Source: an uncultured Flavobacteriales bacterium (GTDB lineage Bacteria > Bacteroidota > Bacteroidia > Flavobacteriales > Crocinitomicaceae). Taken from it: a stretch of DNA of 64,000 bases. This document shows, in pieces, positions 1-64,000 of the stretch. Position 1 is the stretch's first letter. Each line of letters begins with the position of its first letter. Both the position numbers and the translations under genes were made by a program. Under the pieces are notes generated by a model that did not search any database, had not been told where the DNA came from, and saw only the letters and a list, made by a program, of their open reading frames with translations. The stretch is taken from contig CAMLFH010000001.1 of the NCBI GenBank assembly GCA_946479285.1, positions 399,110 through 463,109 of the forward strand, given 5' to 3'.

Positions 1-282
1 CCACTGGATCGGAGTTTAAACAAGGAGGAATTCAATGATTCCCGCAAAGCGGCCAGTATTTATCCGAACCCGACCTTTGACGGTACTTTTTCTTTGAAAG
101 TTGATCCGGAAGTGCTAATTTCAGCTATCCGGATCTATAATATGTTTGGTGTTTTGATCAGTGAAACTAACCAGATGGAAGTAGTTGAATATCATCACCG
201 TTCCACATTAAAAACGGGGACTTACCTGATACAGGTATCTGTGGGCTCAAAAATTGAAACACATAAATTGATCGTATTATGA
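1..282 (+). CDS. T9SS type A sorting-domain protein, C-terminal end only (partial)
   Basis: The reading frame is open from the first base, so the gene begins before the window and only the last 93 residues are visible. They contain the hallmarks of a type IX secretion type A C-terminal sorting domain: SIYPNPTFDGTFSL near residue 19, then IRIYNMFGVLI, then TGTYLIQV and a terminal KLIVL. Proteins with this tail are known to be exported across the outer membrane by the Por/T9SS machinery and usually lose the tail at the surface. The function of the missing passenger cannot be told. The stop codon overlaps the next start (ATGA at 279-282), so it is probably cotranscribed with the lipoprotein array. 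Confidence 0.85.
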   Translation, partial: PLDRSLNKEEFNDSRKAASIYPNPTFDGTFSLKVDPEVLISAIRIYNMFGVLISETNQMEVVEYHHRSTLKTGTYLIQVSVGSKIETHKLIVL

Positions 283-932
283 AGCAGTTAGCAATTCTTA
301 GTTTGTTTTTTTTCCTGTTGGGAGGATGCACCAAATTCGGCAAAAATATGACCGTAAAAGGAAGAGTGTTGAACCCGGTTACGGGAGAGGGCATTTCCAA
401 TGTACCTGTTATTATGTATAGGTCAACGCTGGATTATCCCAGCGGTAGGAAAAAAGTAAAAGAAATCACCACGGATTCGGAAGGGTATTTTGAAATCAAT
501 AAAGCAAGCCTTTCTAAATGTTACCTCGTGTGTAATGTCACGGAAGTTGGAGACTATTACCCGATAGGTTGGGAGAAAAAGGACAACGTTCCGTTATTTG
601 ATGCATTTACAATAAGTATCAAAAAGGGGAAAACAATGCGTGCAGATTATTATGCTATGCCTTATGGCAATTATAAAATAATTATCAATAATATTAATTG
701 TCAGGGGCCAAATGATACTATTATAATTAATCAAAGTAACCAAGCTAACTCTTTTTTGGATAATGATTGGATTCTGACAGGTTGTAGTGGATATAGCTCT
801 AGTTTTTCCAAAGTTCCAATGGGAATGGTTAATACCCACTATACAGTTATAAGAAACGGAATTTCAACTGAGTATGATGTTAATTTTGAGATCCTCCCCA
901 ATCAGGATAATATTCAAACAATCAATTATTAA
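279..932 (+). CDS. Tandem paralogous lipoprotein 1 of 5, carboxypeptidase-regulatory-like domain
   Basis: 217 residues. A hydrophobic signal ends in LLGGC, giving a lipobox with Cys17, so this should be a lipoprotein. Directly after the cysteine comes TKFGKN, identical in all five members of the array. Residues about 24-75 (VKGRVLNPVTGEGISNVPV, then TTDSEGYFEI) resemble the beta-sandwich carboxypeptidase-regulatory/Cna-B fold. A second domain from about residue 125 has NINCQGPNDTIII and ends in INY. It is the most diverged member in the N-terminal half but close to member 2 in the C-terminal half. Its start overlaps the upstream stop by 4 nt, and its stop overlaps the next start by 1 nt. The function is unknown. 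There is no acidic pair after the cysteine, so surface display by the usual Bacteroidota lipoprotein export signal is not supported. Confidence 0.85.
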   Translation: MKQLAILSLFFFLLGGCTKFGKNMTVKGRVLNPVTGEGISNVPVIMYRSTLDYPSGRKKVKEITTDSEGYFEINKASLSKCYLVCNVTEVGDYYPIGWEKKDNVPLFDAFTISIKKGKTMRADYYAMPYGNYKIIINNINCQGPNDTIIINQSNQANSFLDNDWILTGCSGYSSSFSKVPMGMVNTHYTVIRNGISTEYDVNFEILPNQDNIQTINY

Positions 933-1880
933 TGAGGTTTTTGATATCATTTTTCATACTTACTACAATTATTTCCTGCACCAAATTCGGTAAGAACGTG
1001 ACTGTAAAGGGTCGTGTCATGAATCCGGTAACAGGCGCAGGAATAGAAGGAGCGGAAGTGAAATTATTAAAAGTAGTTGGCGGCTACGATTCCAATTATA
1101 AGACTATCAAATCAGTAACCACAGATGCTTCGGGCGCTTTTGAATTGGACAAATACACTTGGACAAAACCAGTGGCGAGGTGTGAAGTAGGGGATTTGTA
1201 TAAACTAGGCTGGACGAAAGATGGAGGTCAGACTTTCATCGACAACTTCGAATTGGAAGTGAAGAAAGGAAAAGTTATAAACGCGGATTTTTATGCAGTT
1301 CCCTATGGAAACTATAAAATAGTGGTAAATAATATCAATTGCCAAGGATTAAATGATACTATAATAATCAGAAGAACTAATCAACTTGAGTCGTTCTTAG
1401 CGATTGATTGGATTTTGACAGGTTGTGGTGGATATAATTCTAGTTTTTCACAAGCTCCAATGGGCACAGTTTATACTCATTACACGGTAATTAGAAATGG
1501 AATTTCAACTGAGTATGATGTTAATTTTGAGATCCTCCCCAATCAGGATAATATTCAAACAATCAATTATTAATGAGGTTTTTGATATCATTTTTCATAC
1601 TTACTACAATTATTTCCTGCACCAAATTCGGTAAGAACGTGACTGTAAAGGGTCGTGTCATGAATCCGGTAACAGGCGCAGGAATAGAAGGAGCGGAAGT
1701 GAAATTATTAAAAGTAGTTGGCGGCTACGATTCCAATTATAAGACTATCAAATCAGTAACCACAGATGCTTCGGGCGCTTTTGAATTGGACAAATACACT
1801 TGGACAAAACCAGTGGCGAGGTGTGAAGTAGGGGATTTGTATAAACTAGGCTGGACGAAAGATGGAGGTCAGACTTTCAT
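858..1880 (+). repeat. Tandem 382-bp perfect direct repeat (858-1239 and 1499-1880)
   Basis: Bases 858-1239 recur at 1499-1880 with an offset of 641 and no mismatch that I could find. The flanks break at 857/1498 (c versus t) and 1240/1881 (c versus t). The block covers the last 75 bases of members 1 and 2 and the first 308 bases of members 2 and 3. It is a head-to-tail duplication or a gene-conversion tract inside the lipoprotein array. Confidence 0.92.
932..1573 (+). CDS. Tandem paralogous lipoprotein 2 of 5 (mosaic copy)
   Basis: 213 residues with a lipobox ending TIISC (Cys16), then TKFGKN. The first domain reads VKGRVMNPVTGAGIEGAEV followed by TTDASGAFELDKY. The second domain from about residue 125 resembles member 1 (NNINCQG, DWILTGC, HYTVIRNGISTEYD, terminal INY). 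The gene is a mosaic at DNA level. Its first 308 bases are identical to the start of member 3, and its last 75 bases are identical to the end of member 1. Start and stop overlap the neighbours as TAATG, so translation is probably coupled. The role is unknown; a periplasmic or surface beta-sandwich lipoprotein is the most that can be inferred. Confidence 0.85.
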   Translation: MRFLISFFILTTIISCTKFGKNVTVKGRVMNPVTGAGIEGAEVKLLKVVGGYDSNYKTIKSVTTDASGAFELDKYTWTKPVARCEVGDLYKLGWTKDGGQTFIDNFELEVKKGKVINADFYAVPYGNYKIVVNNINCQGLNDTIIIRRTNQLESFLAIDWILTGCGGYNSSFSQAPMGTVYTHYTVIRNGISTEYDVNFEILPNQDNIQTINY

Positions 1881-2220
1881 TGATAATTTCGAATTGGAAG
1901 TCAAAAAAGGAAAGGTTATAACCGCTGATTTTTATGTATTGCCCTACGGCGAATTAAAAATCAGCATTCACAATATTAATTGCCAAGGTCCGAATGATAC
2001 GTTAATCTATAAGAGAAATTATGTTTCGTTAAGTGGAATTTCAGTATTTCAACCATTTACTTTAATGGGCTGCTATGATAATGATGGTGCTTTTGCTAAA
2101 GTTCCTAGCGGAGATTACTTGGTAGAATGGACAGTCATAAGAAATGGTATCAGCAATTCTTACTCACATTTGGTGACTGTTCCCGGAAATGGGCAAGCAG
2201 TATATAGTATTGATTATTAG
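1573..2220 (+). CDS. Tandem paralogous lipoprotein 3 of 5
   Basis: 215 residues with a lipobox TIISC (Cys16) and the family TKFGKN motif. About the first 114 residues are the same as in member 2, the first 308 bases being identical in DNA. The sequence then departs into its own C-terminal domain (ELKISIHNINCQGPNDTLI, terminal SIDY), which keeps the pattern of a short NxxC strand, a PSGDY turn and a VIRNGIS strand. This constant N-terminal / variable C-terminal split is what makes the family notable. The start overlaps the previous stop by 1 nt, and the next gene starts 4 nt after this stop. Function unknown. Confidence 0.85.
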   Translation: MRFLISFFILTTIISCTKFGKNVTVKGRVMNPVTGAGIEGAEVKLLKVVGGYDSNYKTIKSVTTDASGAFELDKYTWTKPVARCEVGDLYKLGWTKDGGQTFIDNFELEVKKGKVITADFYVLPYGELKISIHNINCQGPNDTLIYKRNYVSLSGISVFQPFTLMGCYDNDGAFAKVPSGDYLVEWTVIRNGISNSYSHLVTVPGNGQAVYSIDY

Positions 2221-2224
2221 TGCT

Positions 2225-2878
2225 ATGCGTTTTGTCTTTTTTATTGGAATATTTCTAGTCCTAGCTTCCTGCACCAAATTCGGTAAAAACGTGACCGTAA
2301 AGGGTCGTGTCATGAACCCGGTCACCGGCGCAGGAATTGAAGGAGCAGAAGTGAAATTATTGAAAATAGTTGGCGGCTACGATTCCAATTACAAGACGAT
2401 TAAATCTGCAACTACGGACGCTTCGGGGAATTTTGAATTGGACAAATATACCTGGACTAAACCAGTGGTGAGGTGTGAAGTAGGGGACTTATATAGATTA
2501 GGCTGGACAAAAGATGGAGGTCAGACTTTCATCGACAACTTCGAATTGGAAGTGAAGAAGGGAAAATTAATCAATGCTGATTTTTACGCAGTACCATATG
2601 GAAACATTTCAATTAATATCAAAAATGTATCATGTTTTAATTCCTTTGATAACATCAAGTTATATTTTGATGGGGGACCTTATGATTCAAGGATATTTAA
2701 TCCAGGGTTAATGACATCATTGGACGGATGTGTTGATATTCCGGGCTCTCCGGTCAAAGGTTCTATGGGATATAAGTATTTCCATTGGGAAGTAACTAAA
2801 AATTCGGTTACTACAACTTACTATGATACTGTATTTGTTGGGGAGGGACAAACTGCCATTTTGGATATTAATTATTAG
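2225..2878 (+). CDS. Tandem paralogous lipoprotein 4 of 5
   Basis: 217 residues from the ATG at 2225, chosen because it places a clean signal peptide and lipobox (LVLASC, Cys16) at the N-terminus. An in-frame ATG at 2189 would add 12 residues and overlap the previous gene. The first domain is near identical to members 2 and 3 (VKGRVMNPVTGAGIEGAEV). The C-terminal domain is distinct (NISINIKNVSCFNSFDNIKL, ending LDINY) but keeps the same strand rhythm and the closing NY. DNA differs from members 2 and 3 by scattered, largely silent changes, so this copy is older than the 2/3 duplication. Function unknown. Confidence 0.85.
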   Translation: MRFVFFIGIFLVLASCTKFGKNVTVKGRVMNPVTGAGIEGAEVKLLKIVGGYDSNYKTIKSATTDASGNFELDKYTWTKPVVRCEVGDLYRLGWTKDGGQTFIDNFELEVKKGKLINADFYAVPYGNISINIKNVSCFNSFDNIKLYFDGGPYDSRIFNPGLMTSLDGCVDIPGSPVKGSMGYKYFHWEVTKNSVTTTYYDTVFVGEGQTAILDINY

Positions 2879-2880
2879 TG

Positions 2881-3537
2881 ATGGGGAGGATTAAAATAAT
2901 TTTTCTTCTTATTTGTTTTTCAACTGCTCCCTGCACCAAATTCGGAAAAAACATGACCGTAAAAGGTCGTGTGATGAACCCAGTTACTGGTGAAGGAATT
3001 GAAGGTGCAGAAGTAAAGTTATTGAAAATAGTTGGTAGCTATGATTCCAATTACAAGACCATAAAGTCGGCAATTACAGATGCTTCCGGTAATTTTGAGT
3101 TGGACAAATACACTTGGTCTTCACCGGTTGTGCGCTGTGAAACAGGTGATTTGTATCAATTGGGTTGGACAAAAGATGGAGGACAAACGTTTATCGATAA
3201 CTTCGAATTGGAGGTAAAGAAAGGAAAGACTACGAATGCTGATTTTTATGTAGTCCCTTATGGTAATTTGATCTTAAATATCCAAAATGTAAACTGTGGT
3301 GGTTCTGGAGATACAATGTACTTCCGCAAAAAATGGTTAGGATTTACAGATTTCGAGGGATCATATTCAACTCCAAGAACTGGTTGTTATTCATATACAA
3401 GCCCCTCTGCGTTCCAAGTTCCAATGGGAACTTATGTTTATGAAATGAAAGTTATTCGTTCTGGTATAACTAGTTATGTTTATGGTACAATAGTTGTTCC
3501 GGAAACTGGCGTCGTAACAATTAACATTGATTATTAG
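2881..3537 (+). CDS. Tandem paralogous lipoprotein 5 of 5, atypical lipobox
   Basis: 218 residues from the ATG at 2881. A GTG at 2878 overlapping the previous stop is an alternative start. The signal ends FSTAPC (Cys18), with proline just before the cysteine, a poor fit to the usual lipobox, although TKFGKN follows exactly as in the other copies. The first domain is conserved (VKGRVMNPVTGEGIEGAEV). The C-terminal domain is unique (NLILNIQNVNCGGSGDTMYF, PMGTYVYEMKVIRSGI, terminal NIDY). It closes the array. About 100 bp without a gene follow before the next pair of envelope proteins. Lipidation of this member is uncertain; function unknown. Confidence 0.8.
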   Translation: MGRIKIIFLLICFSTAPCTKFGKNMTVKGRVMNPVTGEGIEGAEVKLLKIVGSYDSNYKTIKSAITDASGNFELDKYTWSSPVVRCETGDLYQLGWTKDGGQTFIDNFELEVKKGKTTNADFYVVPYGNLILNIQNVNCGGSGDTMYFRKKWLGFTDFEGSYSTPRTGCYSYTSPSAFQVPMGTYVYEMKVIRSGITSYVYGTIVVPETGVVTINIDY

Positions 3538-3639
3538 TTTGTATTATTGTATTGTTGACTCATACAGGTAGTTTTCAAGTACGGAAAATCGCAACTCGAA
3601 GACGGAATTGTTTTCTCAAGTTTGCAGAAACAAATTGAA

Positions 3640-4191
3640 ATGAAAACTTCACTTATCGCCTTATCATTCTTATTAGTAGTATTTTCTGCACCATGTCGTG
3701 CTTCCGAACCGGTCGATTCTATTCCGTCCAAATCAATGGCAGGTGACAGCACAGCTTCTGTTTCCAAGAAGGATTTTGAACTGCAGGGTACATTCGACAC
3801 CTTTTTTGTAGGAGCCCGAATCAATTACACCCAAGGGAAATACGGATTCCTGGGTTGCTCCGGAACATTCATGTGGCATGAAGTGGGATATGTACTTGAA
3901 TCGCATCTTGGATTTTCCGCAGGGATGGATTTCCGCTTGACCAAATCCGTGGTGTACGCTCCCAAATTCACTTTTGAGTACCGCTATCTGATTGGAATTG
4001 TAAGAGTAGGGTATCACTATTTCACCGATTTCAAATCTGATTTTGAACACCGGATCTCTGCCGAAATCGGAATTTCCCTTCTAAGCTTTTTAGACATCAC
4101 CTATCTGCATTCCTTCGGATCTTCCAGGAATCCTTTCCAACTGGGGTCGAATTACCTGAATGTTACTGCAACCATTCCTTTAAATATCTAG
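3640..4191 (+). CDS. Putative outer-membrane barrel-like protein, first of a tandem pair
   Basis: 183 residues from the ATG at 3640, which gives a signal peptide (MKTSLIALSFLLVVFSAPCRA). The mature part alternates hydrophobic and polar residues and is rich in aromatic and glycine residues (GARINYTQGKYGFLG, FEYRYLIGIVRVGYHYF, RISAEIGISLLSF), as in small outer-membrane beta-barrels. About half the residues match the next gene, including NPFxLGSxYxN near the end, so the two are tandem duplicates. No named family was recognised. It may be envelope machinery working with the lipoproteins just upstream; this rests only on proximity. Confidence 0.7.
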   Translation: MKTSLIALSFLLVVFSAPCRASEPVDSIPSKSMAGDSTASVSKKDFELQGTFDTFFVGARINYTQGKYGFLGCSGTFMWHEVGYVLESHLGFSAGMDFRLTKSVVYAPKFTFEYRYLIGIVRVGYHYFTDFKSDFEHRISAEIGISLLSFLDITYLHSFGSSRNPFQLGSNYLNVTATIPLNI

Positions 4192-4196
4192 CCCAA

Positions 4197-4703
4197 ATGA
4201 AAGTAACTGTCCTCTTAATCATACTTCTTCTTAGCTCTGTTTCATTTGCACAAGAAAAAAAACGGTTTTCATTAAAAGAAGAGTTCGGAGTAGATCTTGA
4301 TGAACTCAATGCTGGTCCGCGGATCAATTATATGCAGGGAAAAGACGGATTCCTGGGACTGGCTTTTCAGGTGGGATGGCATGAGACGCAATATGTTCCT
4401 GAAAAACACTTTGGATTTGCTGTTGGCTCGGATTTCAAGTTTTCCCGCAATTTTCTAATGGCTCCTAAAGTAGTATTGGAATACCGGTATTATGTCGGAA
4501 TTATTCGTTTGGGCTACCTGTGCTACACAAACTTCGGGCGGAATGTTGACAACCGTTTGTCTGCGGAGATCGGATTTTCATTTCTGAGTATTGCAGAACT
4601 TTCTTATGTCCATACGTTCGGATTTTCTGCTAATCCCTTCAATTTGGGTAGCGATTATTTTAATTTCACAATCAGTATTCCTGTGATTATGAAGACACTT
4701 TAA
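4197..4703 (+). CDS. Putative outer-membrane barrel-like protein, second of a tandem pair
   Basis: 168 residues, starting 5 nt after the previous stop. A short signal peptide ends SVSFAQ. The mature sequence is a clear paralog of the upstream gene (INYMQGKDGFLG, LEYRYYVGIIRLGYLCYTNF, RLSAEIGFSFLS, NPFNLGSDYFNF) with the same barrel-like strand pattern. It lacks the roughly 20-residue Ser/Asp-rich stretch that the first copy has after its signal peptide. Function unknown; probably cotranscribed with its partner. A strong hairpin follows at 4706-4750. Confidence 0.7.
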   Translation: MKVTVLLIILLLSSVSFAQEKKRFSLKEEFGVDLDELNAGPRINYMQGKDGFLGLAFQVGWHETQYVPEKHFGFAVGSDFKFSRNFLMAPKVVLEYRYYVGIIRLGYLCYTNFGRNVDNRLSAEIGFSFLSIAELSYVHTFGFSANPFNLGSDYFNFTISIPVIMKTL

Positions 4704-4705
4704 CG

Positions 4706-4750
4706 GCAAAAGGATCTTTTAACATTTTCTTTCCCGAAAGATTCCTTTGC
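4706..4750 (+). terminator. Hairpin after the barrel pair
   Basis: Arms 4706-4719 and 4737-4750 form a 14-pair stem with one mismatch and one wobble, around a 17-nt loop. There is no clear T-run after it, so it may be a transcript end or an RNA-processing hairpin. Confidence 0.4.
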
Positions 4751-4843
4751 TGTCAAATCTCATCAACAACCCGATATCGTCGCCCGACAAATCCTTTTCT
4801 TCGACCAACGGTTTTACTGGGTTTTAAACTTATTTACCGGGTA

Positions 4844-4862
4844 ATTTAGATTGAATCTAAAT
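4844..4862. promoter_or_regulatory. Perfect palindrome upstream of the nuo operon, candidate operator
   Basis: ATTTAGATT-G-AATCTAAAT is a perfect inverted repeat with 9-bp arms. It lies about 35 bp before the putative -7 box of nuoA. Placement just above a promoter fits a dimeric regulator site; which regulator is unknown. Confidence 0.4.
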
Positions 4863-4877
4863 AGAATTTTTCGCCTT

Positions 4878-4905
4878 TTTGTCTTGTTAAAAAGTATTAA
4901 ATTCG
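4878..4905 (+). promoter_or_regulatory. Putative nuo promoter
   Basis: TTTG at 4878-4881 and TAAATTCG at 4898-4905 resemble the Bacteroidota -33/-7 pair (TTTG and TAnnTTTG). The -7 box has one mismatch and the 16-bp spacing is shorter than usual. The nuoA start follows 22 nt later. Confidence 0.35.
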
Positions 4906-4927
4906 CCTGTCTTAAAACTTAGAGATT

Positions 4928-5293
4928 ATGTCTTCTGCAGAAGATTACTTACCGATATTGCTCCAGGCAGGTGTTGCCCTGGGCTTTGTGATACTTGTTT
5001 TAGTTGTGGCTCCCATGTTGGGACCAAGATTAAAGGGTAAAAAGAAAGATGCCAACTGGGAATGTGGTATTGAAGAAGTTGGAAACGCTCGCTTTCCAAT
5101 CTCCATTCGTTATTTGTTAACTGCAATTTTGTTCGTATTGTTCGATGTAGAGGTAATCTTCTTCTATCCGTACGCTGTGAATTTCCATTTCTTAAAAATG
5201 GATGGCTTGATAGCAGTAGTCATTTTCGTAGCATTCTTCCTGACAGGGTTTTTCTACGTACTTAAAAAAGGCGCTTTAGAATGGGAAAAGTAG
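4928..5293 (+). CDS. nuoA: NADH-quinone oxidoreductase subunit A
   Basis: 121 residues, a small membrane subunit of respiratory complex I. Three hydrophobic segments are visible (residues about 9-29, 67-87 and 92-112). The family motif WECGIEEVGNARFPISIRY lies between the first two, including the loop cysteine, and FDVEVIFFYPYAV follows. Length is normal for NuoA. It opens the fourteen-gene nuoA-N operon that supplies electrons from NADH to menaquinone while exporting protons. Its last 13 bases overlap nuoB, implying coupled translation. Confidence 0.97.
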   Translation: MSSAEDYLPILLQAGVALGFVILVLVVAPMLGPRLKGKKKDANWECGIEEVGNARFPISIRYLLTAILFVLFDVEVIFFYPYAVNFHFLKMDGLIAVVIFVAFFLTGFFYVLKKGALEWEK

Positions 5294-5829
5294 AAATCAT
5301 CAATGGTGTAGAAACCATTAACGGAGAAGGTTTCCAATTGACCTTGCTTGACAAAGTAATTGGAGCTGCTCGTGCTAATTCCGTTTGGCCTTTGCCATTC
5401 GCTACCTCTTGTTGTGGTATCGAGTACATGGGTACAATGGGAAGTAACTATGACGTTGCACGTTTCGGAATGGAACGTATGTCCTTTTCTCCACGCCAGG
5501 CAGATTTATTGATTGTTGCCGGTACAATCTCCAAAAAATTAGCTCCGATCCTCAAGCAGGTTTACGAACAAATGGCTGAGCCGAAATGGGTTTTGTCTGT
5601 TGGTGCATGTGCCTGTTCGGGTGGAATTTTTGATACTTACTCCGTGTTGCAGGGAATTGACCGTGTGATTCCGGTAGACGTTTACGTTCCGGGATGTCCG
5701 CCAAGACCCGAGCAGATCATTGAAGGGTGTATGAATATTCACCGCCTGGTAAAGAGCGAATCACTGCGCCGCCGTTATTCCGATGAATACAAGCATTTGT
5801 TGAAGAAATACGATTTGAACGATGAGTAA
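5281..5829 (+). CDS. nuoB: NADH-quinone oxidoreductase subunit B
   Basis: 182 residues. NuoB carries the N2 4Fe-4S cluster that hands electrons to the quinone. The ligands are all present: tandem Cys44-Cys45 (ATSCCGIEYMG), Cys110 (SVGACACSGG) and Cys139 (VPGCPPRPEQ), with the same spacings as in the Escherichia coli subunit. The gene overlaps nuoA by 13 nt and nuoC by 8 nt. Soluble, at the junction between the peripheral arm and the membrane arm. Confidence 0.98.
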   Translation: MGKVEIINGVETINGEGFQLTLLDKVIGAARANSVWPLPFATSCCGIEYMGTMGSNYDVARFGMERMSFSPRQADLLIVAGTISKKLAPILKQVYEQMAEPKWVLSVGACACSGGIFDTYSVLQGIDRVIPVDVYVPGCPPRPEQIIEGCMNIHRLVKSESLRRRYSDEYKHLLKKYDLNDE

Positions 5830-6328
5830 TTTGACAAACGAAGCGGTATTAAGCCGTATCCAGGGAAAATTTGGAGAAGCTGTTCGCAATTCCGAAGAAC
5901 CTTACGGAATGCTGACAATCGAAATTCAGGCGGATAAAGCTCACGACCTGATTTCCTGGCTGAAAACAGATGAAGTGCTGAAAGTATCCTTTTTGACTTT
6001 GATCGGGGCAACTCATTTTCCAAACGATAAAGGACGCGAGATTTGTGTAAACTACCACCTTCACTCCATGGTGAATAATGTACGTTTGCGCGTTCGTGCA
6101 TTTCTTCCAATCGAAAATCCAAACATTCAGTCCCTTACGGATATTTATGTGGGTGCTGATTGGCAGGAGCGTGAAACATACGATTTCTTCGGAGTGATTT
6201 TCGAAGGACATCCGAATTTAACACGAATCCTGAACGAAGACGATATGGATTACTTCCCAATGCGTAAAGAATACCATTTGGAAGATGCAACAAGAGAAGA
6301 TAAAGACGATCGCTTCTTCGGTCGGTAA
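5822..6328 (+). CDS. nuoC: NADH-quinone oxidoreductase subunit C
   Basis: 168 residues, the 30-kDa-type subunit of the hydrophilic arm. The signature near residue 115 reads YVGADWQERETYDFFGVIF, followed by GHPNLTRIL and FPMRKEYHLED, which is diagnostic. It is a stand-alone gene here, not fused with nuoD as in some enterobacteria. It has an 8-nt overlap with nuoB and a 33-nt gap to nuoD. Confidence 0.97.
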   Translation: MSNLTNEAVLSRIQGKFGEAVRNSEEPYGMLTIEIQADKAHDLISWLKTDEVLKVSFLTLIGATHFPNDKGREICVNYHLHSMVNNVRLRVRAFLPIENPNIQSLTDIYVGADWQERETYDFFGVIFEGHPNLTRILNEDDMDYFPMRKEYHLEDATREDKDDRFFGR

Positions 6329-6361
6329 GATGAACCACGGTTGATCGATAATTAAGAAACT

Positions 6362-7579
6362 ATGAGCGATACTCCAACTAATAAAAGCCTGTTTGCCGAT
6401 GAAACCATCGATGGGCAGATCGCGACGCTGAACCTTGGGCCAACTCACCCTGCAACGCATGGAATTTTCCAGAACGTATTGACGGTTGACGGAGAAAAAA
6501 TCCTGAGCTCAGTTCAAACAGTGGGCTATATTCACCGTGCTTTTGAAAAGCTGGCTGAAAGAAGACCTTACAACCAGATTACTCCAATTACAGATCGCTT
6601 GAACTATTGTTCTGCTCCAATCAATAACATGGGTTGGGAAATGACAATGGAAAAATTGATCGGTGTGCAGGTTCCGAAAAGAGTAGATTACATGCGTGTA
6701 ATCATCATGGAATTGGCGCGCGTTGCAGACCATTTGGTTTGTAATTCCGTAATTGGTGTAGATACCGGGGCATTGACAGGATTTACCTATATGTTCCAGC
6801 AGCGTGAGTTGATCTATGAATTGTTCGAAGAAGTGTGTGGTGCACGTTTGACGACAAACATTGGTCGGATTGGCGGATTTGAAAGAGATTTTACTCCGAC
6901 TTTCCACGTAAAACTAAAGAAGTTCTTAAAAGAATTCCATAAGCATTTCCAGGAATTTGACGATTTGTTATTGCGCAATCGCATTTTCATGGACCGTACA
7001 ATCAAAGCCGGACCAATCAGTGCAGAACGCGCTTTGGATTACGGGTTTACCGGCCCAAACCTGCGAGCAGCTGGCGTTGATTATGACGTACGTGTAATGA
7101 CTCCTTATTCCTCTTACCAGGATTTCGAATTTGACATTCCGGTTGGAACACACGGCGATACTTACGATCGTTTTTGTGTGCGCCAGGAAGAGATTCGTCA
7201 GAGTATGAAGATCATTGAACAAGCTTACAACAATCTGCCGGAAGGAAGTCACTTCTCACCGGATGTTCCTGAATTCTATTTGCCGTCAAAAGCAGATGTC
7301 TACACGAAAATGGAAGCATTGATCTACCACTTCAAAATCGTTATGGGTGAAACACCAGTTCCGGTTGGAGAGGTTTATCACGCAGTAGAAGGAGGAAATG
7401 GAGAATTAGGATTCCACCTGATTTCAGACGGAGGAAGAACACCATACAGACTTCAATTTAGAAGACCTTGTTTTATTTATTATCAAGCATATCCGGAAAT
7501 GATTACAGGTCAGACCATCTCAGATGCCGTTTTGACATTGAGTAGTTTGAACGTGATTGCAGGAGAATTGGACGCATAA
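6362..7579 (+). CDS. nuoD: NADH-quinone oxidoreductase subunit D
   Basis: 405 residues, the 49-kDa-type subunit that forms the quinone pocket with NuoB. Family motifs are visible: LNLGPTHPATHG near residue 27, GYIHRAFEKLAE near 58, NIGRIGGFERDF near 165 and the C-terminal DAVLTLSSLNVIAGELD. The quinone-site histidines in THPATHG are intact. Length is normal. The nuoE start lies 1 nt after this stop. Confidence 0.97.
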   Translation: MSDTPTNKSLFADETIDGQIATLNLGPTHPATHGIFQNVLTVDGEKILSSVQTVGYIHRAFEKLAERRPYNQITPITDRLNYCSAPINNMGWEMTMEKLIGVQVPKRVDYMRVIIMELARVADHLVCNSVIGVDTGALTGFTYMFQQRELIYELFEEVCGARLTTNIGRIGGFERDFTPTFHVKLKKFLKEFHKHFQEFDDLLLRNRIFMDRTIKAGPISAERALDYGFTGPNLRAAGVDYDVRVMTPYSSYQDFEFDIPVGTHGDTYDRFCVRQEEIRQSMKIIEQAYNNLPEGSHFSPDVPEFYLPSKADVYTKMEALIYHFKIVMGETPVPVGEVYHAVEGGNGELGFHLISDGGRTPYRLQFRRPCFIYYQAYPEMITGQTISDAVLTLSSLNVIAGELDA

Positions 7580-7580
7580 G

Positions 7581-8117
7581 ATGAGTATATCAGTTACACA
7601 TAATTATACAGATCAGCCGGAACCGGAGTTTAGCGCTGAAAAATTGTTGGAAGTACAACGCTTCATCAACCATTATCCGGAAGGAAAACAGAAAAGTGCC
7701 CTGATGCGTATTCTGCACCTTGCAGAAGAAGAGTTTGGCGGCTGGCTAAGTGTTCCAACCATGAATTACGTTGCCCGTTTGTTGAATATTCAACCGATCG
7801 AAGTGTACGAAGTAGCAACTTTCTATACGATGTTCAATATTGAGAAACCTGGGAAAGTTGTTCTGGAAGTTTGTAGAACAGGACCATGTATGTTGGTTGG
7901 TTCGGATCAGATTATCGAGCACATCGAAAACAAACTGGATATTAAAGTTGGTCAGACTTCAGCAGATGGGATGTTTACATTGAAAACTGCGGAATGTTTG
8001 GGAGCTTGTGGTTACGGACCGATGCTTCAATGCGGAAAACACTACCACGAACACTTAACTCCAACGAAAGTAGACGAGTTATTGGACACCTTGCGTAAAG
8101 AACATTCAGAGAACTAG
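7581..8117 (+). CDS. nuoE: NADH-quinone oxidoreductase subunit E
   Basis: 178 residues from the ATG at 7581; an upstream in-frame start would lie inside nuoD. This is the 24-kDa-type subunit with the N1a 2Fe-2S cluster. The four ligands appear as CRTGPC (near residue 103) and CLGACG (near 144). The N-terminal helical region contains FINHYPEGKQKSALMRILH, typical of the family. It binds NuoF in the NADH-dehydrogenase module. The next start is 2 nt downstream. Confidence 0.96.
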   Translation: MSISVTHNYTDQPEPEFSAEKLLEVQRFINHYPEGKQKSALMRILHLAEEEFGGWLSVPTMNYVARLLNIQPIEVYEVATFYTMFNIEKPGKVVLEVCRTGPCMLVGSDQIIEHIENKLDIKVGQTSADGMFTLKTAECLGACGYGPMLQCGKHYHEHLTPTKVDELLDTLRKEHSEN

Positions 8118-8119
8118 GA

Positions 8120-9463
8120 ATGGGAAGAAAATTATTATTGGAACACATTGATGTTCCCGGAATCGAAACTTTTGAAGTCTACCGCAAAAACGGAGGTTAC
8201 CGTTCTGTGGAAAAGGCTTTAAAAACGATGTCGCCGCAAAATGTGGTGGAAGAAGTTCAGGCATCAGGACTGAGAGGTCGTGGAGGAGCAGGATTTCCTA
8301 CGGGAATGAAATGGTCTTTCCTGGCAAAGCCGGAAGGAGTTCCGCGTTATTTATTGTGTAACGCAGATGAATCCGAGCCCGGAACTTTCAAGGACCGTTA
8401 CTTAATGGAAAAAATCCCGCATTTGCTGGTAGAAGGAATGATCGTTTCTTCTTACGCTTTGGGATGTAACCAATCCTATATTTATATCCGCGGAGAATAC
8501 ATGTGGGTTTTGGAAATTGTGGAAAAAGCAATTGCTGAAGCATACGCAAACGGGTTCCTAGGAAAAAATATCTTAGGCTCAGGATATGATTTGGATTTGG
8601 CTATTGCACCGGGAGGTGGAGCTTACATCTGCGGAGAAGAAACGGCATTGATCGAATCTTTGGAAGGAAAACGCGGAAACCCACGCATCAAACCACCATT
8701 CCCGGCTGTAAAAGGTTTGTGGGGATGTCCTACAGTAGTAAACAACGTAGAATCTATCGCAGCAGTTGTGCCGATCGTAAATGATGGCGGAGCTGAATAT
8801 GCGAAAATCGGTATTGGAAAAAGTACCGGAACGAAACTGATCTCAGCATGTGGAAACCTGGTAAAACCGGGAGTTTACGAAATCGAATTGGGAATGACGG
8901 TTGAAGAATTCATCTACTCGGACGAGTGGTGTGGAGGAATCGCAAACGGGAAAAAGATTAAAGCTTGTGTCCCGGGAGGATCTTCCGTTCCGATCTTACC
9001 TGCAAATTTAATTACCAAAACAGCTGAAGGAACGGATCGTTTAATGTCTTACGAAGGTTTGGCAGAAGGTGGATTTGTAAGCGGATCGATGCTGGGTTCG
9101 GGTGGCTTCATCGTATTTGATGAAGATCAGTGTATTGTTAGAAATACCTGGAACTTTGCACGTTTCTATGCACATGAGTCTTGCGGACAATGTTCACCTT
9201 GTAGAGAAGGAACCGGATGGATGGAGAAAGTACTTCGTCGTTTGGAATACGGACAGGGTCACATGCACGACATCGATTTGCTGGCAGAGATCAACAAGAA
9301 AATAGAAGGAAATACGATTTGTCCGCTGGGCGATGCAGCAGCATGGCCGGTAGCAGCAGCAATTCGTCATTTTAGAGAAGAATTTGAATGGCACGTGACA
9401 CATCCGGATGAAGCCGTAAAACGCAACTTCGGAATAGCGTCAAATCACATGCCTTTAGTATAA
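8120..9463 (+). CDS. nuoF: NADH-quinone oxidoreductase subunit F
   Basis: 447 residues, the NADH- and FMN-binding 51-kDa-type subunit. GLRGRGGAGFPTGMKW near residue 50 is the NADH-binding glycine-rich loop. GGGAYICGEETALIESLEG near 172 belongs to the FMN site. The 4Fe-4S N3 ligands are ESCGQCSPCREG near 355 plus a fourth cysteine in NTICPLGDAA. It forms the electron-input module with NuoE and NuoG. Confidence 0.98.
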   Translation: MGRKLLLEHIDVPGIETFEVYRKNGGYRSVEKALKTMSPQNVVEEVQASGLRGRGGAGFPTGMKWSFLAKPEGVPRYLLCNADESEPGTFKDRYLMEKIPHLLVEGMIVSSYALGCNQSYIYIRGEYMWVLEIVEKAIAEAYANGFLGKNILGSGYDLDLAIAPGGGAYICGEETALIESLEGKRGNPRIKPPFPAVKGLWGCPTVVNNVESIAAVVPIVNDGGAEYAKIGIGKSTGTKLISACGNLVKPGVYEIELGMTVEEFIYSDEWCGGIANGKKIKACVPGGSSVPILPANLITKTAEGTDRLMSYEGLAEGGFVSGSMLGSGGFIVFDEDQCIVRNTWNFARFYAHESCGQCSPCREGTGWMEKVLRRLEYGQGHMHDIDLLAEINKKIEGNTICPLGDAAAWPVAAAIRHFREEFEWHVTHPDEAVKRNFGIASNHMPLV

Positions 9464-9476
9464 AAAGAGATCCATT

Positions 9477-10439
9477 ATGGTAAAAGTTATCATTGACGAT
9501 ATCGAAGTAGAAGTAGAACCGGGAACAACGATCCTGAATGCTGCTCGTCTAATCGGTGGAGATGTAGTTCCTCCTGCAATGTGCTATTACAGCAAATTAC
9601 AGGGAAGCGGCGGAAAATGCAGAACGTGTTTGGTGGAAGTAGCCGCAGGTTCAGCAGCTGATCCGCGCCCGATGCCGAAATTGGTTGCATCCTGTTCCAC
9701 CCCGGTAATGGATGGAATGATCGTAAAAAACAAAACCTCAGAGCGTGTTTATGACAATCGTTCAGCTGTGACTGAGTTTTTACTGATCAATCACCCCTTG
9801 GATTGCCCGATTTGCGACCAGGCCGGTGAATGTCATTTGCAGGACCTTGGATTCGAGCACGGAAAAGAAGGAACGCGTTACGAAGAGAAACGCAGAACTT
9901 TTGATCCGATCGATATCGGAGACAAGATCAAATTGCACATGAATCGCTGCATTTTGTGTTACCGTTGTGTGTATGTTGCAAACCAATTGACAGACAAACG
10001 CGTTCACGGTGTGATGCACCGCGGAGATCATGCGGAAATTTCAACGTACATCGAACAGGCACTTGACAATGATTTCTCCGGAAACGTCATCGATGTTTGT
10101 CCGGTTGGAGCATTGACAGACAAAACTTTCCGATTCAAAAGCCGTGTTTGGTTCCTAAAACCAATGGAAGCTTCTTGTGCCTGTACGAAATGTGCCGGAA
10201 AAGCAGTGGTTTGGATGTTTGGTGATGAGATTTACCGTGTTACGGGCCGTAAAGACAAATACGGTGAGATCGAAGACATCGACGGGAAAACTGCCTGGAT
10301 TTGCAACGAATGCCGTTTCGACAAAAAAGACAAGACTAAATGGACTATTGAAGGGCCGCGCGTGATCAACCGTCACTCTGTGATCTCTCAAAATAAATAC
10401 ATTGTTGACGAACGTCTCGAAACCAAAAAATTGAATTAA
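9477..10439 (+). CDS. nuoG: NADH-quinone oxidoreductase subunit G, short form
   Basis: 320 residues, far shorter than the roughly 700-900 of most NuoG proteins. The N-terminal 2Fe-2S ligands are Cys36, Cys48, Cys51 and Cys73. The His-Cys3 cluster is His106, Cys110, Cys113 and Cys119. A further 4Fe-4S set is Cys158, Cys161, Cys164 and Cys208. A remnant of the molybdopterin-oxidoreductase 4Fe-4S domain remains (Cys234, Cys236, Cys239, then WICNECRF with Cys276 and Cys279), but the large molybdopterin-like domain is absent. The stop lies 1 nt before nuoH and there is no leftover coding sequence, so this is a natural short form rather than a break. I recall similar short forms in flavobacterial operons. 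Confidence 0.93.
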   Translation: MVKVIIDDIEVEVEPGTTILNAARLIGGDVVPPAMCYYSKLQGSGGKCRTCLVEVAAGSAADPRPMPKLVASCSTPVMDGMIVKNKTSERVYDNRSAVTEFLLINHPLDCPICDQAGECHLQDLGFEHGKEGTRYEEKRRTFDPIDIGDKIKLHMNRCILCYRCVYVANQLTDKRVHGVMHRGDHAEISTYIEQALDNDFSGNVIDVCPVGALTDKTFRFKSRVWFLKPMEASCACTKCAGKAVVWMFGDEIYRVTGRKDKYGEIEDIDGKTAWICNECRFDKKDKTKWTIEGPRVINRHSVISQNKYIVDERLETKKLN

Positions 10440-10440
10440 G

Positions 10441-11571
10441 ATGGCCATAAAATTAATCATAGTTGGTATTTTATTCCTGGTCACACTGGGAATTGCAGCC
10501 TATCTTACCCTGATGGAACGAAAAGTTGCTGCCTGGATGCAGGATCGTATCGGACCGGACAGAGCGGGACCATTCGGTTTGCTTCAGCCCTTGGCAGATG
10601 GTGGGAAAATGTTCTTCAAAGAAGATTTCCGTCCAACCAATGCAGATAAGTGGTTGTTCATCATCGGACCTGGAATCGCCATGTTTACTGCACTGATTAC
10701 GGGTGCTGTGATTCCCTGGGGCCCGGATTTAAAAATTGGAGGCGAATCGATTGCGTTACAGGTTGCTGATGTGAACATCGGAATTCTTTTCATTATGGGA
10801 GCAGTTTCCATCGGAGTTTACGGAATCATGATCGGAGGTTGGGCTTCCAACAATAAATTCGCTTTATTCGGAGCCATTCGCGCAAGTTCGCAAATGATCT
10901 CTTACGAGTTGGCAATGGGAGTTTCCGTGATCACAATCGTTATGATGACAGGTTCCTTAAGCCTCAATGAGATTGTAGAACAACAACACGGTTTCTGGAA
11001 AGATGGATGGTTCTCCTGGAATGTAGCCAAACAACCGATTTGTTTCGTAGTATTTTTAATTACCGCTTTGGCAGAATGTAACCGCGCACCTTTCGATTTG
11101 GCAGAATGTGAGTCCGAATTGATCGGTGGTTACCACACGGAATACGGTGCCATGAAATTAGGGTTCTTCTTATTCTCGGAATATGTGAATATGTTCATTT
11201 CTTGTGCAATTATTTCGGCTTTGTTCTTCGGAGGATACAACTTCCCCGGAATGGATAACTTCTCCGGAAATACATTAGCAATCATAGGAACGTTGGTTTT
11301 CTTCGCGAAAACATTCGTTTTTGTTTTCGTCTTCATGTGGATCCGTTGGACATTACCTCGTTTCCGCTACGATCAGCTGATGCACATCGGTTGGAAAAAA
11401 TTGATTCCGATTGCTTTGATCAACTTATTAATTACCGGAGTTGTGATTGCTTACACAGAAGGTTGGTTCTCTAAAAACAAGGAGAACGAATCTGCAAGCA
11501 ATGCAAAGATCGAACAACCGCTGGGTGTGAATACATCTTTCGAAAAGACAAAAACCGGAAATAGCTTATAA
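10441..11571 (+). CDS. nuoH: NADH-quinone oxidoreductase subunit H
   Basis: 376 residues with about eight or nine membrane helices. NuoH forms the quinone-access channel at the arm junction. Diagnostic stretches are ERKVAAWMQDRIGPDRAGPFG near residue 27, ASSQMISYELAMG near 150 and ALAECNRAPFDLAECESEL near 208. The C-terminus has about 30 polar residues (KNKENESASNAKIEQPLGV) beyond the last helix, an extension not needed by the core fold. The start follows nuoG directly. Confidence 0.97.
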   Translation: MAIKLIIVGILFLVTLGIAAYLTLMERKVAAWMQDRIGPDRAGPFGLLQPLADGGKMFFKEDFRPTNADKWLFIIGPGIAMFTALITGAVIPWGPDLKIGGESIALQVADVNIGILFIMGAVSIGVYGIMIGGWASNNKFALFGAIRASSQMISYELAMGVSVITIVMMTGSLSLNEIVEQQHGFWKDGWFSWNVAKQPICFVVFLITALAECNRAPFDLAECESELIGGYHTEYGAMKLGFFLFSEYVNMFISCAIISALFFGGYNFPGMDNFSGNTLAIIGTLVFFAKTFVFVFVFMWIRWTLPRFRYDQLMHIGWKKLIPIALINLLITGVVIAYTEGWFSKNKENESASNAKIEQPLGVNTSFEKTKTGNSL

Positions 11572-11580
11572 AATATTCGA

Positions 11581-12120
11581 ATGGAAAGTTTATCAAATCG
11601 TAAAAAAGTTGTTTCGAACAAGAAGATGAGCTTCATGGAGAAACTCTACTTCCCGGCAATTTTATCCGGGATGTGGATCACCTTTAAGCATTTATTCAAG
11701 AAACACAATACCCTTAAATATCCGGAAGTACAGCGGGAATACGTTCCTGTTTACCGCGGACAACACGTTTTGAAACGTGACGAAGAAGGAAGAGAGAATT
11801 GTACCGCTTGTGGATTATGCGCAGTTGCATGTCCGGCAGAGGCAATTACCATGACTTCTGAAGAGCGTGTAAAAGGAGAAGAGCACTTATACCGGGAAGA
11901 AAAATATGCTTCTACCTATGAGATCAATATGCTGCGCTGCATTTTCTGTGGTTTGTGTGAAGAAGCATGTCCGAAAGAAGCTATTTTCCTGACAGATCGT
12001 ATCGTTCCTACTTATTTTGAGCGCAATGATTTCATTTACGCAAAAGACAAATTGGTAGAACCTGTTGATCAGCGTGTGGATATCAGTAAAAGACAATTAA
12101 CCGGAAAAAGACCTGCGTAA
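11581..12120 (+). CDS. nuoI: NADH-quinone oxidoreductase subunit I
   Basis: 179 residues, the ferredoxin-like subunit with clusters N6a and N6b. Two CxxCxxCxxxCP motifs are present: CTACGLCAVACPAEAI near residue 75 and CIFCGLCEEACPKEAI near 121. The N-terminal 45 residues are basic and amphipathic, fitting attachment to the membrane arm. The stop overlaps the nuoJ start by 1 nt (TAATG). Confidence 0.97.
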   Translation: MESLSNRKKVVSNKKMSFMEKLYFPAILSGMWITFKHLFKKHNTLKYPEVQREYVPVYRGQHVLKRDEEGRENCTACGLCAVACPAEAITMTSEERVKGEEHLYREEKYASTYEINMLRCIFCGLCEEACPKEAIFLTDRIVPTYFERNDFIYAKDKLVEPVDQRVDISKRQLTGKRPA

Positions 12121-12632
12121 TGAGTTTAGACCTTATATTTTACATTCTTGGTGGATTGACTATCGGAACAGCTTTGATGGTTGTTTTGAGCAAGCACCCC
12201 GTGAGAAGCGTTTTGTACTTAGTACTCACTTTTTTCCTGATCTCTGCAAACTACGTATTGATGAATGCACAGTTTATCGCAATCGTAAACATCATTGTTT
12301 ATGCCGGTGCGATCATGGTATTATTCCTCTTCGTATTGATGTTGCTGAACCTTAACAAAGAGAACGAACCCAAACATTCACCATTGATGACTATTGGTGC
12401 AGCTGTTGCCGGGGGAAGTTTATTCTTAGTTGTTGTTGCAGCAATGCGCGATGCAATTTTAGCAGCTCCAATAATCGATGAGAATTCTCCAAAGGCAGGA
12501 TTGGTGGAAAATCTTGGACAGGTGTTATTTACCAAATACGTGCTTCCTTTTGAAGTTTCTTCCATCCTGTTCCTTGCAGCAATGGTTGGCGCAGTGCTTT
12601 TAGCGAAGAAAGAAAAACAAACTATAGATTGA
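12120..12632 (+). CDS. nuoJ: NADH-quinone oxidoreductase subunit J
   Basis: 170 residues with five hydrophobic helices. The family stretch is [20 protein letters not shown] followed by [35 protein letters not shown]; the pi-bulge helix region [13 protein letters not shown] is clear. It is part of the proton-translocating membrane arm. Position between nuoI and nuoK is standard, with a 1-nt gap to nuoK. Confidence 0.95.
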
Positions 12633-12633
12633 T

Positions 12634-12963
12634 ATGTTATTAGCGACATTATTTGAATCAGGTGTAAAGATCGAACACTACATGGTGCTTGCAACAGCGT
12701 TGTTTGTCATTGGTGTATTCGGAGTTCTTTACAGAAAAAATGCGATCATTTTATTGATGTGCATTGAGTTAATGCTCAACGCGGTGAATTTGTTACTGGT
12801 AGCATTCTCCACTTATTTCGGACAGGCAGACGGACAGCTTTTTGTGTTCTTCATCATGGTTGTTGCAGCTGCGGAAGCTACCGTTGGTTTATCCATCCTG
12901 GTGCTTCTTTACCGCAATACGCGCTCCACAGATATTCGATTGTTTAATAAATTAAAAAACTAA
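12634..12963 (+). CDS. nuoK: NADH-quinone oxidoreductase subunit K
   Basis: 109 residues with three membrane helices. The key acidic residues of the family are in view: [19 protein letters not shown] holds the glutamate of helix 2, and [20 protein letters not shown] holds that of helix 3. These glutamates lie on the proton path shared with NuoJ and NuoN. Normal length; 3 nt before nuoL. Confidence 0.96.
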
Positions 12964-12966
12964 AAC

Positions 12967-14886
12967 ATGTCGGTATCACAATTACTGCCTTTGATTATAC
13001 TGCTTCCTCTTATCGGAGCTTTTATTAACGGTACTATCGGAAAATCACTTTCAAAAGTCGTTGTAGGAACAATTGGGACCGGTGTAATGGCGATTTCCTT
13101 TGTTTTTGCCGTGATGGCTTTTATAAGCGTTCAGCACAGCGAACCGGTAACCGTTCATTTGTTTACGATGATCAAAACAAGCGGATTCTCGTTGAATGCA
13201 CGTTTGTTTGCAGATAACTTATCCCTTTGGATGACTTTGATCGTAACCGGTGTAGGAACTTTGATCCACTTGTTCTCTATGGGATATATGAAGCACGATG
13301 CGGGTTATTATAAGTTCTTTACTTACCTGAATCTCTTCATCTTTGCCATGTTAATCCTTGTCCTGGGAAGCAACTACTTCATGTTGTTCTTCGGATGGGA
13401 AGGTGTGGGAATCTGTTCTTATTTATTGATCGGATTTTGGTACCAGGATTTCAATAATACATTGGCTGCACGTAAAGCATTCATCATGAACCGTATCGGG
13501 GATTTAGGTCTTTTGGTTGGTTTGTTTTTGATCCTTGGAAAATTCGGAACATTAGAATATGCAGAAGTTGCTAAAGCTGTCATGGCTGAAGGATTTGAGA
13601 TCTCTGAAATGCTGATCTTCGGAATTACGATCTGTTTGTTTATTGGTGCAACTGGGAAATCGGCTCAGATTCCATTATTTACCTGGCTTCCGGATGCAAT
13701 GGCGGGACCAACTCCGGTTTCGGCTTTGATCCACGCAGCAACGATGGTAACGGCAGGTATTTTCTTAACGGTTCGTTCCAATTACTTGTTTGAGCATGCA
13801 CATTTGACGAAAGAAATCATGATGTATGTCGGTTTGGCAACTTCAATTGTTGCGGCATTCATTGCCATGCGTCAAAACGACATTAAAAAAGTACTGGCTT
13901 ATTCCACGGTTTCCCAACTGGGAATGTTGTTCGTAGCATTGGGAATGGGAGCTTACACAGCTGCTATGTTCCACGTTACCACTCACGCATTCTTCAAAGC
14001 ATTGTTGTTCCTTGGCTCGGGAAGTGTAATCCACGCTATGTCAGACGAACAGGATATCCGCAAAATGGGAGGGCTTCGCAAGAAAATTCCAATAACGCAT
14101 TTCACATTCTTAATAGGAACGCTGGCAATTTCAGGTATTCCTTTACTTTCGGGTTTCTACTCGAAGGATGAGATTATCGGTCACGCATTCGGAGATAACA
14201 AGTTTGTATTCGGCGCATTGATGTTCAGTTCGGCATTAACGGCCATTTACATGTTCCGCTTGTATTTCGTTACATTCTCCGGAACTTTCCGCGGCACCCA
14301 CGAACAAGAGCATCATCTGCATGAAGGTCCTGCTTCCATGACTATCCCATTGATTATTTTGGCAATTCTTTCCGTTTTCGGAGGATTGTTGAATTTGCCG
14401 GGAGTTTTCTTACACAAAGGAACTCACTGGTTGTCTCATTATTATGCACACAATGTTGCTGGTGACGGAGTAAAAGTAGCGGAACATGGCGATTCATCCA
14501 TGACATTGATCTTAATGTGTATTGCAGGAGCAATGGCGGTGCTTATTGCAATCATTACATACATCGTTTATGTGAAGAAGAACAGCATTCCGAAAGAAGA
14601 TTCCGAGCTGAAAGGTTGGGAAAAGGCTTCGGCAATGAAATTATACTTCGACGAGATCTACAATTTCCTATTCGTGAAACCGGTTCTTTGGCTTTCTGAA
14701 AAAGGAGCACATTACTTCGAAGGAGCATTTTTGCACCGTGGAGTGGTGAGTATCGGGAAAGTGATTGGAAAATCAGGTGACCTGGTTCGTAAGATCCAAA
14801 CAGGAAGAACAGACAATTATATTTTGTGGATGGTTTTTGGAATCATCGGGTTGATCGTTTATTACATTATCTATTATAAAAACTAA
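12967..14886 (+). CDS. nuoL: NADH-quinone oxidoreductase subunit L
   Basis: 639 residues, the largest antiporter-like subunit at the distal end of the membrane arm. Motifs include FFGWEGVGICSYLLIGFWY near residue 142 with the conserved glutamate, LPDAMAGPTPVSALIHAATM near 241, and HAFFKALLFLGSGSVIHAM near 339 with the lysine-containing helix. The long amphipathic transverse helix and the C-terminal anchor fall in the last 120 residues. Length is usual for the family. Confidence 0.97.
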   Translation: MSVSQLLPLIILLPLIGAFINGTIGKSLSKVVVGTIGTGVMAISFVFAVMAFISVQHSEPVTVHLFTMIKTSGFSLNARLFADNLSLWMTLIVTGVGTLIHLFSMGYMKHDAGYYKFFTYLNLFIFAMLILVLGSNYFMLFFGWEGVGICSYLLIGFWYQDFNNTLAARKAFIMNRIGDLGLLVGLFLILGKFGTLEYAEVAKAVMAEGFEISEMLIFGITICLFIGATGKSAQIPLFTWLPDAMAGPTPVSALIHAATMVTAGIFLTVRSNYLFEHAHLTKEIMMYVGLATSIVAAFIAMRQNDIKKVLAYSTVSQLGMLFVALGMGAYTAAMFHVTTHAFFKALLFLGSGSVIHAMSDEQDIRKMGGLRKKIPITHFTFLIGTLAISGIPLLSGFYSKDEIIGHAFGDNKFVFGALMFSSALTAIYMFRLYFVTFSGTFRGTHEQEHHLHEGPASMTIPLIILAILSVFGGLLNLPGVFLHKGTHWLSHYYAHNVAGDGVKVAEHGDSSMTLILMCIAGAMAVLIAIITYIVYVKKNSIPKEDSELKGWEKASAMKLYFDEIYNFLFVKPVLWLSEKGAHYFEGAFLHRGVVSIGKVIGKSGDLVRKIQTGRTDNYILWMVFGIIGLIVYYIIYYKN

Positions 14887-14889
14887 GGC

Positions 14890-16335
14890 GTGGAATATCT
14901 TTTATTTATACTACCAGTTTTCTTTGCGTTATCGGTATTGATCGTCCCTAAAAGTGGCGTTCGTGCATACGGAATTATCGGATCGCTTGCCGTTTTAGGT
15001 GTTGTAATAGCATGTATGATGCAATATAACAACGATGGAACCATGCATTTGTTTGGAAACAAGAATGAATGGCTTCCTGGAACAGGAATTACGCTAAGCT
15101 TTGGATACGATGGGATTTCCTTATTGATGTTATTACTGACAGCAGTTTTGGTTCCCTTGGTATTGGTTTCAAACTTCAAAAACGAATTGGCTGAAAACCG
15201 CTTGTTTACGAGCATGGTCTTCTTTATGCAATTGGGCTTAATCGGCGTTTTCATCTCCATGGATGGATTGTGGTTCTACGTTTTCTGGGAAATTACATTA
15301 ATTCCGATCTTCTTAATTTGCTGGTGGTATGGTGCCCCGGAAAGAAAGGCTGCATTGATGAAGTTTTTCATTTATACATTCGTAGGATCATTGGCAATGC
15401 TTGCTGCTTTGATTGGAATCAAGGTAAATGCGGCATCTTTCCAGATCGAAGATTTGAAAGCGGTTGCCTTTACTTCTAAAACAGCTTGTTGGTTAGCACT
15501 TGGTTTCTTCCTGGCATTCGCAATTAAGATTCCGATTTTCCCGTTTCACACGTGGCAGCCGGATACCTATACGAAATCACCAATGGCAGGAACGATGCTG
15601 CTTTCAGGGATCATGCTGAAAATGGCATTGTACGGAATGATTCGCTGGATGATTCCTTTATTCCCGGAAGCAGTTCATTGTCTTCAGTGGCCGGTAATCA
15701 TTCTGGCAACCATTGGAGTTGTGTACGGAGCAATTATCGCGATCAAACAAAAGGACATGAAGCGTGTGTTTGCATTTGCTTCGATGTCTCACGTGGGATT
15801 AATTGCTGCGGCAATCATGGTTTGGGATTTTGACGCTTTATCCGGCAGCATGGTCCAGATCGTGAATCACGGATTGGTAGCAGTTGGATTGTTCTTGGCA
15901 GTTGAAATTATCGAACGCAGAACAGGTACCAGAAACCTCGCTGATTTGGGAGGCTTTGCAAAACAAGCTCCGAAATTTGCATTTTGGTTTGCCGTGTTGG
16001 CTTTTGCTTCCGTTTCGGTTCCCTTGACAAGTGGTTTTATCGGTGAATTCTTAATGTTGAAAGGATTGGTCCAGTTTGATATGATAATCGGAATCATCGC
16101 AGGAACAACCTTGATCCTTGGAGCGGTTTATACCTTCAGAGCTTATCAATTGAGCATGTACGGTCCCGTTACCAGAGATCAGTTTGCAGATTTACATTGG
16201 TCAGAATTGATCGTTTTGGCAATTATCATGATCTCAGTAGTGATCTTAGGAGTCTATCCTGCATTAATTACGGATTTTGTAAATCCAAGTTTAAAAGTAC
16301 TATTAGAAACAGTTTCAACACCTACAGGTTTATAA
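14890..16335 (+). CDS. nuoM: NADH-quinone oxidoreductase subunit M
   Basis: 481 residues beginning with GTG at 14890, 3 nt after the nuoL stop; no ATG is better placed. It is an antiporter-like membrane subunit. FYVFWEITLIPIFLICWWYG near residue 128 carries the key glutamate, FPFHTWQPDTYTKSPMAGT near 218 is the broken-helix motif, and FASMSHVGLIAAA near 296 follows. It shares ancestry with NuoL and NuoN. The gap to nuoN is 1 nt. Confidence 0.96.
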   Translation: MEYLLFILPVFFALSVLIVPKSGVRAYGIIGSLAVLGVVIACMMQYNNDGTMHLFGNKNEWLPGTGITLSFGYDGISLLMLLLTAVLVPLVLVSNFKNELAENRLFTSMVFFMQLGLIGVFISMDGLWFYVFWEITLIPIFLICWWYGAPERKAALMKFFIYTFVGSLAMLAALIGIKVNAASFQIEDLKAVAFTSKTACWLALGFFLAFAIKIPIFPFHTWQPDTYTKSPMAGTMLLSGIMLKMALYGMIRWMIPLFPEAVHCLQWPVIILATIGVVYGAIIAIKQKDMKRVFAFASMSHVGLIAAAIMVWDFDALSGSMVQIVNHGLVAVGLFLAVEIIERRTGTRNLADLGGFAKQAPKFAFWFAVLAFASVSVPLTSGFIGEFLMLKGLVQFDMIIGIIAGTTLILGAVYTFRAYQLSMYGPVTRDQFADLHWSELIVLAIIMISVVILGVYPALITDFVNPSLKVLLETVSTPTGL

Positions 16336-16336
16336 T

Positions 16337-17710
16337 ATGGATGCATTAATAATTGTTTTTGCCAGTGGATTGATTTCCTTATTTGCTGCTTTTGCAAAGA
16401 AACCTTGGTTAGTTGTAAGCTCAGCAATGGCTGGTTTGTTGGCCGCTATTATCGTTATTATCGGACAACTTCAAACCGGAAAGGCATTTTTTGATTTTCT
16501 GACTTACGAAGGATTAGCTTTTGATCAATATGCATTGCTTTTCAGTTTGGCGATCTGCGTTTTATCTCTTTTGATTATAGGGATCGGATACGAAAGATTC
16601 AAAGAAAATCCGGTACACACCGGGGAATACATAGGTTTATTGATGTTCTCCGCAACCGGGGCAATGATCATGACGGCTTACACGGATATGTTCATGTTCT
16701 TCCTGGGTCTGGAGATCCTTTCTATTCCGATTTACGTCATGGCGGGAAGTAACAAGGCGGATGTTCGCTCTTCGGAAGCTTCTTTGAAATATTTCCTTAC
16801 AGGTTCATTTGCAACAGGAATTTTCTTATTTGGTTTGGCTTGGGTTTACGGTGCAACCGGAACCTTCAAATTGATTGAAATTCAGGCTAAAATTGCTGAA
16901 ATGGACACGCTTAGTCCCATTTTGATGATCGGTGTTCTATTGATCATGGCTTCATTTATTTTCAAAATTGGTGCCGCACCATTCCATTTCTGGAGTCCGG
17001 ATGTATATGACGGAGCTCCGCCGGCAGTAACCGGATTTATGGCATCTGTCGTAAAAATTGCAGCATTCTATGCATTCCTTAAAATGTTCGTTGTTTGTTT
17101 TGGACAGGGAGAATTATACGAATTCTGGAAAGGCGCTTTAGTTGTAATGACTATCATCACGCTTTTTGTCGGGAATTTATCGGCTCTGCGCCAGGTAAAG
17201 TTTAAGCGTTTACTGGCTTATTCTTCCATTACTCATGTGGGTTACACACTTTTGTTGTTCGTTTCTGAGGGGAATACTGCTAATACATTGTGGTTCTATA
17301 TGTTCTCATACGGATTCTCAATCGTAGGAATTATTGCCGTTGCAATTGCCGTAAACGATTCGGAAGACCGCATTGAGGGCTTGAGAGGATTGGGTAAAAG
17401 AAATCCGTTCCTGGCTGTCGTCGGAGTTGTTGCCTTGTTGTCACTTGCAGGAATTCCGCCAACGTCCGGATTCTTCGCAAAATATGTTTTATTCTCTGCA
17501 GCCTGGAAGAATGCTTCCTGGTTGGTCATCATTGCATTGATCAATTCCGGGATCAGTATCTATTATTACCTGAAAGTATTGGTAACAATCGTTTCTCCGG
17601 CAGATCAGGAAGTTGAAAAAATCAAGCTGTCTCCTTTGACAGTTGCAGTTTTGACAATTGCATTAGCCGGGATGCTTGGATTTAGTTTTGTTCTTCCTTT
17701 GATTTATTGA
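16337..17710 (+). CDS. nuoN: NADH-quinone oxidoreductase subunit N
   Basis: 457 residues, the third antiporter-like subunit and the last gene of the operon. Visible motifs: FFLGLEILSIPIYVMAG near residue 121 with the conserved glutamate, APFHFWSPDVYDGAPPAVTG near 214, and LLAYSSITHVGYTLL near 293. About fourteen helices are predicted by eye. There is no obvious strong terminator in the 28 nt before the next start, so some read-through into the following gene is possible. Confidence 0.96.
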   Translation: MDALIIVFASGLISLFAAFAKKPWLVVSSAMAGLLAAIIVIIGQLQTGKAFFDFLTYEGLAFDQYALLFSLAICVLSLLIIGIGYERFKENPVHTGEYIGLLMFSATGAMIMTAYTDMFMFFLGLEILSIPIYVMAGSNKADVRSSEASLKYFLTGSFATGIFLFGLAWVYGATGTFKLIEIQAKIAEMDTLSPILMIGVLLIMASFIFKIGAAPFHFWSPDVYDGAPPAVTGFMASVVKIAAFYAFLKMFVVCFGQGELYEFWKGALVVMTIITLFVGNLSALRQVKFKRLLAYSSITHVGYTLLLFVSEGNTANTLWFYMFSYGFSIVGIIAVAIAVNDSEDRIEGLRGLGKRNPFLAVVGVVALLSLAGIPPTSGFFAKYVLFSAAWKNASWLVIIALINSGISIYYYLKVLVTIVSPADQEVEKIKLSPLTVAVLTIALAGMLGFSFVLPLIY

Positions 17711-17738
17711 GATTCCAATTTTTCTTAAAATAGTAGCT

Positions 17739-18677
17739 ATGCTTCGAAATTCACGCCATTTTTGTGCTATGTTTTTGAAGTATCCCTTTCTTTTATTTCC
17801 GCTTTTTGTTTCCCTCCAGTCTTCTGCCCAGCTCATAGAGAACACAAAAGGGGTTGCCTTTACAGATATTCCTTTCTTTAATACTCAATTTGTAAAAAGC
17901 AGTAAGATCAAGGAAATTCATGGGAAATTCACTTTTAAAAAGCAGGGAGATATCATGCGTGAATCGGAATACGTTTATGTATTTAATTTCGATACGCTTG
18001 GAAACCTGGTAAGACACTATCAAACTTCAAAAGGTGATCCGGTAACAGATACGAATGTCCGCTTTTACGATTACACACAGGACGGAAGAATTGTTCGTAA
18101 GCGGATCAGCCAAAAGAGAGGATTTCTTTCTACTTATTATTCCTATAATTCCGAAGGACAAATTGTGAAGGAGGAAGTTTTCCGCGATATTGATACCATG
18201 AACAGCATTTTGAATCCTGCTATTGAAAGAAGTTTACTCTGGAATACGGAAACAATGGATTATCAGCTGTATGAAGGTCAATACAAGAAGAAAGTATTCA
18301 ACAGTTATGGAAATCAATACCTGGAAGTGACCAAATACAAGGACAGCCTGGGCTATTTGTCGCGTGAAGAAGAATTGTTTACCATTACCAGAAATCGGAT
18401 TACAACCAAATACCGTTATTCGGATAAAGGATTGATCGAAAATATTTCTGTTTACAAGAACACAGATCCAGTTCCCACTTCCGAGTCGCGTTACACGTAT
18501 GATACTTTTGGAAACCTGCAGTCAAAACTCATTTATAAAGACGGAGTTTTTATCACGGAATATCAGATTATCTACAGCGGGTTGACCGGTTTGCTTTATT
18601 CTGTGATTATGAGAGAGGTTAGTAATAACTTTATCTCTATTATTCGTTTTTCGGAGCCAACTTTCTGGGATAATTAG
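17739..18677 (+). CDS. Secreted protein with YD-like repeats, unknown function
   Basis: 312 residues if the ATG at 17739 is used; the ATG at 17769 (MFLKYPFLLF) gives a cleaner signal peptide ending SSAQ. The mature part contains spaced repeats of the Y-x-Y-D/S-x-x-G-x-(L/I) type: YVFNFDTLGNLVRHYQT, YYSYNSEGQIVKEEVF, YRYSDKGLIENISVY and YTYDTFGNLQSKLIY. Such strands occur in RHS/YD-repeat and related beta-rich proteins. No toxin domain is present and the protein is short, so it is not an RHS toxin. Probably periplasmic or outer-membrane associated; function unknown. Confidence 0.7.
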   Translation: MLRNSRHFCAMFLKYPFLLFPLFVSLQSSAQLIENTKGVAFTDIPFFNTQFVKSSKIKEIHGKFTFKKQGDIMRESEYVYVFNFDTLGNLVRHYQTSKGDPVTDTNVRFYDYTQDGRIVRKRISQKRGFLSTYYSYNSEGQIVKEEVFRDIDTMNSILNPAIERSLLWNTETMDYQLYEGQYKKKVFNSYGNQYLEVTKYKDSLGYLSREEELFTITRNRITTKYRYSDKGLIENISVYKNTDPVPTSESRYTYDTFGNLQSKLIYKDGVFITEYQIIYSGLTGLLYSVIMREVSNNFISIIRFSEPTFWDN

Positions 18678-18702
18678 TAATACACAGAGATCAATCGGTT
18701 TG

Positions 18703-18857
18703 TCCTCCCCCTTGCGTCCCCCTCCCAAAGGGGGAGTTGAGAATCCTACCTGTTAAAAAGAAACCGGATCTGAAGTTTTTAATCAGTTTAGAATTATTGT
18801 TTTTTTGAAAGCGGAATTAAAATTTCCCCCTTTGGGAGGGGGATGAAAGGGGGAGGA
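18703..18857. repeat. Intergenic inverted repeat with CCCCCTCCCAAAGGGGG-type arms
   Basis: The left arm 18703-18737 and right arm 18823-18857 are near-perfect reverse complements (core CCCTCCCAAAGGGGGAG against CCCCCTTTGGGAGGG), separated by about 85 bp. It lies between convergent genes and codes for nothing obvious. It looks like a dispersed intergenic repeat unit rather than a simple terminator. Confidence 0.75.
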
Positions 18858-18883
18858 TATAAAGTGACCTTATTGTTATAAAC

Positions 18884-18915
18884 AAAAAATCCCTCCTACC
18901 GAAGTAAAAGGGATT
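18884..18915 (-). terminator. Terminator of the MORN-type gene
   Basis: AATCCCT at 18888-18894 pairs with AGGGATT at 18909-18915. Read on the minus strand the stem is followed by a run of T. It is 27 bp beyond the stop codon of the minus-strand gene. Confidence 0.6.
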
Positions 18916-18942
18916 CTCTTTTATGTTGTATGTTTTGGTTGC

Positions 18943-19824
18943 TTATAATTGTCCGTCAGAATGGTATACACCACCTTTGTATACTTTCACTTTTAGAAGG
19001 ATTCCGTCACTGTCATAGACATATACTTTTCCATCCCAAAGGGCGCCGTTCTTGAAATCTCCGTCTTGCCAGATTTCTCCGTCACTGTTGTATACTTTGT
19101 TGTAACCGTTAGGAGCCCATTTTACACCTTGTGTTTTTGGAGTCCCACCGCCAAGTGAAGGGGCTTTTTCTTTAGATTGTCCGGGATCTTTGACTTTCAC
19201 CATCGGATTAACCGGATCTTTTTGTTCAGATTTAGTTTGATTACCTGAACCATCAAAGTATGCAATTTCTTTTACATCACCATTTTCATAGTATCGAACG
19301 GCTTTCCCGGAAATTACTCCATTGTTTGAATTGTATTCGTACTCTAACTGCCCATTCGGGTAATAGTAACGAATTTTTCCGTTTTCCTTTCCTACCTCGT
19401 TATAAAATCCTTTATAAGAGACCTGACCATTTTCAAACTTACGGATCAATGAGTCTTTATAGATGTTTTTCTCAAAAACTCCTTTCTCTTTCTCCTGACC
19501 GTTTGGCCAATATTTGGTAAATGCTCCTTTTGGGCGATTGTTTTCGTAATTTCCTTTGAGAGATGGAGTCGATCCATCGGTGTGGTACTTAATCCAAATA
19601 CCTTCCTTGCGGTCATCCACGTATTTTCCTTCCTCTACCTTGCCGTTAGCAGGAATGCCAGAGTCCGGACGGTCTTTACCATAGTAAATCCACTTGCCTT
19701 GTTTTCTACCCTTCTCATCTGTAACATTTAACTTACCATCTTGATCCGTGAATGGGGATGCCTTAGCAGTCATAAGCAGTGACAGGAAAAAAACAACGAG
19801 TCCGACTTGTTTATACTTCCACAT
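18943..19824 (-). CDS. Secreted MORN-repeat-variant protein
   Basis: 293 residues from the ATG at 19824, which gives a signal peptide (MWKYKQVGLVVFFLSLLMTA). The body is built of repeats of the form NGxxxxxGxYxNGxxxGxWxxYYxNG, for example GKWIYYGKDRPDSG, GIWIKYHTDGS, GAFTKYWPNGQEKEKGVF, GKIRYYYPNGQLEYEY and GKAVRYYENGDVKEIAYF. These are the MORN-variant (toxin-antidote-like) repeats common in Bacteroidota. A linker rich in Pro/Lys near residue 200 separates the repeats from two more YNSDGEIWQDGDF-like units. Substrate or partner unknown. It stands alone between intergenic regions. Confidence 0.8.
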   Translation of the reverse strand: MWKYKQVGLVVFFLSLLMTAKASPFTDQDGKLNVTDEKGRKQGKWIYYGKDRPDSGIPANGKVEEGKYVDDRKEGIWIKYHTDGSTPSLKGNYENNRPKGAFTKYWPNGQEKEKGVFEKNIYKDSLIRKFENGQVSYKGFYNEVGKENGKIRYYYPNGQLEYEYNSNNGVISGKAVRYYENGDVKEIAYFDGSGNQTKSEQKDPVNPMVKVKDPGQSKEKAPSLGGGTPKTQGVKWAPNGYNKVYNSDGEIWQDGDFKNGALWDGKVYVYDSDGILLKVKVYKGGVYHSDGQL

Positions 19825-19955
19825 GTTTTGAATTAGTTTTGTAGCGCATTCTAAAGATAGAATTATTTTGTTATAGTTGCCTAAATACAACCAAAAATTC
19901 GCTGAAGTGCTTTTTTTTTTCGATTAACGATGAATAGTTTGATTTTTTCTAACTC

Positions 19956-20891
19956 CTAATCTAAGTTATTTAACATTTCATTAGTGGTTTTATCCAAATC
20001 ATACCGTTCCTTCCAGCCCCAATTTTTACGTGCTTCCGTATCATCGATAGAAGCAGGCCATGAATCAGCAATTGCTTGTCTGAAATCCGGCTCATAACCA
20101 ATTGTAAACGAAGGAATTACTTTCTGAATACTCTCAAATATTTGTTTCGGAGTAAAGCTCAATGCAGAAAGATTGTAGCTTGAACGAATTTTCACCTGCT
20201 CAGCCGGTGCTTCCATCAGCTCAATTGTTGCACGAATGGCATCGTCCATAAACATCATCGGAAGAGCCGTATCTTCTTTTAGGAAACAGGTAAAATGTTC
20301 TCCGGCTTTTGCTTTGTAATATATATCCACAGCGTAATCCGTTGTACCGCCGCCAGGAAGACTTTTGTAAGAGATCAGTCCCGGATAACGAATACTGCGC
20401 ACATCCACACCGAACTTATTAAAATAGTACTCACACCATCTTTCACCGGCCTGTTTGGAAATTCCGTAAACAGTACTCGGTTCCATCACTGTATACTGCG
20501 GGGTATTGTTTCTTGGAGTTGTAGGCCCGAAAACCGCAATCGATGACGGCCAGAAAATTTTTGAAATATGACCTTCTTTTGCCAAATCTAAAATAATGAA
20601 CAAACTTTCCATGTTCAGTTTCCAGGCAAAATCAGGGTTTTTCTCTGCAGTAGCTGAAAGCAATGCTGCAAGCAGGTAAACATCCGAAAACTGCTGTTCA
20701 ATAATATAAGAGCGAACCAAGTCCTTGTTCAGGGCATCCAGTTTGATATAAGGTCCGTTTGAAAGGTTTTCAGGACATTCATCTTTTAAATCAGCAGCGA
20801 CCACATTTTGAGCACCAAATTTCTCTCTCAATGCAAGTACCAGCTCGGTACCAATTTGTCCGCAAGAACCTAAAACCAGAATTTTTTTCAT
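19956..20891 (-). CDS. tdh: L-threonine 3-dehydrogenase, epimerase-type (SDR)
   Basis: 311 residues from the ATG at 20891. It oxidises threonine to 2-amino-3-oxobutyrate with NAD+. The Rossmann motif LGSCGQIGTELVLAL is at residues about 6-20, and the SDR catalytic Tyr-Lys pair is YGISKQAGERWCEYY near 143. IRYPGLISYKSLPGGGTTDY near 168 and ALPMMFMDDAIRATIELM near 212 are features I associate with the short-chain threonine dehydrogenases of flavobacteria rather than sugar epimerases. A start 25 codons upstream is possible but would lie above the -7 box. A generic sugar epimerase is the alternative, less likely. Confidence 0.85.
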   Translation of the reverse strand: MKKILVLGSCGQIGTELVLALREKFGAQNVVAADLKDECPENLSNGPYIKLDALNKDLVRSYIIEQQFSDVYLLAALLSATAEKNPDFAWKLNMESLFIILDLAKEGHISKIFWPSSIAVFGPTTPRNNTPQYTVMEPSTVYGISKQAGERWCEYYFNKFGVDVRSIRYPGLISYKSLPGGGTTDYAVDIYYKAKAGEHFTCFLKEDTALPMMFMDDAIRATIELMEAPAEQVKIRSSYNLSALSFTPKQIFESIQKVIPSFTIGYEPDFRQAIADSWPASIDDTEARKNWGWKERYDLDKTTNEMLNNLD

Positions 20892-20908
20892 TGGGTGCGA
20901 TTTGAGCG

Positions 20909-20938
20909 CAAATATACTTTTTTTTCCAACGAATGAAA
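20909..20938 (-). promoter_or_regulatory. Promoter of threonine dehydrogenase
   Basis: On the minus strand TATATTTG (20909-20916) matches the -7 consensus exactly, and TTTC (20935-20938) stands 18 bp upstream as a one-mismatch -33 box. The ATG lies 17 nt downstream. Confidence 0.55.
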
Positions 20939-21126
20939 GTTTTAACTTTCGGTTAAAAACTGACAAATCTCATTTTTTAGTTCTCTTTTTGTCGGTATTT
21001 TTGTTTAACTTTCAGATACTATGTGGTTGGAATTGATGGTAAAACTAATGTGGATGCTTATTCGAAAACCTGAATGAGAAAGATTACTTTTTAGTGTCGA
21101 ATTGTTAAAAACTAAATAAAATAAAC

Positions 21127-22287
21127 ATGCCTTTTTACTATAATTTGGGGAAAATTCCCCCTAAAAGACATACACAATTCCGTAAAGAATCCGGTGATTT
21201 GTACTACGAACAATTGTTCGGGACAGAGGGATTCCATGGATTTTCGTCGCTGCTCTATCACGTGCACCGGCCAACGATGGTAAAATCGGTTAAAGAGTTG
21301 AAGGATCTGACACCAATTCCTGCGGTGAATAAGAATATTACTTCCCGCATGCTGAAAGGATTCACTATTGCTCCGAAAGACGACTTTTTGGATGCTCGTG
21401 AGGTAGTTCTGTTTAACAATGACCTGAACATTGCACTTGCTGCACCTAAAAAGTCAATGACGACTTATTTCTACAAGAATGCAGATGCAGATGAAGTGAT
21501 TTTCATTCACGAAGGAAGCGGAAAGCTGCGAACAATGCTTGGAAATATTCCATTCAGTTACGGAGATTATTTGGTTGTTCCGCGTGGAATGATCTACCAG
21601 ATGGAGTTTGAGACAGAGAAAAACCGCTTGTTTATTGTAGAATCGTTTTCTCCGATCTATACACCACGTAATTACCGCAACAAATTCGGACAATTGCTTG
21701 AGCACTCTCCTTTTTGTGAGCGCGATTTCAGAGCACCAACCGAATTGGAAACGCACGACGAATTAGGAACCTTCACGATGAGGATCAAAAAGGAAAACAT
21801 GCTCCATGAATTGGAATATGCTTCACACCCTTTTGATGTAGTGGGCTGGGACGGATATAATTTCCCGTATGCTTTTTCCATTCACGATTTTGAACCGATC
21901 ACAGGTCGCGTTCATCAGCCGCCACCCGTGCACCAAACATTTGAGGCGCACAATTTCGTGATTTGTTCATTCGTTCCAAGAATGTATGATTACCACCCGC
22001 TTTCTATTCCGGCACCGTATAATCACAGTAATATTGATTCAGATGAATTGTTGTATTACGTAGACGGTGACTTTATGAGCAGGAATCACGTGGAGAAAGG
22101 GTATATTTCCCTGCATCCGGGAGGAATTCCACATGGACCGCATCCGGGAGCTTATGAAAGAAGCATCGGACAAACAGAAACGAAAGAGCTTGCCGTAATG
22201 GTAGACACTTTCCGACCTTTGAAATTAACACAGGCAGCTGTTGATATGGAAGATGATTCCTACGCAACGAGCTGGCTGGATAAATAA
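21127..22287 (+). CDS. hmgA: Homogentisate 1,2-dioxygenase
   Basis: 386 residues, cytosolic, Fe(II)-dependent ring opening of homogentisate to maleylacetoacetate in tyrosine catabolism. The family shows as MPFYYNLGKIPPKRHTQFR at the N-terminus, FIHEGSGKLRTMLGNIPFSYGDYLVVPRG near residue 128 (cupin), and the metal-site region YHPLSIPAPYNHSNIDSDELLYYVDGDFM near 288 with SLHPGGIPHGPHPGAYERS near 327. The next gene makes its substrate, so the two form one pathway unit. Confidence 0.95.
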   Translation: MPFYYNLGKIPPKRHTQFRKESGDLYYEQLFGTEGFHGFSSLLYHVHRPTMVKSVKELKDLTPIPAVNKNITSRMLKGFTIAPKDDFLDAREVVLFNNDLNIALAAPKKSMTTYFYKNADADEVIFIHEGSGKLRTMLGNIPFSYGDYLVVPRGMIYQMEFETEKNRLFIVESFSPIYTPRNYRNKFGQLLEHSPFCERDFRAPTELETHDELGTFTMRIKKENMLHELEYASHPFDVVGWDGYNFPYAFSIHDFEPITGRVHQPPPVHQTFEAHNFVICSFVPRMYDYHPLSIPAPYNHSNIDSDELLYYVDGDFMSRNHVEKGYISLHPGGIPHGPHPGAYERSIGQTETKELAVMVDTFRPLKLTQAAVDMEDDSYATSWLDK

Positions 22288-22317
22288 TTCCGAATTACGA
22301 GTTCCGAATTCCGAATT
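22288..22317. repeat. Short TTCCGAATT repeats
   Basis: TTCCGAATT occurs at 22288, 22302 and 22309 within the gap between hmgA and hpd. It looks like a small degenerate intergenic repeat; no function is evident. Confidence 0.5.
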
Positions 22318-22375
22318 GAAATGGAATTCTATGACTTGATAATTCATCATTGAAAAATTGATAATTAAAAGAAAC

Positions 22376-23539
22376 ATGAGTAACGAAATTAAAAACGTAG
22401 AATACGGATTAGAGAAAATTTTTGAAGGAGCACAAGACTTTTTGCCTTTGTTGGGAACAGATTATGTGGAGTTTTATGTGGGAAATGCGAAACAAGCGGC
22501 TCATTATTATAAAACAGCATTTGGTTTTCAGGATTTAGCTTATGCAGGTTTAGAGACCGGCGTGAAAGATCGTGCATCTTATGTATTGAAGCAAGACAAG
22601 ATCCGAATCGTATTGACGACGGCACTTGTTAGTGATTCACCGATTGGAGAACACGTGAAAAAGCACGGTGACGGGGTAAAAGTGATTGCACTTTGGGTAG
22701 AAGATTCCAGAAAATCTTATGAAGAAACAACCAAAAGAGGCGCGAAGTCTTTCTTCGAACCAATGGTTGAATCGGATGAAAACGGAGAAGTTGTTCGTTC
22801 CGGGATTTACGGAGCTTACGGTGAGACGGTTTTTGTTTTCGTTGAACGCAAAAATTACACAGGTATTTTTATGCCGGGTTACGTCGAGCACAAATCAGCT
22901 TACAACCCGGAACCGGTAGGATTGAAGTTCATTGATCACATGGTTGGGAATACGGACTGGAACAGGATGAACGAAGCAGTGAAATGGTTTGAAGATGTCA
23001 TGGGATTTGTAAATTTCCTTTCATTCGATGACAAACAAATCACAACGGAATATTCTGCCTTGATGTCGAAAGTAATGTCGAACGGAAATGGCCGCATTAA
23101 ATTCCCGATTAACGAGCCTGCTGAAGGTAAAAAACGTTCTCAAATTGAAGAATACATTAATTTCTACGAAGGTGAGGGTGTTCAGCACATTGCAGTTGCA
23201 ACAGATGACATCATCAAAACAGTAGCGGATATGCGTTCTCGTGGAGTTGAGTTCTTGTCAACGCCTCCGCAGGAATATTACGATGCAATCCCGGAACGTT
23301 TGAAAGACCACATGTCGAAATTCAAAGAAGATATCAACGAATTGCAAAAGTTGGGGATCATGATTGATGCGGATGAGGAAGGTTATTTGCTTCAGATTTT
23401 CACCAAGCCGGTAGAAGATCGCCCAACTGTTTTCTTCGAAGTTATTCAGCGAATGGGAGCAAAAGGATTCGGAGCAGGAAACTTCAAAGCTTTGTTTGAA
23501 TCCATTGAAAGAGAGCAAGAGAAAAGAGGAACACTATAA
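22376..23539 (+). CDS. hpd: 4-hydroxyphenylpyruvate dioxygenase
   Basis: 387 residues from the ATG at 22376. It converts 4-hydroxyphenylpyruvate to homogentisate using Fe(II). Two vicinal-oxygen-chelate domains are visible. The first starts near residue 25 (LGTDYVEFYVGNAKQAAHYYKTAFGF), and the second near 183 (FIDHMVGNTDWNRMNEAVKWF) carries the metal histidine in DHMVGN and another in GEGVQHIAVATDDI. The C-terminal RMGAKGFGAGNFKALFESIE is characteristic. It supplies the substrate of the upstream homogentisate dioxygenase. Confidence 0.96.
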   Translation: MSNEIKNVEYGLEKIFEGAQDFLPLLGTDYVEFYVGNAKQAAHYYKTAFGFQDLAYAGLETGVKDRASYVLKQDKIRIVLTTALVSDSPIGEHVKKHGDGVKVIALWVEDSRKSYEETTKRGAKSFFEPMVESDENGEVVRSGIYGAYGETVFVFVERKNYTGIFMPGYVEHKSAYNPEPVGLKFIDHMVGNTDWNRMNEAVKWFEDVMGFVNFLSFDDKQITTEYSALMSKVMSNGNGRIKFPINEPAEGKKRSQIEEYINFYEGEGVQHIAVATDDIIKTVADMRSRGVEFLSTPPQEYYDAIPERLKDHMSKFKEDINELQKLGIMIDADEEGYLLQIFTKPVEDRPTVFFEVIQRMGAKGFGAGNFKALFESIEREQEKRGTL

Positions 23540-23540
23540 A

Positions 23541-23578
23541 AACAAGTAGGGGCGTGATTAATCGTGCCCCTACTTGTT
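23541..23578. repeat. GTAGGGGCG palindromic hairpin, copy 1
   Basis: AACAAGTAGGGGC (23541-23553) pairs perfectly with GCCCCTACTTGTT (23566-23578), with wobble pairs inside. It sits between the converging hpd and FkbM genes, so it may end transcription from both sides. Related hairpins are at 35282 and 45601. Confidence 0.75.
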
Positions 23579-23602
23579 CATTCAAATCTTGAATGACATA
23601 TC

Positions 23603-24388
23603 TCAAAGATATTCCCGGATCAACCCCAATTTCTCCTTTGGAACAAAAAGCGTGTCGTCGCTTCCCCAATTTTCTTTCGAAATATCGCTTAGCGGAGTTA
23701 GTTTTCCGCTATTCAGTTTGTAGGTGATGTAATCCAATTCTTTAAAAAATGCCAGTATTTCTTCGAAGTTATCAGCCCAGCATTCCGCCTGAACGATTGG
23801 TTTTCTACTGGCAAACAGGGCCTTCATATCCTGGAAAACAATCCATTCGTACCCTTCAATATCACATTTGATGTAATCGATTCGCTCTAAATCAGCAAAA
23901 ACTTCACTTCCTTTTTTCAGAGAAGCTGCAAAGGTGTTTTTTTCATCTGCTTTTTCGTTCTCGCCGTACAAAATAGAAGGCAATCCGGTTCTCAGGTAGC
24001 CCAATTCTCTTACAGCCTGTGGAATTCCAAGTACAATTTCGTCTACATTTTCTGCTCCAAGTGCAAACCCGCAGATCACACTGTTGTTTGCCCATGAAAG
24101 CTGTTTGGTCAGTTGTTTTCTGAAAGGTGTAACGGGTTCAACGCTGTAAACTTTCCCGTTCGGGCCAACTGCTTTGCAGAATGTATTGGAAAAATAACCC
24201 AGGTTTGCCCCGATATCAATCACAATATATCCTGGTTTTACCAGTTTCTTTACGAAATAATGCCATTTGAAAGTTGGCTTGTTCTTAAGGGCTCCGCTAC
24301 TGAATGCAAAAAAAAAGGACTTTCTCAGAACAGCTAAATAACCATTGATACCTAATGTTCGATAGAGTAGTTTCTTTAAGGCTTGCAT
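23603..24388 (-). CDS. FkbM-family methyltransferase
   Basis: 261 residues. The SAM-binding motif I is VIDIGANLGYFSNTF at residues about 56-70, then GKVYSVEPVTPFRKQL, and the family-typical IDYIKCDIEGYEWIVFQDM near 168. FkbM enzymes transfer methyl groups to hydroxyls of polyketides, sugars or lipids. The substrate here is unknown. A hydrophobic stretch near residues 16-32 may allow membrane contact. It lies 40 nt downstream of a small conserved gene on the same strand. Confidence 0.85.
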   Translation of the reverse strand: MQALKKLLYRTLGINGYLAVLRKSFFFAFSSGALKNKPTFKWHYFVKKLVKPGYIVIDIGANLGYFSNTFCKAVGPNGKVYSVEPVTPFRKQLTKQLSWANNSVICGFALGAENVDEIVLGIPQAVRELGYLRTGLPSILYGENEKADEKNTFAASLKKGSEVFADLERIDYIKCDIEGYEWIVFQDMKALFASRKPIVQAECWADNFEEILAFFKELDYITYKLNSGKLTPLSDISKENWGSDDTLFVPKEKLGLIREYL

Positions 24389-24428
24389 TGTTCGTTTTTA
24401 GATTAAATATAGAGATTATTCAATGGGT

Positions 24429-24839
24429 TTACCCAATCATGACACCTTTTCCGCCTAATTTTGGAATGGCAGTCATATTTTGTTCAGTGATTGTTTCAGG
24501 AAGGAAAATGAATCGTTTGTCGTACATCACATCATCTGCCCAAAAAGAAACCCAGTATTCATTAGTAAGACCAAAAACTTCTTCCATGATCGGTTCGATC
24601 TTCGCCGCTTCATCCGGTAAAAGCACTTCCAGGGAATGACGCAGAGTAGAAGTTTTGATCTTCTCACCGGTATTCACATCTTCACCGTAACCACGACTTG
24701 TGATAATGATTCCTTCCATGATATCGTCACGCAGGTTCAGCAGATATACATAATGCTGCGTTCCGCCTTCTTCATTGATTTCGGGAACAATCACCATTTT
24801 TACATTTTCAACAACCGGGCCTTTCAATTCTTCGCGCAT
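24429..24839 (-). CDS. Conserved hypothetical protein
   Basis: 136 residues from the ATG at 24839; a TTG at 24863 could add 8 residues. There is no signal peptide or membrane segment, so it is probably cytosolic. The sequence is mixed alpha/beta with MVIVPEINEEGGTQHYVYLLN, IIITSRGYGEDVNTGEKIKTST and a C-terminal YDKRFIFLPETITEQNMTAI. I do not recognise a named family. It is oriented with the FkbM methyltransferase 40 nt downstream, but nothing in the sequence links the two. Confidence 0.7.
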   Translation of the reverse strand: MREELKGPVVENVKMVIVPEINEEGGTQHYVYLLNLRDDIMEGIIITSRGYGEDVNTGEKIKTSTLRHSLEVLLPDEAAKIEPIMEEVFGLTNEYWVSFWADDVMYDKRFIFLPETITEQNMTAIPKLGGKGVMIG

Positions 24840-24914
24840 GGCTTTTAGTATTTTGGATTGCAAAGTTAATCAATTTACTACTTATCTTCTCCTTCAACGT
24901 TCCTCCGGAATAGT

Positions 24915-26351
24915 TTATTTGGAGGCGAACTCGTAGATATCGAAAATTTCTTCCACGTGTTGTTTATTTGTCTGATTGAATTCCGCGTTCAATGTATTCA
25001 GAATGTTGTTGTTCGGTGCAGAAAAATTACTGGCAGCATCTACCAGAATAATGCGCTTTGCATGTTTGTAATCAACACCTTCCAGGCTATTGATGCAGTA
25101 TAGTTTTCGTTCGTGCAATTGTTTTTTAGCACCCTCCACATCCTTAGACTTAAATAATTCACGATCGTAGTAATAAATGAAGTTGAGCGTAAAATGATCC
25201 GGCGCAATCAGGACTAAAGTTTGGTCGTTTTCCAGCTGTTTCACTAATTGAACCGTTTCTCTGACTTTCCGTTTGTTGGTTTTATTGGGTTTTACAGTAA
25301 TGATAAACAAAAGGCAGATAAATCCCGGGATAAGCAGTCTGAATTTAGGTTTTTGTAGGATGAAATCGGTGGAAATGGCAATTAAAAGGGGGAAGCCGAT
25401 AGCAATAAACATCAGGTAGCGGTCCAAAAACATCGGGATCCAAAAGGAGATCACGAACATGAAAATGAATGGAATATAGAACCAGCATAAAATCAGGCGT
25501 GTTGCCAGGCGATTGGGATTTTGTTTTCTCTTCAGGATCAAACCAACAAGACCAATTACTAGTCCTGCAAGTGTAAACACAGCTGTAACCGGGGCATTGC
25601 TGAAAGCACGGAGCATTTCATACAAGGCATTGATTCCGGTTGGCGGACTTACCCACGTTCCTCCTGCTGCACTGGAAAAGCGAGTCAATATCAGCAGCAG
25701 ATAAGGCGAGTAAGTGAGCAGCATGACACCAACGAAAAGCACCAGGAAACGGTAAAATTCGGTCACTAATTTTCGCTGGAGCAGCATAAAGAAAAATTGA
25801 ATAAAGAGGATGAAAAAACCGAAGAAATGCGTGTAAATCAACAATGTATTGACCAGGAAAAACCAGAATAAAAGCCAGGTGCTTTTGTTTTTTGAATGAA
25901 TGATCTCCAGGTAACAGAACATGGAAACTGCTGTGAGAAAACCCATCAATGTATAAGCCCGCGCTTCATGTGCGTACAAGACCTGGTAAGTCGAGAAAGT
26001 GAACACCAGGGATGCAATAACAGCAACTCTTAGATTAAAGAACCGCAAACCGATCCGGTAAATGAAAAGTACGGTGAAAACACTGAAGATAAGAGAAGGC
26101 ATTCGGACTGAAAACTCAGAGATTCCAAAAAACCGGATCCAGTAATGCAGGATGAGAAAATGCAGCGGCGGATTGTTCTCATTTTGGAAAATCCCAACCA
26201 AATGATCCAGCGACTGCTGCGAATGATAAACGCTGAATGGTTCGTCACCGCCCAAAGAGTTGGCCCCCAGGAAGAGTCCTTTTACAACAAACCCCAGTAA
26301 TAGGAAGAAAATAGGAAGGTAATACTTTGTAAAATTGCTTTGACTCATCAT
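24915..26351 (-). CDS. Membrane glycosyltransferase, GT39/ArnT-like
   Basis: 478 residues with about ten to twelve hydrophobic segments. The first periplasmic loop carries LGGDEPFSVYHSQQSLDHL near residue 32 with an acidic pair, then NENNPPLHFLILHYWIRFFG near 57, then SEFSVRMPSLIF. These are the marks of GT39/ArnT/PMT glycosyltransferases that use polyprenyl-phosphate sugars. The last 90 residues form a soluble tail. Acceptor unknown; a lipid or surface glycan is likely given the neighbouring acyltransferase genes. MM at the start leaves two possible initiators 3 nt apart. Confidence 0.8.
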   Translation of the reverse strand: MMSQSNFTKYYLPIFFLLLGFVVKGLFLGANSLGGDEPFSVYHSQQSLDHLVGIFQNENNPPLHFLILHYWIRFFGISEFSVRMPSLIFSVFTVLFIYRIGLRFFNLRVAVIASLVFTFSTYQVLYAHEARAYTLMGFLTAVSMFCYLEIIHSKNKSTWLLFWFFLVNTLLIYTHFFGFFILFIQFFFMLLQRKLVTEFYRFLVLFVGVMLLTYSPYLLLILTRFSSAAGGTWVSPPTGINALYEMLRAFSNAPVTAVFTLAGLVIGLVGLILKRKQNPNRLATRLILCWFYIPFIFMFVISFWIPMFLDRYLMFIAIGFPLLIAISTDFILQKPKFRLLIPGFICLLFIITVKPNKTNKRKVRETVQLVKQLENDQTLVLIAPDHFTLNFIYYYDRELFKSKDVEGAKKQLHERKLYCINSLEGVDYKHAKRIILVDAASNFSAPNNNILNTLNAEFNQTNKQHVEEIFDIYEFASK

Positions 26352-26393
26352 GCTCTCTCAGAGATTTCTACTCATCCGAATTAGGACGTGAAG

Positions 26394-27626
26394 TTAATCA
26401 TTTGTGATAGCTGCTGCTTCTCTTGCCATTCGGATGTATTCGAATAAGTCGGACGGATGACCAATTTTCTCCTGGTTTGCTTTCGTATTCGCAGATTTGA
26501 GGATATCTTTTTCAATATTCGGAGCACGAATGTGACCTGTTCGTACGATCACCAATTGTTCTTCCGGAATAGCAATAATGTATTGGCCTCTTATTCCGCG
26601 GCAGTAGTAAACGGGATGACCGTTACTTACATACGTCCAGATGTGAAGCCCGTAGCGCGTATTCGGAACACCTTCTTCGGTTGTCATGACCGGATTTTTC
26701 ACCATTTCATCAAAATAGGAAGCAGGAATAACCTGTTTGTCATTCCATTTTCCGTGATTGGCCAACGTTTTTCCGATACGGGCAAAATCTCGCGTAGTAC
26801 TGTATAAGCAACAGAATGCTTTTTCGTCTCCGTTCTTTTTATCTAAACTCCAAAACGCATCAGATTCGGCGCCGATGGGCTGCCATAGTTTTTCGGAAGC
26901 GTAAAGTGAAAGGTCTTTTCCGGTAGCTTTTTCCAGGATGAAAGCAAGCAGCTGCGAATTCCCACTTTGGTAAATGAATTCTTTTCCGGGAGCGCGTTCC
27001 ACATGCTGGCGTGTCACTAATCCTCTCAGGTCCCAGCCATAATACGACTCCGCATTTTCAGACAAAGGATTTTTCCCACTTTCCGTCCAATCAAGCCCGG
27101 AAGACATGGCCAATAAATGCCGGATGGTAATCTTTTCTTTTCCTTTCCCGGTAAATTCAGGAATGTACTTGTAAACCGGTTCGTCCAGGCTTTTAATAGC
27201 GCCATCTTGCAAGGCAATCCCAATAAGTATACTAACGACCGTTTTTGCCGCGGAAAATGAATTGGAAACGGTTTCCGGATGATGTTCGCCCCAATAACGC
27301 TCGTAAATGATCCGATCATTTTTCACTACCAGGAAGGAGGTTGTCATCCAGGTCTCCATGTATTTCAGGTCATTTTTTCCAAGCAGTTCATTATCTGCGA
27401 GTGCGAAATTCCAGGGCTCACTCTTCTTAGGAGCCTTGACCGTGGAATTGTGAAATTTGTCCAGATCATAGATCGTAGGGGAAGTTTCTCCCTGTAAATA
27501 CGTAGAATAAATTCCTTTGTAGAGGTAAAAGCGACCGCTTAGAAGAACAAAAATATTGACAGATAAAAATAGAATTAAGACAAACCAGCCGGTTCGTTTT
27601 AACCATTTGAGCAGGGTGCGTTTCAT
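26394..27626 (-). CDS. Serine hydrolase, beta-lactamase/class C-like family
   Basis: 410 residues. An N-terminal membrane anchor (WFVLILFLSVNIFVLLSG, residues about 14-31) suggests a periplasmic enzyme tethered to the inner membrane. The active-site SxxK is Ser125-Ala-Ala-Lys128 (SNSFSAAKTVVSILIG), and FIYQSGNSQLLAFILEKATG near 222 is the second motif. The fold is that of class C beta-lactamases, D-alanyl-D-alanine peptidases and esterases; antibiotic resistance should not be assumed. It ends 2 nt after lipB begins the same transcript (lipB stop at 27629). Confidence 0.82.
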   Translation of the reverse strand: MKRTLLKWLKRTGWFVLILFLSVNIFVLLSGRFYLYKGIYSTYLQGETSPTIYDLDKFHNSTVKAPKKSEPWNFALADNELLGKNDLKYMETWMTTSFLVVKNDRIIYERYWGEHHPETVSNSFSAAKTVVSILIGIALQDGAIKSLDEPVYKYIPEFTGKGKEKITIRHLLAMSSGLDWTESGKNPLSENAESYYGWDLRGLVTRQHVERAPGKEFIYQSGNSQLLAFILEKATGKDLSLYASEKLWQPIGAESDAFWSLDKKNGDEKAFCCLYSTTRDFARIGKTLANHGKWNDKQVIPASYFDEMVKNPVMTTEEGVPNTRYGLHIWTYVSNGHPVYYCRGIRGQYIIAIPEEQLVIVRTGHIRAPNIEKDILKSANTKANQEKIGHPSDLFEYIRMAREAAAITND

Positions 27627-27628
27627 GA

Positions 27629-28333
27629 CTATTGTGCGTAAGTAAATCCGAATTGGGAGGCCAGTTTTTCCTTTAGGAGGTCTTTTACTTCCTGCATATC
27701 AACAGCTCTACCAAGTTCCTGTTGCAAGGAAGTTACTGATTTATCTTCAATTCCGCAAGGCACAATGTGAGAAAAATAAGAAAGATTTGAATTTATGTTA
27801 AACCCGATTCCGTGCATTGTTACCCAGCGCGACGATTTTACGCCCATTGCACAGATTTTCCGGGCAGTTGGTCCTTCCGGATCTATCCAGACTCCGGTGA
27901 ATCCCTGAGAACGTTCTCCTTTGACGCCGTAATGAGCCAAAACCAGGATTACGGCTTCTTCCAGGTAACGCATGTACTTGTGAATGTCCGTGAAGAAATA
28001 ATCGAGGTCTAAAAGCGGGTATGCTACCAATTGTCCCGGACCGTGGTAAGTAATATCACCGCCGCGATTGATTTTATAGAACTTCGCATCGTGTTCTTCC
28101 AAGCCGCTTTCATTCAACAGCAAATGATCTTCCGTACCGCTTTTTCCAAGTGTAAAAACATGGGGATGTTCGCAGAATAAGAGGAAGTTTTTCGTTTCTT
28201 CGGTACTCGTCTCATTTCGCCGCTCGATTTTCAGGGCAATAGTTTCACCGAAGAGTTTCTCCTGGTAATTCCAGGCCTCCTGGTAATCAATCAAACCTAA
28301 ATCCTGATAATGAACTTCCGGTAACATGCTCAA
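27629..28333 (-). CDS. lipB: Octanoyl-(acyl-carrier-protein):protein N-octanoyltransferase
   Basis: 234 residues. LipB moves octanoyl from ACP to lipoyl domains, the first step of lipoate synthesis. Motifs: RGGDITYHGPGQLVAYPLLD near residue 92, the lysine motif RKICAMGVKSSRWVTMHGIG near 155 and the active cysteine in FSHIVPCGIEDKSVTSL near 190. A second ATG 6 nt in is an alternative start. It is the first gene of a short minus-strand unit with the serine hydrolase. lipA is not in the window. Confidence 0.95.
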   Translation of the reverse strand: MSMLPEVHYQDLGLIDYQEAWNYQEKLFGETIALKIERRNETSTEETKNFLLFCEHPHVFTLGKSGTEDHLLLNESGLEEHDAKFYKINRGGDITYHGPGQLVAYPLLDLDYFFTDIHKYMRYLEEAVILVLAHYGVKGERSQGFTGVWIDPEGPTARKICAMGVKSSRWVTMHGIGFNINSNLSYFSHIVPCGIEDKSVTSLQQELGRAVDMQEVKDLLKEKLASQFGFTYAQ

Positions 28334-28420
28334 AAGTTTAAAATGTTCAATCGTTCAAAAAGTTCAAACTGAAAGGGAATAAATTTTTGAACCTTTTCAA
28401 CTCTTTGAACCCTTTTGAAC
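28330..28420. repeat. GTTCAA-rich degenerate repeat region
   Basis: Several TTCAAA/TTTGAAC words occur in both orientations between lipB and the MBOAT gene (for example GTTCAAAAAGTTCAAAC and CTCTTTGAACCC). It resembles the octamer repeats at 51931 and 63949 and shares a CAA(A)CTCTTTGAACC segment with the former. Confidence 0.5.
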
Positions 28421-28425
28421 CTGTT

Positions 28426-30093
28426 TTAGTACTCCAAATATACGAAAGGATGGAAAGAATCTGAAGCTGCCTGGTAAAGAACCACTACGAAAATAGCAAT
28501 GATTAACATTTGCAGGACATAATTTGTTCTCACGAAACTTACCACCATAAAATCCTTCCACTTTTGCGGCATCCAGTGAATGAAAAAGCCCAATACCATT
28601 ATTAGTAATGCCGGAGCATACGTGGATAAAATGACCGTGAATTTATCCCAATTGAAATCGAAATGATTGAAAATCCGGTCCAGCATTTTACCCGGAGCGC
28701 CTTCTTCTTTCAAGCGGAACCAAATACGGGTAAATGTAATGAAGTTGAAAGTGAGGAGGATCTTCCAGAAGTGAACAATCCACCAGGAACTCTTTTCATA
28801 AGGCGAAACTTTTTTCCAGTGATTGTAAATAACCAAAGCCAATCCGTTCATAGTTCCCCAGATCACGAAATTTTGAGAAGCTCCGTGCCACAATCCACCC
28901 AGGATCATAGTGATCAATAAGTTCAAATCGCGATACATGAAGGTCTTTACTTTCGGACTGATGAGAATAGCGATTCCATATAAACTCATTAAACCAACGT
29001 AGACAAAGATGAGTTCATACCAGCCGGTAATGAAGATCAGGAAAACAAAAATAATGATGATTGCAATAAAGGTCCCGAGAGTTCCTTTCTTATTTCCTCC
29101 AAGTGGAATGTACAGGTAATCCCTTAACCAGGAACCCAGAGACTTGTGCCATCTTCTCCAGAAATCGGCTACGCTGTTGGCTTTATAAGGTGAATTGAAA
29201 TTCGGCAACAGCTCAAAGCCCATCAGTTTGGAAATTCCGATCGCAATATCTGTATAACCGGAGAAATCTCCATAAATCTGCAGAGAATATCCCCACATGG
29301 CGATGATACTAACATATCCCGGAAAGCCCTCCGGGTTGTCAACAACTGAATCAATGAAATGGGTAGCAATGAAATCTGCCAGAACAATCTTTTTGAAAAG
29401 TCCTTTCATGATCATGAATACGGCTTCACTGAATTCTTTTTGGGTCAGCTGGAATTTCTGGTAGATCTGGGGAATGAAATCGCGTGCACGAACGATAGGC
29501 CCCATCAATACGTGCGGGAAGTAAGTTACGTAGAATGAATAATCCCAAATGTTCTTTACAGGTTCAATTTCTTTGCGGTAGATGTCAACAACATAACTGA
29601 TCGACTGGAAGGTAAAGAAGCTGATCCCGGCAGGCATGAGGATCATCGTTTCAAAAGTCCCGTCTCCGAAAAATCCATTTCCCCATTGTGCAAAAGAGTT
29701 AAAGATCTCGTACTTGGTATGGAACATCTTGTTGAAGGAATCCGTAAAGAAATGTGCGTATTTGAAATAACCCAGGAAAAATAAATTGAAAATTGCGGAA
29801 AAAGCAATGATCCACTTCCGGCCTAATTGACTGTTGGTTTTGAAAATCCATTTCCCTAAGAAAAAATTGACAACTACGGAAAGCGCCAGAAGTGTTACGA
29901 AAAAACCGGAAGTTTTAAAGTACAGGAATAAACTCGCCACCGTAATGAACATACTCCGAACCAGCTTGTTTTTATGAAGGAAACTAAAAAGCACCATGAA
30001 TGCCAGGAAAAAGATCCAGAAATCCAAGCGATTGAATGCCAGGTCATTTGCTGACATGTGTGTAAAACTAAAAATGCGGTGCAACGATTCCAT
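28426..30093 (-). CDS. MBOAT-family membrane O-acyltransferase, AlgI-like
   Basis: 555 residues with about eleven hydrophobic helices. The MBOAT core is clear: SISYVVDIYRKEIEPVKN near residue 160, FPHVLMGPIVRARDFIPQ near 186, DFWRRWHKSLGSWLRDYLYIPLGG near 310, and the catalytic histidine in MILGGLWHGASQNFVIWG near 395. AlgI-type proteins pass acetyl groups across the membrane to periplasmic SGNH partners that acylate polysaccharides. Two SGNH-type genes lie directly upstream on the same strand, 21 nt away, which strongly suggests one glycan O-acylation module. Confidence 0.9.
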   Translation of the reverse strand: MESLHRIFSFTHMSANDLAFNRLDFWIFFLAFMVLFSFLHKNKLVRSMFITVASLFLYFKTSGFFVTLLALSVVVNFFLGKWIFKTNSQLGRKWIIAFSAIFNLFFLGYFKYAHFFTDSFNKMFHTKYEIFNSFAQWGNGFFGDGTFETMILMPAGISFFTFQSISYVVDIYRKEIEPVKNIWDYSFYVTYFPHVLMGPIVRARDFIPQIYQKFQLTQKEFSEAVFMIMKGLFKKIVLADFIATHFIDSVVDNPEGFPGYVSIIAMWGYSLQIYGDFSGYTDIAIGISKLMGFELLPNFNSPYKANSVADFWRRWHKSLGSWLRDYLYIPLGGNKKGTLGTFIAIIIIFVFLIFITGWYELIFVYVGLMSLYGIAILISPKVKTFMYRDLNLLITMILGGLWHGASQNFVIWGTMNGLALVIYNHWKKVSPYEKSSWWIVHFWKILLTFNFITFTRIWFRLKEEGAPGKMLDRIFNHFDFNWDKFTVILSTYAPALLIMVLGFFIHWMPQKWKDFMVVSFVRTNYVLQMLIIAIFVVVLYQAASDSFHPFVYLEY

Positions 30094-30114
30094 ATCCGTT
30101 TTGAAGGTTGTTTT

Positions 30115-31446
30115 TTAATTGATGTATTTTCTTTGTTCCATTTGTACCAGCCACTTTTCAAACGCGTCAATGAAAAGATCGCCTTTCAGGTGGTAGCCCG
30201 GTGCGGTAAAGTGTACTAAATCTCCACGCATGAGTCCGGCGGCTTTCCAAATCCTGGAAGAACCCAATTCCCCCATAATTCCGTAAAAGTCCCAAACAGG
30301 GCATTGGTATTTTTTGGCTAATTCGATCATAACATCTCGCTGGCGGGCTACATTTTTATTGAGGTATTTCTTTTTATAACCGGCATCATTCGGAACGGTC
30401 AGCAAAATGGCACAATCGGGATTGGCAGCCAGCACTTTCAGCATCATAGCTTCCAGGTTGTTCTTGTAAACTTCCGGGTTAAAGGAAGAATAGGGAACGT
30501 TTGCATCATTGGTACCAACAGAAAAGGCAAAAAAATCAGGTGGTGATTCCTTCAGCTGCTCTTCAAAATTGGTGTTAGCCAGGTAAGTGTACAAACCTGC
30601 TCCGTTGATTCCGATTGCTGTATAGGAAACTCCCGGAAAAGCATTACTCAGCTGAAATGCATGGAGCTGCAGCTGATAGGGTCCGGCAATCAACCGGGTA
30701 AATTGCAGGTTGAAAGTGTCTACCGGATCTGTAAAAACTGCTTCTGTATAACCCAAAGTTTCATTCCGGAATTTATTGACGACCAGGATCTCATCCGGAC
30801 CGAAATTCAATTCATAGGGGAAAACTCCTTTGTTGTGGTAAATCCGGATACGCGTAAATCCGGGTTTAACGTCTGTTTTATCGTAATTGAATCGAACGTT
30901 TACAATAGAATCAGCGGTTTCAACAACAGCACCCATTAATCCAAATTCAATCCCGGCGGGACGGTTGAAGTTTACACTTCTGTAATTCGTCCAGTGATTC
31001 GTAGAATGGAATTCATAATTCCATGGATTATTGGTACGCGCCAGATCGAAAGGGAAGATCAACCCACGTTCACCGGGAACGCCCGACCAATGCGTTTGCA
31101 GGTAGGTGCGAATGTCGTGTGTGTAAACATCTGCCTGGAGGTGCGAACCGCCAATATGGTAAAAGTTCAGCTTGCAGCTCTTTTGTGTTACCATGTTCCG
31201 GAAATCCTGGAAAAGACGTTCCCAATTGGCACTTTGCGGACTGTAAAACCGAAAACAATTGTTTTCAAAATTGATGAAAGGATATTGGCGTTTCAGGTTC
31301 GAGTCAAGGTGATGAAAATTGGAGTAAACATAATTATCAAGCGGAGTTTTATCCCGCAAAATCGCCACTTGCGACTGACTGGTGCAGGCAATAAGAGAGG
31401 CAATTAAAAATGCGGTATAAAAGCTAAACTTCATCCAATATTTCAT
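30115..31446 (-). CDS. SGNH/GDSL-family lipoprotein, probable O-acyltransferase partner
   Basis: 443 residues from the ATG at 31446, chosen because it puts a lipoprotein signal (LIASLIAC) at the N-terminus; ATGs at 31461 and 31434 are alternatives. Block I is FYHIGGSHLQADVYTHDI near residue 90 (GSH replacing GDS). The third block is FSVGTNDANVPY, and the catalytic Asp-His pair is DLVHFTAPGYH near the C-terminus. It lies between the MBOAT gene and a second SGNH gene, with gaps of 21 and 22 nt. The likely role is to transfer or remove acyl groups on a surface glycan in the periplasm; the glycan is unknown. Confidence 0.8.
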   Translation of the reverse strand: MKYWMKFSFYTAFLIASLIACTSQSQVAILRDKTPLDNYVYSNFHHLDSNLKRQYPFINFENNCFRFYSPQSANWERLFQDFRNMVTQKSCKLNFYHIGGSHLQADVYTHDIRTYLQTHWSGVPGERGLIFPFDLARTNNPWNYEFHSTNHWTNYRSVNFNRPAGIEFGLMGAVVETADSIVNVRFNYDKTDVKPGFTRIRIYHNKGVFPYELNFGPDEILVVNKFRNETLGYTEAVFTDPVDTFNLQFTRLIAGPYQLQLHAFQLSNAFPGVSYTAIGINGAGLYTYLANTNFEEQLKESPPDFFAFSVGTNDANVPYSSFNPEVYKNNLEAMMLKVLAANPDCAILLTVPNDAGYKKKYLNKNVARQRDVMIELAKKYQCPVWDFYGIMGELGSSRIWKAAGLMRGDLVHFTAPGYHLKGDLFIDAFEKWLVQMEQRKYIN

Positions 31447-31468
31447 TTGAGCAACGAACATGCCGTTT

Positions 31469-32950
31469 TTATTGAGCTCCTTGTTTCCATTTGACATACT
31501 CCGCTGCAAACGCATCGAAGAACAACTGCGACGCAATACTTGCACCACGATTCGTGAAATGGATATAATCGTTTCCGGCCAGGCCTTTCTCTACCCAGCT
31601 TGGCATGGAGTTTTCACCACCCATTGCGCCAAAAAGATCCCAGTAACAAGCACCCACTTCTTTCGAAACACGGTTCATTTCCTGCACCAGGAATGGAAGC
31701 ATCTTATAAGTAACGCGGCCGTTTGCAGACTGCATGGACATATCACTTGGTCCGATTACAATGATTGAAGCAGACGGACGTAGTTTTTTAACGGTGTATA
31801 ACTGACCTTTAAACTGTTTGGCATAACGTTTCACTGAAGAAGAATCATTCATGTATGGAACACCGTTTCCGCCGAATTGCATGATCACCATTTCCACATT
31901 CAGGTCTGCGTACATTTTAGATGCGGTATTGTGGTCAATTTTCCCGAAGAAAGTTCCGCTTGAACCACGCATTCCAATATTGTCTACCATTACACCGTAG
32001 TCACTTTCCAAAGAGAACCCGATAATGGTAGGACTAACAGTTGCGGAGAATTCATAGCGCAGCTTACCTGGTGTATTCGGGAATTCCAATGAAAGAACGT
32101 GGTATTTCCCATCGTTTTCCAAACTGTCTTCGTGCACTAAAGTTGTTCCGTTATAAACTTTGATCTTACAGGGGGCATAACAACTCGTATAGAACATTTT
32201 CGCGTTGTTGTATGTTCTTGCACGTGAATAAGCCGTTTTGGTTGGCTCAATTTCAATAAATGCTTCTTTTACAGTAGTAGCACTCAACATTTGAACACTA
32301 TCCATTTCAGAAGTAAAGCGGGCCGCAGTATTCATGGATCCGTATTTTCTGGACTTCAAACTGGCACCGCCGAATGCAGTATACCGGGTGAAATTAGGGG
32401 AACAGGTTTGTTTGAAAGTAATGGTATTGTATTCATTTTTGGCAGGAATCGTTCCAGGACCAAATCCGCCGAATTGCGTTTGCAGGCGCTGACGAATGTA
32501 AGATGTCATCCTGTCTCCCTCAATTTGCGAATCACCGTAATGCAGAATGCGGACTTTTTTTCCCTGCGCAGCGCCGTCCAGCTTTTTGAAAAAAGTGTGA
32601 AGCGCCTCTTGTCCCTTTTCATTGTATTGAAGACTTGTTGCAGCTTCAGCAGATAAAGTTCCGCCGGCAGGTGCGCCCATTTTCCCATCCGATTCGAAGG
32701 TATTCTTAATCGTCGTGTCTGCAGAAATACCTTCAATATTTACAGTATCGACTTTGACAATATCGGTAATGTCTTTCTTCTCTACCGGTTTTGGCGGAGT
32801 TAATGCGTCGTTTAGAGTCAGGAATCGCACATCCGTACCAAAAAGATCGATTTTTTCGCCGGTCACCAAAAAGCTGATGCCGGTTAGTAATAACAGGATT
32901 CCGGCAAGATAAAGAAGTACATGGAAGGGTTGTAATTGCTTCACGTTCAT
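31469..32950 (-). CDS. Membrane-anchored SGNH/GDSL hydrolase-like protein
   Basis: 493 residues. An N-terminal helix (VLLYLAGILLLLTGISFLV) anchors the protein, followed by a Thr/Lys-rich linker of about 80 residues. The SGNH domain has ILHYGDSQIEGDRMTSYIR near residue 145, GGN in MQFGGNGVPYM near 360 and DYIHFTNRGASIASQLF near 465. Between blocks I and III is a beta-rich insert (residues about 200-330) that may bind carbohydrate. It is the first gene of the MBOAT module and has its own promoter. Confidence 0.82.
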   Translation of the reverse strand: MNVKQLQPFHVLLYLAGILLLLTGISFLVTGEKIDLFGTDVRFLTLNDALTPPKPVEKKDITDIVKVDTVNIEGISADTTIKNTFESDGKMGAPAGGTLSAEAATSLQYNEKGQEALHTFFKKLDGAAQGKKVRILHYGDSQIEGDRMTSYIRQRLQTQFGGFGPGTIPAKNEYNTITFKQTCSPNFTRYTAFGGASLKSRKYGSMNTAARFTSEMDSVQMLSATTVKEAFIEIEPTKTAYSRARTYNNAKMFYTSCYAPCKIKVYNGTTLVHEDSLENDGKYHVLSLEFPNTPGKLRYEFSATVSPTIIGFSLESDYGVMVDNIGMRGSSGTFFGKIDHNTASKMYADLNVEMVIMQFGGNGVPYMNDSSSVKRYAKQFKGQLYTVKKLRPSASIIVIGPSDMSMQSANGRVTYKMLPFLVQEMNRVSKEVGACYWDLFGAMGGENSMPSWVEKGLAGNDYIHFTNRGASIASQLFFDAFAAEYVKWKQGAQ

Positions 32951-32963
32951 TAAAATTGAGCTA

Positions 32964-32993
32964 CAAAATTAATCCAATTAAGGAAAAGACAAT
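32964..32993 (-). promoter_or_regulatory. Promoter of the SGNH/MBOAT module
   Basis: On the minus strand TAATTTTG (32964-32971) matches the -7 consensus and ATTG (32990-32993), 18 bp above, is a one-mismatch -33 box. The ATG is 13 nt downstream. Confidence 0.5.
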
Positions 32994-33090
32994 TGTTTGT
33001 TTATTATCTGTGGGGAAATGTGGATTATTTGTGCTGTAGGGATGGAAAATTTTCCGTCGCCGCTGGTACGGACAAACAGCACTAAATTAA

Positions 33091-33192
33091 TTTACCGCAA
33101 ATGCACAAATTATTTGCGCGCCTACCGGTCGCGCTTAATTGTAATGTGAGGCATCCGGTAGGTGCCTCTCTAATTTGCGTATTTGTGGTAAA
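33091..33192. repeat. Cruciform-like intergenic element of about 100 bp
   Basis: Outer arms TTTACCGCAAATGCACAAAT (from 33091) and the imperfect complement ending ATTTGTGGTAAA at 33192 enclose two inner features: a GC-rich segment at 33116-33135 and a hairpin GAGGCA-N9-TGCCTC at 33148-33168. It lies in the 361-bp gap between divergent genes; the rest of that gap shows only the two promoters. Confidence 0.6.
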
Positions 33193-33276
33193 AAGCTTGC
33201 GAGCAAAGCGAAACTACCAATCTCTCCTTTGAAACACTACCTAAAGGAATTCTGGGTAAATAAAGTTGGTTTGTAG

Positions 33277-33307
33277 TTTTATTCATCCTGCGACTTTCTT
33301 ACCTTTA
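33277..33307 (+). promoter_or_regulatory. Putative promoter of the SPATA20-like gene
   Basis: TTTT at 33277-33280 and TACCTTTA at 33300-33307 each differ by one base from the -33 and -7 consensus, with 19-bp spacing. Only 4 nt separate the -7 box from the ATG, so the transcript would start at or very near the start codon. Confidence 0.4.
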
Positions 33308-33311
33308 GTTT

Positions 33312-35270
33312 ATGGAACAGTACACAAATGAACTCATTCACGAAAGCAGTCTTTACCTGCAACAGCACGCGCACAACCCGGTAAATTGGGTTCCCTGGTC
33401 GAAGGAAGCTTTTGAAACCGCTGAAAAAGAAGGGAAATTGGTGCTTGTTTCCGTAGGGTATTCTGCCTGTCACTGGTGCCACGTTATGGAACACGAATGT
33501 TTTGAAGACGAAGAAGTGGCTGCTTTGATGAATAAGTATTTTGTCTGTATCAAAGTAGATCGTGAAGAACGCCCGGATGTGGACCAGGTTTACATGACGG
33601 CTGTCCAGCTCATGACGCAGCGAGGCGGCTGGCCATTGAATTGTTTCACTATTCCAAACGGACAGCCCATTTACGGCGGCACTTATTTCCCGAAAGAACA
33701 GTGGATGCATGTTTTGAAATCGTTGGAGCACACTTACAAAACAGACCCGGAAAAAGTGCTGGAATATGCCAAAGAACTTTCAGATGGCGTACAGCAATCC
33801 GATTTGATAGCAGTAGCCGAACCGGTAAAACCGTTTCCGGAAGATAAATTATGGGAATTGGTACGCAAGTGGCAGCCGCGCATGGACATGGTAGAAGGCG
33901 GGCCCACAACGGCGCCTAAATTCCCGCTTCCAAGCAACCTGGAGTTTTTACTGCATTACGGGATTTTAGAACAGAAAGAACACATTCAAACCTATGTGAA
34001 TCTGACCTTGCGCAAAATGGCATTGGGAGGAATTTACGATCAGCTTGGAGGTGGTTTTTCGCGATATTCAGTTGATTTGTTGTGGAAAATTCCCCATTTC
34101 GAAAAAATGCTTTACGATAACGGACAGCTTTTGAGCGTATACGCACAGGCATATTCTCGCACAAAAGAACCGGAATACAAGCGTGTTTTAGATCAAACAC
34201 TGGAGTGGCTGGAACGCGAAATGCAAAGTGAAGAAGGAGGTCTGTTCGCAGCACAGGATGCCGATTCGGAAGGAGTAGAAGGAAAGTATTATGTGTGGAC
34301 AAAGGAAGAGATTGAAGTTGCTTTGGGTGAAAATGCTTCCTGGTTCTGGAAGTTTTACAACCCCGGAAACAAAGGTTATTGGGAACACCAGCAATGGGTA
34401 TTGGTGAGAAACGAAACCTGGGAAGAGTTTTGTAAGAACAATCCGGGTCTTGATGCCGGAAAAATCCAGGCGCAAATTGATACATTACTTCATCTTCGCA
34501 AAAAGCGTATTGCGCCCGTAACCGATACAAAATGTTTAACAGCCTGGAATTCCTTAACAATCACCGGTTTAGTGGAAGCGTTCAAAGCAACGGAAGATCA
34601 TGCTTACTTAAAACTGGCTTTACAGCTTGCCAAGTGGTTACGTAAATACCAGGTAACACCTGATTTTCAATTGTTTCATACGCGTCAAAACGGGCGTTCA
34701 TTCATCACCGGATTCCTGGATGATTATGCCACAACGATCCAGGCATTCCTGTCGCTTTACCAAATTACCGGAGATGAAGAAGAACTGAATTTCGCACAGG
34801 AATTATGTGCATATACCCTGAAACATTTCTACGACCAGCAATCCGGCATGTTTTATTTCACGGCTGATGATCACGATTTGATTGCACGAAAAATGGAAAT
34901 CAACGACAATGTAATTCCATCAACGAACAGCATCATGGCCAATAACTTACTCACACTTTCGTTAGTAACAGATAACCTGGATTACGAAGCGAAAGCAAAG
35001 CAAATGCTCCAAAATGTCATTGACGGTATGGAACAATACGGTTCCGGTTATTCCAATTGGGCATTGCTGCTTTTGCGTTTCCAAAAGGAAGTACGCTTAT
35101 TAACGATTCCAAAAAGTTCAGACTGGAATTTGTTCCGAAAGCAAAGTTCGCCATTTTTGGTGGTGCGCTATACCAACGATTCGGAAGCAACGGTGTGTGC
35201 CGCCGGTTTGTGTTCCATACCGATGGTCCATCCGCGTGAGGTGGAAGATTACCTGGAGAATCTGAATTGA
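33312..35270 (+). CDS. Thioredoxin-domain protein, YyaL/SPATA20-like
   Basis: 652 residues. The N-terminal thioredoxin-like domain holds [20 protein letters not shown] near residue 51 with a CHWC redox-type motif, then [19 protein letters not shown] and [23 protein letters not shown]. The rest is an alpha/alpha-barrel (six-hairpin-like) domain with [17 protein letters not shown] and [13 protein letters not shown] near 240-275. Family members are widespread but the reaction is not settled. No signal peptide, so cytosolic. It stands alone in its transcription unit. Confidence 0.9.
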
Positions 35271-35281
35271 AAACAAAATAT

Positions 35282-35309
35282 GTGGGGACGCGATGCTTCG
35301 CGTCCCTAC
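35282..35309. repeat. GGGGACGCG palindromic hairpin, copy 2
   Basis: GGGACGCGA (35285-35293) and TCGCGTCCC (35298-35306) form a perfect 9-bp stem with a 4-nt loop, between two converging genes. Outer bases GTGGGG/CCCTAC resemble the GTAGGGGCG hairpins at 23541 and 45601. Probably also serves as a bidirectional terminator. Confidence 0.7.
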
Positions 35310-35312
35310 CTG

Positions 35313-35957
35313 TTATTGTTTTTTCAGCATCTCCGGAGCTTTGATCTTAAACTGCTCCAATCGTGGTTGAGAAACACCCTGCACATACCCGTTATTCGGA
35401 TTTCGGCATTCAAAGTTCTGGTGGTATTCTTCCGCTTTGTAGAAAGCCGTGTATTTTACCAGTTCTGTTGTAATGGTCGGGAATTTCTTTTCCAGGAGTA
35501 ATTTTTGGACATAAGCCTTTGCATGATCGCGTTCGTAATTCGTTTGATAGAAAATAGCAGAGCGGTATTGTGTTCCCGCATCCGGACCTTGTCTGTTCAT
35601 GGTTGTCGGGTCATGTGAATCGTAAAAAACTTTCAAAAGCTCATCGTAAGAAATGACGGTTGAATCGTAATAGATTTTCACCGTTTCTGCGTGTCCGGTT
35701 GTTCCGGTACAAACTGCTTCGTAGCTCGGATTTTCAACGTGTCCGCCAGAATAACCGCTTTCTACTTCAGCCACTCCTTTCACCGATTCATAAATGGCTT
35801 CCACACACCAAAAACAGCCGCTTCCGAAGTAAGCAACCTGGTATTTGGATAATTCGGCAGTGGTTTTCGGAGTTTTGACTTCCTGGTTTTTAGCGTTTTG
35901 CCCACATGCACTTACAGAAAGAAGTGTAACTATTAAAAAGAAAATGACGTGTTTCAT
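35313..35957 (-). CDS. msrA: Peptide-methionine (S)-S-oxide reductase, lipoprotein form
   Basis: 214 residues. A lipoprotein signal ends SVSAC (Cys18), so the enzyme should sit in the envelope and repair oxidised periplasmic proteins. The MsrA active site is GSGCFWCVEAIYESVKGV with Cys48 and Cys51, followed by VESGYSGGHVENPSYEAVCTG and TGHAETVKIYYD. The C-terminal region EFRNPNNGYVQ-like (FECRNPNNGYVQGVSQPRLEQF) also fits. No MsrB is adjacent. Confidence 0.95.
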   Translation of the reverse strand: MKHVIFFLIVTLLSVSACGQNAKNQEVKTPKTTAELSKYQVAYFGSGCFWCVEAIYESVKGVAEVESGYSGGHVENPSYEAVCTGTTGHAETVKIYYDSTVISYDELLKVFYDSHDPTTMNRQGPDAGTQYRSAIFYQTNYERDHAKAYVQKLLLEKKFPTITTELVKYTAFYKAEEYHQNFECRNPNNGYVQGVSQPRLEQFKIKAPEMLKKQ

Positions 35958-36112
35958 GGATAATTTTTTTGAAGTTACGGCAGAGTTCTCGTTTCGGTTT
36001 TATTTCTCCCTGATTTTAACCTTTATTAAGTTTGTGATTTTCTTCCCTTTTTTTGCCTAAAAGGCTTTGACGAAGGAGAAGTTCTAATCAAGTGAAGGAG
36101 TCGCCCGGTGCG

Positions 36113-36137
36113 CCTATGCTGAAATTACAGCGTAAGC
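36113..36137. repeat. CTATGCTGAA-type imperfect palindrome
   Basis: CCTATGCTGAAATTACAGCG forms an imperfect inverted repeat around AATT. A relative occurs at 51998-52031 (TTATGCTGAAGCTTCAGCG). The remaining gap from 35958 to 36315 holds a T-rich stretch and a probable promoter; no gene is seen. Confidence 0.4.
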
Positions 36138-36262
36138 GTTGTGGTAAAATCCAAATAACTCAACATGCCGGTTTCTGGTAATCCTGAAGCAGGAAAAGAA
36201 AGTTCTGCGAATTCAAATCCGACAAATAATTGCCTCAGAAACAACAAAAAAAAGGAGAAAGG

Positions 36263-36293
36263 TTTAAAAAGTCGGTTCAACTCATTATATTCG
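36263..36293 (+). promoter_or_regulatory. Promoter of the PpiD-like gene
   Basis: TTTA at 36263-36266 and TATATTCG at 36286-36293 are one-mismatch -33 and -7 boxes with 19-bp spacing; the ATG is 22 nt downstream. Confidence 0.45.
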
Positions 36294-36315
36294 CACCCTT
36301 AAAAGAAAATATAGA

Positions 36316-38529
36316 ATGGCAATCATCGGCAGAATCAGAAACATGCGTTACCTTCTTGTAGGGATCACAGGTTTAGCTCTTTTGACTTTTATCCTTACGG
36401 GATTATTTGATAAAATCGGTTCCTCAACGGACAGAGGTACACTAGGTACAATCGACGGGAACGAAGTGGATACAGCAATATACAATGCGAAGTTGACGCA
36501 GTTTGAAATGTCTGACAGACAACAATTTCAGCAGCAGCAGCGTGAGTATACGGATAAAGACCTGGAAGCATCTGCTGATAAAGCATGGGCTGCTGCGGTA
36601 GATGAAATTATTCTGAAAGGGGAATACGAAGCACTTGGTTTGGCAGTTTCTGAAAAAGAATTTACTTCTTTCCTTTATGGAGAAGAAGGATTTACGCTAT
36701 TGCCGGAGATTCAACAAGCATTTACAGATCCTGCTTCAGGACAATTTAACAGTGCTCAGTTGGAGAAATACATCCAGGAACAGGAAAAATCTACAGATCC
36801 TGCTGCTGTTGACAACTGGAAAAGAACAAAAGAAGCAATCCGTTCACAACGTATGCAGGAAAAATATTTCCAGTATTTGGGCCAGGGTGCTTATGTTACC
36901 AAATTAGAGGCTAAGAACGAATATTTGGCTAAGAACGAATCGAAGTCCGTATCCTTTGTAATGGGTGCTTACCGCGATATTTCGGAAGACCAGATGAAAA
37001 TTTCTGACAAAGAAGTTCGTGCATTCTACGAAAAGAACAAAGACAAACCGAAATACCAGGTAATGGCAGGTCGTGATGTGAAGTATTTTGATGTAACGAT
37101 TGTTCCTTCTAAAAAGGATTCAATTGAATTCAGAGGGATCATGAGAGACCTTAAAAAGGAATTTGCTGCATCAACTAACGATTCATTGTTTGTTTTAAAT
37201 AAATCTGAATTGCCAAGAATGTATGCTTCAGGGAACTTAATGACTTTCCGTCCGGAAGGTGACCCGAAAGCGCGTGAAGGTTTGACTTACCCTGTAGCAA
37301 TGGATACAGTTTTCAAAACTGCAGCAATTGGTCAGTTGGTTGGTCCGTACACAGATAGTAAAGGTGCTACCCGTATCGCGAAAGTGGTAAACTTCAATAC
37401 TACGGTAATGAAAGTTCGTCACATTTTGATCAGTGCTCAAAAAGGCGACGCAGCGAAAATTGCTTCAGCGAAAAAATTATCCGACAGTTTGGTGAAAGTG
37501 GTGAATGCCGGAAACTTCGAGGAATTCGTGAAAAAATATTCGGAAGATCCGGGATCGAAAGATAAAGGAGGTGTTTACGAAGACTTCATGGATTACGAAA
37601 TGGTAACACCATTCTCTGATTTCGCAAAAAACAAACCGGTTGGAACTATCGGAGTGGTACAAACAGATTTCGGATTCCATATCATGGAAGTATTGGACAG
37701 AAAGAGCAATGTAAGATTCCCTGTATTGACAGTGGTTCAAAAAACATTGCTGGCATCTGAAGGAACGAAGTTGGATTTGAGAGACAAAGCTTACAACTTG
37801 TTGGCAAAAATCGACAAAGAATTAAATAAGAAAGAAGATATCGCAGCTAAGATCATCTTGTTTGATACGATTGCGCGCAGAGAAGGATATTACTCAAGAC
37901 CTGCAAAAATGTTTGATGAGTCTCCAAAAGTTCAGGGCTTTACAACTAAAATGGCTGCACAGTCTATTTTAGAGTTGGCTTATAACGATGAAGCAGAAGT
38001 GGGAGATTTATGTTCTTCTCCTATCCAGGATGAGAACCGCCTGATCATTGCGATCGTTTCTTCTATCCGTGAAAAAGGGGCGCCTGCATTGGTTGACACT
38101 TACGAGCGAATGAGAACAGATGCTTTGAATGAGAAAAAAGCAAATGCTATCCTGAAGAAGATCGGATCTGTGACTGACCTGAACGTATTGGCTAAGAAAT
38201 TGAAAACAGAAGTGAAAGAAGCGGAAGTAACTTTTGCTTCACCAAGTATCCAGGGTGGTGGTTATGAGCCGGAAGTAGTAGGAGCATTGTTCTCAGGTAA
38301 ATTCAAGAATAATGTTTCTTCCAAAGCAACTGTTGGTCAATCGGGAGTATACGTTTTCCGTGTAAACAGTTCAAAGAAAGCACCTGCAGCTAAAAACTAC
38401 GATGCTGAGCAAATGCAGTTATTGGGCCAGATGAAAGGAAGTATTGCAAACGCTTCCCGCCAGGCACTACAGAAAAAATTGAATGTAATGGACAACAGAG
38501 CTCTATTAGCAGCTGGGATTGTTCGATAA
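36316..38529 (+). CDS. PpiD/SurA-like peptidyl-prolyl isomerase and chaperone
   Basis: 737 residues. One N-terminal membrane helix (YLLVGITGLALLTFILTGLF, residues about 12-31) places the rest in the periplasm. A SurA-N-type helical domain spans residues about 40-230. A parvulin rotamase domain lies at about 363-461: MKVRHILISAQ, FEEFVKKYSEDPGSKDKGG, and QTDFGFHIMEVLDRK. A second degenerate rotamase-like segment follows. It is known as a folding factor for outer-membrane and secreted proteins, which fits a genome rich in barrel and T9SS proteins. Monocistronic, with a strong terminator at 38549. Confidence 0.9.
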   Translation: MAIIGRIRNMRYLLVGITGLALLTFILTGLFDKIGSSTDRGTLGTIDGNEVDTAIYNAKLTQFEMSDRQQFQQQQREYTDKDLEASADKAWAAAVDEIILKGEYEALGLAVSEKEFTSFLYGEEGFTLLPEIQQAFTDPASGQFNSAQLEKYIQEQEKSTDPAAVDNWKRTKEAIRSQRMQEKYFQYLGQGAYVTKLEAKNEYLAKNESKSVSFVMGAYRDISEDQMKISDKEVRAFYEKNKDKPKYQVMAGRDVKYFDVTIVPSKKDSIEFRGIMRDLKKEFAASTNDSLFVLNKSELPRMYASGNLMTFRPEGDPKAREGLTYPVAMDTVFKTAAIGQLVGPYTDSKGATRIAKVVNFNTTVMKVRHILISAQKGDAAKIASAKKLSDSLVKVVNAGNFEEFVKKYSEDPGSKDKGGVYEDFMDYEMVTPFSDFAKNKPVGTIGVVQTDFGFHIMEVLDRKSNVRFPVLTVVQKTLLASEGTKLDLRDKAYNLLAKIDKELNKKEDIAAKIILFDTIARREGYYSRPAKMFDESPKVQGFTTKMAAQSILELAYNDEAEVGDLCSSPIQDENRLIIAIVSSIREKGAPALVDTYERMRTDALNEKKANAILKKIGSVTDLNVLAKKLKTEVKEAEVTFASPSIQGGGYEPEVVGALFSGKFKNNVSSKATVGQSGVYVFRVNSSKKAPAAKNYDAEQMQLLGQMKGSIANASRQALQKKLNVMDNRALLAAGIVR

Positions 38530-38548
38530 GAAATTAATACTGAAAATG

Positions 38549-38581
38549 AAAGGTTGTATGTTTAGGCGTACAACCTTTTTT
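38549..38581 (+). terminator. Rho-independent terminator after the PpiD-like gene
   Basis: AAAGGTTGTATG (38549-38560) pairs with CGTACAACCTTT around a TTTAGG loop, followed by a T-run to 38581. A textbook intrinsic terminator. Confidence 0.85.
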
Positions 38582-38612
38582 GCTTTTTGCATCTATTTGA
38601 AAAGAAGTTATC

Positions 38613-39245
38613 ATGACTAAAACCACATTTAGCCTCTTACTTTTTCTGTTTGGATTTTTGAAGGTATCAGCTCAAACCGGAGATTCGATACAAAAAGGGA
38701 AAATCGATTTCTCGGTATTACAACCAAAAGCCCGTTTTAGCTCTAAAAATGAATTGGGTGGATTATTGGGAATTGGTAAAGTCAAAGATGGAAATGATTA
38801 TATCTTGCACAACCCGGAATGGGGATTGGAATTGACAAGTACAAACGGAATCCAGTACGGTTCTTTTTTTGCGGGAATCGGAACAGGAGTTAGAACCCTT
38901 GGTGATGATTTTGTGATTCCACTTTTCCTGCATGTATCTCTTGACGTAACAATTAATAGGAAAGTTAAAGGGTTTTTTCTATGTGCAGATGTAGGAAATC
39001 AATTCGTGGACCGGCAAAATTCTTTTGGAGATAAAGAAACAGGAAGCTTTTTTGCGGCTTACGGTTTAGGATATAACTTCCAGGTTGCAGAACGAACGAA
39101 ACTGTATCTGAAAGCAAATATCATTCATCAAAGAGCCAAAGCGGAAGACAAACACGGTGGTTTGGGACCAAGTACTTATCAGGAATATTATGTTCTCACA
39201 TATTCATTTTTACGAATAAGTGTTGGATTGAAGTTCACTAAATAG
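38613..39245 (+). CDS. Putative outer-membrane barrel-like protein (cluster member 1)
   Basis: 210 residues with a signal peptide ending KVSAQ. The mature part shows alternating strands rich in Gly and aromatic residues (WGLELTSTNGIQYGSFFAGIGTGV, FFAAYGLGYNFQVAERTKLYLKA) and ends VLTYSFLRISVGLKF, a typical last barrel strand with a terminal aromatic residue region. It lies just ahead of three related barrel genes. A decayed copy of its last 80 bases lies at 39888-39967. Function unknown. Confidence 0.7.
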   Translation: MTKTTFSLLLFLFGFLKVSAQTGDSIQKGKIDFSVLQPKARFSSKNELGGLLGIGKVKDGNDYILHNPEWGLELTSTNGIQYGSFFAGIGTGVRTLGDDFVIPLFLHVSLDVTINRKVKGFFLCADVGNQFVDRQNSFGDKETGSFFAAYGLGYNFQVAERTKLYLKANIIHQRAKAEDKHGGLGPSTYQEYYVLTYSFLRISVGLKFTK

Positions 39246-39253
39246 CATGTACT

Positions 39254-39871
39254 ATGAGGATCATCTATTTCATCATTTTGAACCTGTTTTACAATGCTTC
39301 TTTTGCGCAAGAAAAAGAACAACCGTTAAAAAACCTCTTCAATGAGCTTCATGTTTCCGTCAATCATGGGATTTTGAATGAAAGAACATTTTTCGGCGGT
39401 GGTATTGGAGTGAGTCATGTATTCCGCCCCGATAAGATTTTTGCATTTAGAACAGGTTTGGATTTCCAGTTTTTTCACGCTTGGTCTGATCAGGAAGAGC
39501 AGCTATCTCATTATTCTTCAACCAAAAATATTCATTATTCCTACATGGATCTGACCGTTCCGCTTGTCTTGCGCCTCAATATCAAGTGGATATTCATGGA
39601 GTTGGGTGGAAATTTGGCAGTTGGAATTGCCGGTCAAAGAAGAGCAGATGTGACAAACGATTTCTATATGCAGCCATCAGTGAAGACCACCACAAAAGAT
39701 TCCTGGAATCCGGGTGTGTCAGCAGGTCTGGTATTGGGAATAGGAGCCAGAATTCCGCTCAATGAAAAACTGGATTTATTAATTCGTCCGGATGTTGGAT
39801 CCAGTATGGCTTTCAATCAGGAGTTTTCGAATTTGTTTGGCCGTTTATGTATCGGAATTCATTTAAAATAA
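39254..39871 (+). CDS. Putative outer-membrane barrel-like protein (cluster member 2)
   Basis: 205 residues with a signal peptide ending NASFAQ. It shares a pattern with the genes at 40033 and 41801: TFFGGGIGVSHVFRPDKIFAFRTGLDFQFFHAW, then NIHYSYMDLTVPLVLRLNIK, and a C-terminal FGRLCIGIHLK. This is the layout of small outer-membrane beta-barrels of the PorT/OmpA-barrel kind. The start is 8 nt after the previous stop, so it is cotranscribed. Ligand or role unknown. Confidence 0.7.
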   Translation: MRIIYFIILNLFYNASFAQEKEQPLKNLFNELHVSVNHGILNERTFFGGGIGVSHVFRPDKIFAFRTGLDFQFFHAWSDQEEQLSHYSSTKNIHYSYMDLTVPLVLRLNIKWIFMELGGNLAVGIAGQRRADVTNDFYMQPSVKTTTKDSWNPGVSAGLVLGIGARIPLNEKLDLLIRPDVGSSMAFNQEFSNLFGRLCIGIHLK

Positions 39872-39887
39872 CTACTCATGAAACTAT

Positions 39888-39967
39888 GGGACCAAGTACT
39901 TAGCAGGAATAGTATGATCTCACGTATTCATTTTTACGGATCAGTGTTGGATTGAGATTCACTAAAT
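39888..39967 (+). pseudogene. Decayed duplicate of the 3' end of the 38613 gene
   Basis: These 80 bases align without gaps to 39164-39243, with 8 substitutions by my count. In the source frame two TAT codons have become TAG stops, so the copy cannot be translated through. It shows that a former duplicate of the first barrel gene stood after the second one and has been mostly lost. Confidence 0.8.
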
Positions 39968-39997
39968 GAAAAGGTTGAGAAATTTCCCAACCTTTTT
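39968..39997 (+). terminator. Terminator after the barrel gene pair
   Basis: AAAGGTTG (to 39977) pairs with CAACCTTT (from 39988) around a 10-nt loop, with TTTTT at 39993-39997. Confidence 0.75.
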
Positions 39998-40032
39998 GGT
40001 TTTGTGTATTTAGACTATTAAATCACCGATCA

Positions 40033-40704
40033 ATGAAAAAGATAGCAGCACTTTTAGTCGCATTCAGTGGGATGTACCCACCAAGTTTTGCCCAACAGAA
40101 AATTCCAACCTTTGAATTGCATTTTTCAGCTAACCGCCCTTTAAAGAGTAACTTGGATCAAACCTTTTACGGAGGAGGTTTTGGTGCAAATTTGGTTTTT
40201 AGAGATGAGCATAAGCTCAGTTTCAAAACCGGTTTCGAGACCAATTTTTTTCACACCTGGAATCAGAAGGTATATTTAAGCCATCTGTCCAATAAATCCA
40301 ATGTGCATTATAAATTCTTCAATCTGTCTGTTCCTTTAATGCTTCGGTTGCATGTGGGAGAACGTGTGAAATTCTTCCTGGAAGCCGGTGGGTATTTGGG
40401 TATTCCATTGGCTGGAAATATGACCTCAAAATACCATTCAACGCCGTTTTACCAAGGACAAGCCAGTATTAATGAAACAAGAACCGAAAAATTTAGTGGA
40501 TATTTTTCAGTGTCTCCGGCAATAAGTTTGGGACTCATTTTTCCGGTGTCTCAACACGTTGACCTGTTCCTAAAACCCGAGTTTTTATTCCAGAAAAATT
40601 TCGGTGTCCAGGTCTATGAACCGGGTGGTGATTTTAATGAGCATTTTTTCTATATCCGTCTTTGTTTGGGAATTCGTATCAATTGGAATGACGAGATTGA
40701 GTAA
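40033..40704 (+). CDS. Putative outer-membrane barrel-like protein (cluster member 3)
   Basis: 223 residues with a signal peptide ending PSFAQ. Clear paralog of the 39254 and 41801 products: TFYGGGFGANLVFRDEHKLSFKTGFETNFFHTW, NVHYKFFNLSVPLMLRLHVG, VKFFLEAGGYLGIPLAG, and a last strand FFYIRLCLGIRINW. The conserved first third and C-terminus bracket more variable extracellular-loop-like segments. It is followed by a GH16 enzyme 17 nt away, so the two are probably cotranscribed. Function unknown. Confidence 0.72.
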   Translation: MKKIAALLVAFSGMYPPSFAQQKIPTFELHFSANRPLKSNLDQTFYGGGFGANLVFRDEHKLSFKTGFETNFFHTWNQKVYLSHLSNKSNVHYKFFNLSVPLMLRLHVGERVKFFLEAGGYLGIPLAGNMTSKYHSTPFYQGQASINETRTEKFSGYFSVSPAISLGLIFPVSQHVDLFLKPEFLFQKNFGVQVYEPGGDFNEHFFYIRLCLGIRINWNDEIE

Positions 40705-40721
40705 ATTCGATCCGTAATAGG

Positions 40722-41771
40722 ATGAAAGATATGAATAAGATAGGAAACGCATTGATTCTAGTAAGTGGGCTGTTAAGTTCCTCGTTCGGTTTCTCACAAT
40801 GTTTTGATGACACGTACGCCAAAATTTCAAAAAAAGACTTGGTTTCGTGCAATGATACTACCTGGATATTGGATTTTGAGGATAACTTTGATGGAAAAGT
40901 GCTCTCTCCGAAAGAATGGGTGCTTCCTTACCAGGGTGTTTTGGCCGGATTTGATTTTGAACGGAACGGTTCCAAAGTGTGGTATGCAAATACTTCTACA
41001 ACACCGGCACTTCCGGTATCCAATAATATTACCCTGGAGAATGGAATCCTGAAAATGACAGCCCGGAAAGAGGAAACACCGATCCTTGGATCTTATGTGG
41101 TAAACTGGGATACGAATCCGCCAACCAAAGATTCGTCTTCTTTCCAATATTCTTCTGCCTGGATCGATTCTCAAAAGATGTTCAGCTATGGCAAATACGA
41201 AGCACGGATCAAGATTCCAAAAGGGAAAGGAATGTGGCCGGCTTTCTGGTTATTTAACGGAAACAACAGGCACAATTACGAGATAGATATTTTTGAGTTT
41301 TGGAACGAATACAATTGTGCCGGTAGATACAAGAAGAACAGGCTTTCCAAAAACCCGCATTTTACCATTCACGGCGATAGTATCAATAGAGGTAGTTCTC
41401 AATGTGCCGACGATCAATATCCGTGTTACGGGAATTGGGGGAATTCAAAAACCGATTACAGTGCCGACTTTCACATTTATACCCTGGAATGGGATTATTA
41501 CAAGATCATTTGGTCGATCGACGGGGTGGTGGTCCATTCCCTGTATCGCTTTAGTTCCAAAAACGGTAGGCCCACAGATTGTAACACGATTGTTGAAGGA
41601 GAAGAGTATAAACTAAACGAATCCTGGCCGTTTACAGACCAGATGTTGGTGCGCTTCAACCTCGGAGTTCAATACGGCAGAAATAACACGCCAAATTCAA
41701 ATGCAGATTTCCCCGGAAGCATGGAGATCGATTACTTCCGCTTTTATAGGAAAGGACCTGTTAAAAGATAA
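40722..41771 (+). CDS. Secreted glycoside hydrolase family 16 protein
   Basis: 349 residues with a signal peptide ending SFGFSQ. The GH16 jelly-roll shows as ILDFEDNFDGKVLSPKEWVL near residue 49, KYEARIKIPKGKGMWPAFWLF near 158, and the catalytic EIDIFE motif at Glu187, Asp189 and Glu192. The latter is the ExDxxE variant found in laminarinases and related beta-glucanases. The end AYGIQY-like region FNLGVQYGRNNTPNSNADFPGSMEIDYFRFY closes the fold. The probable substrate is a beta-1,3/1,4-linked polysaccharide. No type IX tail is present. It is flanked by paralogous barrel genes rather than a SusCD pair. Confidence 0.88.
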   Translation: MKDMNKIGNALILVSGLLSSSFGFSQCFDDTYAKISKKDLVSCNDTTWILDFEDNFDGKVLSPKEWVLPYQGVLAGFDFERNGSKVWYANTSTTPALPVSNNITLENGILKMTARKEETPILGSYVVNWDTNPPTKDSSSFQYSSAWIDSQKMFSYGKYEARIKIPKGKGMWPAFWLFNGNNRHNYEIDIFEFWNEYNCAGRYKKNRLSKNPHFTIHGDSINRGSSQCADDQYPCYGNWGNSKTDYSADFHIYTLEWDYYKIIWSIDGVVVHSLYRFSSKNGRPTDCNTIVEGEEYKLNESWPFTDQMLVRFNLGVQYGRNNTPNSNADFPGSMEIDYFRFYRKGPVKR

Positions 41772-41800
41772 AACAACTGAATCAATCTAAACCTTAAGTT

Positions 41801-42478
41801 ATGAAACAATTTTTGATTATTCTGGCACTGATTCCTGTGGGATTCCGGATACAGGCACAACCCGGTTTCGAAGGTCATTATTCGGTGAATCGTCCTTTTG
41901 GCCACACGGAGAGTAACACCTATTATGGAGTAGGAATAGGCGCAAATGTTCTTTTTCGGGATGCCTCTGTGTTTAACATTAAAACCGGCCTGGAAGTGAA
42001 TTACTTCCACACCTGGGATGATCGTGTTTATTCCAGTCATATGTCATCCAGAACTGATTTGCATTACCGGTATGCGGTGGTGTCGATTCCTGCTTTTTTG
42101 AGATTAACTGTTGGAAATAAAATGAAAGTGTTTATCGAAGGTGGTACTTACCTGGGAGTTTCTCCGGGTGGACAAGTTCGATATACTTATACAAGTTACT
42201 CATCTTCACCGAATGATCCTACCACAACCCATGAAAGCAAAGATTCATACAAAGCCGGGCTATTCATTTCGCCTGCAATTGGTCTGGGAACAAGATTCCA
42301 CCTTTCAGAACGCTTAGATGTATTTCTAAAAGGGGAATTTGCTTTTGTGCAAAGCAGGCGCTTCTCCGGTAATACGACGATCGGTGCGGGTTATGGAGGA
42401 AGTTATGATTTCAACCATAGATACACGTACTTGCGTTTGTGTGCAGGAATCCATCTGAAACCCAAACCAGATAAGTAG
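41801..42478 (+). CDS. Putative outer-membrane barrel-like protein (cluster member 4)
   Basis: 225 residues with a signal peptide ending RIQAQ. Strong paralog of the 40033 product: TYYGVGIGANVLFRDASVFNIKTGLEVNYFHTW, DLHYRYAVVSIPAFLRLTVG, VFIEGGTYLGVSPGG, and a last strand YTYLRLCAGIHLK. A Ser/Thr/Tyr-rich loop near residue 130 is longer than in the others. It ends the plus-strand cluster before a bidirectional hairpin. Role unknown; possibly the surface partner of the GH16 enzyme, inferred from position only. Confidence 0.72.
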   Translation: MKQFLIILALIPVGFRIQAQPGFEGHYSVNRPFGHTESNTYYGVGIGANVLFRDASVFNIKTGLEVNYFHTWDDRVYSSHMSSRTDLHYRYAVVSIPAFLRLTVGNKMKVFIEGGTYLGVSPGGQVRYTYTSYSSSPNDPTTTHESKDSYKAGLFISPAIGLGTRFHLSERLDVFLKGEFAFVQSRRFSGNTTIGAGYGGSYDFNHRYTYLRLCAGIHLKPKPDK

Positions 42479-42483
42479 GTAAA

Positions 42484-42513
42484 AAAAGGAGCGACTGTTT
42501 AGCCACTCCTTTT
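42484..42513. terminator. Bidirectional terminator between converging genes
   Basis: AAAAGGAGCGACT and AGCCACTCCTTTT pair with two mismatches around a 4-nt loop; A-run on one side and T-run on the other allow termination in both directions. Confidence 0.65.
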
Positions 42514-42532
42514 CAATACTATTCAGAAAATC

Positions 42533-43696
42533 TTATTTATTGTCTGATCCGCCCATCTGTTTTTTCATCGGATCAACTGCAGCAGGAATCACATTTAATA
42601 GCTCAATATCAAATACTAAATCCGAATAAGGAGGAATTCCGCCCGGTCTACCCGCAGCACCGTATGCTTTGAAATACGGGATCACGAAAATACCTCTTCC
42701 GCCTTTGCTCAGGATTGAGATCGCTTCGTCATAGCCTGCAATCATTTGCTTCACATCATGTGTGAAATCCAATGGCTGATTGCGGTCACGTGAAGAATCG
42801 AATTTTGTTCCGTTCAGGAAAGTTCCGGTATAATGCGTAGAAACCTGGTCTCCGGTTTTTGCTTTTTCACCGTTTCCTTCTTTTTGGATCACGTAGACCA
42901 ATCCGCTTGCTGTTTGCTGTGCATTCGGATACGTTTTACGGATCTCATTCAATAAGTAAACCCGGTAATCTGCTTCAGACATCCCGGCTATTTTGGCGAT
43001 ACGCTCTTTTTCAACTGCGTCCAATTTTGCCTGTTCTGCTTTCTTCACCTCTTCTTCAGCTTTTACTTTTGCGTATGAAGCCTTGAAAGTTTCAGTTGCA
43101 CTCCATGTTTTGTAAGCTTTCCCGTTGCGGATGATCATTACTTTGGTCATCACATCGTTTGCCTCAATTTTGTTTACAACATCCATTCCTTCAACTACAT
43201 GTCCAAAAACAGTGTGTTTTCCGTTCAACCACGGAGTTTCTTTATGTGTAATGAAGAACTGGCTTCCATTCGTAGCCGGTCCGCTGTTTGCCATGGAAAG
43301 GATTCCGGGGCCGCTGTGCGTTAGATCAGGTCTTGTTTCATCCGGGAATTTATAACCCGGTCCGCCCATTCCTGTTCCCTGTGGATCTCCGCCCTGGATC
43401 ATGAAATCTTTGATCACCCGGTGAAACTTCAATCCGTCGTAAAAGGGTTTTGTAATTTTTACGGAATCAAAAAGTGTGATATTTCCTTCAGCCAAACCAA
43501 CGAAATTGGCAACTGTCAACGGAGTTTTCTCTGCTTCTAACTTTACAATGATGTTTCCTTTTGCAGTAACAAAAGCAGCGTAAATACCTGGTTCTGCATC
43601 TTTCGGCAACTCAACTTTTTGCGCTAAGAGCGAAGTGGTAGTAATACATAAAAGCACCAATGCTGAAATGTACTTAAGTCCTTTTTTCATATTCAA
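42533..43696 (-). CDS. Secreted cyclophilin-FKBP fusion peptidyl-prolyl isomerase
   Basis: 387 residues with a signal peptide ending SLLAQ; a second Met two residues in is an alternative start. The cyclophilin domain covers residues about 35-200: [42 protein letters not shown] and [19 protein letters not shown] charged coiled-coil-like linker ([20 protein letters not shown]) follows. An FKBP domain occupies about 280-370: [39 protein letters not shown] and [19 protein letters not shown]. Both domains catalyse proline isomerisation. The periplasm is the likely site. Confidence 0.9.
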
Positions 43697-43790
43697 TTAT
43701 TTGGGTTTAAAAATAGTGCAATTTTGCAAACTGGACAGGAAAAATCAAAAATCAGTCCAAAGTTCATACATCTAAATATGAACAGATGTA

Positions 43791-43992
43791 TTTAACCACT
43801 AAGTACACGAAGCGCACGAAGAATTTTTTTTATAAGTTGTCCTGCCCAAACTTGAGTCCGATGCGTTCTATCCCGGAGATTTGGGAATAGCCGTTGTTTC
43901 ATTTACGCTAATTTTTCGGAGCTTTAGCTCAAATTTTCAGATCACTCTATAACCTGTTTCTTCGTGTCCCTTGTGTCCCTTGTGGTTCAAAT
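43791..43992. repeat. Intergenic element with AACCACTAAGTACACGAAG-type inverted ends
   Basis: The left end 43791-43822 (TTAACCACTAAGTACACGAA) and right end 43959-43992 (TTCGTGTCCCTTGTGTCCCT, then TTGTGGTTCAA) are imperfect reverse complements about 140 bp apart. The interior and the stretch up to 44025 contain GGAGCTTTAGCTCAA twice (43919 and 44011). The whole 43697-44185 gap holds no gene I can support. Confidence 0.55.
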
Positions 43993-44185
43993 TTACGCCG
44001 AACTCCCTAGGAGCTTTAGCTCAACGATTCATGATTTCACTGAATGATTACTGTAAGTTACTATATTCTTCAGGATGAAAATGAAACCAGGAATAACAGG
44101 AAGAAGAACTATTTGGCCTTTCTTATGAGTAAAGTCATTTTTCGCTTTGAAAAAAACACGAAATTTGTTCTACAAAAATACACAC

Positions 44186-45583
44186 ATGCGAATAGAACAA
44201 TTATACACCAAATGTTTGGCCGAAGCGGCATATTTCATTGAAAGCGAAGGAGAAATAGCAGTCATTGATCCATTGAGAGAGGTGCAGCCTTACCTGGATC
44301 TGGCTAAAGAATGGAACGGAACAATTAAATACATCTTTGAAACACATTTCCACGCGGATTTTGTTTCAGGGCACGTTGATCTTGCAAAACGCACAGGAGC
44401 AAAGATTGTTTACGGACCAACAGCAAGTACGAATTTCGAAACCATTATTGCCGAGGATAACCAGGAATTCAAAGTGGGCAAAGCAACGATTAAAGTGCTT
44501 CACACACCTGGTCACACGCCGGAATCCGTTACGTATTTATTGATAGACGAAAACGGAACAGAAACAGCCATTTTTACCGGAGACACTTTGTTTTTGGGAG
44601 ATGTTGGCCGACCGGACCTTGCAATTAAAGGAGATCTGACACAGCAGGAACTGGCGGGAATGTTGTTTGATTCCCTGAGAACCCGAATCATGGTTTTACC
44701 CGATTCATTAACGGTTTACCCAGGGCATGGCGCCGGAAGTTCTTGTGGAAAAAGCATGAGTTCTGAAACAGTTGGTACGCTGGGAGAACAAAAACAAACC
44801 AATTATGCTTTGCGTACAGATATGACGCGTGAAGAATTTATCAAAGAAGTAACAGAAGGAATTTTGCCTCCGCCTCAATATTTCCCGAAGAATGCCCTCA
44901 TGAACAAAAATGGCTACGAATCTATTGATGAAGTGATCGCAAAGGGAAATACGGCCTTGAGCGTGGATGAAGTCAAACAACTGATTGAAGATAAGGTGTT
45001 AATTTTGGATGTTCGCAACCAGGACGAATACATCAAAGCCGCTGTTCCTAATAGTTTGTTTATCGGGTTGAACGGAACTTTTGCAATGTGGGTAGGAGCT
45101 TTGATTGAAAACATCAATCAGCCGATTGTATTGGTTGTTCCGGAAGGAAAAGAGGAAGAAACGGTGACACGTTTGGCTCGCGTTGGTTACGACAATTGTG
45201 TTGGTTACCTGAACGGTGGAATGGAAGCATGGATTGCAGCAGGCGAGCCGGTTGAAACCATTGAATCCGTGACAGCTGAAAGTATTTCCGGTAAAATTGA
45301 TTCACTTCCAATTGTGGATGTTCGTAAACCAGGTGAATACGAAGCAGAACATTTGGAAAATGCAGAACATGTAGCTTTGGACTTCATGCTGGAGAATTTG
45401 GGCGATTTGAAACCAAATAATCCGTATTACGTGCATTGTGCCGGTGGTTACCGAAGTGTGATCGCCATTTCGCTCTTGAAACAAAAAGGATTCAAAAATC
45501 TAATAGATATCGCCGGCGGATTCGGGGCCATCAAAAAAGCCGGGATCCCAACAACGGATTTCGTTTGCAGTTCAAAAAAATAA
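44186..45583 (+). CDS. CstB-like persulfide dioxygenase with two rhodanese domains
   Basis: 465 residues from the ATG at 44186. The N-terminal metallo-beta-lactamase domain (about 1-235) has FETHFHADFVSGHVDLAKR near residue 49, LHTPGHTPESVTYLL near 110 and FTGDTLFLGDVGRPDL near 130. This matches ETHE1-type persulfide dioxygenases, which oxidise glutathione or low-molecular persulfides to sulfite. Two rhodanese domains follow. The first has no cysteine in the expected loop (VVPEGKEEE) and is probably inactive. The second has the active loop VHCAGGYRS. The arrangement resembles CstB of sulfide-detoxification loci. It ends in a perfect terminator hairpin. Confidence 0.88.
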   Translation: MRIEQLYTKCLAEAAYFIESEGEIAVIDPLREVQPYLDLAKEWNGTIKYIFETHFHADFVSGHVDLAKRTGAKIVYGPTASTNFETIIAEDNQEFKVGKATIKVLHTPGHTPESVTYLLIDENGTETAIFTGDTLFLGDVGRPDLAIKGDLTQQELAGMLFDSLRTRIMVLPDSLTVYPGHGAGSSCGKSMSSETVGTLGEQKQTNYALRTDMTREEFIKEVTEGILPPPQYFPKNALMNKNGYESIDEVIAKGNTALSVDEVKQLIEDKVLILDVRNQDEYIKAAVPNSLFIGLNGTFAMWVGALIENINQPIVLVVPEGKEEETVTRLARVGYDNCVGYLNGGMEAWIAAGEPVETIESVTAESISGKIDSLPIVDVRKPGEYEAEHLENAEHVALDFMLENLGDLKPNNPYYVHCAGGYRSVIAISLLKQKGFKNLIDIAGGFGAIKKAGIPTTDFVCSSKK

Positions 45584-45600
45584 AAAGAAACAGAATGAAA

Positions 45601-45637
45601 CAGTAGGGGCGCGATTAATTGCGCCCCTACTGTTTTT
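45601..45637 (+). terminator. Terminator hairpin, GTAGGGGCG family copy 3
   Basis: CAGTAGGGGCGC (45601-45612) pairs perfectly with GCGCCCCTACTG (45621-45632) around GATTAATT, followed by TTTTT. It doubles as a member of the dispersed GTAGGGGCG palindrome family seen at 23541. Confidence 0.85.
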
Positions 45638-45672
45638 AGGACTAGCATTCACAATTAAAAAGATATTTCCAC

Positions 45673-45680
45673 TAAATTTG
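45673..45680 (+). promoter_or_regulatory. -7 box of glyS, 4 nt from the start codon
   Basis: TAAATTTG matches the TAnnTTTG consensus exactly, and the ATG follows after 4 nt. The mRNA would be leaderless or nearly so if this box is used. No good -33 box is visible. Confidence 0.5.
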
Positions 45681-45684
45681 CGCC

Positions 45685-47223
45685 ATGGAACAGAAAGAAG
45701 ATTTATTAAAAGACATCATTTCTCACGCGAAAGAATATGGTTTTGTTTTCCCTTCATCAGATATTTACGATGGATTGGCAGCAACCTATGATTATGGCCA
45801 GCTGGGCTCCGAGTTGAAAAACAACATCAAGCAGTACTGGTGGAAATCCATGGTTCAGATGAACGAAAACATCGTGGGAATTGACGCCGCAATCTTCATG
45901 CATCCTGAAACCTGGAAAGCTTCCGGTCACGTAGATGCATTTAATGATCCGTTGATTGATAATAAAGATTCCAAGAAGAGATACCGCGCAGACGTATTGA
46001 TTGAAGAGCACATGGAGAAAATCCGCCAGAAGATCAATAAAGAAGTAGAAAAGGCTGCGAAGAAGTTTGCAGAAGCATTTGATGAGGCCCAGTTCCGTGC
46101 TACCAATCCGAATGTATTGCGCAACGAAGAGAAGATCAAAGAGATCGAAGACCGTATGCGTACCACTTTGGAGAACAACGATCTGGAAGGAGTGAAAAAA
46201 TTGATCGAGGATTTGGAGATAGTTTGCCCGATTAGCGGTTCCAGAAACTGGACAGAAGTACGTCAGTTCAACCTGATGTTCTCTACTGAATTGGGTTCTG
46301 TTGCCGGAGATGCTGCGACGATCTATTTGCGCCCGGAAACAGCTCAGGGTATTTTCGTAAACTTTTTGAATGTTCAGAAAAGCGGGCGCATGAAAATTCC
46401 TTTTGGGATTGCGCAAATCGGTAAAGCTTTCCGAAATGAGATCGTTGCGCGTCAGTTTATTTTCCGTATGCGCGAATTCGAACAAATGGAAATGCAGTTC
46501 TTTGTTCGTCCGGGCGAAGAAATGAAGTGGTACAACCATTGGAAAGACGCGCGTTTGGCTTGGCACAAAGCTTTAGGATTAGGAGATAATAAATACCGGG
46601 AACACGATCACATCAAATTAGCTCATTACGCAAACGCAGCTTCTGATATCGAATTTGATTTCCCAATGGGATTCAAAGAATTGGAAGGAATCCACTCCAG
46701 AACGGATTTCGACCTGAAACAACATGAGAAGCATTCCGGAAAGAAATTACAGTACTTCGACCCGGAATTGAACCAGAATTACGTTCCGTATGTGGTTGAG
46801 ACATCTGTAGGTTTGGACCGGATGTTCCTGGCTGTGATGAGCGCATCTTACAAGAATGAAAAACTGGAAGATGGTTCGGAACGTGCTATCTTGAGCTTAC
46901 CGGCGCAGCTGGCTCCTTATAAAGTGGCAATCATGCCATTGACAAAGAAAGACGGTTTACCGGAAAAAGCAACGGAGATTTTTAACGACCTGCGTTTTGA
47001 TTTCAATTGTCAGTATGACGAGAAAGATTCTCCGGGAAAACGTTACCGCAGACAAGATGCGATTGGAACACCTTATTGCGTCATGGTTGATCACCAGACT
47101 TTGGAAGATAATACGGTAACAATTCGTGATCGCGATACGATGGAGCAGGAGCGTGTTTCCATTTCCGAATTAAGAGCGAAAATTGACGAGAAAGTAAGCT
47201 GGAGAAACCTGCTTGCGAAGTAA
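45685..47223 (+). CDS. glyS: Glycyl-tRNA synthetase, alpha2 type
   Basis: 512 residues, class II aminoacyl-tRNA synthetase that charges tRNA-Gly. The N-terminus has AKEYGFVFPSSDIYDGLAATYDYG and LGSELKNNIKQYWW. Motif 2 is FGIAQIGKAFRNEIVARQFIFRMREFEQMEMQFF near residue 235, and motif 3 is YVVETSVGLDRMFLAVM near 372. The C-terminal anticodon-binding domain begins LPAQLAPYKVAIMPLTKK. This is the homodimeric form, not the alpha2beta2 enzyme. Single gene with its own promoter. Confidence 0.97.
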   Translation: MEQKEDLLKDIISHAKEYGFVFPSSDIYDGLAATYDYGQLGSELKNNIKQYWWKSMVQMNENIVGIDAAIFMHPETWKASGHVDAFNDPLIDNKDSKKRYRADVLIEEHMEKIRQKINKEVEKAAKKFAEAFDEAQFRATNPNVLRNEEKIKEIEDRMRTTLENNDLEGVKKLIEDLEIVCPISGSRNWTEVRQFNLMFSTELGSVAGDAATIYLRPETAQGIFVNFLNVQKSGRMKIPFGIAQIGKAFRNEIVARQFIFRMREFEQMEMQFFVRPGEEMKWYNHWKDARLAWHKALGLGDNKYREHDHIKLAHYANAASDIEFDFPMGFKELEGIHSRTDFDLKQHEKHSGKKLQYFDPELNQNYVPYVVETSVGLDRMFLAVMSASYKNEKLEDGSERAILSLPAQLAPYKVAIMPLTKKDGLPEKATEIFNDLRFDFNCQYDEKDSPGKRYRRQDAIGTPYCVMVDHQTLEDNTVTIRDRDTMEQERVSISELRAKIDEKVSWRNLLAK

Positions 47224-47291
47224 CCCAAACCTTGTTGGGATTTTCGTACACTTATCTTCCTGACGCTTTAGACTTACATCCCGAACGATTT

Positions 47292-47433
47292 CCACCTTTT
47301 TACCATTGCCGTAAAAAGGTGGAGCCAAAAAGGTCTAGGCGCGGGTAAACCAATCGACCTGTTAGCAGGTCATGACAGAATTTCTCATAAACTCAGCGTA
47401 CCGCCTCAAACAGTATGAGAAATTTACTGTCAT
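47292..47433. repeat. Structured intergenic repeat after glyS
   Basis: The element contains a perfect hairpin CCACCTTTTTAC-N7-GTAAAAAGGTGG (47292-47322), then an inverted pair ATGACAGAATTTCTCATA (47372-47389) and TATGAGAAATTTACTGTCAT (47414-47433). It fills most of the 376-bp gap; no reading frame stands out. The first hairpin may also end glyS transcripts. Confidence 0.6.
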
Positions 47434-47520
47434 CTACTGCACAGGTACCCGATTTTGTTCACCAATGCGCCGACTTGAAATCCTCTAAATTCCTCTGTTC
47501 TCGATAATAATGGAAAACAA

Positions 47521-47544
47521 AAAGGAGCCCGTTAAGACTCCTTT
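47521..47544 (-). terminator. Terminator of the LEA-type lipoprotein transcript
   Basis: AAAGGAG (47521-47527) pairs with CTCCTTT (47538-47544). The minus-strand side carries the T-rich tail, 56 bp beyond the stop of the minus-strand gene. Confidence 0.55.
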
Positions 47545-47599
47545 CAAAATAACATCCTCTTCTTTTAGGGAACGCTATGTTTTATAGATCTTTCTAAGA

Positions 47600-48094
47600 T
47601 TACTCCCGACCTGCACCCTTCATAATCCCTTGCAGCAAACCATCAAATTTGATGTCTCCGGCTGATAAACTATGGGTTTCATGCACATCGAAAGTTTTTC
47701 CAAAGCCAAAAACACTTCCGCGTACTTTTCCATCCAGTTTTAATTCAAACTTATCGGCACTCACCAACTTTGCTATACGGAACAAAGCCCCGTCGCTTAA
47801 ACTCAGTTTGAGCGGAACAGTATAAACATGCTCGGATTTTCGTTTGATCTTGATTTTCTTGCTCAAATCAATGTCTCCGATTTCCAGGTCATTAATGGAA
47901 ACGGTTAACATTCCTTTTTTGATTTTAATAGCATAACCATTGTCATTGTCAACGGTCGCATCAAAACTTACATTCAGGGTTTTGCCCTCCAGTTTCCCAA
48001 ATTTGAAATTAGAATAGCCGGAAACAACCGGTTCGTCAAAATCACAGCTCGAAACTGCGATCAATAACAGGCATAAAAACAGGATCTTTTTCAT
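47600..48094 (-). CDS. LEA type 2-like lipoprotein
   Basis: 164 residues. A lipoprotein signal ends IAVSSC (Cys16), followed by DFDEPV, which is acidic after the cysteine and so could favour surface export in Bacteroidota. The rest is all-beta: SNFKFGKLEGKTLNVSFDATVDNDNGYAIKIKKGMLTVSINDLEIGDI is the pattern of LEA14/water-stress domains, where one strand pair describes variation of a property and NxxNxYxIxI recurs. The role of bacterial members is unclear. The start lies 2 nt after the M20 dipeptidase stop, so the two are cotranscribed. Confidence 0.75.
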   Translation of the reverse strand: MKKILFLCLLLIAVSSCDFDEPVVSGYSNFKFGKLEGKTLNVSFDATVDNDNGYAIKIKKGMLTVSINDLEIGDIDLSKKIKIKRKSEHVYTVPLKLSLSDGALFRIAKLVSADKFELKLDGKVRGSVFGFGKTFDVHETHSLSAGDIKFDGLLQGIMKGAGRE

Positions 48095-48096
48095 AA

Positions 48097-49485
48097 TTAC
48101 TTCATTGCTTCATTGAAATAATGGAAGAAATACGGAATGGTTTCAATTCCTTTGTAAAAATTAAACAATCCGTAGTGTTCATTGGGTGAATGGATCGCAT
48201 CGGAATCCAAACCAAAGCCCATCATAACAGTTTTTAATCCCAGTTCTTTCTCGAATAATGCGATGATCGGAATACTTCCGCCGCTTCTTACCGGAATAGG
48301 TGTTTTACCAAACGTTTCTTCATAAGCTTTCGCAGCACTTTTGTAAGCGATGGAATCAATGGGTGTAACCACTGGCTCTCCGCCGTGATGCGGATTAACG
48401 ACCACTTTTACCCCAGCCGGAGCAATCGATTCAAAATGTTTGGAGAACAATTCCGTGATTTTTTCGGGCTCCTGGTTCGGTACCAAACGCATAGAAATTT
48501 TAGCATACGCTTTTGAAGCAATGACTGTTTTTGCTCCTTCACCGGTGTAACCTCCCCAAATTCCGTTCACATCCAGTGTTGGGCGGATAGAACCTCTTTC
48601 AGGTGTTGTATACCCTTTTTCCCCGTAAACGGAAGCGATATCCAATGCTTTTTTGTAATTCTCTTCGTTATAAGGAGCTTTTGCCATTTCAGCACGCTCT
48701 TCGAGGCTTAATTCAACCACATCTGCATAAAAGCCGGGAATCGTAATGTGATTGTCTTCATCATGCAGGGAAGCGATCATTTTGGTCAGGATGTTAATCG
48801 GATTCGCCACACAGCCACCGTATAATCCGGAGTGTAAATCGCGGTTTGGTCCCGTTACTTCTACTTCCACATAACTCAAGCCTCTTAACCCGGTTGTAAT
48901 GGAAGGAACATCGTTTGCCAGCATTCCGGTATCGGAAACCAAAATTATATCTGCTTTCAAACGTGCTTTATTTTCTTTGATGAAAACACCCAGATTAACG
49001 GAACCAACTTCTTCTTCACCTTCGATCATGAATTTCACATTACATGGAAGTTCATTCGCCTTCATCATTGCTTCAAATGCTTTCACATGCATAAAGAACT
49101 GGCCTTTGTCATCACAGGCACCACGCGCAAAGATGGCACCTTCCGGATGGATCTCCGTTTTCTTAACAACAGGTTCGAATGGGGGAGAAGTCCACAAATC
49201 GATAGGATCAGCAGGCTGTACGTCGTAATGTCCGTAAACCAAAACAGTTGGAAGCGAAGGATCGATAATCTTTTCACCATAAACAATAGGATGACCGGCT
49301 GTTTGACAGATTTCCACATTTTCAGCACCGGCTTCTTTCAGGAATTCTGCTACCTTTTCAGCTCCGCGAACTACTTCTTTCGCGTAAGCGCTATCAGCAG
49401 AAACCGTTGGGATTTTCAATAGATCAATAAGCTCGTTCAGGAATTTATCTTTAGACTCCTGTATATATTTTTGGGTATTTTGCAT
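48097..49485 (-). CDS. M20-family dipeptidase
   Basis: 462 residues from the ATG at 49485; the upstream TTG at 49506 is less likely. Zn-dependent dipeptidase of the M20/CNDP type. Metal-binding motifs: VLVYGHYDVQPADPIDLW near residue 75, RGACDDKGQFFMHVKAFEAM near 108 (metal-bridging Asp), and IEGEEEVGSVNLGVF near 142 with the catalytic glutamate. The lid domain and the final HSPNEHYGLFNFYKGIETIPYFF complete the family. Likely cytosolic, hydrolysing short peptides. Confidence 0.93.
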   Translation of the reverse strand: MQNTQKYIQESKDKFLNELIDLLKIPTVSADSAYAKEVVRGAEKVAEFLKEAGAENVEICQTAGHPIVYGEKIIDPSLPTVLVYGHYDVQPADPIDLWTSPPFEPVVKKTEIHPEGAIFARGACDDKGQFFMHVKAFEAMMKANELPCNVKFMIEGEEEVGSVNLGVFIKENKARLKADIILVSDTGMLANDVPSITTGLRGLSYVEVEVTGPNRDLHSGLYGGCVANPINILTKMIASLHDEDNHITIPGFYADVVELSLEERAEMAKAPYNEENYKKALDIASVYGEKGYTTPERGSIRPTLDVNGIWGGYTGEGAKTVIASKAYAKISMRLVPNQEPEKITELFSKHFESIAPAGVKVVVNPHHGGEPVVTPIDSIAYKSAAKAYEETFGKTPIPVRSGGSIPIIALFEKELGLKTVMMGFGLDSDAIHSPNEHYGLFNFYKGIETIPYFFHYFNEAMK

Positions 49486-49642
49486 AAATTTTAATTTCTG
49501 AGACAAATTTGGTTAAATCAACTCGTTTTTTATTGATTAATTGTGATTAAAATTTAACAGTTAAACAAATTTTAATAATATTGAAACATAAATGCAACCT
49601 TTAACAGATTATTCAGTCTAAAGGATATAAGTAGATTATGAT

Positions 49643-51871
49643 ATGAAGAAAATTACTACAATACTTAGTTTAAGTGCACTATTGTTGTTCGGTAACAATA
49701 CTCAGGCGCAAATTAATACTCAAAACACATTATCCCCGGAAGCATTGGTGCAAAATATACTTGTAGGACAAGGAATTGTTGTTTCCAATGTAACGTATAA
49801 CAACAGCGCAGTGAATGCTCAAAGTATCCAGGGAAATGCGTTGTCGTTTACTTCAAATGCTTTTCCTTTTGCGAACGGCGTTTATATGAAGACAGACGGA
49901 GGTCCGGGAATGGTAACTTATGATCAGGACCTTAACGATCTTGCAACAAATACGGTTACAAATGGTTGTATTATTGAGTTTGATTTTATTCCTTCAGGAG
50001 ATACTATTTCGTTCCGTTATATGTTTGCATCGGTAGAATATCCTTCTTACGTATGTTCGGGTTTTAATGATGTATTCGGATTTTTCATCTCAGGACCTGG
50101 ATTTTCAGGCCCGTTCATGAATGGTGGTGAAAACATTGCATTGGTTCCCGGAGGAAATATTCCTGTTACTATTAATACGGTGAACTCAGGAACTTCCGGA
50201 ATTTTTGGATCGCCGGCAACCTGTGCTGCACAAGATCCGAACTGGCAGGCTAATTCTGTTTATTACACAACAGTGTACGCAAATTCAGCAGGATATCCTT
50301 ATCCTGCTGGTACGGTAGTTATGACAGCGAATGCAAGCGTTCAATGCGGACAGACTTATCACATTAAACTAGCTGTTTCGAATGTAGGTGATACAGGACT
50401 CGATTCAGGTGTATATTTGGAAGGATCTTCGTTCTCATCTGAAGCGGTGAATATTGCCGTAGCAACAGTAACAGGAGATACTACTGTAATTGAAAATTGT
50501 ACCGGTGCACAATTTATTTTCTCTCGTCCTCAAACACAACTGGGTGATACCTTAATAGTGAACTATGACATTGGAGGAACAGCGATCATGGCTCCAAATG
50601 CAGGATTCGATTACAATAATTTACCGAATCCGGTTACGTTTTTACCCGGAGAAGATACAATCGTAATTACTTTGTTCCCTAATGCAGACGGAATCGTAGA
50701 AAGTCCTGAAACAGTAATTATTACTGCTACAACAATTACTCCATGTGGTGATACCATTATAACCCAGGGAACACTTTATATCATTGACGGACCAACATTG
50801 CCGATCAATGAATCAAATCCGACAGTTTTCTGTGCCAATGATTCTGTGCTGGTTACAGCCACAGCCAGTACCGGATTTCCGCCGTATACTTATACCTGGT
50901 CTTACGCCGGCCAAACAGGAACTTCAGCTTATGTGCCGATTCTACAAAACGGAACTATTGATTACTATGTAACGGCAACTGACCAATGTGGAAATACCGG
51001 AACGGATACCGTAACGGTTACAATGAACCAAACACTGGCTATTGATACAATGATGATGTTCCCAGCTTCTGCATGTACGCCGGATGGTGCCGTCAGTGGA
51101 ATGGGTATTGGGATTACCGGTCTGCCGAATTATCATTGGGAAGGACCAAATACAGACGGGCCATTCCAAATTGATGCAACAGTGATGCAAAATCTTCCTC
51201 CGGGATGGTATATATTTACTATTACGGATAATGTTTGTTCGGTAACTGACTCTATATTACTGACAAGTGAACCGGGACCGGTTGCAAATATGAGTTTGAG
51301 TGTGAATGCAGGATGTAATCCGTTGAGTGTGAACTTTACTAATAATAGTCAGAACGGAACAACTTACGAGTGGTATTTTGACAATGGCAACAACATTACT
51401 GTAAATGACCTGAGTTCACAAACACAAACCTATACGTCTTCAGCTGATGAAATTATGTTAATCGTAATCAATGGACCTTGTAGAGATACTGCATATGCAT
51501 CTGTGCAGATCGTTGAGTGTGGTTGTACAGATCCGTTGGCTACCAATTACGACCCAACTGCAGTAGCAAACGATGGTTCTTGTATTTTCCCTGAGCCTAC
51601 TGTAATCATTCCGAATATCTTTACACCGAACGGGGATGCAAATAATGACGTCTTCAGATTAACAACTACCAATGCAACGGAAGTGATCCTTAAGATCAAT
51701 AACCGTTGGGGAACAAACGTTTATGAAGGTTCAGGATTAGATCCTTATTGGGATGGAAAAATCAACGGGGTACTGGCTCCTGATGGGGTATACTTCATGC
51801 AGTACACTGTAAAAGGATTGATGGATAAAGAAATTACCGGTCAGGGATTCCTTCAGTTGATCGGAAAATAG
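49643..51871 (+). CDS. T9SS type B secreted protein with choice-of-anchor L domain
   Basis: 742 residues with a signal peptide ending NTQAQ. The N-terminal 250 residues match the choice-of-anchor L pattern: SPEALVQNILVGQGIVVSNV, SFTSNAFPFANGVYMKTDGG, FDFIPSGDTISFRYMFASVE and FGFFISGPGFSGPFMNGG. Calx-beta-like and Ig/PKD-like repeats follow. The last 85 residues are a type B (gliding-motility-associated) sorting domain: IPNIFTPNGDANNDVF, INNRWGTNVYEG, WDGKINGVLAPDGVYFMQY. It is therefore exported to the surface by the type IX system. Probably an adhesin or matrix protein; ligand unknown. Confidence 0.9.
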   Translation: MKKITTILSLSALLLFGNNTQAQINTQNTLSPEALVQNILVGQGIVVSNVTYNNSAVNAQSIQGNALSFTSNAFPFANGVYMKTDGGPGMVTYDQDLNDLATNTVTNGCIIEFDFIPSGDTISFRYMFASVEYPSYVCSGFNDVFGFFISGPGFSGPFMNGGENIALVPGGNIPVTINTVNSGTSGIFGSPATCAAQDPNWQANSVYYTTVYANSAGYPYPAGTVVMTANASVQCGQTYHIKLAVSNVGDTGLDSGVYLEGSSFSSEAVNIAVATVTGDTTVIENCTGAQFIFSRPQTQLGDTLIVNYDIGGTAIMAPNAGFDYNNLPNPVTFLPGEDTIVITLFPNADGIVESPETVIITATTITPCGDTIITQGTLYIIDGPTLPINESNPTVFCANDSVLVTATASTGFPPYTYTWSYAGQTGTSAYVPILQNGTIDYYVTATDQCGNTGTDTVTVTMNQTLAIDTMMMFPASACTPDGAVSGMGIGITGLPNYHWEGPNTDGPFQIDATVMQNLPPGWYIFTITDNVCSVTDSILLTSEPGPVANMSLSVNAGCNPLSVNFTNNSQNGTTYEWYFDNGNNITVNDLSSQTQTYTSSADEIMLIVINGPCRDTAYASVQIVECGCTDPLATNYDPTAVANDGSCIFPEPTVIIPNIFTPNGDANNDVFRLTTTNATEVILKINNRWGTNVYEGSGLDPYWDGKINGVLAPDGVYFMQYTVKGLMDKEITGQGFLQLIGK

Positions 51872-51890
51872 AATAATAATAGAGAAACAA

Positions 51891-51930
51891 AAAAATAGGG
51901 GTTTCACCATGGTGAAACCCCTATTTTTTT
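51891..51930 (+). terminator. Strong terminator after the T9SS protein
   Basis: AAATAGGGGTTTCACC pairs perfectly with GGTGAAACCCCTATTT around a minimal loop, followed by a run of T to 51930. Confidence 0.88.
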
Positions 51931-51962
51931 GTTCAAATGTTCAAATGTTCAAATGTTCAAAT
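51931..51962. repeat. GTTCAAAT octamer tandem repeat, 4 copies
   Basis: Four exact GTTCAAAT units follow the terminator directly, then TGAACG and CTCTTTGAACC. The same octamer makes up the array at 63949-64000. Confidence 0.9.
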
Positions 51963-51997
51963 TGAACGATCAAACTCTTTGAACCTTCGAAGCTCGT

Positions 51998-52031
51998 AAG
52001 GCTTATGCTGAAGCTTCAGCGAAGGCACAGA
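51998..52031. repeat. TTATGCTGAAGCTTCAGCG palindrome
   Basis: GCTGAAGCTTCAGC (52008-52021) is a perfect 14-bp palindrome in the gap between converging genes; flanking AAGGC/GAAGGC words are shared in part with the element at 36113. Confidence 0.5.
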
Positions 52032-52052
52032 GCGAAGAAGATTTGAACATTT

Positions 52053-53579
52053 TCAACTATGTAATGCCACCAATGTTTTTCCCTGCATTTCCAAAGGAGC
52101 AGCGATGCGCATGCGGTCAAGGATTGTTGGCGCAACATCTGCCAGGATTCCGGAGTTTAATTGAATATGCTCCTGTTGAGTAACCAGAATTACCGGAACG
52201 GGATTCAATGAGTGTGCAGTATTTGGTGATCCGTCTGCATTGAAAGCCACATCTGCGTTACCGTGATCGGCAATGATGATCAGTTCGTAATTTAATTTCA
52301 CAGCCAGCTCCACAATTTCTCCCAGGCAGGAGTCAACAGTTTCAACTGCTTTTAGAATGGCTTCATAAACCCCGGTGTGGCCAACCATATCCGGGTTTGC
52401 AAAGTTCAAACAAAAGAAATCCGGTTCGTCTGTTCTTAATTCCTCCAGGATTCGCTCTTTCACTTCCGGAGCACTCATTTCCGGCTGAAGGTCATAAGTA
52501 GCAACCTTTGGAGATTTTACCAATATGCGGGATTCACCTTTAAATTCTTTTTCTCTTCCCCCGTTAAAGAAGAAAGTAACGTGCGGATATTTCTCCGTTT
52601 CGGCAATGCGCACCTGCGTACGATCCATTTTACTCAAAATTTCACCCAGCGTATTATGCAGGTTGTCTTTTTCGAAGATGACGTGAACGTTTTTGAATTT
52701 TGCATCGTAACGCGTCATAGTGTAATAATCGATTTTCAGAGGATGCATTCCGTATTCGTGGAAAGCCTGCTGAGTTAGTGCCTGACTAATCTCCCGGGGT
52801 CTGTCTGTTCTGAAGTTGAAACAGATTACGATATCTCCGTCCTGGATTCTTCCTTCTCCCGTACTGGTAACAAGCGGTAAAATGAATTCGTCCGTAATGT
52901 CATTTTCATAACTTGATTCGATGGCTTTTGCCGCATTAGAGAAATGGGTTCCAATTCCGTTTACCATTGCATCATACGTTTCTTTGATGCGTTCCCAGCG
53001 GTTATCGCGGTCCATGGCATAATATCTTCCAACGATCGTGGCAATTTTGCCGGTAGTTTGCTCTAAGTGGTCTTCGAGTTTTTCAATGAAGCCTAAACCG
53101 CTTTTAGGATCGCAATCTCTTCCGTCAGTAAATGCATGGACCCAAACATTCTTCAGGTCGTAATTCTTTGCCATATCTAGCAAAGCATGCAAATGTTCCT
53201 GTGAACTGTGAACTCCGCCATTCGAAACCAACCCGATCAGGTGCAGCTTTTTGCCAGTTTTCTGAGCCTTTTCGAAACAGCTAGTCAGAACAGAGTTATT
53301 GAAGAAAGTACCTTCACGAATCGATTTATTGATCCGGGTGAGTTCCTGGTAAACAATCCGACCAGCTCCAATGTTTAAATGACCTACTTCAGAATTTCCC
53401 ATCTGACCTTCAGGAAGTCCAACCTCTTCGCCACTGGCAATTAAAGTATTGTTCGGATATTTCTGAAGCAAAGCGTCCATTACCGGGGTATTTGCGTTGA
53501 AAACCGCGTCTGCTTTTGATTGGTCGCCAAGTCCCCAGCCATCCAAAATTAGTAATCCAACTTTTTGATTATTCATCAT
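52053..53579 (-). CDS. gpmI: 2,3-bisphosphoglycerate-independent phosphoglycerate mutase
   Basis: 508 residues; a second Met gives an alternative start. The enzyme interconverts 3- and 2-phosphoglycerate in glycolysis using two Mn ions. LLILDGWGLGDQSKADAVF at the N-terminus holds the first metal aspartate. MGNSEVGHLNIGAGRIVYQ near residue 60 holds the serine nucleophile. HAFTDGRDCDPKSG, GRYYAMDRDNRW and the C-terminal NFANPDMVGHTG with IIADHGNADV complete the set. It is the last gene of a purF/histidine kinase/gpmI unit and overlaps the kinase by 11 nt. Confidence 0.97.
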   Translation of the reverse strand: MMNNQKVGLLILDGWGLGDQSKADAVFNANTPVMDALLQKYPNNTLIASGEEVGLPEGQMGNSEVGHLNIGAGRIVYQELTRINKSIREGTFFNNSVLTSCFEKAQKTGKKLHLIGLVSNGGVHSSQEHLHALLDMAKNYDLKNVWVHAFTDGRDCDPKSGLGFIEKLEDHLEQTTGKIATIVGRYYAMDRDNRWERIKETYDAMVNGIGTHFSNAAKAIESSYENDITDEFILPLVTSTGEGRIQDGDIVICFNFRTDRPREISQALTQQAFHEYGMHPLKIDYYTMTRYDAKFKNVHVIFEKDNLHNTLGEILSKMDRTQVRIAETEKYPHVTFFFNGGREKEFKGESRILVKSPKVATYDLQPEMSAPEVKERILEELRTDEPDFFCLNFANPDMVGHTGVYEAILKAVETVDSCLGEIVELAVKLNYELIIIADHGNADVAFNADGSPNTAHSLNPVPVILVTQQEHIQLNSGILADVAPTILDRMRIAAPLEMQGKTLVALHS

Positions 53580-54474
53580 AAGGCATTTGTATTTGGAAAC
53601 ATGCCCCTGGCCCGTCTACTTTGACCAGGCGTAGATTTCCACCTAAGGTACGGGCGCATTCTTTGGCGATAAACAAGCCAAGTCCGGTTCCTTTGGTGCT
53701 TCGTGTTTCCTCGTTCTCTAAACGATTGAATTTTTTAAATAAAAGATCTTGCTGTTCGAATGGAATTCCTTTTCCGTAGTCGCGGATCTCAATTGAAATA
53801 ATTTGATCATTCTCTTTGTAAACAGTTACATCCAGTCCTTTTTCCGTGTAACCATATTTGAATCCGTTTTCAATAAGATTATTCAAAATATTGGTAAAAA
53901 TGAGCGGATCTGTTTCCAGTTGAATGTCCTCAAAGTCATTCATTCGGATCGAAATGTTGAAGCGTTTCTCCTGGATAACGATCACATAATGCAGGAATTC
54001 TTTTAAAGAAATGGTCGTCATCAGGCGCGGCAGGGCTTGCTGCTCCAGCCTGGAAGCGGTCAGGATTTGTTCTACCAGCGTTTCCAGCCTGCTTGATTCA
54101 TCGAGTGCTTTTTGGATCAATTCAATTTGCTTCTCAGCACTTAATTTGTGCTTTTGAATGGTTTGCAGGTAAAGTTTAGTGGCAGCAAGGGGTGTTTTTA
54201 GCTCATGAGTAACGGACAGCATGAAATTGTTTTGCTGACGAGCTATCTGGATTTCCTTTTTAATGGAACGTTTGATCTTCCAAAGCCCGAAAAGTAATAA
54301 TATCAGGAAGACAGATCCTTCCCCGATTATCATAACGATCCGTTTATTAATGGCCTGATCTGTGTGCTGAGACGCACGGGTTAGATCAATAAGATGATAC
54401 CCCCACCAAAGGAATTGAATCAGTACATAAGCACCCAGCAAGTATACAAAAACTGTTGTGGGTTTTTTAAGCAT
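53569..54474 (-). CDS. Sensor histidine kinase without adjacent response regulator
   Basis: 301 residues. Two membrane helices (about 9-25 and 46-66) bracket a very short loop, so there is almost no extracytoplasmic sensor. The H-box is SVTHELKTPLAATKLYLQT with His90. The ATPase domain has NNLIENGFKYGYTEKG (N-box), IRDYGKGIPFEQQDLLFKKF (G1/F) and STKGTGLGLFIAKECA (G2). It is wedged between purF (3-nt gap) and gpmI (11-nt overlap). The signal is probably membrane or internal. The partner regulator is not in the window. Confidence 0.92.
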   Translation of the reverse strand: MLKKPTTVFVYLLGAYVLIQFLWWGYHLIDLTRASQHTDQAINKRIVMIIGEGSVFLILLLFGLWKIKRSIKKEIQIARQQNNFMLSVTHELKTPLAATKLYLQTIQKHKLSAEKQIELIQKALDESSRLETLVEQILTASRLEQQALPRLMTTISLKEFLHYVIVIQEKRFNISIRMNDFEDIQLETDPLIFTNILNNLIENGFKYGYTEKGLDVTVYKENDQIISIEIRDYGKGIPFEQQDLLFKKFNRLENEETRSTKGTGLGLFIAKECARTLGGNLRLVKVDGPGACFQIQMPYDE

Positions 54475-54477
54475 TTC

Positions 54478-56379
54478 TTAATAAGCTCGTTCGTTTTTGC
54501 CTTCAATATAATTAATAAAAGCTTTGTTCACGACTTTATTTCCTCCCGGAGTAGGGTAGTTTCCTGTGAAATACCAATCACCCGTATTTCCCGGACAAGC
54601 TCTGTGCAGATCTTCTACTGTTTGATAAACGATATTCACTTCTGCTTTGATGTTTTCCGGAGTGAGCATTTTTGCAATTTGTGCAGAGATTTCTTCTGGT
54701 GTAAAAGGAGCGTAAATCTCCTTCACGTAATTCACTATTTGCTCTTTGGGTAATTTTTCCTGCTCTTTTGATTTGCGGTAACAAGCATCAATAATGTGTT
54801 GTCTGCCACTTTCTTTCAATAAGGTAATTGCGGCATCGAAAGCAATGAAATCACCCATTTTTGCCATGTCAATTCCGTAACAATCCGGGTAGCGGATTTG
54901 AGGAGCTGAGGAAACAACCACGATGCGTTTTGGTTCCAATCGATCCAGGATGCGTAAAATGGATTGCTTTAAGGTTGTTCCGCGTACAATACTGTCGTCG
55001 ATCACTACCAGATTGTCTTTTCCGCGAACTACAGATCCGTAAGTGATATCGTAAACCTGGGCAACCATGTCGTCACGAGCATCATCTTGTGTAATGAAGG
55101 TACGTGCCTTGGCGTCTTTGATCGCGATCTTTTCGATACGCGCTCTGCGGTTCAGGATCTCTTTCAATTGTTCCGGGCTTGGTTTCCCGTCGATAGCCAG
55201 TAACTGCTCGTATTTTTGTTCGTTCAGATAATCTTCCAATCCTTTGATCATTCCGTAAAAACTACCCTCGGCAGTATTTGGAATAAAGGAGAAAACGGAA
55301 TTGTCCAAATCGTGATCAATTGTTTTTAATACATTCGGAACTACAAAACGACCCAGGTTCTTACGCTCTTCGTAGATATCGTAATCATTTCCACGGGAGA
55401 AGTAAATGCGCTCAAAAGAACATTTTGCAGGTGCTTTCGGAGCATTGATCTCCACTTCAGAAACGGTTCCGTTTTTCTTGATGATCAAGGCATGTCCCGG
55501 AGTTAGTTCCCTGATATCGTCGTATTTTAAATTGAAAGCTGTTTGAATAACCGGTCTTTCGGACGCAACTACACAAACTTCTTCGTCTTCGTAATAAAAT
55601 GCAGGTCTGATCCCGTTTGGATCTCTTAATACAAAAGCATCTCCATGACCAAATAATCCGGCCATTGCGTATCCTCCGTCCCAAACTTCCGAAGACTGTT
55701 TCAGAATTTGTTGAATATCAATGTTTTCGGCAATTTTCTTATAAATATCATGGCTGTTGTAGCCCAGGGACTGGTACTTTTGAGCCATTTCATCATTCGC
55801 AACGTCTAAGAAATGTCCTATTTTTTCTAAAACGGTTACGGTATCTGATTTTTCTTTCGGATGCTGGCCAATTTCTAATAGTACCTCGAATAATTCGTCT
55901 ACATTGGTCAGATTAAAATTCCCGGCAACAACCAGGTTTCGGGTGATCCAATTGTTTTGTCTTAAGAACGGATGACAACTCTCGATTGAATTCCTACCGA
56001 AGGTTCCGTATCTCAAATGACCTAAAAACAATTCTCCTGTAAATCCCGCATGCTTTTTCAGATAATCAACATCTTTCAATAATTCGGGATTTTCTTCCCC
56101 AATCTCGTAAAAACGTTTGTTGATGTGATCAAAGATATCCTGGATGGGTTTCGGATCGATGCTTCGGTAGCGCGAAATATAACGCTCGCCGGGTTCCATG
56201 TCTAGCTTAATGTTTGCAACCCCTGCACCGTCTTGTCCACGATTGTGCTGCTTTTCCATTAAAAGATGAAGCTTGTTTAAACCATAAAAAGCCGTTCCGT
56301 ATTTATCTACATAATACTGTAATGGCTTTTTTAATCGAATGAGTGCGATTCCGCATTCATGTTTAATTGCATCGCTCAT
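54478..56379 (-). CDS. purF: Amidophosphoribosyltransferase, long Bacteroidota form
   Basis: 633 residues from the ATG at 56379, against roughly 470-510 in most bacteria. It makes 5-phosphoribosylamine from PRPP and glutamine, the first step of purine synthesis. The glutaminase nucleophile is Cys9 in KHECGIALIRLKKP, so eight residues must be removed or tolerated. MEKQHNRGQDGAG and GHLRYGTFGRNSIESCHPF are glutaminase motifs. The PRPP loop is VVIDDSIVRGTTLKQSILRIL near residue 460. It is the first gene of a unit with a histidine kinase and gpmI. Confidence 0.93.
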   Translation of the reverse strand: MSDAIKHECGIALIRLKKPLQYYVDKYGTAFYGLNKLHLLMEKQHNRGQDGAGVANIKLDMEPGERYISRYRSIDPKPIQDIFDHINKRFYEIGEENPELLKDVDYLKKHAGFTGELFLGHLRYGTFGRNSIESCHPFLRQNNWITRNLVVAGNFNLTNVDELFEVLLEIGQHPKEKSDTVTVLEKIGHFLDVANDEMAQKYQSLGYNSHDIYKKIAENIDIQQILKQSSEVWDGGYAMAGLFGHGDAFVLRDPNGIRPAFYYEDEEVCVVASERPVIQTAFNLKYDDIRELTPGHALIIKKNGTVSEVEINAPKAPAKCSFERIYFSRGNDYDIYEERKNLGRFVVPNVLKTIDHDLDNSVFSFIPNTAEGSFYGMIKGLEDYLNEQKYEQLLAIDGKPSPEQLKEILNRRARIEKIAIKDAKARTFITQDDARDDMVAQVYDITYGSVVRGKDNLVVIDDSIVRGTTLKQSILRILDRLEPKRIVVVSSAPQIRYPDCYGIDMAKMGDFIAFDAAITLLKESGRQHIIDACYRKSKEQEKLPKEQIVNYVKEIYAPFTPEEISAQIAKMLTPENIKAEVNIVYQTVEDLHRACPGNTGDWYFTGNYPTPGGNKVVNKAFINYIEGKNERAY

Positions 56380-56398
56380 GGGCATCAAAAATGAGCTG

Positions 56399-56406
56399 CA
56401 AAGTTA
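56399..56406 (-). promoter_or_regulatory. -7 box of purF
   Basis: TAACTTTG on the minus strand is an exact TAnnTTTG match, 19 nt before the ATG. No clear -33 box is seen. Confidence 0.5.
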
Positions 56407-56549
56407 CGGAATCTAAATCGATTCAGGGAAGAAATGTTCAACCAAAAAACAACTTTTTATTGATATCTTAGTCTTAGTATTTAGAAGGCTGATTCTTCCT
56501 GTTTTAGCTTCTTTTAACTTAGGTGTATACTTTTTTGTAAATTAGATTT

Positions 56550-59500
56550 ATGTCTAGACTGATGTTGGTATTCCTGCTAATGATTTCGTGTGCTGTTTTG
56601 GCACAGGAATCGTCTGTGACCATGCGCCCCAATCGCGGTCAGTGGGATTCCAGGATTGATTACACAATCGGACTTCAGAGTGGAAATATGTACCTCGAAC
56701 AAACCGGGTTTACGTATTTGTTCTACCAATTTAACGGACATGATCACGACGGGGCCTCTCACCAGGAAGAAGAAATGAAGGGGTATTGTGTCAAATCTGT
56801 CTTTTTGAATGCACAAAAATCAACTTCTATTGCCGAATCCAAACAAAAAAGTCATTACCGCAATTATTTCCTGGGATCCGATAAGAATAACTGGAAATCA
56901 AAAATCTACGATGTTCAGGAAGTTAAATATGCCCGGAAATATCCGAATATTGATCTCTTGATCTCTACTGAAAATGAACAAGCTAAGTATTCATGGATTG
57001 TACTTCCGGAGGGAAATATAAACGATATCCAATGGCGGTATGACGGAGCAAAAGATGCCAGGATCCTTTCGTCAGGAGAATTGCGGGTTGACCATGGATT
57101 AGGACATTTTATCGAAGGGAAACCAATTGCCTGGAAACTGAAGAACGGAAGAAAGATTCCGTTAAAAGTAAGTTATCAGTTGATTGATGAGGTTTTTTCT
57201 TTTGATATCAAAGGTGTAGACGGAAGTTCGGATACGATTGTCATTGATCCGTCACTCACTTTTTCTTCTTTTACAGGATCTCTTTCTGATAACTGGGGCT
57301 TTACTGCTGCTCCGGATCCACAGGGAAATCTTTACGCAGGCGGAATTGTCTTTGGGAGCGGATATCCGGTAACAACCGGAGTAATAGATCAAATATTCAA
57401 CGGAGGAACTCCTACGGACGGTGCACCTACCACAAGTCCTTTAAGCCACGGGTTTGATGTGGGGATTTCAAAGTTCAACAGTTTGGGTACCGCATTTATC
57501 TTCTCAACTTATATCGGTGGTGCAGGGAATGAAACCCCGCATTCCATTGTTTCTGACGACCAGGGAAATATGTACCTGCTTGGTGTGACTTCCTCGGCAA
57601 ATTTCCCAACATCCACACTAACTTATCAAAACTCATTTAACGGCGGGGCCACAGTAAGTCCGGACAACTTAAAGTTTACCGGTTCAGATATTTATGTGCT
57701 TGAATTGAATCCCACAGGAACAGCTTTGATTGCTTCTACCTATTTGGGAGGAACCGGAAACGACGGGATGAATTTCGGGACGCTGCAGTATAATTATGGA
57801 GATAATTTTAGAGGTGAGATCATTGTAGATCAAAATTTCGTTTATTTCTCCAGTGTGACCCAATCCGCTAATTTTCCGATGGTCAATCCAAGCCAGGCAA
57901 CACTTAACGGCACACAGGATGCAGTAGTGGTTAAAATGACTAAAAACCTTGCAACGGTTGTTTGGTCCACTTATTACGGAGGATCGATGGATGAAACCGG
58001 AAATGGAATTGCACTTTCAGGAAATGGGAGTTTGTATGTTGCCGGCGGAACCAATTCAACCAGTCTGAATTTAGGAGCAGGCGGCTGGGATGCAAGTTAT
58101 AACTCCGGAAGAGATGGATATGTTGCCCGATTTAATGTGCTAACCGGTGCACTAATGAATGGAAGTTTTATCGGAACCCCAGATTACGATCAAAGTTATT
58201 TTGTACAGGTCGATGACGATGACGACGTATATGTATTGGGGCAAACGGCAGGTAACTGGGCAATTTCTCCCGGTCGTTACGGGAACCCAAATTCCGGTCA
58301 GTTCATTATGAAATTTAACCCGGATTTAACTACTCAACAATGGGTCACAACTATTGGTGCAGGTTCCGGGAATATTGAAATTTCCCCGACAGCATTTTTG
58401 GTGTCGAATTGCAAAGATATTTACCTTTCAGGCTGGGGGGGAACGGTTAATTTCCAGAACAGCCAGGCCACAACCAGTTCGTCGAATAATTTTCCGGTTA
58501 GTACGGATGCTTTTCAACCTACTACTAATGGGAGTAATTTCTGGATCGCTGTTTTGAATGAAAATGCTTCCGGGTTGAAATATGCAACTTATATCGGTGG
58601 TTCAAGTTCTTCCTATAACCACGTGGATGGAGGAACCAGTCGTTTTGATAAGAATGGAAATATTTATCACGCAGTTTGTGGAGCATGTGGCAGTAATAAT
58701 TTTGGGTTTACAACTACTCCGGGTGTAATTGGTCCGCAGAATTTAAGTGCCAACTGTAATCTGGCCGCCTTTAAATTCGAATTGAATACGATTGAAGCTG
58801 TTGTGGCCACACCCGATCCATTGATTTGTTTACCGGATCCGGTTGTTTTCAATAATAACAGTGCAAACGGAAATGAGTTTGAATGGCATTTTGGTGATGG
58901 TGCATCTTCCACACAGGTCAATCCGTCACATTTATACAGCGGTCCCGGGCAATATACCGTTACGCTGATAGTAAGAGATACAACCATGTGTTACAGTCCG
59001 GACACGGTTCAATTCATTGTGAATATCGGAGATTTTAACGGTGGAATTGTTAATCCTATCGCGCAGACCTGTGCAAATGTTCCGGTTCAGATGGAAGCTT
59101 TCGGAGGATCTGTTTATCATTGGGAGCCAGCCCAGTTCTTCAATAATCCCAACATTTCTGACCCGATGGTTACCGTAAATCAAAACACGGCGATCTATTG
59201 TATTATTTCAGACAGCTGCGGAATCGATACTGTTTATGCTCAGGTCAATGTTTTAGCCGGAGCTTTGGATATTTCGAGTGATACGGCTATTTGTATTGGA
59301 AATTCGGTAAACCTGTTTGCAAACGGTGTGACTCAAATTTCATGGAATCCGGCAACTTACCTGGATAATCCTTCGAGTTTAACACCGGTTTCAACGCCGC
59401 TGCAATCGATCACATACACAGCTTCCGGAACTACTTCCGATGGTTGTCAGTTGACAGCATCCGTTCACATTCATGTGGATACCGCCATGCCGCAACCTGT

Positions 59501-60446
59501 GATGCCGGATTCTTTGATCTATTGCCTCGGCGCTTCGGGAGTTGTCCAGGTTTCCGGTGCAACTTCTTACAATTGGTCACCGCAAACGGATATTACTCCT
59601 GTGACCGGACCTGTAGTAACGATCAATACCCAAACGAATCATTATTACTACTGTGATTTTTCAAATGCCTGCGGACTGGTTCGCGACAGCATCTTTGTAG
59701 AAATTAATATGGCGAGTATACTGGCCGGAAACGATACCACGGTTTGTCCGGGAGAACTGGCAACAATTCACGCTTCGGGTGGTGTTTCTTATTCCTGGTC
59801 ACCGGCTCCTTATGGATTTTTGCAGGCGAATGGATCATCGGTACAGGTGAAACCTGCTGTATCCACAACTTATGTGGTTGTAGGAACAGATCAATACGGA
59901 TGTTCGGATACGGCATCTGTGCGGGTCAATTTATTCCCTAAGCCTTTTGTGCAGACCAACCCGGATGTATATGCCATTTTTGGTGAAATCGTTCAGTTGA
60001 ATGCAACATCTAATACTGCCATTAGTTATGTGTGGAGCCCGGAGGAATATTTATCCTGCAATGTTTGTCAGAATCCGGTTACACAACCCGATAAACCAAT
60101 GGTTTTTACGGTTACGGTATACGATATCAATGGCTGTTCTGCTTCTGATATCGTTCGTATTTATTACGATGCAATCATTTATGTTCCGAATACCTTTACA
60201 CCAAACCAGAATGGTACCAATGAAACGTTTTTTGCGCTTGGAGTGAATATTCGGGATTTCCACCTGGAGATCTTTAACCGCTGGGGAGAATTGATCTATA
60301 CCGGCGATGCTTTATCACTGATGTGGGATGGAACTTATGCAGGTTTGCCTTCTCCGGACGGAGTTTATACCTGGAAAATCGAATACGGTGAAATGTGGAC
60401 TGACGAAAGACATCAGATCGTGGGTCACGTTAATTTACTGCGCTAA
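56550..60446 (+). CDS. Large T9SS type B surface protein with SBBP, PKD and Ig-like repeats
   Basis: 1298 residues with a signal peptide ending AVLAQ. Residues about 25-225 match the N-terminal domain often found ahead of SBBP proteins (RPNRGQWDSRIDYTIGLQ, YRNYFLGSDKNNWKSKI). Residues about 235-750 hold SBBP beta-propeller-type repeats such as STYIGGAGNETPHSIVSDDQ and STYYGGSMDETGNGIALSG. A PKD domain lies near 770 (FEWHFGDGASSTQVNPSHLY), followed by several Ig-like units with SYSWSPA/SYNWSPQ. The last 90 residues form a type B sorting domain (VPNTFTPNQNGTNETFFALG, IFNRWGELIYTG, SPDGVYTWKIEY). Secreted surface or matrix protein. Confidence 0.92.
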   Translation: MSRLMLVFLLMISCAVLAQESSVTMRPNRGQWDSRIDYTIGLQSGNMYLEQTGFTYLFYQFNGHDHDGASHQEEEMKGYCVKSVFLNAQKSTSIAESKQKSHYRNYFLGSDKNNWKSKIYDVQEVKYARKYPNIDLLISTENEQAKYSWIVLPEGNINDIQWRYDGAKDARILSSGELRVDHGLGHFIEGKPIAWKLKNGRKIPLKVSYQLIDEVFSFDIKGVDGSSDTIVIDPSLTFSSFTGSLSDNWGFTAAPDPQGNLYAGGIVFGSGYPVTTGVIDQIFNGGTPTDGAPTTSPLSHGFDVGISKFNSLGTAFIFSTYIGGAGNETPHSIVSDDQGNMYLLGVTSSANFPTSTLTYQNSFNGGATVSPDNLKFTGSDIYVLELNPTGTALIASTYLGGTGNDGMNFGTLQYNYGDNFRGEIIVDQNFVYFSSVTQSANFPMVNPSQATLNGTQDAVVVKMTKNLATVVWSTYYGGSMDETGNGIALSGNGSLYVAGGTNSTSLNLGAGGWDASYNSGRDGYVARFNVLTGALMNGSFIGTPDYDQSYFVQVDDDDDVYVLGQTAGNWAISPGRYGNPNSGQFIMKFNPDLTTQQWVTTIGAGSGNIEISPTAFLVSNCKDIYLSGWGGTVNFQNSQATTSSSNNFPVSTDAFQPTTNGSNFWIAVLNENASGLKYATYIGGSSSSYNHVDGGTSRFDKNGNIYHAVCGACGSNNFGFTTTPGVIGPQNLSANCNLAAFKFELNTIEAVVATPDPLICLPDPVVFNNNSANGNEFEWHFGDGASSTQVNPSHLYSGPGQYTVTLIVRDTTMCYSPDTVQFIVNIGDFNGGIVNPIAQTCANVPVQMEAFGGSVYHWEPAQFFNNPNISDPMVTVNQNTAIYCIISDSCGIDTVYAQVNVLAGALDISSDTAICIGNSVNLFANGVTQISWNPATYLDNPSSLTPVSTPLQSITYTASGTTSDGCQLTASVHIHVDTAMPQPVMPDSLIYCLGASGVVQVSGATSYNWSPQTDITPVTGPVVTINTQTNHYYYCDFSNACGLVRDSIFVEINMASILAGNDTTVCPGELATIHASGGVSYSWSPAPYGFLQANGSSVQVKPAVSTTYVVVGTDQYGCSDTASVRVNLFPKPFVQTNPDVYAIFGEIVQLNATSNTAISYVWSPEEYLSCNVCQNPVTQPDKPMVFTVTVYDINGCSASDIVRIYYDAIIYVPNTFTPNQNGTNETFFALGVNIRDFHLEIFNRWGELIYTGDALSLMWDGTYAGLPSPDGVYTWKIEYGEMWTDERHQIVGHVNLLR

Positions 60447-60462
60447 GCTTTCGGTTGAAAGC
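60447..60462. terminator. Small hairpin between converging genes
   Basis: GCTTTC-GGTT-GAAAGC forms a compact 6-bp stem in the 33-bp gap between the T9SS protein and mtaB. Weak T-run; function as terminator is tentative. Confidence 0.4.
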
Positions 60463-60479
60463 CTTCAAACAGTGTCATC

Positions 60480-61832
60480 TCAGATGAATTCACATTTTAG
60501 TACACCGTCCCGATCAATTTCCGTGAGCTGCACCGTTTGCATTTGATTGACCAATTCAGGATTGAAAGGCGTTTTGACCTTCACGTAATTTTCGGTGAAA
60601 CCATACATGATTCCTTCGTCTTCTTCCGCTTCAAACAAAACAGTTCTTTTGGAACCAACCTGTGATTCATAAAAAGCACGTTTCTTCTTATCAGAAAGAA
60701 TATGAAGCTGTTTGCTTCGCTGAGCCCTGATTTGGTTTGGAACCGGTTCTCCCAGTTTAGCAGCGGTAGTATTTGCGCGTTCCGAATAGGTGAAAACATG
60801 CAAATAAGAAACATCCAAATCTTTGAGGAAGTCAACGGTTTCCAAAAACTCTTCGTCCGTTTCCCCGGGGAATCCTACAATAACGTCTACACCGATTGCA
60901 CAGTCGGGGCGCAGTTTTTTAATATGCTGAACACGTTCTACATACAGTTCGCGCAAATATTTCCGACGCATGGCTTTTAGTAAGCGGTTGCTTCCGGATT
61001 GAAGCGGAATGTGGAAATGCGGAACGAATCGTTTTGAATTTTCAAGGGTAAATTGAATGATCTCGTCGCTCAACAGGTTCGGTTCTATGGAAGAAATGCG
61101 GTAACGGTCAATTCCGTTTACCTGGTCGAGGGCTTTCACTAATTCGAAAAAATTCTCATCTTCTCCCTGCCCGAAATCACCAATATTAACTCCTGTAAGG
61201 ACCACTTCTTTGATGTTGGTATCCGCAATTTTCTGCGCTTCAACCACTGTTTCGGAAATACTGGCGTTGCGGCTTTTCCCGCGTGCCAAAGGAATGGTGC
61301 AAAAAGTACAGAAGTAATCACAGCCATCCTGAACCTTTAGGAATGAGCGCGTACGATCACCCATGGAATGAGAAGGAATAAAACTCGTAGTTTGTTTGAT
61401 ATTCTCAAACTTCACCACTGCCTGTTGTCCGTCCTCACCCGTTTGAGAGCGATCAGTCGCGACTGATCGGCTGCGGGTCTCGTTCTCCAATTCCTCCAGG
61501 TGTTCTACAATATTGAACTTCTCATTGGCACCCAAAACTAGGGAAACTCCTGGGATTTGTGCAATTTCAGTTGGTTTCAACTGGGCATAACAACCAATAA
61601 TTGCAATATAAACCTCCGGATTGATTTTTTTAGCCCGTCTCACCAATTGCTTACATTTTTTGTCCGCATTTTCGGTAACAGAGCAGGTGTTTATCACCAG
61701 AATGTCAGGTGTTTCTTCAAAGTCCACCTTTGCAAAACCTGCGTTTTCAAAAAGTCGGGAAATGGTAGATGTCTCTGAGAAATTCAGTTTACATCCAAGG
61801 GTATAAAAAGCGACTTTTTTGAACTGTTGCAT
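60480..61832 (-). CDS. mtaB: tRNA t6A37 methylthiotransferase MtaB
   Basis: 450 residues. MtaB adds a methylthio group to t6A37 of ANN-decoding tRNAs. The N-terminal cluster ligands are in YTLGCKLNFSETSTI, VINTCSVTENADKKC and IGCYAQLKP. The radical-SAM motif is VQDGCDYFCTFCTIPLARGKSR near residue 190. A TRAM domain closes the protein (YVKVKTPFNPELV). The variable linker before the radical-SAM core (residues about 120-145) includes RSRSVATDRSQTGEDG, coded by a perfect DNA palindrome; the reading frame is kept. Confidence 0.95.
   Translation of the reverse strand: MQQFKKVAFYTLGCKLNFSETSTISRLFENAGFAKVDFEETPDILVINTCSVTENADKKCKQLVRRAKKINPEVYIAIIGCYAQLKPTEIAQIPGVSLVLGANEKFNIVEHLEELENETRSRSVATDRSQTGEDGQQAVVKFENIKQTTSFIPSHSMGDRTRSFLKVQDGCDYFCTFCTIPLARGKSRNASISETVVEAQKIADTNIKEVVLTGVNIGDFGQGEDENFFELVKALDQVNGIDRYRISSIEPNLLSDEIIQFTLENSKRFVPHFHIPLQSGSNRLLKAMRRKYLRELYVERVQHIKKLRPDCAIGVDVIVGFPGETDEEFLETVDFLKDLDVSYLHVFTYSERANTTAAKLGEPVPNQIRAQRSKQLHILSDKKKRAFYESQVGSKRTVLFEAEEDEGIMYGFTENYVKVKTPFNPELVNQMQTVQLTEIDRDGVLKCEFI
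61450..61469. repeat. 20-bp perfect palindrome inside mtaB
   Basis: CGATCAGTCGCGACTGATCG is self-complementary over 20 bp and lies in the linker-coding part of mtaB. Flanking GAGAG and GGGTCTC extend the symmetry loosely. It looks like an inserted palindromic repeat tolerated in frame. Confidence 0.8.
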
Positions 61833-61853
61833 TTTTTTGCAGAATTGAGGCTA

Positions 61854-61883
61854 CAAAGATAGACATTTTCAGGTCTGCACAAA
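61854..61883 (-). promoter_or_regulatory. Canonical Bacteroidota promoter of mtaB
   Basis: On the minus strand TTTG (61880-61883), an 18-bp spacer and TATCTTTG (61854-61861) match both consensus boxes exactly. The ATG is 21 nt downstream. Confidence 0.7.
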
Positions 61884-61904
61884 AATACCCGTGTAACTAA
61901 TCGT

Positions 61905-61912
61905 TATATTTG
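61905..61912 (+). promoter_or_regulatory. -7 box of cdd
   Basis: TATATTTG is an exact -7 match 18 nt before the cdd ATG; it is divergent from the mtaB promoter with about 21 bp between them. No -33 box is clear. Confidence 0.5.
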
Positions 61913-61930
61913 TTTAGACGATACCAAAGC

Positions 61931-62404
61931 ATGAAAAAGCAATTGACGATCCATTACGAGTGGCTGAATCACTGGAAGGAACTTCCTGACTCTGAACATC
62001 TATTAATTGAAAAAGCTACTGAAGCGGCTCATGATGCCTATGCTCCATATAGTGACTTCAAGGTCGGAGCGGCTGTTTTACTGGCTGACGGAACGATTAT
62101 AAAAGGAAATAACCAGGAAAATATTGCTTATCCGAGCGGAATTTGTGCGGAGCGTGTTGCCTTATTTTATGCAGGAGCGAACTATCCGGGAACTGCTGTA
62201 AAGACCATTATGGTTTTAGCGCAGGGAGATTTGGTTGCAGCTGATGAATGTGTTTCACCATGTGGTTCCTGCAGACAGGTGCTTGCAGAGTCAGAATCCC
62301 GCCAGGAAAATGCCATCCGGATTATTTTGGTGGCCCAGGATGGGAAGACCTGGATTTTTGACAGTATAAAAGATATTTTAGTATTTCCTTTTGGAGTAAA
62401 ATAA
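61931..62404 (+). CDS. cdd: Cytidine deaminase
   Basis: 157 residues from the ATG at 61931, which suits the -7 box. It deaminates cytidine and deoxycytidine to uridine forms for pyrimidine salvage. The zinc site is SGICAERVALF near residue 75 (Cys with catalytic Glu) and SPCGSCRQVLAE near 110 (PCxxC), the tetrameric Cys3 type. HDAYAPYSDFKVGAAVLLADG is the usual N-terminal motif. It is 3 nt upstream of meaB and shares its transcript, though the pathways differ. Confidence 0.94.
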   Translation: MKKQLTIHYEWLNHWKELPDSEHLLIEKATEAAHDAYAPYSDFKVGAAVLLADGTIIKGNNQENIAYPSGICAERVALFYAGANYPGTAVKTIMVLAQGDLVAADECVSPCGSCRQVLAESESRQENAIRIILVAQDGKTWIFDSIKDILVFPFGVK

Positions 62405-62407
62405 ACA

Positions 62408-63448
62408 ATGAACGATAAACGCCTTGAAGAATGGTTTCATTCCCGAAAAAAGATGCGGGAAGATCGAACGGCAAAGAAGCTGTTTGATGCCATCCGTTTG
62501 GGTGATCCCACCGCTCTAAGTGGTGCAATAACCTTGTTGGAAAGCACGCGGGAAGAAGATCAGCAAACTGCAAAAGATCTGATTCGTCTTTGTCTGCCTT
62601 TTTCCGGGAAATCGTTGCGAATCGGAATTACCGGAGTTCCGGGAGTTGGGAAAAGTTCATTTATTGAGCAGTTCGGACAAACCGTTTTAACTCATCGCAA
62701 GAAAGTGGCCGTTCTGGCCATTGATCCAAGCAGTGAACGAACCGGGGGAAGTATCCTGGGTGATAAAACCCGGATGGAAACCTTGTCCCAAAATAAGAAT
62801 GTATTTATTCGGCCTTCTGCTGCCGGGAGTACTTTGGGCGGAGTTGCCCGCAAAACCCGCGAAACAATTATTCTGTGTGAAGCAGCCGGTTTTGAAGTCT
62901 TATTGATCGAAACGGTAGGTGTCGGACAGTCGGAAATCATGGTTCACTCCATGGTGGATTTCTTTTTGCTGCTTCTTTTGGCCGGTGCAGGCGACGAACT
63001 CCAGGGAATCAAAAGAGGAATTATGGAGATGGCTGACGGCTTGGCTGTGACGAAGTCGGATGGTGATAATGTGAATAAGGCAAAGGTGGCTTCGAGGGAA
63101 TTGAAGAACGCGATCCATTTATTCCCACCAACTTCTAATGGCTGGATTCCGGAAGTGAAAACCTGTAGTTCGATAGAAAATAAAGACATTGAAACAATTT
63201 GGGAAATGATCGAACGATTCGAACGGCATACCAAGCTGAACGGAAGTTTTGATTCCAAACGAAAGCACCAGGATTTGAATTGGATGCAGGAGACTTTGAA
63301 AGATTTGCTGATTCAGGGCTTGTGGTCGAAGGAAAAAATAAGAGCCTATATCGAAGCTCAAGAGTTGGAAGTGGAGAATGGAAATGTTTCCGCCTTTGAA
63401 GCTGCCGAAGAAATTTATAGGCTCTATAAAAAAAACGTTGATTACTAA
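62408..63448 (+). CDS. meaB: Methylmalonyl-CoA mutase-associated GTPase MeaB
   Basis: 346 residues, a G3E-family GTPase that protects and reloads B12-dependent methylmalonyl-CoA mutase. The P-loop is GITGVPGVGKSSFIEQFG near residue 75. AIDPSSERTGGSILGDKTRM near 104 is the switch-like stretch, IETVGVGQSE near 167 is the Walker B region, and VTKSDGDN near 215 is the base-recognition motif. The C-terminal helical dimerisation arm is complete. The mutase genes are not in the window. Confidence 0.94.
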   Translation: MNDKRLEEWFHSRKKMREDRTAKKLFDAIRLGDPTALSGAITLLESTREEDQQTAKDLIRLCLPFSGKSLRIGITGVPGVGKSSFIEQFGQTVLTHRKKVAVLAIDPSSERTGGSILGDKTRMETLSQNKNVFIRPSAAGSTLGGVARKTRETIILCEAAGFEVLLIETVGVGQSEIMVHSMVDFFLLLLLAGAGDELQGIKRGIMEMADGLAVTKSDGDNVNKAKVASRELKNAIHLFPPTSNGWIPEVKTCSSIENKDIETIWEMIERFERHTKLNGSFDSKRKHQDLNWMQETLKDLLIQGLWSKEKIRAYIEAQELEVENGNVSAFEAAEEIYRLYKKNVDY

Positions 63449-63713
63449 TTAAATCAAAAGTAAGCACGAGTTTTCCTGGAAACGAATTCTTGCGGTATAT
63501 ACCTGATTTTTTGAGGTGTTTAATCAAAATTCTTACAGCGGAAAGAAAGATCCATATACTTTGAACCGATCGGAAGTTCTTTTCCCCAACCACTGCTTTG
63601 TTCCGCTGAGATCCTAAAATCCTGATTTCTGTCAATTCCCGGCAAATTGCGAAAAATGAGTGATTTGATTTTTAGAAGTGCGGTAAAAAGGGCGAAAGAA
63701 GCGCTTAAAACTC

Positions 63714-63721
63714 TACCTTTG
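63714..63721 (+). promoter_or_regulatory. -7 box of the S4-domain gene, 4 nt from the start codon
   Basis: TACCTTTG is an exact -7 match followed after 4 nt by the ATG, as at glyS. The rest of the 277-bp gap from 63449 shows no gene. Confidence 0.45.
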
Positions 63722-63725
63722 TATC

Positions 63726-63941
63726 ATGGAAAAGATTGAATTTACAATCAACGGAGAATTCATTGAGCTTTTGGGTTTATTGAAAGCTACCGGAATTGCT
63801 CAGACCGGTGGACATGCAAAAATGATCGTTGAAGACGAGGAAGTGTTCCGAAATGGGGAATTAGAGACCAGAAAACGGGCTAAACTCGTTTCCGGAGACA
63901 TCATTGAAGTAGGTGATGAGGTTCGAATCGTTTTGAAATGA
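63726..63941 (+). CDS. Small S4-domain RNA-binding protein, YbcJ/YaaA-like
   Basis: 71 residues, nearly all one S4 RNA-binding domain: FIELLGLLKATGIAQTGGHAKMIVEDEEVFRNGELETRKRAK is the alpha-L fold with the VxVNGE-like turn replaced by VFRNGE, and DIIEVGDEVRIVLK closes it. Proteins of this size bind structured RNA, probably ribosomal or tRNA. It stands alone with a promoter box 4 nt upstream and a repeat array just after its stop. Confidence 0.88.
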   Translation: MEKIEFTINGEFIELLGLLKATGIAQTGGHAKMIVEDEEVFRNGELETRKRAKLVSGDIIEVGDEVRIVLK

Positions 63942-63948
63942 TTAATAT

Positions 63949-64000
63949 GTTCAAATGTTCAAATGTTCAAATGTTCAAATGTTCAAATGTTCAAATGTTC
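63949..64000. repeat. GTTCAAAT octamer tandem repeat, at least 6.5 copies
   Basis: The exact octamer GTTCAAAT repeats from 63949 to the last base of the window and continues beyond it. It is the same unit as at 51931-51962. Confidence 0.95.

What the first reader, a model, noticed from the sequence alone, without database searches (positions are those of the whole stretch)
279..3537. Array of five lipoproteins with constant N-terminal and variable C-terminal halves
Five adjacent genes code for 213-218-residue lipoproteins that share the post-lipobox TKFGKN and a nearly constant carboxypeptidase-regulatory-like domain, then diverge into different second domains that still end in INY/IDY. All are coupled by 1-nt or 4-nt junctions behind a T9SS-secreted protein. 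A fixed platform with changing tips, in a recombining array, is what one would expect of surface ligands, decoys or recognition modules under diversifying pressure. This is inference; no known system of this layout came to mind. It is the best candidate in the window for an undescribed system.
Basis: partly seen in the sequence, partly recalled or inferred. Interest (0 to 1): 0.75.

Follow-up and report, generated by a model that had tools for sequence, protein, structure and literature searches.

The report
Lipase-coupled two-domain lipoprotein array
Five neighbouring bacterial genes make small two-part membrane-anchored proteins whose front half tends to match the exported enzyme encoded just before them and whose back half is drawn from a pool of conserved variants shared between genomes, a mix-and-match layout that may protect the cell from its own or its neighbours' exported lipase.

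Summary
The array is real: five lipoprotein genes (213-218 aa) directly after the tail of a T9SS cargo gene. Comparison across Crocinitomicaceae changes the reading. The genes belong to an operon X-Y-lipoproteins; Y is a ~960-aa T9SS protein distantly related to PGAP1-type hydrolases. A family lipoprotein follows Y in 33 of 34 Y loci (19 of 20 chosen by Y). Both halves come in types that recombine at the domain boundary. The 'constant' N-half is largely uniform inside an array and tracks Y (core loci r=0.72); the 'variable' C-half belongs to types conserved between genomes and does not clearly track Y (r=0.16). In 18 of 28 core genes the best cross-genome C match is 85-93%, and in 16 of these 18 pairs the N-halves are only 37-58%. 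Both halves are under purifying selection (C dN/dS median 0.09, maximum 0.185), so diversifying tips are not supported. Copy number and C-type set change at the orthologous nuo-linked site. Y is broken or absent beside intact lipoproteins at many loci, as expected of immunity genes. Best reading: partner (immunity-like) lipoproteins of a T9SS lipase. Modular evolution is shown; docking, neutralisation and location are inferred. My library searches showed no such system.

The parts
1..282 (+). 3' end of Y, a T9SS-exported protein distantly related to PGAP1-like hydrolases (last 93 aa, with the sorting tail). The rest lies upstream of the window; P0153 (707 aa as predicted, 254,888-bp contig) ends in the same residues.
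   Evidence: PF18962 37.6 bits; Y profile 74.1 bits; P0153 ends with the window's residues
279..932 (+). Lipoprotein gene 1 (217 aa); N-half of the STLDYPSG kind, C type C0; anchor Cys codon at 327, C-half from about 645
   Evidence: 4-nt overlap with Y stop
932..1573 (+). Lipoprotein gene 2 (213 aa); N-half of the GYDSNYK kind, C type C0; anchor Cys codon 977, C-half from about 1286
1573..2220 (+). Lipoprotein gene 3 (215 aa); N-half GYDSNYK kind, C type C1 (present in 7 of 7 core loci: window, L062, L063, L065, L067, L068, L070); anchor Cys codon 1618, C-half from about 1927
2225..2878 (+). Lipoprotein gene 4 (217 aa; a longer in-frame start at 2189 exists); N-half GYDSNYK kind, C type C2; anchor Cys codon 2270, C-half from about 2579
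2881..3537 (+). Lipoprotein gene 5 (218 aa; GTG at 2878 also possible); N-half GYDSNYK kind, C type C4; anchor Cys codon 2932, C-half from about 3241
858..1239 (+). Exact 382-bp repeat, copy 1: last 75 bp of gene 1 plus most of the N-half of gene 2
   Evidence: offset 641
1499..1880 (+). Exact 382-bp repeat, copy 2: last 75 bp of gene 2 plus most of the N-half of gene 3; trace of a recent exchange or tandem duplication
3622..4703 (+). Two tandem paralogous genes (3622-4191, 4197-4703), then nuo genes from 4928 (nuo label recalled from the sequences): landmark showing that the array site is orthologous to L065 and, by the nuo genes, L070

Best explanation
The array encodes the cognate partner lipoproteins of the T9SS-exported lipase-like protein Y encoded just upstream, in an operon X (tail-fibre-like) - Y - lipoproteins. 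Shown: operon structure; two domains; both halves exist as types that are exchanged at the domain boundary; the N-half is largely uniform inside an array and co-varies with Y; the C-half comes from a pool of conserved types shared between genomes and does not clearly follow Y; both halves are under purifying selection. Suggested: Y is lost more readily than the lipoproteins. Inferred: the N-domain (transthyretin/CnaB-like) docks onto Y; the lipoproteins sit on the inner leaflet of the outer membrane and hold Y harmless while it crosses the periplasm, or when a neighbour's Y arrives (immunity-like, as Tli lipoproteins do for T6SS lipases); the C-domain is a second, exchangeable module with another partner, so that an array offers a Y-matched docking domain in several C-formats. 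Arrays turn over by tandem duplication, conversion of halves, and displacement of old Y genes.
For: Y-lipoprotein coupling: 34 of 36 Y ORFs of 400 aa or more in the fetched loci, that is 33 of 34 distinct loci; among the 20 loci fetched because of their Y 19 of 20, exception L084; 4-nt overlap by the ORF's first start in 16 of 36, and at some M, V or L codon in 10 more; X directly upstream in 31 of 36. Co-occurrence in 399 genomes of the order: Y in 31, lipoprotein in 41, both in 25 (3.2 expected, Fisher p 2e-23). N tracks Y: core 19 loci r=0.72 (0 of 1000 permutations), C r=0.16 (61 of 1000), r(N,C)=0.06, bootstrap of the difference 0.27 to 0.84; all 37 loci 0.89 and 0.49 (both 0 of 1000), partial Y-C given N 0.18; the 9 core loci without contig-length pairing 0.84 (0/1000) and 0.29 (98/1000). 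The Y segment nearest the array, the sorting tail, correlates least (0.39), the hydrolase and middle segments 0.71-0.76. Y relation to PGAP1-like proteins: pairwise E 9e-9, those relatives hit PF07819 above cut-off; nucleophile-position Ser in 12 of 12, strict GxSxG in 8 of 12. Y broken or gone beside intact lipoproteins: L066, L091, L113, L116, orphan array L070 and others; Y fragments between lipoproteins in L072/L090 and L099. Half swaps: F. chungangensis genes 1 and 5 share 330 identical bp from codon 122 on, with N dN 0.49; genes 6 and 7 C dS 0.04 with N dN 0.58. Residues after the cysteine mostly basic against acidic surface-export signals.
Against: The half that tracks Y (N) is largely uniform inside an array, so extra copies do not widen recognition of other Ys through N; C types, the part that differs, do not track Y, so the reason for many copies stays unexplained. 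N is not uniform everywhere: all N pairs reach 70% in 12 of 23 arrays, and window gene 1 is at 46-47% to the rest. L084 has X and Y but no family gene in the 1.4 kb downstream. Nothing shows that Y is toxic or active; the window's Y (P0153) and the Ys have no Pfam hydrolase hit, and 4 of 12 Ys lack strict GxSxG. Linkage plus within-array conversion could make part of the N-Y correlation; the sorting tail is short, so its low r is partly noise. Most loci L062-L081 were fetched because of their lipoproteins, and lipoprotein-only loci because Y was missing, so the coupling and loss counts are not free of selection. The export-signal argument comes from Capnocytophaga, Bacteroides and Flavobacterium and could not be calibrated (no SusD in 10 genomes). 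Some lipoprotein-only loci may have a Y too diverged for the profile.
Confidence: 0.42

Rival explanations
1. Surface adaptor set: Y is displayed on the cell surface by the T9SS and the lipoproteins are its docking subunits, the N-domain holding Y and the conserved C types binding different substrates or surfaces, like exchangeable binding modules of a multi-enzyme complex.
For: Explains naturally that N is largely uniform per array and tracks Y while C types are few, conserved across genomes and independent of Y; beta-sandwich C-domain, weak fold hits to Bacteroides adhesins 3up6, 3ufi, 3liu and to a CBM41.
Confidence: 0.27
2. No functional N-Y contact: the arrays are ordinary tandem paralogues; N-halves look alike within an array and match Y only because they are physically linked to it and homogenised by gene conversion, while C-halves escape conversion.
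For: Exact shared tracts of 60-382 bp within arrays; dS of N-halves within L068 and L070 only 0.07-0.27.
Against: Many other within-array N pairs of one kind have dS 0.3-1.8 with dN of 0.012-0.118, so sameness is held by selection and not only by recent copying; correlation with Y does not rise towards the array end of Y; cross-genome N dN/dS median 0.043 (24 pairs).
Confidence: 0.18
3. One reading: surface ligands, decoys or antigens with diversifying tips.
For: Copy number and C-type set vary between genomes at one site.
Against: C dN/dS never above 0.185 in 35 usable of 50 pairs; best cross-genome C match 70% or more in 25 of 28 core genes (54-93% over all 28).
Confidence: 0.06
4. Pilin-like subunits (FimA/Mfa-type or CnaB-type stalk proteins) that polymerise through their beta-sandwich domains.
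Against: No pilin family among the Pfam hits at E up to 1 for the five window proteins apart from SpaA-type prealbumin-like domains below cut-off; the fold is common; the only neighbours shared by more than five of 22 sequences are X and Y.
Confidence: 0.07

Closest known systems
T6SS lipase effector-immunity pairs (Tle/Tli), e.g. Tle1 with Tli1a and Tli1b (PMC13133936, start of abstract and passages; Tle3/Tli3 PMC9860674, start of abstract in a listing)
   Same: Exported lipase-like protein with one or several lipoprotein partner genes next to it
   Different: T9SS instead of T6SS; Y only distantly related to PGAP1-like hydrolases; lipoproteins of two beta-sandwich domains with exchangeable halves; toxicity and neutralisation not shown
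TANFOR polymorphic toxins of Bacteroidetes (PMC7073777, outline and section 9 read)
   Same: Bacteroidetes toxin-immunity loci speculated to use the T9SS and often beside CTD-bearing T9SS substrates
   Different: Large proteins with an N-terminal TANFOR domain; here Y carries the CTD itself; no lipoprotein array in the parts I read
DUF3823 lipoproteins (4eiu, 4yok) and similar two-domain accessory lipoproteins
   Same: About 200-240 aa, transthyretin-like first domain; Foldseek E 2.2e-5 for 4eiu, TM 0.34
   Different: No Pfam hit to that family for the window proteins at E up to 1; no SusD match in 10 of 10 genomes tested; coupled to a T9SS protein
FimA/Mfa-type pilin-like adhesins (3up6, 3ufi, 3liu, 3t2l; that these are FimA-like is recalled)
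   Same: Lipoproteins of two beta-sandwich domains (recalled); weak C-domain fold match
   Different: No sequence match; shorter; arrays coupled to Y

Membership tests
Lipase effector with immunity lipoproteins (Tle/Tli-like system) | Enzyme gene with lipase catalytic features | tested here: inconclusive
   Profile and pairwise relation to PF07819-bearing proteins; Ser invariant in 12 of 12, GxSxG strict in 8 of 12, one Asp and one His column also invariant (catalytic role inferred); but no Pfam hydrolase hit in Y itself
Lipase effector with immunity lipoproteins (Tle/Tli-like system) | Signal for export to or beyond the cell envelope | tested here: met
   T9SS sorting domain TIGR04183, 48.5 and 50.3 bits in two Ys; window tail PF18962 37.6 bits
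Lipase effector with immunity lipoproteins (Tle/Tli-like system) | Partner gene adjacent to the effector gene | tested here: met
   33 of 34 distinct Y loci, 19 of 20 of those chosen by Y; exception L084
Lipase effector with immunity lipoproteins (Tle/Tli-like system) | Recognition part of the immunity protein co-varies with the effector | tested here: inconclusive
   N-half does (r 0.72 core, 0.89 all), C-half does not clearly (0.16, 0.49); linkage not fully excluded
Lipase effector with immunity lipoproteins (Tle/Tli-like system) | Effector toxic to unprotected cells, neutralised by partner | not testable with these tools
   needs expression
Lipase effector with immunity lipoproteins (Tle/Tli-like system) | T6SS delivery | tested here: not met
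   Cargo carries a T9SS sorting domain; so it is not a member of the T6SS Tle/Tli family, only like it; T6SS genes were not searched for
Surface-exposed Bacteroidetes lipoproteins | Acidic lipoprotein export signal at +2 to +6 | tested here: inconclusive
   Array proteins mostly have TKFGK or KKKTA-like residues against K-(D/E)2, SDDDD, SDDFE (PMC5080379, passages); signal not calibrated in this family
CarboxypepD_reg domain (PF13620) | Profile match in the N-half | tested here: inconclusive
   116 of 116 homologues match at E up to 0.1, but of the five window proteins only gene 4 reaches the curated cut-off
DUF3823 accessory lipoproteins | Sequence profile match and SusC/SusD neighbours | tested here: not met
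   No such Pfam hit at E up to 1 for the five window proteins; no SusD match in 10 genomes
FimA/Mfa-type pilins | Sequence profile match | tested here: not met
   No FimA/Mfa-type family among hits at E up to 1 for the five proteins
FimA/Mfa-type pilins | Two-domain pilin fold | tested here: inconclusive
   Weak matches only

The most novel reading that the evidence does not exclude
A two-pool modular partner system on the type IX secretion pathway: every lipoprotein joins an N-domain matched to the array's own exported lipase with a C-domain taken from a library of conserved types shared between species (15 C clusters of three or more members at my threshold), and cells rewrite their repertoire by swapping halves at the domain boundary while old lipase genes are displaced and their partners kept. 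If C-domains neutralise other agents (foreign lipases or other toxins), this would be a combinatorial immunity array for T9SS weapons, a lipase effector-immunity class of that pathway that I found nowhere in my searches.
Probability: 0.22. Interest if true: 0.8.

Novelty: new variant of a known kind. Interest (0 to 1): 0.6.

Why it matters
It ties a family of unnamed Bacteroidetes lipoproteins to a specific T9SS-exported protein and says which half should touch it, giving a direct, cheap binding test. A T9SS role in competition between bacteria has been speculated (PMC7073777, section 9) without an experimental model there; a lipase-like cargo with a dedicated, retained, often tandem set of lipoprotein partners is a good place to look. 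Domain-level exchange with one half matched to a partner and the other drawn from a conserved pool is also a clean natural case of modular protein evolution.

Tried and rejected
Diversifying selection: rejected between genomes. Immunity specificity carried by the C-half: not supported in the core loci, neither mean nor best C match tracks Y (r 0.16 and 0.23, 61 and 80 of 1000 permutations). First gene of the array as the special cognate: first-gene C identity of close Y pairs is often low (25% for L062/L065, 29% for L063/L067), though 70-73% among L064/L085/L091. Fold as a guide to function: full-length and C-domain models are confident (pLDDT 89 and 90), but the hits are a common beta-sandwich and no family stood out for the C-domain. 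Anti-phage families: none in PADLOC at E 0.01 for six proteins. Plasmid or phage carriage: no match of gene 3's protein in the two collections. RNA family at window 1-6000: none at gathering score. Conserved recombinase beside arrays: only X and Y are shared by more than five of 22 sequences, but flanking genes were not annotated, so local mobile genes are not excluded. Solved relatives by sequence: none meaningful for the lipoproteins; for Y only the sorting tail matched. Array-end stubs as an integration device: looked at; they end at different points and two run into what look like T9SS tails, so I read them as deletion scars.

Choices that affect counts: full-length filter (profile start at or before 12, end at or after 205, at most 300 aa); L090 dropped because it repeats L072 (it is); five window duplicates and one 140-aa protein dropped; type thresholds 62% (N) and 58% (C) by single linkage were mine, and N0 chains several kinds together. 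Only 120 of 278 homologues are listed and usable. In one search ten of the 19 core loci pair a Y and lipoproteins known only as protein records with equal contig length (P0133, P0132, P0136, P0134, P0125, P0129, P0150, P0143, P0148, P0154); the window genes were paired with P0153 by contig and identical tail residues; one search repeats the core test without the ten. Not all strong Y hits were fetched (for example G098, G042, G004 contigs were left). Genome draws of 200 and 399 are samples of larger groups, and only a limited number of candidates per genome was scored in them. The pairs listed within arrays are those with N dN below 0.12 or C dN below 0.15.
Full report
WHAT IS THERE. The window opens inside the last 93 codons of a T9SS-exported protein and continues with five lipoprotein genes, 279-3537. 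Each has a signal peptide, an anchor cysteine followed by TKFGKN, an N-half with weak similarity to PF13620, and a C-half with two conserved cysteines and a terminal INY or IDY. Gene 1 has a different N-half from genes 2-5; genes 1 and 2 share a C type. A 382-bp stretch is repeated exactly, 858-1239 and 1499-1880, covering the end of one gene and most of the N-half of the next. No further member was found in the 64 kb by the family profile. No whole genome is held for the window; I take it as Fluviicola-like from its relatives (inference).

RELATIVES. The protein search gave 278 relatives, 120 listed, the named ones mostly from Fluviicola and Brumimicrobium. In 200 genomes of the family 76 have a match at 1e-5, in the genus 6 of 14 at 1e-30.

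TWO POOLS OF HALVES. Cutting the proteins at the conserved PYG of the domain boundary, 215 sequences fall into N types and C types that combine widely: C0 occurs with 10 N types and C1 with 9. Window gene 2 and a F. taffensis gene are 93% identical in C and 37% in N; window gene 3 and a F. chungangensis gene 91% and 44%. Of 28 core genes, 18 have their best cross-genome C match at 85-93%, and in 16 of these pairs the N-halves are at 37-58% (75 and 87% in the other two). Nineteen of 28 have a C-half closer to a gene of another genome than to any in their own, while 23 have an N-half closest to their own array. In the F. chungangensis array, genes 1 and 5 are identical over 330 bp from codon 122 on and strongly diverged before it; genes 6 and 7 are near-identical in C and strongly diverged in N. 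So halves are exchanged, with the break at the domain boundary.

SELECTION. Same-C-type pairs between genomes: 50 pairs, 35 with usable dS, dN/dS 0.023-0.185, median 0.090; similar N pairs between genomes: 24, median 0.043. Inside arrays, N-halves of one kind have dS from 0.07 to 1.8 with dN up to 0.118, so part of their likeness is recent copying and part is old constraint. Many dS values are high, so single ratios are rough. Diversifying selection is not seen.

OPERON. Two neighbour families are shared by more than five of the 22 sequences first compared (Y in 14, X in 12). X (about 350 aa) has no Pfam or NCBIfam hit in F. chungangensis; by its text it looks tail-fibre-like, a recalled label. 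Y (about 950-1000 aa) ends in a T9SS sorting domain and is distantly related to PGAP1-like hydrolases, though Pfam finds no hydrolase in Y itself; the serine of the nucleophile position is invariant in the 12 aligned Ys, which are 22-79% identical. Y is followed by a family lipoprotein in 33 of 34 loci, 19 of 20 among those fetched by Y. The window's own Y is P0153, 77 and 82% identical to those of F. chungangensis and G014.

N TRACKS Y, C DOES NOT CLEARLY. In 19 core loci the identity of Ys correlates with N identity (r 0.72, 0 of 1000 permutations) and hardly with C identity (r 0.16, 61 of 1000); in all 37 loci 0.89 and 0.49 (both 0 of 1000), the latter falling to 0.18 when N is held constant. 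The sorting tail of Y, nearest to the array, correlates least (0.39). N is not uniform in every array: all N pairs reach 70% in 12 of 23. This is correlation; docking is inferred.

TURNOVER. At the orthologous site beside the nuo genes the window has Y plus five genes, L065 has X, Y, two genes and a stub, L070 has no X or Y and five genes of mixed N types. Y is broken in L066 and L091, absent in L113 although a piece of X remains, and reduced to a remnant in L116; at 18 further loci with full-length lipoproteins and at least 2 kb of upstream sequence no adjacent Y was found (L003, L070, L071, L077, L079, L080, L114, L115, L118-L124, L127, L129, L132; L124 has a distant T9SS tail only). These were picked for lacking Y, so they give no rate. 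Pieces of Y lie between lipoprotein genes in L072/L090 and L099, and array-end stubs run into what look like T9SS tails in L068 and L114 (by eye). In 399 genomes of the order 16 have lipoproteins without Y and 6 Y without lipoproteins at those cut-offs; two of the six, G009 and G141, do have one by a wider profile, G109 (L084) has none beside Y, and G098, G210, G214 were not looked at. Retention of the lipoproteins after loss of Y is what immunity genes do; adaptors serving another protein could do the same.

JUDGEMENT. The modular evolution and the link to Y are well supported; the immunity-like function is my best reading, with the surface-adaptor model behind it. The role of the C-domain is the open question. 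My searches of open papers (listings, with parts of four papers opened) showed no description of this operon; subscription papers are mostly not in that library.

Noticed in passing
L067 6090-10117 (F. taffensis array 1): Two N kinds (SKLDSKDPLG and QVSWGDPVG) alternate strictly along six genes; with three of each, chance would give an alternating order in one of ten.
   Followed up: no
L068 6080-6430; L114 around 1305-1499: Array-end stubs: an N-half runs into what looks like a T9SS tail (in frame in L068; in L114 with a stop shortly after the join), probably scars of deletions between a lipoprotein gene and a former T9SS gene.
   Followed up: partly
L067 5887-6090: The stub at the end of one F. 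taffensis array carries, by eye, the N kind of the genome's other array, suggesting exchange between arrays.
   Followed up: no
L072 2640-3227 and 16827-17561; L099 7502-8089: C-terminal pieces of Y of 195-244 aa lie between intact lipoprotein genes; the 195-aa piece has the same length in two genomes, so it may be kept rather than decaying.
   Followed up: partly
L062, L064, L065, L068 starts of Y: Y signal peptides (MRKFITGM-like) are nearly the same although L064's Y is only 25-26% identical to the others, hinting that recombination also occurs at the 5' end of Y.
   Followed up: no
window 3622-4191 and 4197-4703: Two tandem paralogues without Pfam hits, perhaps small outer-membrane barrels (guess from the sequence), with a relative at the same place in L065.
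   Followed up: no
L084 1-1479: A complete X-Y pair with no family lipoprotein downstream; the one exception among 34 Y loci.
   Followed up: partly
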